Below are positions 1 to 24,233 of a stretch of 24,233 bases of DNA, piece by piece. The DNA is from a virus. The first letter of the stretch is position 1. Each line of letters begins with the position of its first letter. A program made the position numbers and the translations under genes. Location: positions 1-24,233 of IMG/VR virus record IMGVR_UViG_3300043803_001448. One strand, written 5' to 3'. The notes under the pieces were generated by a model. That model was not told the DNA's origin, made no database searches, and worked only from the letters and a program-made list of their open reading frames with translations.

Positions 1-587
1 GTGAGCGATTGCCAGCCAAAAAGTGATGGCGCGCACTCGGCATCCTGCCAGACCCGTTTATTTGCCCCTAGAGTGCGGTAAGAACGGTTCAGGAGGGTGC
101 CCGAGGGTGAATAGCTTGGAAACACTATCGCCTTCTTCTGAGGGCATCCTAGCACGGAATACGCGGCAATCGTCTTTTCGGTCAGTTTTCTCTCATTTCT
201 GAGAAACAGGATGACTTGGCCGTTGGGTGCTGGTTCGGCAGCATTGATTTCCGGTGGTGCCTTGTAGGTCTTGGTCTTCTCCATCCGCACCGCCTCGACG
301 ATGCCAAGGTATTCCTTGATCTGTTTGATGGCCTCCGCTGCCGTTACGTTCTTGCACAGACGCCACAGGTCGATGAGGTCGCCACGATCCGAGTCCGTTG
401 ACCAATCGCGCCATTGACCGGCATAGGTGCCCGTGATGGTGACTTTGAGGCTGTCGCCGGGTTTGCCGGTAACGTCGCCACAGACCCATTCGCGCCCGTG
501 TTCCAGCTTGCCTGCCGGGAGCAGCATTTGAGCCACCTTGAGCGGGTTGCCGGATAGGCGCGTGGAGATTTCAGACAGCGTGACCAT
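1..587 (-). CDS. DNA primase-helicase, N-terminal part (cut by window edge)
   Basis: This leftward reading frame stays open from an ATG at 587 through the left edge, giving 195 codons. The N-terminal part contains the pattern GREWVCGD, then WRDWSTDSDRGDLIDLWRLC, then AAEAIKQIKEYLGI. This layout is typical of the zinc-binding or degenerate primase N-terminus of phage primase-helicases of the T7 gp4/Twinkle type, which unwind the fork and prime DNA synthesis. Only one or two cysteines of a zinc site are visible, so the finger looks degenerate. The TOPRIM and RecA-like helicase domains would lie outside the window. The start overlaps the stop of the small upstream frame as TGATG, which suggests translational coupling. 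The gene is the last visible one of the replication cassette. The identification rests on motif recall, not a database search. Confidence 0.75.
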   Translation of the reverse strand, partial: MVTLSEISTRLSGNPLKVAQMLLPAGKLEHGREWVCGDVTGKPGDSLKVTITGTYAGQWRDWSTDSDRGDLIDLWRLCKNVTAAEAIKQIKEYLGIVEAVRMEKTKTYKAPPEINAAEPAPNGQVILFLRNERKLTEKTIAAYSVLGCPQKKAIVFPSYSPSGTLLNRSYRTLGANKRVWQDAECAPSLFGWQSL

Positions 588-691
588 CAGAACAGTTCTC
601 CTTCGGCCAAGGGTTCGAGGTCGGTCGGTTCTTCGGAGGGTGGAGGCTCGACACTTTCAGCCGCCTTGACTTTCCCAAGGAGTCGGCTCAT
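587..691 (-). CDS. Small acidic protein between replication genes
   Basis: A 34-codon frame starts at ATG 691, inside the end of the upstream replication gene, and stops in a TGATG overlap with the primase-helicase start. The product begins MSRLLGKVKAAESVEPPP and ends in an acidic, proline-rich tail (EEPTDLEPLAEGELF). A GTG at 703 is an alternative start. A purine-rich GGAAGG lies about 13 bases before the ATG. It fills the only gap between two replication genes and keeps the tight coupling of the operon. No function is recognisable. The acidic tail could be a protein-interaction peptide. The call rests on frame, coupling and protein-like composition only. Confidence 0.45.
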   Translation of the reverse strand: MSRLLGKVKAAESVEPPPSEEPTDLEPLAEGELF

Positions 692-1370
692 GGGTCTGCT
701 CACCTTCCGGTTCAGGCAGGGGCCAAAGGTCGCCGGGTTGTGGATTCTTTTGGGATGGCATGTAGCCCTGAGCTTTCCAAGAGCGGATTGTCATCTGCCA
801 GTTTTTGATCTTCTGCTTGCCGTTCATCCAGCCGTTACCTTCCCACTTTGACCACAAGGCTTCAGCGTCCCTTGGGGTTAAGCCATTGTCTCGGCAGAAC
901 TGGTCGATTTCTTCGCGAGTGGCACGGGAAAGGTTTTTGGAAGGCTTTGCTGTTTCCTTGTCTTGTTCTTTGTCTTTGTCTTTGTCTTTGTCTTTGTCTT
1001 GTTCTTGGAGGGTATTAATACCCTTAACAAACCCTTTCGTTACCCTTTCCAAATCGAGTCCGTGACGATCAATCAGGTTCAAAACATTCTTGTGAGGCCT
1101 GCAATCTGAGGACAAAACACCATATTGCTCGGCCACAAAGTTGACGATCCACAGCTTACCATTGACGGATTCTACGCGCCCATGAAACTCATTAAGCGTT
1201 ACATCGGACACCTTCAATCCAATCTGGAAGGAGGCTAAATCCCAGTCAGGCTCAATTACTCCAGCGGCATCACATTTGTCATGAAGCCAATACCAGAGAA
1301 GTTTAGCGTTTGGAGATAGTTTGCGAAACCAAACCTCTTCCCATTTTGAAGTTTCTGTGAAGCGTTTCAC
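657..1370 (-). CDS. Winged-helix phage replication protein (DnaD/replisome-organiser type)
   Basis: The preferred start is GTG at 1370, not the ATG at 1418. The GTG sits 7 bases after AGGAGG and overlaps the upstream HNH stop as GTGA. The 237-residue product opens with KRFTETSKWEEVWFRKLSP and LLWYWLHDKCDAAGVIEPD, the usual opening of phage replisome-organiser winged helices. A linker of five Asp-Lys repeats follows. The C-terminal block has FCRDNGLTPRDAEALWSKW, GNGWMNGKQKIKNWQMT and WKAQGYMPSQ, a motif seen at the end of many phage helicase-loader or initiator proteins. The likely role is origin binding or helicase loading, which fits its place one gene before the primase-helicase. Which of these two roles it plays is inference. 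Confidence 0.7.
   Translation of the reverse strand: MKRFTETSKWEEVWFRKLSPNAKLLWYWLHDKCDAAGVIEPDWDLASFQIGLKVSDVTLNEFHGRVESVNGKLWIVNFVAEQYGVLSSDCRPHKNVLNLIDRHGLDLERVTKGFVKGINTLQEQDKDKDKDKDKEQDKETAKPSKNLSRATREEIDQFCRDNGLTPRDAEALWSKWEGNGWMNGKQKIKNWQMTIRSWKAQGYMPSQKNPQPGDLWPLPEPEGEQTHEPTPWESQGG
969..998 (-). repeat. Hexamer tandem repeat coding for (Asp-Lys)5
   Basis: Five uninterrupted copies of TTTGTC (plus strand), read as GACAAA on the coding strand. They give five Asp-Lys dipeptides in the linker between the two domains of the replication protein. Unit changes keep the reading frame, so slippage would alter linker length and charge rather than switch the gene off. Confidence 0.9.
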
Positions 1371-1729
1371 GGTTGGTCCTCCTTGTTTTCTTTTCGTATG
1401 CAGGTTTCGCAAATCCATTCGTGCTTTTCGTCTCTACCGTTGATTTCTTCTTCTGGTTTGAGGGTCTTGCAAAGGTGACAGATTGCGTAAATCGGCCTCT
1501 TGCCTTCGTGCTGCCTATTGTGACAATCGAGGCATAGGGTCTGGAGTAAACACGACGGGTAATCCCACGGCAACCATCCCGGAACATACCCGGTGTGATG
1601 GACGCACAGGGTTACTTCTGGATAGCGCCTTCCACATGAAAGGCACTTGTTGCCGTCAATAGATAGCTGTTCTCGACGCTTCGCCAGCCAGCGGTTATCT
1701 AACAGTAAGTTCGCATACCATTTGTTCAT
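1367..1729 (-). CDS. Small HNH endonuclease-like protein with two zinc sites
   Basis: The 120-residue product has a classic HNH core: CLSCGRR (residues about 29-35), CVHHTGYVPGW (His-His of the first element) and LCLDCHNRQHEG (second zinc pair plus the final His). This matches small phage HNH nucleases that nick or cut DNA with one metal ion. A second Cys4 unit follows, CHLC near residue 85 and CETC near residue 110, which could hold another zinc and bind DNA. The stop overlaps the GTG of the replication protein. It could be a free-standing homing nuclease or a replication-associated nuclease; the sequence does not decide. A structured 5' leader lies just upstream. Confidence 0.75.
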   Translation of the reverse strand: MNKWYANLLLDNRWLAKRREQLSIDGNKCLSCGRRYPEVTLCVHHTGYVPGWLPWDYPSCLLQTLCLDCHNRQHEGKRPIYAICHLCKTLKPEEEINGRDEKHEWICETCIRKENKEDQP

Positions 1730-1743
1730 AACTCTAAAAAGGC

Positions 1744-1804
1744 CCTGCCCACACAGCCAAGGGTGGAAAACCGACGAGCGCGGCGTCCTTGACAGGTGGG
1801 CAGG
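1744..1804 (-). promoter_or_regulatory. Structured leader before the HNH gene
   Basis: In the 160-base gap between genes, a perfect 9-bp inverted repeat (CCTGCCCAC 1744-1752, GTGGGCAGG 1796-1804) encloses a second 5-bp pair (CAAGG 1758-1762, CCTTG 1787-1791). A small GACG/CGTC hairpin sits at the tip when read on the minus strand. On that strand the outer stem is followed by GCCTTTTTAG and then the HNH ATG. It could be a terminator or attenuator with an enlarged loop, or a regulatory leader. It does not match a riboswitch class I can name. Confidence 0.45.
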
Positions 1805-1889
1805 ATTTAATCTTTAGGGTTTTCATTGCTCGTTGAGCCGTTTCCACGCGGCTTTCCTCGTCTATACCACAGCGCAAAACGCTGTCAAA

Positions 1890-2486
1890 TCACTCAGGCT
1901 CGCCAATCTGGCATTCAGCCGTGTAGAGGTGCTCAAGGGACTCGAAGCGGGGCAGTTCTTCGCATGACTTGGCAAACGCGGCATCCACGCTCAAAACGCG
2001 GTTGTTCGGCACTGCGGCAAACCATCCATGCTCAACCTGAAGGACGTGGAGCTGTTTATGCTGTTCAAAATCGTTTGCTAGGGCATTCCCCTCGAAATCA
2101 ATCGTGAACAAGTAGCGAGAAGCCAGCCTTGCCGGGTATCCTTCAATGCCACGCACGTTCAACAGTTGAGCATTGCCGCGTTTCCACAGGCCAAACTCAT
2201 GCACGGTAAAGGTCGATGAGAAAGTGTCCCACGGCTGAATCAGTTCCACGTCTGGTAGCTCGCATGGTTTCCAGCACAAGGCTTGGATCGGCAGGCAAAA
2301 CATGGCACCCGCGCACTCAGGATCGTCGAACCGGACTTGGAATTGCAGGCTCGCTGCTTCCTGACAGCGGATGCCGAGGATGTGGGCTTTCAGGTATCTG
2401 CCCTTCCCGCTGGTGTGATTCTGCGTGAACTCCTTGCGGACGAGGCAACGGACGATGGATGGAGCGTCGGAAAGAATGTAGGGCAT
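1890..2486 (-). CDS. Hypothetical protein, 198 aa
   Basis: A long leftward frame starts at ATG 2486, with GAGG about ten bases upstream inside the sequence following the previous stop. The soluble-looking product has no signal peptide or membrane segment. It contains GRYLKAHILGIRCQEAASLQF near residue 30 and several scattered cysteines with no clear zinc spacing. The second half is rich in aromatic residues (FTVHEFGLWKRG, VEHGWFAAVPNNRV). I do not recognise the family. Position among small genes of the leftward arm suggests an early, non-structural phage protein. The frame is accepted for its length, orientation and fit between neighbours. Confidence 0.65.
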   Translation of the reverse strand: MPYILSDAPSIVRCLVRKEFTQNHTSGKGRYLKAHILGIRCQEAASLQFQVRFDDPECAGAMFCLPIQALCWKPCELPDVELIQPWDTFSSTFTVHEFGLWKRGNAQLLNVRGIEGYPARLASRYLFTIDFEGNALANDFEQHKQLHVLQVEHGWFAAVPNNRVLSVDAAFAKSCEELPRFESLEHLYTAECQIGEPE

Positions 2487-2510
2487 GATATTGAGCCTCG
2501 TTGGTCATGA

Positions 2511-2669
2511 CTACCCAGCAATCAAACTAAGCACATAAAGCATGCACGCGATAAGGCCGACCAGAAAAATCAGGCTGACAAACACGGCGTAGCAGCCAAC
2601 GCCGACAGCGACGTATTTGTTGGTGGATTCAAGTAAAGGTTTCGGGGGCGTTTGGGGTGGTTCGTTCAT
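2511..2669 (-). CDS. Small single-pass membrane protein, 52 aa
   Basis: A 52-codon frame begins at ATG 2669, overlapping the previous stop as ATGA. The N-terminus is proline-rich and polar (MNEPPQTPPKPLLESTNKY). It is followed from about residue 20 to the end by one hydrophobic stretch with the sequence AVFVSLIFLVGLIACMLYVL near residues 28-47, long enough to cross a membrane once. The N-terminus is probably cytoplasmic or periplasmic; the charges do not decide. No holin or superinfection motif can be named. Possible roles include membrane anchoring, host takeover or exclusion, all inference. Confidence 0.65.
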   Translation of the reverse strand: MNEPPQTPPKPLLESTNKYVAVGVGCYAVFVSLIFLVGLIACMLYVLSLIAG

Positions 2670-2953
2670 GGGAGGTAGGGTTTGAGTTTGGTGAGCAGCT
2701 TGCTTCCTTCTTTAATCGCCATAATCTTCGCATTGGCTGGCTGCATTCCGCCCGAACAAGCCATAGAGAGCTGGTCGATTACCAACGCAGACTCCTGAAT
2801 CAACCATCGCATCGCCGCATTCTCGCGTTCGAGTTGGCGGGCGAAGTCTGCATCTCGCATCGTGTCTTGTGGCTCAAGTCCATGATGATATAGCTCAATC
2901 CTTCTTTTGAAGAAGGCATCTGTCCTCGGTGTAGGTATTTCAGTTTCGTTCAT
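2666..2953 (-). CDS. Phage protein with PRTDA and FARQLERE motifs, 95 aa
   Basis: The start is ATG 2953, chosen because AAGGAG lies 8 bases before it; longer upstream codons would intrude deeper into the neighbouring gene. The product starts MNETEIPTPRTDAFFKRR and has DADFARQLERENAAMRWL near the middle. The combination 'TPRTDA ... DFARQLERE' is a familiar pattern in uncharacterised proteins of many tailed phages. The FARQLERE region is predicted to form an amphipathic helix or short coiled coil. The end overlaps the next gene as ATGA. Function is unknown in the family. Confidence 0.7.
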   Translation of the reverse strand: MNETEIPTPRTDAFFKRRIELYHHGLEPQDTMRDADFARQLERENAAMRWLIQESALVIDQLSMACSGGMQPANAKIMAIKEGSKLLTKLKPYLP

Positions 2954-3179
2954 ATTGTTTATCTCCTTCGTTCGAGAAAACCTCCACCATATCATCCAGT
3001 TCGTCAACGGCGGCATCCCAAATAGCGATGCGGTGGATAGGGTGGTAGCTTGAGATTTGATGGGCCAGCAGGTCGATGAGGATTTTCGTCACTTCCTCCT
3101 TGTCCACGCGGGTTGCAGACAACGTAGAGGTGAGACGATGCGCTAGGCGATGGGCTGGCGAGGCTTTGGTGTTGGGCAT
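2940..3179 (-). CDS. Hypothetical protein, 79 aa
   Basis: The start chosen is ATG 3179, four bases after the stop of the upstream zinc protein. A longer frame reaching 3383 would overlap that gene almost fully and is rejected. The product begins MPNTKASPAHRLAHRLTST and ends with an acidic helical part (WDAAVDELDDMVEVFSNEGD). It overlaps the next gene by 14 bases, and the Shine-Dalgarno site of that gene lies inside its end. I do not recognise a family; it appears to be a small, mainly helical early protein. Confidence 0.55.
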   Translation of the reverse strand: MPNTKASPAHRLAHRLTSTLSATRVDKEEVTKILIDLLAHQISSYHPIHRIAIWDAAVDELDDMVEVFSNEGDKQYERN

Positions 3180-3183
3180 GTGA

Positions 3184-3393
3184 TTAAGACGGGATTTCAA
3201 TAAATGCCAAACCATCACAAACTTCGCATGTATGCCTTGTGGCTTCTTTATGATCTGGAAAGCAAGGATTTCCATCCGCATCATAGCACTGAATTTCTTT
3301 GCCATCGCCGTCGCAGTGGGGGCATTTGCGAAATGCGATAACGCCTTTGATGACATCTCGAAGCCAATCTGTTTCACAAACAATAGAGTTCAC
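3184..3393 (-). CDS. Small zinc-ribbon protein (DnaJ-type CxxCxG), 69 aa
   Basis: The start is GTG 3393, overlapping the resolvase stop as GTGA. The product has CPHCDGDGKE at about residues 24-33 and CEVCDGLAFIE near residue 56. The two CxxCxG units, separated by about 30 residues, look like the zinc-binding repeats of DnaJ and of many small phage proteins. Each unit should supply half of one Cys4 zinc site. No catalytic motif is present. A role in protein or nucleic-acid binding is a guess from the fold type. Confidence 0.7.
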   Translation of the reverse strand: MNSIVCETDWLRDVIKGVIAFRKCPHCDGDGKEIQCYDADGNPCFPDHKEATRHTCEVCDGLAFIEIPS

Positions 3394-3839
3394 TTGATAG
3401 TCCTCCGGCAGTATTCAGCGATCAGCAAAGCATCTGATATGGCGTGCGTGCATTTGATGTGCGGGAAAAGCTGCTGAGCGCGGCTTTTGCTCACGTTTTT
3501 ATCGCCACCAGTCAGGCATCCAAGCTCCTTCTGCCACTTCTGAGGGGTGACGTAGGTGAATGGGATTCGGGCGGCAGTGAGGGCCATTTCGAGATGACCG
3601 AAGCCTTGTCCGAACTTGAAAGAGGAAGCCACGCCTTGACCGGGCATGGAGTGGACCTTTTCGAGGCAAGCGTGAAGCATTCTGTGGTCGGGGTCTTCGC
3701 TAACTTGTTCAACAAGCAAGTCCCACAAATCCGCCAAAGTTTCAGGCATTTTTACAGCCCAAGCCTTTGCCGAATTATTGTCGGGAATGAATGCGATGCC
3801 TCCCGATGCGCCGGGGTCTATTCCGATGGTTAGTTTCAT
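3390..3839 (-). CDS. RuvC-like Holliday junction resolvase
   Basis: The 149-residue product opens with LTIGIDPGASGGIAF, the first RuvC/RNase H-fold motif that carries a catalytic Asp. It has CLEKVHSMPGQGVASSFKFG near residue 60 (second acidic residue and the conserved MPGQG segment) and ends with HAISDALLIAEY, the HxxSDA motif with the last catalytic Asp. This is the common compact phage RuvC-like nuclease, which resolves branched DNA before packaging. Length matches the family. It is coupled to the next gene by GTGA and to the previous one by ATGA, inside a recombination cassette with Sak4-like and ssDNA-binding proteins. Confidence 0.85.
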   Translation of the reverse strand: MKLTIGIDPGASGGIAFIPDNNSAKAWAVKMPETLADLWDLLVEQVSEDPDHRMLHACLEKVHSMPGQGVASSFKFGQGFGHLEMALTAARIPFTYVTPQKWQKELGCLTGGDKNVSKSRAQQLFPHIKCTHAISDALLIAEYCRRTIK

Positions 3840-4018
3840 GCCTTCTCTTGTGCGATGATTTGAACAAAGGGCTTACCGATGCCGGTCGAGCGATACTTGA
3901 GGTCGATCACAGCGCCACAGGCATGCGAGCCGAGGAACTGGATTTTGACCTCTACGGGAACGTCGCCTTGCGTGGCTTTGATGGCTTCGAGTTGGGTGAT
4001 TAGTTCGGAGATGGGCAT
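3836..4018 (-). CDS. Hypothetical small protein, 60 aa
   Basis: ATG 4018 starts two bases after the MazG-like stop, and the end overlaps the resolvase start as ATGA. The product begins MPISELITQLEAIKATQGDVPVEVKIQF. The opening 'helix, then GDVPVEV strand' resembles many small phage proteins of unknown role that start with SELIxxLExLxxxxGDxPV. The remainder suggests a small alpha/beta domain. No catalytic residues are evident. The tight coupling supports it as a real gene of the cassette. Confidence 0.6.
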   Translation of the reverse strand: MPISELITQLEAIKATQGDVPVEVKIQFLGSHACGAVIDLKYRSTGIGKPFVQIIAQEKA

Positions 4019-4020
4019 AT

Positions 4021-4377
4021 TCAGGCGAGTTTACCGTGCATGTGCGGACGGCTGGCGTTGTATTGCATTTTCATGTGAATGGCGCGTCCAAGGTCGATGT
4101 CGAATGCGCGAGCGGAGTCGAAGGCGCGGATAACGATGTCAGCGAACTCTTCCTCTGCGCAGGTGAGCGGGATGTCTTTGTCACATGGCATGTTGAGCAT
4201 GCCTTTGCGTGCAGCCTCCCAAAGCTCGGAGATTTCGCCGTGGAGGTTGGCTGTCCATGCAGCCATAAGTTCCACGTCAGACTTGTCCATATCGCCGTCG
4301 TGAAAGCCTTTGATAGCAGCGTTCTCGTAGGCGTCGGATGCGATTGTATTGATGGTGTCGATTTGATCGGATGTCAT
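4021..4377 (-). CDS. MazG-like nucleotide pyrophosphohydrolase
   Basis: The start ATG 4377 gives 118 residues; an upstream extension into the neighbouring gene was rejected. The all-alpha NTP-PPase signature is visible: LHGEISELWEAARKG (ExxE motif, about residues 45-60) and CAEEEFADIVIRAFD (ExxD motif, about residues 75-90). These four acidic residues bind magnesium and hydrolyse (d)NTPs to monophosphate and pyrophosphate. The end, with IHMKMQYNASRPHMHGK, also matches phage MazG-like proteins. In phages such enzymes may adjust nucleotide pools or alarmones. It sits between the ssDNA-binding gene and the resolvase. Confidence 0.8.
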   Translation of the reverse strand: MTSDQIDTINTIASDAYENAAIKGFHDGDMDKSDVELMAAWTANLHGEISELWEAARKGMLNMPCDKDIPLTCAEEEFADIVIRAFDSARAFDIDLGRAIHMKMQYNASRPHMHGKLA

Positions 4378-4438
4378 ATAAGCAACTGTAAGCTGAGTTG
4401 TGCGCGTTGTCGAGTCGCGCCCCTCGGTTGTTGATGGT

Positions 4439-4903
4439 CTAAAACGGGATGGGAGAGCTGCCATCGTCCTCGTCTTCTTGTTCCGCCTGCTTGATGAAGG
4501 ATGGCTTGGCGGCGTCTTTCTCTGCCTTCTTGGCAGCCTTAGAGCCGTAGTCCTTCACGACGTTCTTGGCGGCATAGTCGCCAGATGCAGGCTCAATGTC
4601 GATCTTGACCTTGCCAGCGCATCCAACGAGGTCTGCGGCCTCAATAGCGCCAGCCTCGTAAGCGTTAATCATGCCGACAGTCTCGAAGAAATGGCGCAGC
4701 TTGAATGCCATCGCCTCCATCAGGTAGTCGGTGACAAACTGGAAGCCCTCGCCGTGGAAGACCTTCAGGTTGACTTTAATCATTTCCTTGCCGCTCTTTT
4801 TGGAAACGGCATCTTCGGCTTTAACGACCTCGAAGTCGTATTCCCCCTTGGGAAGGAGGTTTTCAAATTCGAGTTCTTCTGGTGTTTTGGGTGTGAAGCG
4901 CAT
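4439..4903 (-). CDS. DUF669-like ssDNA-binding protein with SSB-type tail
   Basis: The 154-residue product starts MRFTPKTPEELEFENLLPKG and contains YDFEVVKAEDAVSKKSGKEM, the usual opening of DUF669-type phage proteins, which act as OB-fold ssDNA-binding partners of phage recombinases. A lysine-rich linker follows. The C-terminus is strongly acidic and ends EQEDEDDGSSPIPF. This copies the acidic tail of bacterial SSB with its terminal Pro-Phe, which docks partner proteins. The next gene upstream is a Sak4-like ATPase, the expected partner. Single-strand annealing with these two proteins is a well-supported pathway; the exact activity here is inferred. Confidence 0.75.
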   Translation of the reverse strand: MRFTPKTPEELEFENLLPKGEYDFEVVKAEDAVSKKSGKEMIKVNLKVFHGEGFQFVTDYLMEAMAFKLRHFFETVGMINAYEAGAIEAADLVGCAGKVKIDIEPASGDYAAKNVVKDYGSKAAKKAEKDAAKPSFIKQAEQEDEDDGSSPIPF

Positions 4904-4917
4904 GGCTTGTGTTTGGT

Positions 4918-5802
4918 TTACTTGGTGGGGGTGATTTTGGCGAGGAGGGCGGCGATAGCTTTGGATGCCTGCTCAGTGGTGAGTTCGCTCCAGTCAGAAG
5001 CGGAGGCTTTTGTAAGCCACTTCTGCTTCTCTTCTTCGCTCATCTTGAGCAGGTCGGAAAGACGAACGATTTCAGCCACTTGTTCGGGCGTAGCAAGGGT
5101 GATTGTTGTAACAGATTTTTCGATGACATCTTTGCCATACATGGATGCGAACGTCTCATAATCGAGTTGAAATCTTTCGTTCTCTGGAAATCCAAGCAAG
5201 CGTGATTTACGGATGACTCCATAGCGTGAGCTTCCTTGTTTAACCACTCGAAAGGTGAGGTCCAACTCGTATGCCAACTTATCAAAGCAATCGAAGGTGA
5301 AGCCAATAGCAACTCGATTCCCTTTAGCGTCTTGACCCCACTCTTCTTTTTCATGGGTGATGATGATAACGTTCATATCCAGACGATGAATCCAGTTGAT
5401 GAATCTGCGCATGAAGGCAATTCCCGGCTTCTTGGAAGCGCCGAACTGGTCTTTATCGCCGAGTCGTTCAGACTCAGCCGCAATGATGGTATTAAAAATT
5501 TTGGTGGCCGAGTCGATTACTAGGGTTTCATATCCATGCTTCTCAGTCGCTAGGGCTTGGAGCTGGCTGATGATAGTTTCAGGGTCAAGGGAGCCATCTT
5601 CGGGACCAAGGATTACGCCGCCGCCCTTGGCTAGTCGATCCATGTAATGCGTTCGAGAAACGCCTTGTTCACTGTCGATGTAGAAGACCTTTTTAAATGA
5701 CAATGAGAACCACGATTTTCCCACGCCGGGTGGGCCGTAGATGAGAACCTTGGGCTTGGTTGGCTCGACTTGTGACGGTGCTTTTGCTTTTAGTTTAGAC
5801 AT
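4918..5802 (-). CDS. Sak4-like RecA-fold recombinase ATPase (AAA_24)
   Basis: The 294-residue product has a Walker A motif GPPGVGKSWFS (about residues 23-33). Next come FYIDSEQGV, a Walker B-like ETLVIDSATK (about residue 95) and MNVIIITHEKEEWGQDAKG (about residue 148), which matches the sensor region of phage Sak4/AAA_24 proteins. These are single-domain RecA-like ATPases that promote homologous recombination with a phage SSB. The C-terminal 60 residues form a helical extension, with LSDLLKMSEEEKQKWLTKA. The start at 5802 overlaps the upstream HNH gene by eight bases. The adjacent ssDNA-binding gene strengthens the call. Confidence 0.8.
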   Translation of the reverse strand: MSKLKAKAPSQVEPTKPKVLIYGPPGVGKSWFSLSFKKVFYIDSEQGVSRTHYMDRLAKGGGVILGPEDGSLDPETIISQLQALATEKHGYETLVIDSATKIFNTIIAAESERLGDKDQFGASKKPGIAFMRRFINWIHRLDMNVIIITHEKEEWGQDAKGNRVAIGFTFDCFDKLAYELDLTFRVVKQGSSRYGVIRKSRLLGFPENERFQLDYETFASMYGKDVIEKSVTTITLATPEQVAEIVRLSDLLKMSEEEKQKWLTKASASDWSELTTEQASKAIAALLAKITPTK

Positions 5803-6265
5803 ATATCTTTCGCGCTTTGTTGTTCTTTATCTTACTAATCCCGGATCGGGTGATCGGGAAAAACTGAGCAATGTGAGAGCATGTTTTTCCACTCTCTAAC
5901 ATCTTCCTGATTTCTGAAACTTGTTCGTCGGTCAACTTGCTCCTACCGCATCTACTGCCTCTTGCGTAGCAGTTTGGCTTCGTCATGCTGGCGTGCCTTC
6001 CTTTTCTAAGGCAGTCTTGCATGTTATCTTTTTGCGAACCAACAAATAAATGCTCAGGATTTACGCACCTGCGATTGTCGCATTTATGGCAAACGTGCTG
6101 TTCCTTCGTTAAGGCCACTTGAAAAAAGTCTTGGTAAACAGCCCTATGTGCTGGCATCACTCGACCGTTAAAAAATGCCTGACCATAGCCGTTTTGGGCT
6201 ATGTATTTTGTCCACTCCATGCAGCCATCACTCGTAAGAGTTGAATTAAGATGCAGATTTTTCAT
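5795..6265 (-). CDS. HNH_3-type endonuclease with C-terminal HTH
   Basis: The 156-residue product begins with the usual phage HNH_3 opening (GCMEWTKYIAQNGYGQAFF). The nuclease core follows: MPAHRAVYQDF, HVCHKCDNRRCVNPEHLFVG with the His, Asn and final His of the HNH site, then NMQDCLRKGRHA. From about residue 108 a helix-turn-helix is visible: CGRSKLTDEQVSEIRKM, GKTCSHIAQFF and TRSGISKIKN. This architecture is that of free-standing phage homing endonucleases, where the HTH sets target specificity. It overlaps the Sak4-like gene and the small basic gene upstream, so it has been accommodated without loss of either. Mobility is inferred from family behaviour. Confidence 0.8.
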   Translation of the reverse strand: MKNLHLNSTLTSDGCMEWTKYIAQNGYGQAFFNGRVMPAHRAVYQDFFQVALTKEQHVCHKCDNRRCVNPEHLFVGSQKDNMQDCLRKGRHASMTKPNCYARGSRCGRSKLTDEQVSEIRKMLESGKTCSHIAQFFPITRSGISKIKNNKARKIYV

Positions 6266-6386
6266 GGCGACGTTTTTTGTTCAACTCGATCATTCGAGCG
6301 CGTCGTTTTTGACGCTCTTTTAAAGAGAAGTTTTTAGACTTCCCCTTAGCCAGCTTTCCAAGCTCTGAGGCTGCTTTGTTTTTCAT
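6246..6386 (-). CDS. Small basic protein (ELGKLA...RRAR type), 46 aa
   Basis: A 46-codon frame from ATG 6386 overlaps the HNH start by 20 bases. The product reads MKNKAASELGKLAKGKSKNF, then SLKERQKRRARMIELNKKRR, with about a third Lys plus Arg. The order 'ASELGKLAKGKSKNFSxxERxKRRARMIELN' resembles small proteins common on phages and plasmids (ELGRLGGKARSKALSPERR...). They are annotated only as hypothetical and are presumably nucleic-acid binding. The leader GGTTACTCATAATG and an upstream palindrome fit a true start. It is the first gene after the noncoding block and terminator, so it may head the cassette transcript. Confidence 0.6.
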   Translation of the reverse strand: MKNKAASELGKLAKGKSKNFSLKERQKRRARMIELNKKRRHEKSAS

Positions 6387-6403
6387 TATGAGTAACCAGT
6401 CTC

Positions 6404-6421
6404 ACAATAAGCGGATATTGT
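6404..6421. promoter_or_regulatory. Operator-like palindrome upstream of the recombination cassette
   Basis: ACAATA (6404-6409) and TATTGT (6416-6421) are perfect inverted copies six bases apart. They lie 18-35 bases upstream of the small basic gene and just downstream, in the leftward direction, of the terminator. Read on the minus strand, TTGACAATATCC overlaps it and could supply a -35-like hexamer, but no convincing -10 at normal spacing is seen. It may be a repressor site controlling the cassette. Confidence 0.35.
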
Positions 6422-6424
6422 CAA

Positions 6425-6464
6425 TAAGAAAAAGAACAACCCGCCTGAGTGAACAGACGGGTTG
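6425..6464 (-). terminator. Rho-independent terminator (leftward)
   Basis: On the minus strand an 11-bp stem with one G-U pair (CAACCCGTCTG and CAGGCGGGTTG, 6437-6464) has a six-base loop and is followed by TTCTTTTTCTT. It stands six bases after the 3' end of the tRNA-like element and before the cassette's first gene. This is the strongest terminator seen in the leftward arm. Confidence 0.8.
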
Positions 6465-6468
6465 CTTT

Positions 6469-6573
6469 TGAGTGCGGCAGGATTGGATACCTGCACGATA
6501 TTTTGCAATCTGGCGACTAGGCTTCACTTTCGTTAGGCTTTCGTCATCCTGCGTCTAATTCCGCCACGCGCTC
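6469..6573 (-). tRNA. tRNA-like element, type II (Leu/Ser-like), degenerate
   Basis: The minus-strand start has acceptor GAGCGCG, then TG, then GCGGAATTAGACGC, which closely follows the tRNA-Leu 5' half (GTGGCGGAATTGGTAGACGC) but lacks the GG of the D-loop. The 3' side has a perfect T stem (GCAGG, CCTGC) around TATCCAAT, one base longer than the canonical T loop, then CGCACTC, which pairs with the acceptor except for one C-A mismatch. No CCA is encoded. The middle (56 bases) is about 20 longer than expected, contains near-repeats of ACGAAAG and AAGCCTA, and gives no proper anticodon stem. Length is 105 bases. It may be a pseudo-tRNA, a tRNA with an insertion, or a tRNA mimic; an intact tRNA is unlikely. 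Confidence 0.45.
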
Positions 6574-7067
6574 AAATTAATTGCCTGCCGCCGCATCGTC
6601 CGTTCCTTCTTATGGATACACGGTAGCCAACAAGGGCAATTATGCTCGATGCGCTTCGCTTCTCGCCATCGGGGATTCCCAATGCTAACGGATTGGCTAG
6701 AACAGCACAGTTACGGCAGGCAAATTGGCGACCCGGGCCTCTCATTCGGCTTTCACCGGAGAAGCTCCCTACACTCATTGAACAGGCAAGAACTAGTTAC
6801 TTCCTGATTTTAGTGTCGCGGTTTGGTCTCTTGCGGACCTTTGCGCCGAGTCATTTGGAAAACAGAATCCAGCGGGAGGTTTGCTACGTCTCGCTACTTC
6901 GCTTGCAAGGCTTCGGGTCGCAATTCCCCGTTTTCGCTTACCGCTGGATTCTGCTTTCAGTTGTCAAAGATCAAGGTGCCCTCTCCGACATTCCAGACTG
7001 GAGGGAACAGTCTTCACTAGGTAACGCTAATACCTCGGCGTGTGTCGGTCACGGAGTAACCTTACGT
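6574..7067. other. Noncoding stretch with hairpins, upstream of the tRNA-like element
   Basis: About 490 bases without a convincing gene. Frames on either strand lack ribosome sites and recognisable content; a 68-codon leftward frame (6572-6778) is possible but runs through hairpins. Visible structure includes a long inverted repeat (6858-6958), a GAAA-capped hairpin with a three-base bulge (6735-6767, minus strand), a GACTG/CAGTC hairpin near 7000 and an orphan ribosome-site block at 7054-7073. Together with the downstream terminator, this may be a structured leftward transcript, a decayed gene, or the remnant of a mobile intron. Confidence 0.5.
6858..6958. repeat. Long inverted repeat (18 bp arms, one mismatch)
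   Basis: GAAAACAGAATCCAGCGG (6858-6875) and CCGCTGGATTCTGCTTTC (6941-6958) are inverted copies with a single mismatch, 65 bases apart. The spacer is itself partly self-complementary (TTGC/GCAA and GCTTCGGG-type pairs). The arms could form a long RNA stem, or be the ends of a tiny inverted-repeat element. No target-site duplication is evident at the outer edges. Confidence 0.75.
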
Positions 7068-7292
7068 TTATTCTGGCATGTTATCAAGTGTCCAGTTTGG
7101 TTTTTTGATGTCGTGCATGAAATTGTTCAACTTCCGGCCCATCTCATACCCGCGATCAAACTCCTGCGCTTTCTCGTTAAGCAGGCGCACGTTCCAGTTG
7201 CGGTTAAAGCCGATGAAGGCCGGGACGACGAATGCCAGAATGAACGTGGCACCTGCAAAGAAGGGAATTAGGAGAGCTTCTAAATCGGTCAT
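7068..7292 (-). CDS. Small membrane protein with cytoplasmic tail, 74 aa
   Basis: ATG 7292 overlaps the previous stop as ATGA and gives 74 residues. The N-terminal half is one membrane segment (about residues 5-30, including LLIPFFAGATFILAFVVPAF). The C-terminal half is charged, with NVRLLNEKAQEFDRGYEMGRK, and should lie in the cytoplasm. A longer frame reaching 7709 would run through two other genes and is rejected. The topology recalls small phage anchor or exclusion proteins, but no family is recognised. Immediately after its stop comes an unused ribosome-site block and the noncoding stretch. Confidence 0.65.
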   Translation of the reverse strand: MTDLEALLIPFFAGATFILAFVVPAFIGFNRNWNVRLLNEKAQEFDRGYEMGRKLNNFMHDIKKPNWTLDNMPE

Positions 7293-7465
7293 AGCTTCGC
7301 TTGTTGTTCGAGTTGACTCAGGCATTCTGGATGCACCGCCGCCCATGAGGTGATGATAGCCTGCATGGCACCGTTTTCTACGGCTAGGCGGTCGCGTAAG
7401 GGGAAGAGTGATACATGGTGTGCGAGGATGGTGTCGAGGTATTGGCTGGCTAGGAGGTGCGGCAT
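7289..7465 (-). CDS. Hypothetical protein, 58 aa
   Basis: This 58-codon frame starts at ATG 7465 and ends in an ATGA overlap with the small membrane protein. The product begins MPHLLASQYLDTILAHHVSL and contains RDRLAVENGAMQAIITSWAA, suggesting a helical domain. No purine-rich ribosome site precedes the ATG; the leader is CCCCCCTTCCTA. It fills the gap between two genes in the same direction, and the coupling makes it likely to be translated. Function is unknown. Confidence 0.55.
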   Translation of the reverse strand: MPHLLASQYLDTILAHHVSLFPLRDRLAVENGAMQAIITSWAAVHPECLSQLEQQAKL

Positions 7466-7488
7466 TAGGAAGGGGGGTCGAATATAGA

Positions 7489-8088
7489 TTACTCAGGCCA
7501 GTTTCCAGACTCGGCTTTTGACCAGAATGCCTTGGCAATCTCCTCGTTGCCTTGGGCGAGTCGAAGATATTCAGCTTTCTTTCGAGCGCGAACTTCGGTG
7601 TCATAGATGCGCTGGCGAATGATTCCAAGGTCGTCTCGGCACTCTTCGCAGAGCTTGGTGAAATCCTCGCAAGGCGTGTCATCTTCGTATTCCTTGAGCT
7701 TTGTGGCAAAGTTGGTCAGCGGGAAAGCGGACACATATCGCTCCATGACCGAGAACTCGCCGTTGATGATTTTTGCTCGCCTTACCGGATAGCCTTCCTC
7801 CTCAACAAAAAGGGCGTTTTTCAGAGCGTTGCGAGCCTCGTCGGGAGTAACGAAGCAGATGCCGCTGCGCTCAACTCCGCCGTATTGTTTTGGCGTGCAA
7901 ATCTCGTAGAATGTTTTGCAGTCAGCGGGCAGGTTGAAACCGGAGCAGCCGATGTTTTCAACGATGTTGTCGAGCGAGAGCGGCGTTTTGATGCCACGGT
8001 GGATGGCTTCAATTTTAACCGCGTCTGTCATCTGCTCGCTGGAAAGGGCGAGTTTTTCGGATTCTGTGAGGTCGAAGTAGCGTTTCAT
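7489..8088 (-). CDS. Hypothetical protein, 199 aa
   Basis: ATG 8088 starts just after the previous gene, behind CAAACAAACCAATAAT, an A/C-rich leader without a Shine-Dalgarno site. The 199-residue product opens MKRYFDLTESEKLALSSEQM and has a helical first part. A CGFN-type segment (NIVENIGCSGFNLPADC) and a C-terminal helical region (CEECRDDLGIIRQRIYDTEV, then ARKKAEYLRLAQGNEEIAKA) follow. The opening resembles phage proteins that begin 'F(D/N)LT..EKL.L....M'. No enzyme motif was found. It is likely an early accessory protein of unknown role. Confidence 0.65.
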   Translation of the reverse strand: MKRYFDLTESEKLALSSEQMTDAVKIEAIHRGIKTPLSLDNIVENIGCSGFNLPADCKTFYEICTPKQYGGVERSGICFVTPDEARNALKNALFVEEEGYPVRRAKIINGEFSVMERYVSAFPLTNFATKLKEYEDDTPCEDFTKLCEECRDDLGIIRQRIYDTEVRARKKAEYLRLAQGNEEIAKAFWSKAESGNWPE

Positions 8089-8089
8089 A

Positions 8090-8284
8090 TTATTGGTTTG
8101 TTTGTCTAGTTTCAGTTAGTGCGAGGCGTTTTACTTTACGTTTACGAGGCTTGAAGGTGCCCGGTAGCTTTAACCGGCGCAGCAGGGAGGAATCGAGGAG
8201 GACAACGCGGCCCTTGAACTCGACTCCGTGCTCGATGCAGTATCGAGTAGCGGCGTCGATTTGGATGGCGGGGCGAAGGATCAT
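8090..8284 (-). CDS. Hypothetical basic protein, 64 aa
   Basis: ATG 8284 overlaps the upstream stop as ATGA, and the frame ends one base before the next start. The product has MILRPAIQIDAATRYCIEHG at the N-terminus and KPRKRKVKRLALTETRQ at the C-terminus. The strongly basic tail suggests nucleic-acid binding, but no fold is recognised. Coupling on both sides supports it as a gene. Confidence 0.55.
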   Translation of the reverse strand: MILRPAIQIDAATRYCIEHGVEFKGRVVLLDSSLLRRLKLPGTFKPRKRKVKRLALTETRQTNQ

Positions 8285-8652
8285 GATTGCCAGAGATTTA
8301 GCGTGCGGAGGAAGGCTTCGCAGCGTTGGGCAGCGGTCGATGTAATAGCCATTTGATAACCATCTGCTAGTTCTGTTGAATCTTCATTTAAGCCACGATC
8401 CCGCACCGCAATATGAGCAATCCAATATGAGTATTCGCTATTGAATTGCATTTCTTTGATTTTCTCCGCATCGTGCATGGCATCGAGACTGTTGAGGTAG
8501 TCGGGAATTTGCTGCGGATAAGCCCGTTCTCCATCTGGACTAATCCAAGGAAACGAGTCCTCGATTGGTATTCCGGCTATGCGCAGATCGCGAGTATCGT
8601 GTTTCCATCCGCATGCTTTAGCGATGGCGATTTTTTGCAGTTCTGGTTTCAT
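8281..8652 (-). CDS. Phage protein with PDYLNSLDAMHDAEK motif, 123 aa
   Basis: The start chosen is ATG 8652, which overlaps the upstream stop as ATGA; an in-frame ATG at 8691 would intrude into that gene. The product opens MKPELQKIAIAKACGWK and contains PQQIPDYLNSLDAMHDAEK near residue 50. 'PxYLNxLNAMHEAE' is a hallmark of an uncharacterised family frequent in phage genomes, usually 90-150 residues long. The C-terminal half has tryptophan and alanine-rich helices (TAAQRCEAFLRTLNLW). Family function is unknown. Confidence 0.7.
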   Translation of the reverse strand: MKPELQKIAIAKACGWKHDTRDLRIAGIPIEDSFPWISPDGERAYPQQIPDYLNSLDAMHDAEKIKEMQFNSEYSYWIAHIAVRDRGLNEDSTELADGYQMAITSTAAQRCEAFLRTLNLWQS

Positions 8653-8828
8653 ACGATTTTCCTCACGGTGTTTTCTGGCAGCACTCCCCAAGTCTCGCCA
8701 AACGAAAGTCGGACGTAGGGTTTGTTGACGGCGATCACTTGGCCTTCGCCTCGCAGGGGATGACGGATGCGGTCGCCTGCTACGAGGTTTTGCGGCTCAT
8801 AGGGTTGGGGTTTGAGTAGGTGTTTCAT
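8649..8828 (-). CDS. Small SH3/Tudor-like domain protein, 59 aa
   Basis: A 59-codon frame from ATG 8828 ends in an ATGA overlap with the next gene. The middle reads AGDRIRHPLRGEGQVIAVN, then PYVRLSFGETWGVLP. 'GDxVxHPxxGxGxV' followed by a short beta strand is the signature of the Tudor/SH3-like domain found at the C-terminus of UvrD/PcrA helicases and in stand-alone small proteins. It probably binds a protein or nucleic-acid partner. The start lies one base after the upstream zinc protein. Confidence 0.65.
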   Translation of the reverse strand: MKHLLKPQPYEPQNLVAGDRIRHPLRGEGQVIAVNKPYVRLSFGETWGVLPENTVRKIV

Positions 8829-8829
8829 A

Positions 8830-9018
8830 TCAATCGTCAGGGTATTTAAGGTCGTCTTGGAGAATGTCGGCCAAACGTTCTGCCTCGTTTTGATCTTCGC
8901 AGGCTTCGCAAAGTTCGCCGTATTCTTGAACGGGTTCTCCGCATTGCTCGCAAGATGGAGGCTGTTTCAAGGCGTCAATTTCCTTGTCGGAAGGTTCGCC
9001 GTATCGGGTGAAGCGCAT
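8830..9018 (-). CDS. Small acidic zinc-ribbon protein, 62 aa
   Basis: ATG 9018 is preceded by TAAGGTTACTC, with AAGG as a short ribosome site. The product has CEQCGEPVQEYGELCEACED, a compact Cys4 unit with two CxxC pairs 12 residues apart, typical of a zinc ribbon. The ends are charged and acidic (EAERLADILQDDLKYPDD). No catalytic motif is present. The leader of this gene is repeated almost exactly at 7054-7073, where no gene follows. Confidence 0.65.
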   Translation of the reverse strand: MRFTRYGEPSDKEIDALKQPPSCEQCGEPVQEYGELCEACEDQNEAERLADILQDDLKYPDD

Positions 9019-9026
9019 GAGTAACC

Positions 9027-9155
9027 TTACGTTAATTCAGCGAGGAGTTCAAGTTTTTTTGCGGCTCCTAATTTTGCGTCTCCTAAACCGGCAGGCCGTG
9101 AACGTCGCATTCGACGACGGATAGCAACGTCGCGCCTCGGTGCCAGTCGTTCCAT
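9027..9155 (-). CDS. Possible small basic protein overlapping its neighbour, 42 aa
   Basis: A 42-codon frame (ATG 9155) runs in another frame than the upstream gene and overlaps it by 73 bases. It ends at the TAA that forms part of the next gene's ribosome site. The product has an Arg-rich start (MERLAPRRDVAIRRRMRRSR) and a helical end (DAKLGAAKKLELLAELT). An internal ATG at 9110 would shorten the overlap to 28 bases. The helical end and the fit to the next gene favour translation; the long overlap argues against the full length. Confidence 0.35.
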   Translation of the reverse strand: MERLAPRRDVAIRRRMRRSRPAGLGDAKLGAAKKLELLAELT

Positions 9156-9265
9156 CCTTGACGGATAGCGGCGGAAGACTGGCCGGGGAGAGTTATCGAG
9201 TAGGAGCGCGGGCCGATGGTGTAAGTGACGAGGAAACGGGCGACGGAGCGAGGGCGGCTAAACAT
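9083..9265 (-). CDS. Hypothetical protein, 60 aa
   Basis: ATG 9265 follows a strong hairpin and a pyrimidine-rich leader. The product begins MFSRPRSVARFLVTYTIGPR and contains SYSITLPGQSSAAIRQGWND, a pattern of beta strands and one helix. It ends SVVECDVHGLPV. I have no named family, though short proteins with similar strand-helix patterns occur in phages. No clear ribosome site is visible, as at several genes nearby. Confidence 0.5.
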   Translation of the reverse strand: MFSRPRSVARFLVTYTIGPRSYSITLPGQSSAAIRQGWNDWHRGATLLSVVECDVHGLPV

Positions 9266-9269
9266 GGGG

Positions 9270-9303
9270 AGAAAGAAGCCGCCCCCCGGCGAAAGGGAGC
9301 GGC
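9270..9303 (-). terminator. GC-rich hairpin with pyrimidine tail (terminator candidate)
   Basis: On the minus strand GCCGCTCCC and GGGGGCGGC form a 9-bp stem with one G-U pair, followed by TTCTTTCTCCCC. It lies between two leftward genes, so it may give partial termination or protect an mRNA end. Confidence 0.5.
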
Positions 9304-9317
9304 GAGGGGTGGAGGGG

Positions 9318-9623
9318 TTATTCGGTGTAGCCTGCGGCTAGGAGGGCGGTTTTGGCCTTTTCTATTACCTCCAAGTTCACGATTGCGGCGGGGTGGCTCC
9401 CTTTTCGGTAGTGAGTATTTGAGGGCGACAAAATAGCCTCCAAAGCCGCCGCCAGTTGTGGAGCGGCGGCGATTAGGCGGGCGTTTGCTTCCGTATTTTT
9501 GCCGGGGTTGCTGCGGGACGGTATGAAGCAGACGCGGCTGCCATCCGGCGCGATAGGGTCATAAAATCCTGCGGTGGGCAATTCTGGCGTCCAAGGCCCC
9601 GGTGTGATGTTTGGAGCTTTCAT
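9318..9623 (-). CDS. Phage protein of the ITPGPW ... NARLIAAAP family, 101 aa
   Basis: The chosen start is ATG 9623, overlapping the upstream stop as ATGA and placing the conserved NITPGPW at the N-terminus. The product has KAPNITPGPWTPELP, then NTEANARLIAAAPQLAAALE and a final TALLAAGYTE. This arrangement is a widespread hypothetical family in tailed phages. Its function is unknown, and the C-terminal half is helical. A second member lies at 11764-12057, so this genome carries two paralogues. GGAAAGGAG lies about ten bases before the ATG. Confidence 0.75.
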   Translation of the reverse strand: MKAPNITPGPWTPELPTAGFYDPIAPDGSRVCFIPSRSNPGKNTEANARLIAAAPQLAAALEAILSPSNTHYRKGSHPAAIVNLEVIEKAKTALLAAGYTE

Positions 9624-9793
9624 GGGTTGATCGCTCCTTTCCGGTTCCGTTGTGCGTGGCAAATCGTGCTTTGATCCAAGGCGATGCCACGATAAAATAC
9701 CGTAAACCATCCCGCATGGATGCGGCGAACGCCAGCGGCTCGCAAGAGCGCGTTGTTATCCATTTTTCCAGCCTCAATTTGTATGGTTTTCAT
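9620..9793 (-). CDS. Hypothetical protein, 57 aa
   Basis: A 57-codon frame from ATG 9793, with GGGGGGAGGG about seven bases before it, a strong though G-rich ribosome site. The end overlaps the next start as ATGA. The product begins MKTIQIEAGKMDNNALLRAA and continues with GVRRIHAGWFTVFYRGIALD. It could be a small alpha/beta domain. No family is recognised. Ribosome site plus coupling make translation likely. Confidence 0.6.
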   Translation of the reverse strand: MKTIQIEAGKMDNNALLRAAGVRRIHAGWFTVFYRGIALDQSTICHAQRNRKGAINP

Positions 9794-9796
9794 AAC

Positions 9797-10129
9797 TCAA
9801 CCCTCCCCCCTTCCATCCTTGCGGCTGGCGCGGATTTCATCGGCAAGCGCGGCCCGCTCCTCATTGCGGCGAATTTGCTGCCGATGCGCGGCGAGTTCTT
9901 GCGCGGAGGCGAAGCGAGAGGGGAGAATTTCCACCTTCAGGCGAGCGGCGAGGGTGTAAAAGTCCGTCGTGCTCATAGAGCCGAGAGGAACGCGGAGTTC
10001 TCCGGCTTCGTCTTTGCGGACTTCGCAAGCCTGCGCTTGACCGTTGGGGAGCTTGTCCAGAGACAAGCCTATGACGTTATTCGCGGCGACGTAGCCGGAA
10101 GGGTTATTGAACATTTCAGCGTGTATCAT
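9797..10129 (-). CDS. Hypothetical protein, 110 aa
   Basis: ATG 10129 follows an A/C-rich leader (AACACACCGCTAAACGTAT) rather than a Shine-Dalgarno site; ATG 10114 is an alternative five codons on. The product contains SGYVAANNVIGLSLDKLPNG, then VRKDEAGELRVPLGSMSTTD and FYTLAARLKVEILPSRF. A C-terminal charged helix is rich in Arg and Glu (RRNEERAALADEIRASRK). It may have a small beta domain plus coiled coil. The gene's leader begins right after a hammerhead ribozyme, so its mRNA would start with a ribozyme-made 5' end. Confidence 0.6.
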   Translation of the reverse strand: MIHAEMFNNPSGYVAANNVIGLSLDKLPNGQAQACEVRKDEAGELRVPLGSMSTTDFYTLAARLKVEILPSRFASAQELAAHRQQIRRNEERAALADEIRASRKDGRGEG

Positions 10130-10163
10130 ATACGTTTAGCGGTGTGTTTTGTGTTTAGGTGGG

Positions 10164-10228
10164 GCTCTGTCTCATCAGTGGCAGGGGAGCAGCCTACCAG
10201 ACCGGCGCGGGGCCGGTTTCGACTATGC
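10164..10228 (-). ncRNA. Type II hammerhead ribozyme
   Basis: On the minus strand the order is GTC, GAAA, stem III (CCGGC and GCCGG around CCCGC), TC, stem I (TGGTAGG and CCTGCCA around CTGCTCC, one G-U pair), CTGATGA, GAC. Every conserved hammerhead core position is present: CUGAUGA, GAAA, the A15.1-U16.1 pair and C17. Stems I and III are closed by loops while stem II is open, which is the type II permutation. Stem II has three pairs (GAC/GUC), then a symmetric AGA/AUA internal loop and two more pairs. Cleavage is predicted between 10200 and 10199. The 3' strand of stem II overlaps the TAG of the upstream gene. Confidence 0.85.
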
Positions 10229-10456
10229 GCGATTGTGGGCGCAATGGTTGAGGGCTACAAAACGCGCCCCGGCCTCATTGCAGGCTTTCACTTTAACCAT
10301 TTTCCCGGATGCGTTCGGAACGGTGAAGGCGGGCCAATCTCCGAGAGTCGGACCAACTCGCTCGAAATCATGCCTACAAGGCGACAAGTCGCAATTGCAC
10401 GTTTTGGGCGGTGGATGGCTCCCGGTAGGTCTGCCGGTGAAATAGGTGGAGTTCAT
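10223..10456 (-). CDS. Cys-rich hypothetical protein, 77 aa
   Basis: The start is ATG 10456, one base after the stop of the upstream gene. A longer frame to 10567 would overlap that gene and is not preferred. The product has PPKTCNCDLSPCRHDF near residues 17-32, a possible metal site made of Cys and His. GDWPAFTVPNASGKMVKVKA and a C-terminal ALNHCAHNRA follow. No family is recognised. Its TAG stop lies inside the hammerhead ribozyme, so ribosomes finishing this gene would run into the ribozyme's stem II. Confidence 0.6.
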   Translation of the reverse strand: MNSTYFTGRPTGSHPPPKTCNCDLSPCRHDFERVGPTLGDWPAFTVPNASGKMVKVKACNEAGARFVALNHCAHNRA

Positions 10457-10457
10457 A

Positions 10458-10871
10458 TCAGAGCCAGCGGTGTTTGAGTGCGTAGCCGTCGCCTTGATCG
10501 CGGAAAAGGGTGGAGGAAAGGCAATAGACAAGGTGAAAGCCCATATCCATTCCGCAGCCTCCGACAATCACGGAGCCGTCATCATGCCAGCGCCATTCGA
10601 GAACGTCCGAAACGATGCCGGAAATGTTCATAATTTCGCCGTCAGGGTGGATGATTAGCGGCTTGATGCGGCGAGACATACCGGATTTAGAAACGTGCTT
10701 TAGAACGGTGTAAACCGTCGCGCCGGGTTTGATCCAATCGCGCAGCTTGGCCTTTTGTTGTTCGCGGTGGGCAGCTTTGCCAGCCTTGTCAGATAGAACG
10801 GTGGAGCCGTCCCAAGTTTCGGGGTTGTGGACGCGGTAAATCTGGCCTTCTTTGGTTTTGATGTATTTCAT
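10458..10871 (-). CDS. Phage protein with SKSGMSRRI and GGCGMDMGFHLVY motifs, 137 aa
   Basis: The product carries LKHVSKSGMSRRIKPLIIHP (about residues 57-76) and VGGCGMDMGFHLVYCLSSTL (about residues 102-121), and ends GYALKHRWL. These three blocks define a common tailed-phage family of unknown function, often described only as hypothetical. Length fits the family. The start ATG 10871 follows ACTAAAACACGCTAT, an A/C-rich leader shared with other genes here. The likely fold is alpha/beta; no catalytic role is known to me. Confidence 0.75.
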   Translation of the reverse strand: MKYIKTKEGQIYRVHNPETWDGSTVLSDKAGKAAHREQQKAKLRDWIKPGATVYTVLKHVSKSGMSRRIKPLIIHPDGEIMNISGIVSDVLEWRWHDDGSVIVGGCGMDMGFHLVYCLSSTLFRDQGDGYALKHRWL

Positions 10872-10898
10872 ATAGCGTGTTTTAGTGAGGATTGAGAT

Positions 10899-11048
10899 TT
10901 ACAGAATGACGATGATAACCGCAACCGCAACCAGTGCGAGGATGCAGCGGAGCGCGTGGCGTTTTTGTTCGCCTAGTGGCGGGCGATAACCGGGGTAACT
11001 GGGCAGGGTTAATGTATGCGCGTGTTTATATGTTTTGAGGGTGGGCAT
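10899..11048 (-). CDS. Small tail-anchored membrane protein, 49 aa
   Basis: A 49-codon frame from ATG 11048. The N-terminal 34 residues are polar and basic (MPTLKTYKHAHTLTLPSYPG, then YRPPLGEQKRHALR). They are followed by a C-terminal hydrophobic stretch ILALVAVAVIIVIL that ends at the stop codon. The basic residues before the membrane segment favour an N-in topology. The segment is short, about 15 residues, so insertion is likely but not certain. The frame fills a gap between two leftward genes. No family is recognised. Confidence 0.5.
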   Translation of the reverse strand: MPTLKTYKHAHTLTLPSYPGYRPPLGEQKRHALRCILALVAVAVIIVIL

Positions 11049-11076
11049 GGGTGGCGTGGTGTTAGGGGTGAAAGGA

Positions 11077-11742
11077 TCAGGCGTGAATCGTTTGGAAGGC
11101 CTCGCGCATGTCGCGGCGGAGATTGTGAAACTCTCGCTTCATGCGTTCGCAGAGTCCGGGCGAAAGTTTGCTGGCGCGTATTTCCGCCAGCAGTTCGCGG
11201 GCTTCTTCGCGGGCAGCGTCTAGCGCGGCTTTGGCGTCTTCGATGGCTTGCTCCTTGGCTTGGCGTTCGCTTTCCGCGCGGTCATCCTCGCGGGAGCCTT
11301 CTGCGTAGCATTCTGCGAATCCATCAGCAGCGCGCGCGGCCTCTTCCTGTGATTCGTAGAGGCATGGGGAGCCGTTGCCAGTCACTTCTACGATGCAGGG
11401 GCCGCGCCCTTCCTCGTCTGTCTGGAATGGATCAGCAATTGCAGCGATGAAACGGCCATGCGGGAGCAGGTAAACAACGCCGCGCGCAGTTTCGTCTAAT
11501 TCATCGTGACGGGTGAACCATCCCGTGTGCCGTAGATTCGCGATTTTGTGAGCAAGGCCGATGAAGCGGAAAGGCGTTTCCGGGGATTCGTGCCAGCGTC
11601 CGAAGGTGGAACGGGAGCCGACATTTTCGCCGATAGGGAAGGGAGTGCCGCCCCATCGTGAGGAATAGTCGGCAGTTTTGAAGGGCGAGACGTATTTACC
11701 TGCGCGTTTAGCGGCTAGGCGTTGGCGAATGTGTGTTTTCAT
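11077..11742 (-). CDS. Phage protein with HTGWFT ... GVVYLLPHGR motif, 221 aa
   Basis: The product contains LRHTGWFTRHDELDETARG and VVYLLPHGRFIAAIADP (about residues 70-105). CLYESQEEAARAADGFAECY and a long charged helix (about residues 145-200) with many Glu, Arg and Ala follow. The 'HTGWF ... RGVVYxLPHGR ... AAxxAD' order is found in many hypothetical phage proteins. The C-terminal helix probably forms a coiled coil. The role is unknown. The start ATG 11742 follows CACTGAAAACGC, without a Shine-Dalgarno site. Confidence 0.7.
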   Translation of the reverse strand: MKTHIRQRLAAKRAGKYVSPFKTADYSSRWGGTPFPIGENVGSRSTFGRWHESPETPFRFIGLAHKIANLRHTGWFTRHDELDETARGVVYLLPHGRFIAAIADPFQTDEEGRGPCIVEVTGNGSPCLYESQEEAARAADGFAECYAEGSREDDRAESERQAKEQAIEDAKAALDAAREEARELLAEIRASKLSPGLCERMKREFHNLRRDMREAFQTIHA

Positions 11743-11763
11743 GCGTTTTCAGTGGGCGAGGGG

Positions 11764-12057
11764 TTAAAATTCGTAACCGGCGAGAGAGAGGGCGGAGCGG
11801 GTGTTATCGGCTTCATGATCGCAGTCGATGCAATATCCGCCCGTCTGCATCTCACGGAAAAAGGCGTGACACTTCTCCAAAGCCTCCAGCAAGGCAGGGA
11901 GCGCGGCGATTGCGCGGGCGTTAGCGAGGTTTTCGGCCTCCTCGTTGAAAAAGCCGTTGGGGTTGCATACCTCAGCACCCAAAGCCCCAAAAATGAAGCG
12001 TTCGGATGATCTAAGGCCAAGTTTCCAAGGGCCGGGGGTGATGTTTGGGCGTTTCAT
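11764..12057 (-). CDS. Second ITPGPW-family phage protein, 97 aa
   Basis: ATG 12057 puts MKRPNITPGPWKLGL at the N-terminus, as in the paralogue at 9318-9623; the upstream extension would overlap the previous gene. NLANARAIAALPALLEALEK corresponds to the NARLIAAAPQL block, and the protein ends SALSLAGYEF, like LLAAGYTE. The middle has CNPNGFFNEEA and GGYCIDCDHEADN with a possible Cys/His metal site absent from the paralogue. The leader AAACACAAAACACGCTAAAC is shared with another gene. Function is unknown. Confidence 0.7.
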   Translation of the reverse strand: MKRPNITPGPWKLGLRSSERFIFGALGAEVCNPNGFFNEEAENLANARAIAALPALLEALEKCHAFFREMQTGGYCIDCDHEADNTRSALSLAGYEF

Positions 12058-12061
12058 GTGT

Positions 12062-12235
12062 TTAGCGTGTTTTGTGTTTTTCGTTTTCCGTTTCGCCGTC
12101 CCTATACCAGAGACGGGAGCGGGAAAGTTTGGCGTCTTCGCGGGCTTTGAGCAGGGCGGCGCGGTTGGCGTTGCAGAGGTCAAAGATGCGGGAGAGGGTG
12201 GATTGTGTGTGTTGTTGCTCTCGTGCGGGAGTCAT
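12062..12235 (-). CDS. Hypothetical basic protein, 57 aa
   Basis: ATG 12235 overlaps the upstream stop as ATGA, so this start is preferred to the one three codons upstream. The product (MTPAREQQHTQSTLSRIFDL, then CNANRAALLKAREDAKLSRS) is helical and basic, ending DGETENEKHKTR. The sequence lacks any motif I can assign. Coupling supports translation. Confidence 0.55.
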   Translation of the reverse strand: MTPAREQQHTQSTLSRIFDLCNANRAALLKAREDAKLSRSRLWYRDGETENEKHKTR

Positions 12236-12510
12236 ACGGCGCAAAGATGAATCCAGATTCGGAAGGTTTTCTTGCCGGTCTTTTCCGTGCGCTCTGAAAG
12301 AGTTACCATTTTACGTGTAGGGCCGTAACCCATGCGCGCCCATGTTGTGCCATCGTCTTTCCGGTATCTCCATGTTAACTGCCATTCAGTGCCCCAAAAA
12401 TCGCAATTAGGACTCCCGCCCTCCGGCTGTCCGAGCTTAGACATTAAGACGCGGGAAAGTTTTCTGGCTGAGATTTCAGAGAGAGGAAAGGATTTTGGCT
12501 TAGTTTTCAT
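12232..12510 (-). CDS. Hypothetical protein, 92 aa
   Basis: ATG 12510 is the preferred start, with an in-frame ATG eight codons upstream. The product begins MKTKPKSFPLSEISARKLSR and is followed by beta-rich sequence (DFWGTEWQLTWRYRKDDGTT, then GYGPTRKMVTLSERTEKTGK) ending RIWIHLCAV. High Trp and Arg content and repeated aromatic strands suggest a small beta-sheet nucleic-acid or protein-binding domain. No family is recognised. The end is coupled to the next gene by ATGA. Confidence 0.55.
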   Translation of the reverse strand: MKTKPKSFPLSEISARKLSRVLMSKLGQPEGGSPNCDFWGTEWQLTWRYRKDDGTTWARMGYGPTRKMVTLSERTEKTGKKTFRIWIHLCAV

Positions 12511-12523
12511 GTTGTGGGCGTGG

Positions 12524-12637
12524 TTAAGGGACAAAGCAGAGCAGGGTGAAGAGAGCGGCGAGAATGAGCCAAGCGGCGAGAGTGCGGGCGGCGTGGTAGG
12601 CGGCGGAAAGGAGGTCGGAACGTTCGCGGCGTGTCAT
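12524..12637 (-). CDS. Very small membrane protein, 37 aa
   Basis: A frame from ATG 12637 gives MTRRERSDLLSAAYHAARTL followed by AAWLILAALFTLLCFVP. This is a basic N-terminus then one hydrophobic helix reaching the C-terminus. Upstream in-frame ATGs at 12700 and 12730 are possible; the latter overlaps the neighbouring gene. The leader CGCCAAAA has no Shine-Dalgarno site. The topology is that of a tail-anchored or holin-like microprotein, but size alone cannot assign a role. Confidence 0.45.
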   Translation of the reverse strand: MTRRERSDLLSAAYHAARTLAAWLILAALFTLLCFVP

Positions 12638-12710
12638 TTTTGGCGAGGTTGGAGGGGTGGAGCGTTTGAGTTTTCCGCGTGTAGGATGCGCGGCCCCCAT
12701 GAGGGGTGGA

Positions 12711-13028
12711 TTAAAGGTGAATCGCTTCAAGCGCCTTATATGCCTGGTTATCTACCGCCTTGCTCATGCCCCGCCAAGCTCCCGCGAGGAAAGAGCGCAC
12801 TTCATCGGTGCTCCAATCTTGCTCAAGTTCTTCGCGAACCTCACCGAGTAGGCTGTGTAGCTCGGCATAGTGCTTCTCGATAGCAGAAAAGGTTTTTTGA
12901 AGGCGGTGGATGCAAGTTGGAATGGCGTTGGCCTCTGGAAGCAGTTTATAGGCTTCATCAAGTTTTTGCTTTTCGACAAGCTGAGAGACGGAATGAGATA
13001 GAGTGGCGTTGCTGAGTGAGTATTTCAT
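12711..13028 (-). CDS. Helical hypothetical protein, 105 aa (first gene of leftward arm)
   Basis: The product begins MKYSLSNATLSHSVSQLVEK and is almost wholly helical (KLLPEANAIPTCIHRLQKTF, IEKHYAELHSLLGEVREELE). This suggests a coiled-coil or helical-bundle protein. It is the first leftward gene after the divergence point and should therefore be expressed early from a promoter in 13029-13134. The leader GGCGCTCCATAT contains no strong ribosome site. No family is recognised. Confidence 0.6.
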   Translation of the reverse strand: MKYSLSNATLSHSVSQLVEKQKLDEAYKLLPEANAIPTCIHRLQKTFSAIEKHYAELHSLLGEVREELEQDWSTDEVRSFLAGAWRGMSKAVDNQAYKALEAIHL

Positions 13029-13134
13029 ATATGGAGCGCCTTCTTTGGCGTGAGGTAGTGTTGCATATTGCTACATTGATGCAAGCGAAAGTTTCGATTT
13101 GTTTTTGAGCGGGTTGGCGTAAGGATGGCGGTAT
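13029..13134. promoter_or_regulatory. Divergent intergenic region between the two arms
   Basis: This 106-base gap separates the leftward and rightward arms, so promoters in both directions must lie in or near it. TTGCAT (13061-13066) and ATGCAA (13079-13084) form a 6-bp inverted repeat 12 bases apart, with AT-rich sequence between. It could be an operator for the switch between arms. No pair of -35 and -10 boxes with canonical spacing stands out, so exact promoters are not assigned. Confidence 0.45.
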
Positions 13135-13662
13135 ATGCCTGAAGCAGTTCTAAGCCCTCAAGAGTGGGAAGCAGTGAAAACCGCCAACTTGCGCGGAGTG
13201 TCCGACAAAGAGCTTTCCGCTACGTTTGGCGTTCTTGAGACAACTATCCGCCAGCGTCGATTTACTGATCCGATGTGGAAGGCAGCAATGGCTCAGAATA
13301 GGGAGCTAATCGCTACACATGAGGCGAAATCTAACGCAAGTCTAACAAAGGGGCCGGAAAGTGAAGAATTGGCGCAGAAAGCCGCTTCTACGATTCAGGA
13401 GGCCATTCAAGGGGGAAAGCTCCAGAATGAGCTTCTCCTGCTTCAAATCGCCTCTAAAGGCCTAAAGAAAGCAGATGAGAACCTTCCGCAGGTTAAGCAG
13501 TGGTCAGACATCAAGGCCATTGCCGACATCGTGAGCAAAATCGGCCCACAAGCTCAAGCGGCTGTTCAGGTGAACGTGCTCACAGACGGTCAAGCGCAGT
13601 TCTCCGCGTTTGAGTTTCCTAATTTTGAGAGCGAGGCTCTCGATATTGAGAATGAAGAGTGA
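13135..13662 (+). CDS. HTH protein, possible small terminase subunit
   Basis: The 175-residue product starts with a helix-turn-helix region: LSPQEWEAVKTANLRGVSDK, ELSATFGVLETTIRQRRF. A helical middle follows (EELAQKAASTIQEAIQGGKL, QNELLLLQIASKGLKKADEN), then a GPQAQAAVQVNVLTDG segment and an acidic end (FESEALDIENEE). N-terminal HTH, central oligomerising helices and acidic C-terminus are the layout of small terminase subunits, which recognise the packaging site. No large terminase is found in the window, so this remains a candidate. The G-rich segment that follows would suit a packaging site. It could instead be a regulator, since it is the first rightward gene. Confidence 0.5.
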   Translation: MPEAVLSPQEWEAVKTANLRGVSDKELSATFGVLETTIRQRRFTDPMWKAAMAQNRELIATHEAKSNASLTKGPESEELAQKAASTIQEAIQGGKLQNELLLLQIASKGLKKADENLPQVKQWSDIKAIADIVSKIGPQAQAAVQVNVLTDGQAQFSAFEFPNFESEALDIENEE

Positions 13663-13913
13663 TTTTGTCCCCAAAATGGGCGGTTTCTGTACCTGTTAGT
13701 TCTATTGTTTACAGCTATCAATTTTGAGTGGCAAATGTGAGACGGTGCTGGTGGTAGATCATGGAGCTAGAAGGGCAGGAGGCGGGCACTGGCAGGGCAT
13801 GGGGCAGGGGGGGGCCACCGGGCGGGACCACGGCGGGGAGCGAGGTCTGGCCACCCGTTTCATGCGGTATCTAGGGCTCACCAAAACTTCCTCCCTGAGA
13901 ATTGTTTACTGAA
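13663..13913. other. G-rich gap between convergent genes
   Basis: These 251 bases lie between the rightward HTH gene and the leftward zinc-HNH gene. The plus strand is extremely G-rich from about 13772 to 13838, with a run of eight G at 13807-13814 and several GGG/GGGG runs at loop lengths of 1-5. ATTGTTTAC occurs at 13704-13712 and 13901-13909, flanking the block. A perfect ATTTTG/CAAAAT hairpin lies at 13662-13677. A 62-codon frame covers the region but has a composition dominated by Gly and Arg from the G-runs and is not accepted. Confidence 0.6.
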
Positions 13914-15086
13914 TTACCAAAGCCTAACACCTGCTTCATTCGCCATCCTCACCAACTCAGGATCAAGCTGTAAGGCCTCGTCCAAACTGAGCATATCCTG
14001 CCTCATGTAATTCTTCTCTCCCCACAGGGGCCGTATGTTGCGCCAGTTGAAGCATACGCTGCAATGTTCCTCCTTGGACAGGTCGAACCTAGAGCACGGG
14101 ATGATGTGGTCTAAATGCCATCCAAACACGCCGTAGTTGTCCCAGTTCATTCCATCGGTGAATTGGCTCTCGATATGCCTCACCATCTCCTTTGGGCTGC
14201 ATCCTGTGTAGCTATTGATGGCGTTCTGTTTCTGGAGGCCCTTGCGACGCAACAGCTCACGAAGACGACCTGATAAGCGATCCTTGACGCGCTGATGAAT
14301 TGGCTCTGGTTTGCCTTTATTGCGAAGCCTTGTCTTCCTCCTTGTAGCCCTAAGATGGCACTTTCGAGAGCAATAGACGTTCCCATCGTTTTTGGGCACA
14401 AACAGCTCATCGCATTCCACGCAAGGTTTGGGTTGGAAGACCTTCCTATCCTTCTTCTTGGCTGGCTTTTTTCTACCAAGTATCTTATCTATTTTCCTTT
14501 CTTCGACCTTATTGCACTTCTTCGAGCAAAACCGAGTCTTAGGCCACGCTATGACACATCCACAGGTGACGCACTTGGAATCAGGCCTGACTACAGCAAC
14601 TTTCTCCGTCGCCCTACTCTTTCCGAAACACTGATTTGAACAGAATCTACGCTTATCCGATGGTCGATTTAACTCAAACGGCTTGGAGCACTGCTGACAC
14701 TCCCTGATTACCTTTGGTCCGGGCGTCCTACCTTTACTTTTTGGCCTACACTCCTTGGAGCAATATATGGCATAACGGCTAATGAACCGGCTGGAGCAGG
14801 TTGGACAGGAGTGTGAGTGCCTGAGAATCTTGTTAATCAGCTTTTCTGGTCGTTTAAGGGGTGTTTCGGCAGCCTTGGCGGCTTTAGCAATCCTATTGGC
14901 CTCAGACAGCGCAGCCTTCTCACGACGCCTTAAACGAGCCTCTGACAGCTTTTTACGCCGCCTCATCACGGAGAGTATATCCATCCTCCAAGGCGCTGCG
15001 AATCCGCAATTACTCGGGCACTCTCGGAAGGGGGTTTTGTGATACAGACAGACCTTCTTCCTTTTTCTCTTGCTAGGGCTTCTCAT
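13914..15086 (-). CDS. HNH endonuclease with an array of zinc ribbons, 390 aa
   Basis: The start is taken as ATG 15086; a TTG ten codons upstream is less likely. The basic N-terminus includes CLYHKTPFRECPSNC and a charged helix. Four Cys4 units follow, each CxxC ... F/Y-C-S-x-x-C: CPTCSSRF/YCSKEC, CQQCSKPFE/FCSNQC, CVTCGC/FCSKKC and CVECDELF/YCSRKC. The C-terminal nuclease core is FGWHLDHIIPCSRFDLS, CSVCFNWRNIRPLW, with His-Asp-His and Asn residues of the HNH site. The zinc array probably reads DNA. It is the only leftward gene in the rightward arm, as expected for an inserted homing-type nuclease. Confidence 0.8.
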   Translation of the reverse strand: MRSPSKRKRKKVCLYHKTPFRECPSNCGFAAPWRMDILSVMRRRKKLSEARLRRREKAALSEANRIAKAAKAAETPLKRPEKLINKILRHSHSCPTCSSRFISRYAIYCSKECRPKSKGRTPGPKVIRECQQCSKPFELNRPSDKRRFCSNQCFGKSRATEKVAVVRPDSKCVTCGCVIAWPKTRFCSKKCNKVEERKIDKILGRKKPAKKKDRKVFQPKPCVECDELFVPKNDGNVYCSRKCHLRATRRKTRLRNKGKPEPIHQRVKDRLSGRLRELLRRKGLQKQNAINSYTGCSPKEMVRHIESQFTDGMNWDNYGVFGWHLDHIIPCSRFDLSKEEHCSVCFNWRNIRPLWGEKNYMRQDMLSLDEALQLDPELVRMANEAGVRLW

Positions 15087-15131
15087 GAAGGATAGCTTAT
15101 GGAATAGATTAATCAATAAGCAAACACTTTT

Positions 15132-15374
15132 ATGGGTCGCAACGCAATATCTCTCGTAGGTCGCAAGTTCGGCCTTTTGACGCCAAAGGAAATCGTGAGC
15201 AGGAATGGTTTCCGCAACTCTCGTTGGCTATGCCAATGCGATTGTGGAGGCTCAAAGGAAGTCCTCTACCAGAACCTAGTCAGCAACAACGTGAAGTCGT
15301 GCGGATGTCTAAAGCGTGGCAGACCCTTCAAAGAACGAGCACTGGGCACTCCTCCTGCTTTCAGCCAAAGCTGA
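15132..15374 (+). CDS. Small CDCG/SCGC zinc protein (copy 1), 80 aa
   Basis: The product begins GRNAISLVGRKFGLLTPKEI and continues NSRWLCQCDCGGSKEVLYQN, then VKSCGCLKRGRPFKE. The block 'G(x)5G ... W.C.CDCG ... SCGCLKRG' is the conserved N-terminal or stand-alone zinc-binding module found with phage HNH/AP2 homing nucleases. Here it stands alone. Cysteines CxC(D)CG and CGC should bind one zinc. Copies 2 and 3 lie at 17022 and 20488. It is transcribed away from the zinc-HNH gene, from which it is 45 bases distant. The C-terminal extension is unique to this copy. Confidence 0.7.
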   Translation: MGRNAISLVGRKFGLLTPKEIVSRNGFRNSRWLCQCDCGGSKEVLYQNLVSNNVKSCGCLKRGRPFKERALGTPPAFSQS

Positions 15375-15378
15375 AAGT

Positions 15379-15438
15379 TATACCCTATCCAGATAGGGTA
15401 TATACAACAAACCAGATATATCCTATCGGATACCCTAT
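15379..15438. promoter_or_regulatory. Cluster of four ATACCCTAT boxes upstream of the DNA methyltransferase
   Basis: TATACCCTAT (15379-15388) and ATAGGGTATA (15393-15402) make a perfect 10-bp palindrome with a CCAG centre. Two further same-direction boxes follow: ATATCCTATC (15418-15427) and GATACCCTAT (15429-15438). They lie 28-87 bases before the methyltransferase ATG. The arrangement looks like an operator array with one strong dimer site and two half sites. The palindrome can also form a hairpin in RNA, but there is no U-tract. Confidence 0.65.
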
Positions 15439-15465
15439 GCGTTTTCTCAACAGACCTGTTAAAAT

Positions 15466-16233
15466 ATGATACCAACCCTAGTCCCCTCCTCCTGCAAAAC
15501 CTCACTCCTCCTCGGCGACTGCCTCGAACGCATGGACCTCATTCCAGATGGCAGCGTTGACCTCATCCTAGCCGACCCTCCCTACGGCACAACGGCCTGC
15601 AAATGGGATGCGGTGATCCCGTTTGAGCCTATGTGGAAGCAGGTCTGGCGCGTCCTAAAGCCCAATGGAGCGGCGGTGTTCACTGCCAGCCAGCCGTTTA
15701 TGTCTGTATTGATAGCAGGTCAAATTGAGCGATTTAAACATGATTGGGTGTGGCAAAAGTCTCGCCCAAGCGGGCACCTAAATGCGAAAAAGAAACCAAT
15801 GCTTGAGCATGAGGGCATTGCTGTCTTTGCCCGATTGCCAGTAACATACAACCCACAGATGAGAAAGGGGTTGCCTAACCACGTAAGCGCCAAGCCAAGA
15901 ATGGCTGTGCATTCAGATTGCTATGGAGAACAAAACTCTGTCATCGAGGCGATAACGGAGGACAAATATCCGAAAACAATCTTACCTTTTACGGTTGTTT
16001 CTCCAACAAACAATCTCCACCCCACCCAAAAGCCCGTCGCCCTCATGGAATACCTCATCCGCACCTACACCAACGAAGGCGAGACGGTCCTCGACTTCAC
16101 GATGGGCAGCGGAACAACCGGCGTTGCCTGCATGAACACGGGCCGTCGCTTCATCGGCATCGAGCAGGATGAGGGCTACTTCAAGATCGCGCAGAAACGC
16201 ATCGAAACAGCAATGGGCATTCTTGTTCCATAA
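15466..16233 (+). CDS. Beta-class DNA methyltransferase (N6-adenine or N4-cytosine)
   Basis: The 255-residue product has LLLGDCLERM, then VDLILADPPYGTTACKWD (motif IV, DPPY, about residues 35-50) near the N-terminus. The central part has HLNAKKKPMLEHEGIAVF and LHPTQKPVALMEYLIRTY. Motif I comes late, as VLDFTMGSGTTGVACMNT (about residue 210). Motif IV before motif I defines the beta class. DPPY favours N6-adenine, but N4-cytosine is possible. No partner restriction gene is present, so it probably protects phage DNA or regulates. A cluster of palindromic boxes precedes the start, and the leader GTTAAAAT lacks a ribosome site. Confidence 0.85.
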   Translation: MIPTLVPSSCKTSLLLGDCLERMDLIPDGSVDLILADPPYGTTACKWDAVIPFEPMWKQVWRVLKPNGAAVFTASQPFMSVLIAGQIERFKHDWVWQKSRPSGHLNAKKKPMLEHEGIAVFARLPVTYNPQMRKGLPNHVSAKPRMAVHSDCYGEQNSVIEAITEDKYPKTILPFTVVSPTNNLHPTQKPVALMEYLIRTYTNEGETVLDFTMGSGTTGVACMNTGRRFIGIEQDEGYFKIAQKRIETAMGILVP

Positions 16234-16300
16234 ATAACTTATCCCTTTCCACTTGCCATCCCGCACCCCTGATGGCAGGTATTGGAGATACCCCTCCCCG

Positions 16301-17017
16301 ATGAATGATATGAAACCCACCCCAGCCAACCCCGAAAACGTGCCCCTCGACAAAATCCCCGCAGGATGGAGGCTGGTGTATGAGCATGAACTGCAAAGTA
16401 ATGTGCCTACTCGCCTGTGGGAAGGAGAGGACGATGGCGGATTTGACCCGCCCTTGATGACGCCGGAATGCAGGATTTCCGACTACACCTACATCACCCC
16501 CGACCTCCCGGACAACGGACAGCCGTGGCACGCACACAAGCCCGGTGATCCTGCGCCGGTTGGAAAGGACGTGAAAACAGACGTGGTGTGGCGGAATGGC
16601 AACATCGTGCGTGGCGCTTTGAAAACAGACTGGAGCAGCAATCCACCAAACGAAGCTGACAGCCTCTTCTACCGCCTACACAACCCGGCACCTAAACATC
16701 CCTCCACCTTCGAGGCCCACGGCCACACATGGTTCCGGCATACTCCGGGTGATCCAATGCCCTGCGACGCAACCGAGGAAATTTGTGTGTATTTTGAGGA
16801 AAAAACATATTCGGTCACGCCAAAACCAGCAATGTCATGGTCTTGGCGTAAACTGATTAAAGACATGTCCATCATCGGCTGGCGCTATGCTACTCCCGAA
16901 CAATCCACTAAACCCCACGATTCCCCCATCTCCGACCGCATCCTCGACCTCCTCATCGTCGCAGGCCACGTCACCGTAGAACGGGTGGAACAGGCACGGA
17001 AACTCGCACAGATGTAA
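16301..17017 (+). CDS. Phage protein with two GDPxP repeat domains, 238 aa
   Basis: The chosen start is ATG 16301; ATG 16310 is in frame, and 16253 would be far upstream. After MKPTPANPENVPLDKIPAGW come two similar units. Unit one is WHAHKPGDPAPVGKDVKTD with SLFYRLHNPAPKHP. Unit two is TWFRHTPGDPMPCDATEE with MSIIGWRYATPEQ. The pattern 'GDPxPxD ... V ... W ... YR' is a small beta domain repeated in hypothetical phage proteins. The C-terminus is helical (ISDRILDLLIVAGHVTVERV). Function is unknown. Confidence 0.65.
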   Translation: MNDMKPTPANPENVPLDKIPAGWRLVYEHELQSNVPTRLWEGEDDGGFDPPLMTPECRISDYTYITPDLPDNGQPWHAHKPGDPAPVGKDVKTDVVWRNGNIVRGALKTDWSSNPPNEADSLFYRLHNPAPKHPSTFEAHGHTWFRHTPGDPMPCDATEEICVYFEEKTYSVTPKPAMSWSWRKLIKDMSIIGWRYATPEQSTKPHDSPISDRILDLLIVAGHVTVERVEQARKLAQM

Positions 17018-17021
17018 CCTC

Positions 17022-17237
17022 ATGGGCCGCTCCTCCAAATCCCTCATCGGAAACCGCTACGGCAAGCTCCTCGTCACCGAGTTCATCGAGCGCAATCAGC
17101 ACAACAACTCGCGCTGGTTCTGCGTCTGTGACTGCGGTGGCACTACCGAGGCCTACTACCAAAACCTCGTTCAAGGCAAGGTCCAGTCCTGCGGGTGCTT
17201 GAAAAGAGGCCGGAAGAAAGCTCCACCTTCTACTTGA
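17022..17237 (+). CDS. Small CDCG/SCGC zinc protein (copy 2), 71 aa
   Basis: ATG 17022 is four bases after the previous stop, with leader GTAACCTC. The product has SLIGNRYGKLLVTEFIERNQ, then SRWFCVCDCGGTTEAYYQN and VQSCGCLKRGRKKAP. It is clearly homologous to copies at 15132 and 20488 and shares AYYQNLVQGKVQSCGC almost exactly with them. One zinc ion should be held by CxCDCG plus CGC. Its coupling to the neighbouring gene suggests it is a stable part of the operon rather than a recent insertion. Confidence 0.7.
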   Translation: MGRSSKSLIGNRYGKLLVTEFIERNQHNNSRWFCVCDCGGTTEAYYQNLVQGKVQSCGCLKRGRKKAPPST

Positions 17238-17274
17238 AACTTATCTAATTGAGGAGTAGAGTTACCACCTCGAT

Positions 17275-17700
17275 ATGACACACACAAATATGAACACCCC
17301 AACACCCGACTACGGCGAGCTGTGGACTATTCAAGAAGGCCATCTTTCCACAAGCCTGTTTGATGGCAAAGGAGACTACTTTGCCGACATCCATGAGCTT
17401 GTTAATGAGGATAGTTCTGTTGCATGGGCTAAAGCAGAGCGCATTGTCGCCTGCGTCAACGCCTGCACTGGTATGACGGACCCCGCAAAGGAGATTGCAG
17501 AACTCCGCGCCGCCCTCTCAGGCCGCACGGTGTCGTGTGGGCAGTGCAATGACTACGCTGCGAAGATTGAGGGTATGCGCGAGGCGATTCGAGAGGCGCA
17601 AAAGTCCTTTCAAAGCATATACTTGGACGACATTTTTGACCTCACAATGAAGGAAATAGCACGCGCCGCCCTCGCCAAACTCCAACCCTTCCTCAAATGA
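17275..17700 (+). CDS. Phage protein with RIVACVNACTGMTDPAKEIAEL motif, 141 aa
   Basis: The ATG at 17275 or 17290 begins a frame that carries the block AERIVACVNACTGMTDPAKE (about residues 53-72) before a helix EIAELRAALSGRTVSCG. This block, often 'xRIVACVNACAGIPxxxLE', is common in hypothetical tailed-phage proteins. The C-terminal half is helical (MREAIREAQKSFQSIYLD, then KEIARAALAKLQPFLK). A CGQC pair is present. The stop overlaps the next ATG as ATGA. Function is unknown. Confidence 0.65.
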   Translation: MTHTNMNTPTPDYGELWTIQEGHLSTSLFDGKGDYFADIHELVNEDSSVAWAKAERIVACVNACTGMTDPAKEIAELRAALSGRTVSCGQCNDYAAKIEGMREAIREAQKSFQSIYLDDIFDLTMKEIARAALAKLQPFLK

Positions 17701-17885
17701 ACTCAGCCCACGCATCCCTTCTTCAGTGGCTTCAGGATAACCCCGGCTACTCGGTCATCACTTGGGGGCCAGACGTAAAGCAGCCTTATTGGCTCGTTCG
17801 CAGGCCTTCTCCACATTACATCGACGGAATTGGAGACTCTTACGAAGCCGCCTGCTACGACCTCCTCCAACAGCTCAAGAAATGA
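17697..17885 (+). CDS. Hypothetical protein, 62 aa
   Basis: ATG 17697 overlaps the previous stop, and the end overlaps the next start, both as ATGA. The product (MNSAHASLLQWLQDNPGYSV, then PYWLVRRPSPHYIDGIGDSY) has a predicted helix, two strands and a helix. No family is recognised. The double coupling is strong evidence of translation. Confidence 0.6.
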   Translation: MNSAHASLLQWLQDNPGYSVITWGPDVKQPYWLVRRPSPHYIDGIGDSYEAACYDLLQQLKK

Positions 17886-18427
17886 ACATCATGACTACAC
17901 CCACACCACCCGCAGGATACAAGCTCGTCAAAGGAGAGGATATTAAGGACCGCGTGCCGGAAGGGGCACTCATTTGGTCGTCCTCACAATCCCTTGAGGA
18001 TCAGCCGGAATGGGTTCCTTCTGGTCGTGTGTGCATGTCGCTATATGCACCGGGGCAATTAACGGCCCACTACGCCATCCCGGAAACCAAGCCTGACGAC
18101 CAAATGCCAGCAATCGTCCCTAAGCCTGTTGAATCCGAACCATCCGGCGTCGAGGCCGAAGTCTGCCGAGACATCAGTGAGCGCCAGAGGAAAGGTGTCG
18201 CCAAATACGGGACTACCGTGGCAGAGAACCCTCTTGAGCTGCGGGAGTGGCTTCAGCATGCCTACGAGGAGACGCTGGACAAGGCCATCTACCTCAAAAG
18301 GGCCATCTGGCAGCTATCCAAGGAGAATGGCGATGGTCTGGAAAGGGCTATTGAGCTGCTTCGGGAGGAGAAGAGGAAGAGGGATTTTCACGATGTAAAA
18401 ACCAAGTCGTCAGAAAACAGCCCTTAA
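17882..18427 (+). CDS. MazG/DUF550-like pyrophosphohydrolase-type protein, 181 aa
   Basis: ATG 17882 overlaps the upstream stop as ATGA, which sets the start. The N-terminal part has PPAGYKLVKGEDIKDRVPEG, a short phage domain. The C-terminal part has VCRDISERQRKGVAKYGTTV, then NPLELREWLQHAYEETLDKA, then IYLKRAIWQL. 'KYG(T/V)TV ... LREWLQHAYEExLDxxxYLKR' is the conserved core of a phage all-alpha family close to MazG/DUF550, thought to act on nucleotides. The acidic residues needed (E, E, D) are present in HAYEETLDKA. Substrate is unknown. A terminator follows about 55 bases downstream. Confidence 0.65.
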   Translation: MNIMTTPTPPAGYKLVKGEDIKDRVPEGALIWSSSQSLEDQPEWVPSGRVCMSLYAPGQLTAHYAIPETKPDDQMPAIVPKPVESEPSGVEAEVCRDISERQRKGVAKYGTTVAENPLELREWLQHAYEETLDKAIYLKRAIWQLSKENGDGLERAIELLREEKRKRDFHDVKTKSSENSP

Positions 18428-18451
18428 AACGCTGATAATGAGCGATTTACG

Positions 18452-18557
18452 AGCGTTAATCTAACATAATAGATAAGATGTGGACCCCTAGTTTTCAAAG
18501 CTAGGGGTTCCTTCATTTAGGAGTTAATTATAGTTGACGATTAACATGATTAACGCT
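18452..18557. promoter_or_regulatory. Repeat-rich promoter region ahead of the second replication-type gene
   Basis: AGCGTTAATC (18452-18461) and GATTAACGCT (18548-18557) are perfect inverted copies about 86 bases apart, and GATTAAC is repeated directly at 18539-18545 and 18548-18554. TTGACG (18535-18540) could be a -35 box. No good -10 is seen at 16-18 bases, though TAGTAG lies in that range. A terminator is enclosed. This may be an operator region or iteron-like site for the following winged-helix protein. Confidence 0.45.
18484..18519 (+). terminator. Rho-independent terminator (rightward)
   Basis: ACCCCTAG (18484-18491) and CTAGGGGT (18501-18508) form a perfect 8-bp stem with a nine-base loop, followed by TCCTTCATTT. 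It lies after the MazG/DUF550-like gene and before a new promoter region, separating two transcription units. Confidence 0.8.
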
Positions 18558-18567
18558 AGTAGATGGG

Positions 18568-19239
18568 ATGTCCTTTATAAAGGCCCACTGCGAACTAGTA
18601 ACCTCCTCTGTTTGGGAGGGGCCATACCACCACCGGATCGCTTGGATGGCGCTCATGGTCACTTGCGGAACCAATGGGGTTAGCCCAGTAACCGAAGCGT
18701 CCCTATACAGGGTTGCAAACATCACCAAGGAGGAGGCTGAAGATGCGATTCGCGCCTTTACATCTCCAGACCCGAAATCCAGAACACCCGATTACGATGG
18801 CCGAAGAATGGAAAGGGTCAGTGGAGGGTTCAAGCTGCTGAACTACTTCAAGTATCGCGATATACGCACCCCTGAGCAAAAGAACAAATACATGCGGGAT
18901 TACATGAAGCGGTATCGGGACGACAGGAAAAACGGCCTTACATGGCAAGAGTCCTACAAAAACGAGGCCGACGACGCGATAACCCTGCCGATCCCGGCTC
19001 ATTTCGGTCCAGATGTTGAAGAAGGACTCATCAACTTCATCAATGTCCGATACGCCAAGGCGACGGAGCCAAAAAGGAAGCAGGACCGAGTTCGTTTTTC
19101 AGCGGCTATGGTCAAGGCGCTCTTTCAAGACACAGAAGCAGCTTTGACCGCTCAGTCTCACAAGGAAGTGGCCTCAAAACTGCGGTCTGCCGCAATCGCG
19201 GGATACCGATCACCTCATTTCACATCAATTTTCAAATGA
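18568..19239 (+). CDS. Winged-helix phage replication-type protein, 223 aa
   Basis: The product opens MSFIKAHCELVTSSVWEGPY and HRIAWMALMVTCGTNGVSPV, followed by LYRVANITKEEAEDAIRAF, SPDPKSRTPDYDGRRMERVS and GGFKLLNYFKYRD. This 'SSxW ... RxxWxxLL ... DPxSRTxxxxGRRxxxxxGGxxxLNYxKYR' order is a common N-terminal winged-helix of phage replication proteins. The basic YMRDYMKRYRDDRKNG follows, then a C-terminal helical domain. It would bind an origin or recruit host helicase. The next gene overlaps as ATGA. With the protein at 657-1370 this genome has two such proteins. Confidence 0.7.
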   Translation: MSFIKAHCELVTSSVWEGPYHHRIAWMALMVTCGTNGVSPVTEASLYRVANITKEEAEDAIRAFTSPDPKSRTPDYDGRRMERVSGGFKLLNYFKYRDIRTPEQKNKYMRDYMKRYRDDRKNGLTWQESYKNEADDAITLPIPAHFGPDVEEGLINFINVRYAKATEPKRKQDRVRFSAAMVKALFQDTEAALTAQSHKEVASKLRSAAIAGYRSPHFTSIFK

Positions 19240-19430
19240 TCCATGATTATTTCAGGCCACAAGCCAAACAAAAGGCCAAAATCCTGCTAGATGGCATCAC
19301 GGATGAATCAAGGCGTGGTCGGATCATCAATCAGATAGCCGAGGAAGAGTGGGAAAGGGACAGGGCTGAATGGAGGGTGTGGATGAATGGAATGAAGCAC
19401 AAGTTTAACCGTAAATACCACAATGGATAA
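19236..19430 (+). CDS. Hypothetical charged helical protein, 64 aa
   Basis: ATG 19236 overlaps the upstream stop as ATGA. The product (MIHDYFRPQAKQKAKILLDG, IINQIAEEEWERDRAEWRVW) is highly charged and helical, with a basic end KHKFNRKYHNG. It overlaps the start of the HNH gene by eight bases. Coupling to the replication-type protein suggests a partner, perhaps a helicase-loader-like helper, but this is a guess from position. Confidence 0.6.
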   Translation: MIHDYFRPQAKQKAKILLDGITDESRRGRIINQIAEEEWERDRAEWRVWMNGMKHKFNRKYHNG

Positions 19431-20079
19431 AAGCGAAATACCGCAATGGGCCGAGGACGACTTTTACTTGAGCGTTGATAAATGCTCGGGCAACCGTCCA
19501 GACACCAACAAACAGTGTTACGCCGACCTGACTCCCTGTTGGGGTTGGTCTGGCTCGACCCAAAATGGGTATGGCTTGGTAATTCGATCAAAAAGAAGGT
19601 TTTTGGCACACAGGCTATCCTACGTCCTTCACAAAGGAGCGATCCCGCATGGGATGGTGGTGATGCACAAGTGTGATAATAAAATCTGCACCAATCCTGA
19701 CCACCTTGAGATTGGCACCATCGCTCAAAACGTTAGTGACGCTCATGCCAGAGGACTTTGTAAAAAGAGGGGTCGCGTTAGAAACTTGGCATCCGTTCAT
19801 GCGGTTAGCCTCATGCTCGATGCTGCATGGGAACTTACGGAATATCTTACAGGTCAAGATTCGGAAACCTTTGATGCCATCGTCACTCCGCAGATGCGCA
19901 ATTTTTTCCAATCAGCGAACCGAGCATTTATGGTGGTTGTCGCCGAAAATATGCCGGACAAGATTGGATTTGAAGCGTCTCAACAAGTTAGAGAATTTAA
20001 AAGAAAGCAGATGTCGAAATTCAAGGAGGAAGACCTAACCGGCTTTCATAAATCTGAAATTCTGCGCAACGGAGCATGA
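19423..20079 (+). CDS. HNH_3-type endonuclease, 218 aa
   Basis: The N-terminal domain reads CWGWSGSTQNGYGLVIRSKR, RFLAHRLSYVLHKGAIPHGM, then VVMHKCDNKICTNPDHLEIG, with the catalytic His, Asn and final His of HNH_3 nucleases, and ends IAQNVSDAHARG. Many related proteins stop there or have an HTH. Here about 100 further residues follow, including AVSLMLDAAWELTEYL and QQVREFKRKQMSKF, with no recognised domain. The ATG overlaps the upstream gene by eight bases. It is probably a free-standing homing-type nuclease, the fourth HNH protein of the window. Confidence 0.75.
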   Translation: MDKSEIPQWAEDDFYLSVDKCSGNRPDTNKQCYADLTPCWGWSGSTQNGYGLVIRSKRRFLAHRLSYVLHKGAIPHGMVVMHKCDNKICTNPDHLEIGTIAQNVSDAHARGLCKKRGRVRNLASVHAVSLMLDAAWELTEYLTGQDSETFDAIVTPQMRNFFQSANRAFMVVVAENMPDKIGFEASQQVREFKRKQMSKFKEEDLTGFHKSEILRNGA

Positions 20080-20085
20080 GTAAAC

Positions 20086-20120
20086 TTGACCACCCTCCCA
20101 ATCAACACTATCGTTGATTG
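20086..20120 (+). promoter_or_regulatory. Promoter with overlapping palindrome before an HTH gene
   Basis: TTGACC (20086-20091) could be a -35 box with TATCGT (20110-20115) as a weak -10 at 18 bases. CAATCAAC (20099-20106) and GTTGATTG (20113-20120) form a perfect 8-bp palindrome with a six-base centre, covering the -10 and ending nine bases before the ATG. The position suits an operator at which the HTH protein represses itself. It would also form a hairpin in the mRNA. Confidence 0.55.
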
Positions 20121-20129
20121 CAACACAAT

Positions 20130-20432
20130 ATGACCCTCCCCAACATCCAAACCCATCACCCGCTCCTCCACGCCGAGTTCGTCTGCGCCTCCGAGCTTGA
20201 ACGCCAAGCCGCAGACCTGCTCAAAAAGGCCAACCAAACGCGCATCAACGCTCTGGAACAGCTTCGGATGCAGCAGGGCTGGTCCAAGACGAAGCTGGCC
20301 TCCGTCATTGGCTTCCAGCCTCAGTTCCTCCACCGCATTCTTCAGGGGAAGTATCCGATGCACGAAAGCTATTTGGCGAGGGTGGATGCGGGGTTGAACA
20401 CCCAGCTCTCCGACGCGCAGAGTTCGGAGTAG
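20130..20432 (+). CDS. HTH regulator, Cro/XRE-like, 100 aa
   Basis: ATG 20130 is preferred to an in-frame TTG four codons earlier. The N-terminal part is helical (SELERQAADLLKKANQTRIN). The C-terminal part holds a helix-turn-helix: LEQLRMQQGWSKTKLASVIG, QPQFLHRILQGKYPMHESYL. The ILQGKYPM segment is shared with a second HTH protein at 21566 (KLTQGKYMFGEDSLAKLEA). A palindrome covers its promoter, fitting self-repression. It lacks the usual five-helix length of lambda-type repressors, so it may be a small regulator. No peptidase domain is present. Confidence 0.65.
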   Translation: MTLPNIQTHHPLLHAEFVCASELERQAADLLKKANQTRINALEQLRMQQGWSKTKLASVIGFQPQFLHRILQGKYPMHESYLARVDAGLNTQLSDAQSSE

Positions 20433-20464
20433 CGCCAGTTTGGCAAACCCCTTGCCTTCCCCTC

Positions 20465-20483
20465 AAATTACCGTAAGTATCGC
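20465..20483 (+). repeat. Shared leader box AAATT-CCGTAAGT-TCGC (copy 1)
   Basis: AAATTACCGTAAGTATCGC lies five to six bases before the ATG of the small zinc protein at 20488. A near copy, AAATTCCGTAAGTTTCGC, is at 24115-24132 ahead of the last gene. Both occupy short gaps between genes, which suggests a common signal for expression. Confidence 0.5.
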
Positions 20484-20487
20484 CTAA

Positions 20488-20709
20488 ATGGCATACCCTC
20501 CCAAAAACCTCAAAGGCCGACGATTCGGCTGTCTGAAAGTCCTTAACTTCCTCGAACGAAATGAACACCACAACTCCAAATGGCTGTGCCGATGCGACTG
20601 TGGCAACGAAACCGAGGCCTACTATCAGCATCTCACCCGTGGCGAAAAGAAGTCCTGCGGGAAGTGCGGGCGAGTGAAGCGAGGGGTTAAGCCGAAGAAG
20701 AAGCCTTGA
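20488..20709 (+). CDS. Small CDCG/SCG zinc protein (copy 3), 73 aa
   Basis: The product has LKGRRFGCLKVLNFLERNEH, then SKWLCRCDCGNETEAYYQHL and KKSCGKCGRVKRGVKPKKKP. It is homologous to the proteins at 15132 and 17022. The second cysteine group differs, with SCGKCGRVKRG in place of SCGCLKRG; two residues appear inserted. The family is the zinc module seen with phage HNH/AP2 nucleases. The C-terminus is short and very basic, which suggests DNA or RNA contact. A conserved 19-base leader box precedes it. Confidence 0.7.
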   Translation: MAYPPKNLKGRRFGCLKVLNFLERNEHHNSKWLCRCDCGNETEAYYQHLTRGEKKSCGKCGRVKRGVKPKKKP

Positions 20710-20738
20710 ATTAACCGCAGCCTCGACGAATTTACCTC

Positions 20739-21146
20739 ATGGACTCCCTCATCACCCAACTTCGCGCCCTTCAATTCCTTGCTCACCGGGCGCACAACGT
20801 CATCAAAGGACCAACTTTCTTCGAGGACCATGAGTTCCTTGGCGAGCTTTACCCGGCCTACGAAGCGGCCTACGACAGCGCCGTTGAGCGTGTGATTGGC
20901 CTTGGGACCGAGAAGTTGAATCTCTCGAAGATCAACATCGCGGCCTCTCAGATGAGCGACATACTTCCGAACGAGACGAAGCCTGAGCCTTTCCTGCGCG
21001 CCATTCTCAAAGGCGAGAAAGACCTGTGCGGGATGATTGACGAGGCGGTTGAAAAGGCTTCGCAAGGCACGCAGAACCTGCTTCAAGGGTTCGCGGACCA
21101 GAGCGAGGCCCGTCAATACCAGTTAAAACAGCGCCTTTCCGCTTGA
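20739..21146 (+). CDS. Dps/ferritin-like protein, 135 aa
   Basis: The product starts MDSLITQLRALQFLAHRAHN and continues VIKGPTFFEDHEFLGELYPA, then YEAAYDSAVERVIGLG. The helix A to B pattern and 'H ... KGPxFFxxHExxxELY ... YDxxxER' match Dps-type ferritin-like proteins. Residues H19, H31, D46 and E50 have the same spacing as the E. coli Dps ferroxidase residues H51, H63, D78 and E82. The position of D67 is Gly35 here, with Glu36 beside it. Dps proteins store iron and shield DNA from oxidants in 12-subunit shells. The C-terminal helical part fits helices C and D but is short. The family call is from spacing, not a search. Confidence 0.6.
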   Translation: MDSLITQLRALQFLAHRAHNVIKGPTFFEDHEFLGELYPAYEAAYDSAVERVIGLGTEKLNLSKINIAASQMSDILPNETKPEPFLRAILKGEKDLCGMIDEAVEKASQGTQNLLQGFADQSEARQYQLKQRLSA

Positions 21147-21176
21147 AGCTTACGGGAATAGAAAGCACAATTACTC

Positions 21177-21407
21177 ATGGCAAAGAAATCACCATCACTA
21201 TCAGTCGGTCGAGGCGAGAAACTTCCCGTGTCTCAGGGCGCGGGATTGACCGCTAAGGGCCGCGCGAAATATAACGCCGCTACCGGCAGTAATCTCAAAG
21301 CTCCAACCAAGGACAAAGACAATCCTCGACACAAAAATTTCTGCTCGCGCTCTGCATCGTGGGATGGCGAGCGCGGTAAAGCGGCCCGTAAGCGTTGGGG
21401 TTGTTGA
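21177..21407 (+). CDS. Small basic phage protein (GLTAKGRAKYN family), 76 aa
   Basis: The product reads MAKKSPSLSVGRGEKLPVSQ, then GAGLTAKGRAKYNAATGSNL, KAPTKDKDNPRHKNFCSRSA and a basic end. 'GLTAKGRAKYNxxTGSNLKAP ... FC' is a well-known block in small proteins of many phages, including T4-like ones; I believe the domain is DUF6321. The function is unknown, but the high Lys/Arg content suggests binding to nucleic acid. The ATG follows CACAATTACTC, a leader of the TTACTC type shared with other genes. The Cys pattern is too sparse for a clear zinc site. Confidence 0.7.
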   Translation: MAKKSPSLSVGRGEKLPVSQGAGLTAKGRAKYNAATGSNLKAPTKDKDNPRHKNFCSRSASWDGERGKAARKRWGC

Positions 21408-21426
21408 TGAATTTGACGATGGTCCT

Positions 21427-21630
21427 ATGGACGCTTCGTGCGTGATGATAAACCTAGCGAACGATAAGCCAAGAGAGTCGCACCAAGGGGTTATGTATTT
21501 TCCCTCATTGAACGTAGCCGCCAGCCTGCGTGGTATCCTTGGCGCTGGCATAAATTTCCACCTATATGAACCGCGCCCTAAAAGCACATATCCGAGAACT
21601 GAAAGCCAAAATGAAGGCCCGCGACCGTGA
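21427..21630 (+). CDS. Possible small protein between two genes, 67 aa
   Basis: The 158-base gap between the two neighbouring genes is spanned by a frame open from 21364. A start at ATG 21427 would give MDASCVMINLANDKPRESHQ, then GVMYFPSLNVAASLRGILGA and GINFHLYEPRPKS, with protein-like strands. It ends 65 bases inside the next gene, which lowers confidence. No ribosome site is visible. I do not recognise a family. Confidence 0.35.
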   Translation: MDASCVMINLANDKPRESHQGVMYFPSLNVAASLRGILGAGINFHLYEPRPKSTYPRTESQNEGPRP

Positions 21631-21871
21631 AGTGAGCGACCTCAAGGAAAAAGCCAAGAAAGCGTTTCGCGAGCACAGCAAGAAAATGGAACAAGTCCTC
21701 GCTGAAATCGGCAAGGAGGTTCGACAGTGCATTGAGGAGAGTAAGATGAAGGACTACCAGTTCGCTAACGAGATTAGCCTGCCTCAAGCTGCCATTTCCA
21801 AACTCACCCAAGGCAAATACATGTTCGGCGAAGACTCGCTTGCTAAACTGGAGGCTTGGGCGGAGAAATAA
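21566..21871 (+). CDS. Coiled-coil plus HTH protein, 101 aa
   Basis: The N-terminal 55 residues form a charged coiled coil (LKAHIRELKAKMKARDREVS, KKMEQVLAEIGKEVRQCIEE). The C-terminal half holds a Cro/XRE-like HTH: SKMKDYQFANEISLPQAAIS and KLTQGKYMFGEDSLAKLEAW. The coiled coil would let it dimerise. It shares the QGKYxxxEDSLAKLE-type end with the HTH protein at 20130. ATG 21566 follows AAATTTCCACCTAT. The stop is five bases before the methyltransferase start. The likely role is transcription control, by family resemblance. Confidence 0.6.
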   Translation: MNRALKAHIRELKAKMKARDREVSDLKEKAKKAFREHSKKMEQVLAEIGKEVRQCIEESKMKDYQFANEISLPQAAISKLTQGKYMFGEDSLAKLEAWAEK

Positions 21872-21875
21872 GGGT

Positions 21876-22469
21876 ATGAACGAAATGTCCAAATCCCATC
21901 CGCTGCGCATTCGTCACGGCGATTACTCCTTTATCAAGGGCAGCGTGCTCGACATCGGTTGCGGCCCTGACGCCATTAAACTCGACCCGCCATCAACCGT
22001 TCGAGGATGGGACTTGCCTGATGGTGACGCTCAATATCTTGCATCTATCGACGACAAGACGTTCGACTGCATTGTGAGCGCCCATTGTCTTGAGCACGTC
22101 ATGGACCCAGCAATCGCCCTCCAAAACTGGAGCCGAGTCTTGAAAGAAGGCGGATACATCTACACTCTCGTCCCTCTCTACTCCGCCTACGAGAAGTTCC
22201 GCGACTTTAAGTTTGGCAGTCAGCACGCCGCTCGATTCAACCCAGACCACAAAACGTCGTGGGACATTGTTAGCTGTCCGAGGCCGCTAAACCATGAGCA
22301 CTACGACTACAAACGCATCGTGGAAATCGGCAAGAAGGCGGGCCTGCACCTTGTAGATTTGCGCATGGAGCTTGATGGATTTCACTGGGAAAAGTGGAAT
22401 GATCCAGACTTTGACTCCACCATGCACGGAGGACTAGCGCAACTCTGCATCATTTACCAAAAAATCTAG
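21876..22469 (+). CDS. Class I SAM-dependent methyltransferase, 197 aa
   Basis: The start ATG 21876 has GGAG ten bases before it, and ATG 21885 is an alternative. The product shows SVLDIGCGPDAIKLDP (SAM-binding motif I, about residues 23-38), FDCIVSAHCLEHVMDPAIAL (about residues 65-84) and VLKEGGYIYTLVPL (motif near residue 92), as in Methyltransf_11 enzymes. It lacks a DNA-methylase catalytic motif, so the substrate is more likely a small molecule, sugar or protein. The glycosyltransferase follows after two bases. Together they may build or modify a sugar or a modified base, which is inference. Confidence 0.7.
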   Translation: MNEMSKSHPLRIRHGDYSFIKGSVLDIGCGPDAIKLDPPSTVRGWDLPDGDAQYLASIDDKTFDCIVSAHCLEHVMDPAIALQNWSRVLKEGGYIYTLVPLYSAYEKFRDFKFGSQHAARFNPDHKTSWDIVSCPRPLNHEHYDYKRIVEIGKKAGLHLVDLRMELDGFHWEKWNDPDFDSTMHGGLAQLCIIYQKI

Positions 22470-22471
22470 CC

Positions 22472-24115
22472 ATGACCCTTCCCGTTGTTCTCAATATCGC
22501 ACCTCACGAAAAGCGTCAGGCTGAAAAGCTGATTCGCTACATCAAGGAACTGGATGGAACGGAGGTGATTACGATGAAGTTCGATGATCCTCCGGGCATG
22601 CGTTATCCAGAGGTGGCAAATTGGGCCTTTCGTCAATGCGCCAAAGCGATGAGCGGCAAGCCGTTCATTTGGATCGAGGCTGATTCCATTCCACTCAAAG
22701 CTGGGTGGGCCAAGACTTTGACCGAAGAATACGAAAAGGTTGGGAAGCCGTATCTCTACGTTAAGACTCTCAATCATCCGTTCGATAACTTTACCGGCAT
22801 TGGAGTTCAGGGGCCAGACTCTTACGAGCAAGCGCCAGAAGGCTTCAAAGATGGCGGCTTTGACGAGTGGTTGGTCCGCAACTACGGCGAATTGATTGGT
22901 CGAACAGACCTCATTCAGCACAGCTACGGTTTCTACGACAGCAAAGGCGATGCTACACTGCATGAGTTCCCGCGTGATTTGAGTTTGATCCGAAGCGATG
23001 CGGTATTGTTTCACAAAGACCAAAAACAAGGACTCATCGACCACTTAATGCCAAGTTTGAAGGGTGATGACGTGGCGAATGTCTCCACGGTTGGAGACCT
23101 TGGGGATGCAGTTCTTTCCCTAGCGACACTCAATCATCGTGGAGGAATGTATGACTACTATCTTCGAGACAATGGTGCCACGAAGGGGATTGTGAATCGC
23201 ATTCACATCTTGAAGCCACTACTTGAGGCACAACCCTATATCGGCTCTGTCCGCATCTGGAAGCGTGAGGAAATCCAGTGGGCGTCCGAAGGTTTCCGCC
23301 CCGGATGGCACGAAAGGACATTTACCCTTGCTGGCGCTCACGCATCTCATGCCAAAAGCACTGGTTTCATCAAAGAGATGCCAGACTTTTCAAAGCCTTG
23401 GCTAACCGTTGAGCCTGACAAGAAATTTGCTGACAGGGTGATTATCAATCGAAGCCCTCGCTACAACAATGATTCGTTCCAGTGGGGCCAAGTCGTGAAG
23501 TTCTACGGCGATAGGCTCGTTTTCCTTGGCCTTCCAGATGAATACGCTGCGTTCTGTCGCGCTTTTGGAAACGTTCAATACCTTGTCACCGAGAACATGC
23601 TTGAGGCCGCAAAGGCCATCGCTGGGTCAAAGCTGTTCATCGGGAACCAGAGCGCCTGTATGACAATCGCTGAAGGATTGAAGCATCCCCGAATCCAAGA
23701 GGGGAGCCTGTGGTGCTGCGACTGCGTTTATCCAAGCGCCAACAATGCTCAGTATGTTTTTGATGGCTCAATGACACTGCCATCATTCGATGGTGGTGAA
23801 AGCCTCGTTGTTGAATCTCAGTTGATGGGATGGAAAAACTACATCCTGAACGAAGTCCCAAACTGCGGACGTGGGCGCTACGGTTGGTATTATCAGCACA
23901 ACGACGTAATGATCTGCGAAGGCGCTTTCGAGTTCGCTTGGAAAAAGGTCCGCAAACTTACTCAATGGGATGATGAGGTCTGCCAGAAAGCCGTCGTAGA
24001 TTTCACGGTGGCCTTGAATCCTCAATGGTTCGAGCGCAAGGTTAAACTGCCGCAGCTTGACGTTGCTCGTAGGGCGTTGAGGAATGCGGGATATACAGAG
24101 CATCCTATTCTGTGA
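22472..24115 (+). CDS. Two-domain glycosyltransferase-like protein, 547 aa
   Basis: The N-terminal half starts LPVVLNIAPHEKRQAEKLIR and includes KPFIWIEADSIPLKAGWAKT, a GT-A-like acidic motif (EAD) of the kind that binds a metal and nucleotide-sugar. The C-terminal half has RVIINRSPRYNNDSFQWGQV, VFLGLPDEYAAFC and KLFIGNQSACMTIAEGLKHP, a pattern of phage GT-B/GT9-like proteins with GNQS and the conserved glycine segment. It may transfer sugars to modified DNA or to virion or host surface structures. No signal peptide is seen. The C-terminal part (DDEVCQKAVVDFTVALNPQW) is unassigned. Confidence 0.65.
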   Translation: MTLPVVLNIAPHEKRQAEKLIRYIKELDGTEVITMKFDDPPGMRYPEVANWAFRQCAKAMSGKPFIWIEADSIPLKAGWAKTLTEEYEKVGKPYLYVKTLNHPFDNFTGIGVQGPDSYEQAPEGFKDGGFDEWLVRNYGELIGRTDLIQHSYGFYDSKGDATLHEFPRDLSLIRSDAVLFHKDQKQGLIDHLMPSLKGDDVANVSTVGDLGDAVLSLATLNHRGGMYDYYLRDNGATKGIVNRIHILKPLLEAQPYIGSVRIWKREEIQWASEGFRPGWHERTFTLAGAHASHAKSTGFIKEMPDFSKPWLTVEPDKKFADRVIINRSPRYNNDSFQWGQVVKFYGDRLVFLGLPDEYAAFCRAFGNVQYLVTENMLEAAKAIAGSKLFIGNQSACMTIAEGLKHPRIQEGSLWCCDCVYPSANNAQYVFDGSMTLPSFDGGESLVVESQLMGWKNYILNEVPNCGRGRYGWYYQHNDVMICEGAFEFAWKKVRKLTQWDDEVCQKAVVDFTVALNPQWFERKVKLPQLDVARRALRNAGYTEHPIL

Positions 24116-24132
24116 AATTCCGTAAGTTTCGC
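24115..24132 (+). repeat. Shared leader box AAATT-CCGTAAGT-TCGC (copy 2)
   Basis: AAATTCCGTAAGTTTCGC begins at the last base of the glycosyltransferase stop and lies 18 bases before the next GTG. It differs from the copy at 20465-20483 by one missing base and one change. A GTAAG/CTTAC pair flanks the gap downstream. Confidence 0.5.
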
Positions 24133-24149
24133 TTGCCAACCTTACAGCC

Positions 24150-24233
24150 GTGACTACTAAGTCCGGCATAATGATCCTAGCAATCCCCGTATCGCAGTCT
24201 GACGTTCATCTGCTCGCCAAAAAAGCAGAACTA
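24150..24233 (+). CDS. Start of a further protein, cut by window edge
   Basis: The frame is open to the right edge, from GTG 24150 or ATG 24171. The first residues after ATG are MILAIPVSQSDVHLLAKKAE. The opening strand followed by PVSQSDxHLL resembles the start of phage glycosyltransferase-like proteins, but 21-28 residues cannot settle it. The leader box repeated from 20465 precedes it. The GTG start has only weak purine context. Confidence 0.5.
   Translation, partial: MTTKSGIMILAIPVSQSDVHLLAKKAEL

Follow-up and report, generated by a model that had tools for sequence, protein, structure and literature searches.

The 24,233-nucleotide stretch of viral DNA analysed here (positions 1-24,233 of IMG/VR record IMGVR_UViG_3300043803_001448; hereafter 'the window', to which coordinates refer unless a locus is named) contains on its minus strand, at 10161-10224, a type II hammerhead ribozyme that we read, with a probability of about 0.68, as a mark for cutting the transcript of a co-directional phage operon between two of its genes. 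By sequence and structural criteria it is a member of Rfam family RF02276, and self-cleavage is predicted from that membership. Type II hammerheads of phages are most often found next to a stop codon, as here, and in related phages the equivalent junction carries either a homologous hammerhead or a different structured RNA.

The ribozyme and its homologues

The hammerhead core (CUGANGA, GAAA, the A15.1-U16.1 pair and H17) is complete and in correct order in the minus-strand sequence, and the type II order is satisfied by closed stems I (7 bp) and III (6 bp) and an open stem II of 3 bp (Table 1). Stem III is formed by A10217-C10212 and G10206-U10201, and stem I by 10199-10193 and 10185-10179, with one G-U among its pairs. 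Four Watson-Crick pairs join loop I to the tail, forming a pseudoknot of the kind that is typical of type II hammerheads (PMC3088659); the same interaction extends to 7 bp among homologues (UUAGCCU/AGGCUAA) and, among the matches listed from IMG/VR, comprises at least five pairs in 126 of 267 copies, as compared with about 15 when loops were shuffled. An earlier note on this DNA, made from its letters, had given the range as 10164-10228, which spans this pseudoknot without naming it. The type II hammerhead described there, with its core, stems, cut site and gene-boundary position, is borne out by the sequence, the Rfam match and the homologues, as is a predicted cut about 70 bases before the gene at 9797-10129, the ATG of which (10129) lies 70 nt past that point.

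The copy aligns to the whole RF02276 model with an E value of 2.5e-7 for the 24-kb record, and a permissive scan of 401 nt against all 4227 Rfam families returned Hammerhead_II at E 1.7e-5. The gathering score of the family is 37 bits, and an Rfam scan of the window at that level gave no match because this copy scores 2.3 bits below it; the covariance search proposed in the earlier note thus fell short for the copy itself (34.7 bits) and succeeded for its relatives, with a homologous copy above 37 bits in 7 of the 24 records searched. Plain folding energy equals that of shuffles (z 0.03), as expected for a motif that is defined by its core, and about 1.7 Mb of shuffled sequence, scanned for the motif with a check of the stems, contained no match. 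To judge from its 4-bp pseudoknot, 3-bp stem II and sub-gathering score, the copy may cut more slowly than its relatives.

Table 1. Coordinates of the ribozyme, its parts, the neighbouring genes and the corresponding elements of related loci
Feature	Position	Strand	Basis or remark
Type II hammerhead ribozyme	10161..10224	-	RF02276 model positions 1-66 of 66, 34.7 bits
Stem II 5' strand GUC	10221..10223	-	sequence; G shared with the upstream TAG (its third base)
Core GAAA (A10217 is A15.1)	10217..10220	-	sequence; invariant among homologues
Stem III hairpin, 6 bp including A15.1-U16.1, loop CCCGC	10201..10217	-	sequence and compensatory changes
Predicted cut, C17 (10200) / U (10199)	10199..10200	-	predicted from the hammerhead rule
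Stem I hairpin, 7 bp, loop CUGCUCC	10179..10199	-	sequence and compensatory changes
Core CUGAUGA	10172..10178	-	sequence; N7 (free position) alone varies among homologues
Stem II 3' strand GAC	10169..10171	-	sequence; 3 bp with GUC
Pseudoknot strand GAGC	10164..10167	-	sequence; partner GCUC in loop I, 10190-10187
Next gene upstream, PHROG 12365	10458..10871	-	homologues in L021, L023 and L195, with the alternative hairpin RNA directly after
Upstream ORF, 77 aa	10223..10456	-	TAG adjoins ribozyme; without known family; 82% homologue in L422
A/C-rich leader without Shine-Dalgarno motif	10130..10163	-	sequence
Downstream gene, 110 aa	9797..10129	-	conserved, with homologues at 28 IMG/VR loci; without match in Pfam or PHROG
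Homologous hammerheads	L002, L003, L006, L010, L012-L020, L025, L192
Alternative RNA, all loci	L004, L005, L007-L009, L011, L021-L024, L191, L193, L195
Alternative RNA, example	L011:4878-4982	+	also L004, L005, L008, L021, L023, L024, L191, L193, L195
Hairpin 1 alone	L014:4387-4475, L015:3850-3935, L017:4531-4662, L019:4385-4471, L192:109-191		phages that also bear a hammerhead

The surrounding minus-strand operon (657-11742) has A/C-rich leaders without a Shine-Dalgarno motif before most of its genes, which suggests a host that is not reliant on that signal. The stop codon of the upstream frame occupies 10225-10223; it adjoins the ribozyme, and the inclusion of the TAG in stem II, as given in the earlier note, reduces to its G. 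The 110-aa downstream protein found no match in Pfam or PHROG and no homologue in GTDB contigs, and its AlphaFold model (mean pLDDT 78), a small sheet with a long C-terminal helix, found no convincing match in the PDB (best E 0.06). A search of INPHARED for near phage relatives returned a sole match of 47 nt, outside the ribozyme: it lies at 10519-10565 on the minus strand, inside the PHROG 12365 gene, and shares 87% identity with the Caulobacter phages RBC63, RBC8 and RBC11. Long regular hairpins of 23 bp begin at, or just past, the stop codon of the 110-aa gene homologue in several related loci (L015:5325-5385, L019:5665-5725 and L025:5340-5400); none was seen in the window itself.

Two scans with the 110-aa protein identified 28 related loci in IMG/VR, and in each of them a structured RNA precedes the homologous gene: a type II hammerhead, directly before it, in 15 and another RNA in 13. 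Across 11 aligned hammerhead copies, 97.1% of paired cells are able to pair (86.5% in shuffles) and 15 cells carry double changes (4.2 in shuffles), five pairs of stems I and III show compensatory change, and shifting the partners by one column lowers pairing to 41-45%; among the close forms (the window, L003 and L192) the differences in stem I likewise preserve pairing. The core loss in close relatives that the earlier note had named as refuting did not occur: every homologous hammerhead copy retains the core, with variation at N7 alone. Within this clade the hammerhead tracks the downstream gene and not the upstream one, and the gene that precedes this pair differs between loci, with at least six kinds found.

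Placement relative to stop codons

Type II hammerheads are common in phages: pattern scans of IMG/VR, with stems checked and near-duplicates removed, yielded at least 267 distinct copies, of which 262 were usable for a survey of position. Among the matches listed, 168 of these 262 (64%) start between -1 and +2 nt of a stop codon that ends an ORF with a minimum of 50 codons, against 1.1% (maximum 2.3%) for shifted control positions, so that a placement which the earlier note had called unusual is instead the rule. The same arrangement was found for matches listed with a stem II other than GUC, which are copies not favoured by the first search pattern (65/123, or 53%, against 0.95%); for Rfam-defined matches alone (21 of 37 at -1 to +1, among the matches listed and at loci first fetched by pattern); and in GTDB genome contigs (17 of 38 at -2 to +2, against 0.6%). 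TAG makes up 48% of the adjacent stops among the matches listed, versus a background of 18%; its G can double as the first base of stem II.

Tight phage gene spacing, considered as the sole cause of this adjacency, explains much of it and not all. With uniform placement in the free gap, 114 of 234 matches listed with known neighbours would be expected to be adjacent, and 159 are. Where the gap has 10 or more free nucleotides, 66 of 132 matches listed sit tight to the stop side and 20 to the start side, and where it leaves at least 40 nt there are 23 on the stop side against 3.0 expected, with the caveat that small unannotated genes could inflate gap room, equally on both sides. Adjacency is also about 65% among matches listed that have no start of an ORF of at least 80 codons within 80 nt downstream; around one third of the surveyed hammerheads (matches listed) lie away from stop codons. 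In several phage contigs (L136, L059, L060 and L049), as many as nine type II hammerheads that score above the Rfam threshold are packed into a few kb, mostly between co-directional genes.

An alternative RNA and its exchange with the hammerhead

At the 13 loci that have no hammerhead, an unrelated structured RNA lies between the upstream stop codon and the A-rich leader. Its hairpin 1, of 19-20 bp, begins at the stop codon and consists of about 5 bp, a 1x1 loop, 4-5 bp, a small internal loop, 10-11 bp and a terminal loop of mostly 5 nt. Hairpin 2 has a loop containing UGCCC, to which a downstream GGGCA is complementary (UGCCCAU/AUGGGCA in L024), so that a pseudoknot is likely on sequence grounds; GGGCA is almost invariant, and its other possible partner is a CCC before hairpin 2. 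The general plan, in which a hairpin at the stop codon is followed by another that pairs through its loop with the tail, is like that of the hammerhead. Folding is well below shuffles in five representatives (z -3.4 to -6.0), and every helix shows compensatory changes.

An Rfam scan of seven of these loci gave no ribozyme match to E 10 and no convincing family, in agreement with inspection of the topology by hand, which ruled out HDV-like, pistol and twister-sister ribozymes. A pattern search for the RNA produced 18 matches, several of them unrelated on inspection, and the alternative-RNA model R1 was absent from 79 of 80 other hammerhead loci; as far as searched, the RNA is specific to this clade. 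Hairpin 1, with 19-20 bp making about two helix turns interrupted by small internal loops in 10 distinct sequences, fits the shape of an RNase III site, and it is probably a site of cutting by an enzyme, perhaps RNase III; otherwise it may be a structural end or, with low probability, a ribozyme of a type yet to be described. In the early genes of phage T7, intercistronic RNase III hairpins serve to cut the long early transcript, and these are similar to hairpin 1 in size and internal loops. The T7 sites need a host enzyme, while hairpin 1 is a candidate RNase III site by shape only.

The covariance model of the alternative RNA also located hairpin 1 without hairpin 2 in six phages (L012, L014, L015, L017, L019 and L192), at a gene end one or more genes further upstream of the hammerhead; in the usual arrangement gene A is followed by the hairpin, gene B by the hammerhead, and the conserved gene comes last. 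The best evidence that hammerhead and hairpin are alternative parts for one job is that the same gene families end in either. Genes of the ESK family are followed by the hammerhead in L010, L013 and L016 and by the hairpin in L014 and L017; those of the YAYRLN family by the hammerhead in L025 and by the hairpin in L008, L011, L015, L019 and L193; and the 77-aa gene by the hammerhead in the window and, in L422, where the homologous protein is 82% identical, by a stop-codon hairpin of about 20 bp. We therefore read the two, from these comparisons of sequence, as putative interchangeable intercistronic processing elements. The claim for hairpins at stop codons is restricted to these named junctions: the clade-wide excess of regular hairpins is weak (12 of 169 stop codons versus 60 of 4000 random positions) because the ORF filter lost real junctions, and a looser count was dropped, with random positions already at 14%.

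Proposed transcript processing and its alternatives

The proposed sequence of events is that an operon transcript would run through the 77-aa gene into the ribozyme, and that the RNA past the stop codon would make a single cut in itself, between positions 10200 and 10199. This would leave an upstream message that retains its stop codon and carries, at its 3' end, the stem III hairpin and a 2',3'-cyclic phosphate. The downstream message would begin with a 5'-OH, followed by the stem I hairpin with its loop-tail pairing, an unstructured leader and the ATG; the stable 5'-OH leader put forward in the earlier note would be this predicted end. In the type II permutation both stems beside the cut are closed hairpins, and both new ends would for that reason be capped; the upstream frame and its termination would stay intact, because the cut falls directly past the stop. 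Since position at a stop codon is the rule for phage type II hammerheads, it suggests that these ribozymes cut long transcripts into separate messages at gene ends. The processing of operon transcripts that the earlier note envisaged is accordingly a plausible role, one with comparative backing from the sequences of related loci.

The position also invites a reading in which translation controls the ribozyme, a control that the earlier note had raised and that the geometry would permit. A terminating ribosome reaches over the nucleotides just past a stop codon; at the TAG it would hide the GAAA and one strand of stem II and delay the cut, so that cutting would happen between ribosomes and the stop-codon position would couple it to translation. 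The sharpness of that position (-1 to +2 nt), the preference for the stop side even where there is room (both among the matches listed) and the alternative hairpins that likewise begin at the stop codon agree with such gating, which we nevertheless hold to be unlikely: a cut at the earliest possible point past the end of the frame predicts the identical position and is simpler. The stop-side preference (66 against 20 with room) and the adjacency of about 65% where no ORF of at least 80 codons starts within 80 nt, again among the matches listed, agree with a ribozyme that serves the upstream gene by giving it a short hairpin 3' end past the stop, the downstream gene being incidental. In this clade, however, it is the downstream gene that the homologous hammerhead follows, and service to the upstream gene is rather unlikely.

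Association with one downstream gene, while the upstream gene is any of six or more, might reflect a passenger at a recombination joint, which travels with that gene while upstream genes are swapped and has little effect on the phage. Such a history is decidedly unlikely, given that all hammerhead copies retain the core, that their stem changes are compensatory and that loci lacking the hammerhead are filled, in the same place, by another structured RNA. Those orthologous copies (15, with compensatory changes), together with the E value of 2.5e-7, the intact core and the empty scan of shuffled sequence, also make it extremely improbable that the motif is a chance match or a dead relic incapable of cleavage, for which its score under the Rfam gathering level and its shuffle-like folding energy could be cited. 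A cut mark between neighbouring genes is the reading that we prefer. Its boldest extension, in which interchangeable cut elements at stop codons are gated by ribosomes and the alternative two-domain RNA is itself an undescribed self-cleaving ribozyme, is quite improbable.

The ribozyme itself shows no difference from the type II hammerheads of RF02276 described in 2011 by Perreault (PMC3088659): the core, the order of parts, the closed stems I and III, the short open stem II, the loop I-tail pseudoknot and the intergenic setting in phages and prophages are all the same. Published type II hammerheads cut in vitro, cutting in vivo has been seen in E. coli for ribozymes from the ardA cluster of Agrobacterium, and among consensus hammerheads tested elsewhere 4 of 18 were inactive (PMC3088659). 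Like the window's copy, the HHphage ribozyme of haloviruses HF1 and HF2 stands just before an early viral gene, 13 nt ahead of a helicase gene and with an mRNA 5' end near the cut, but it is a structural variant from archaeal viruses, whereas the copy at 10161-10224 has the consensus core (PMC3088659). Prophage hammerheads beside ardA and other genes likewise lie between co-directional genes and were proposed to divide long phage RNA into gene-length messages; such clusters have several hammerheads each, and the present record has one only (PMC3088659). The synthetic insulator RiboJ similarly trims an mRNA 5' end and leaves a hairpin, but it is engineered, with an added 23-nt hairpin, and is placed after a promoter rather than, as with this natural type II ribozyme, after a stop codon (PMC7536230).

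The copy at 10161-10224 is therefore a further example of a known ribozyme type, and there are published precedents both for hammerheads that lie between genes of phages and for one that precedes an early gene of a virus and has an mRNA end mapped. The points that look new are the stop-codon rule, the bias towards the stop side and the replacement by another RNA at the same gene ends: stop codons go unmentioned in PMC3088659, and no mention of the rule was found in the literature searched, a scope outside which many subscription papers fall. The role of hammerheads in bacteria and phages has been described as an open question (PMC6155905). The stop-codon rule, the stop-side preference and the natural swaps together lead to a testable proposal for that role, namely that the ribozyme parts neighbouring messages right after translation ends, and a closed hairpin on both new ends could explain why type II hammerheads are common in phages.
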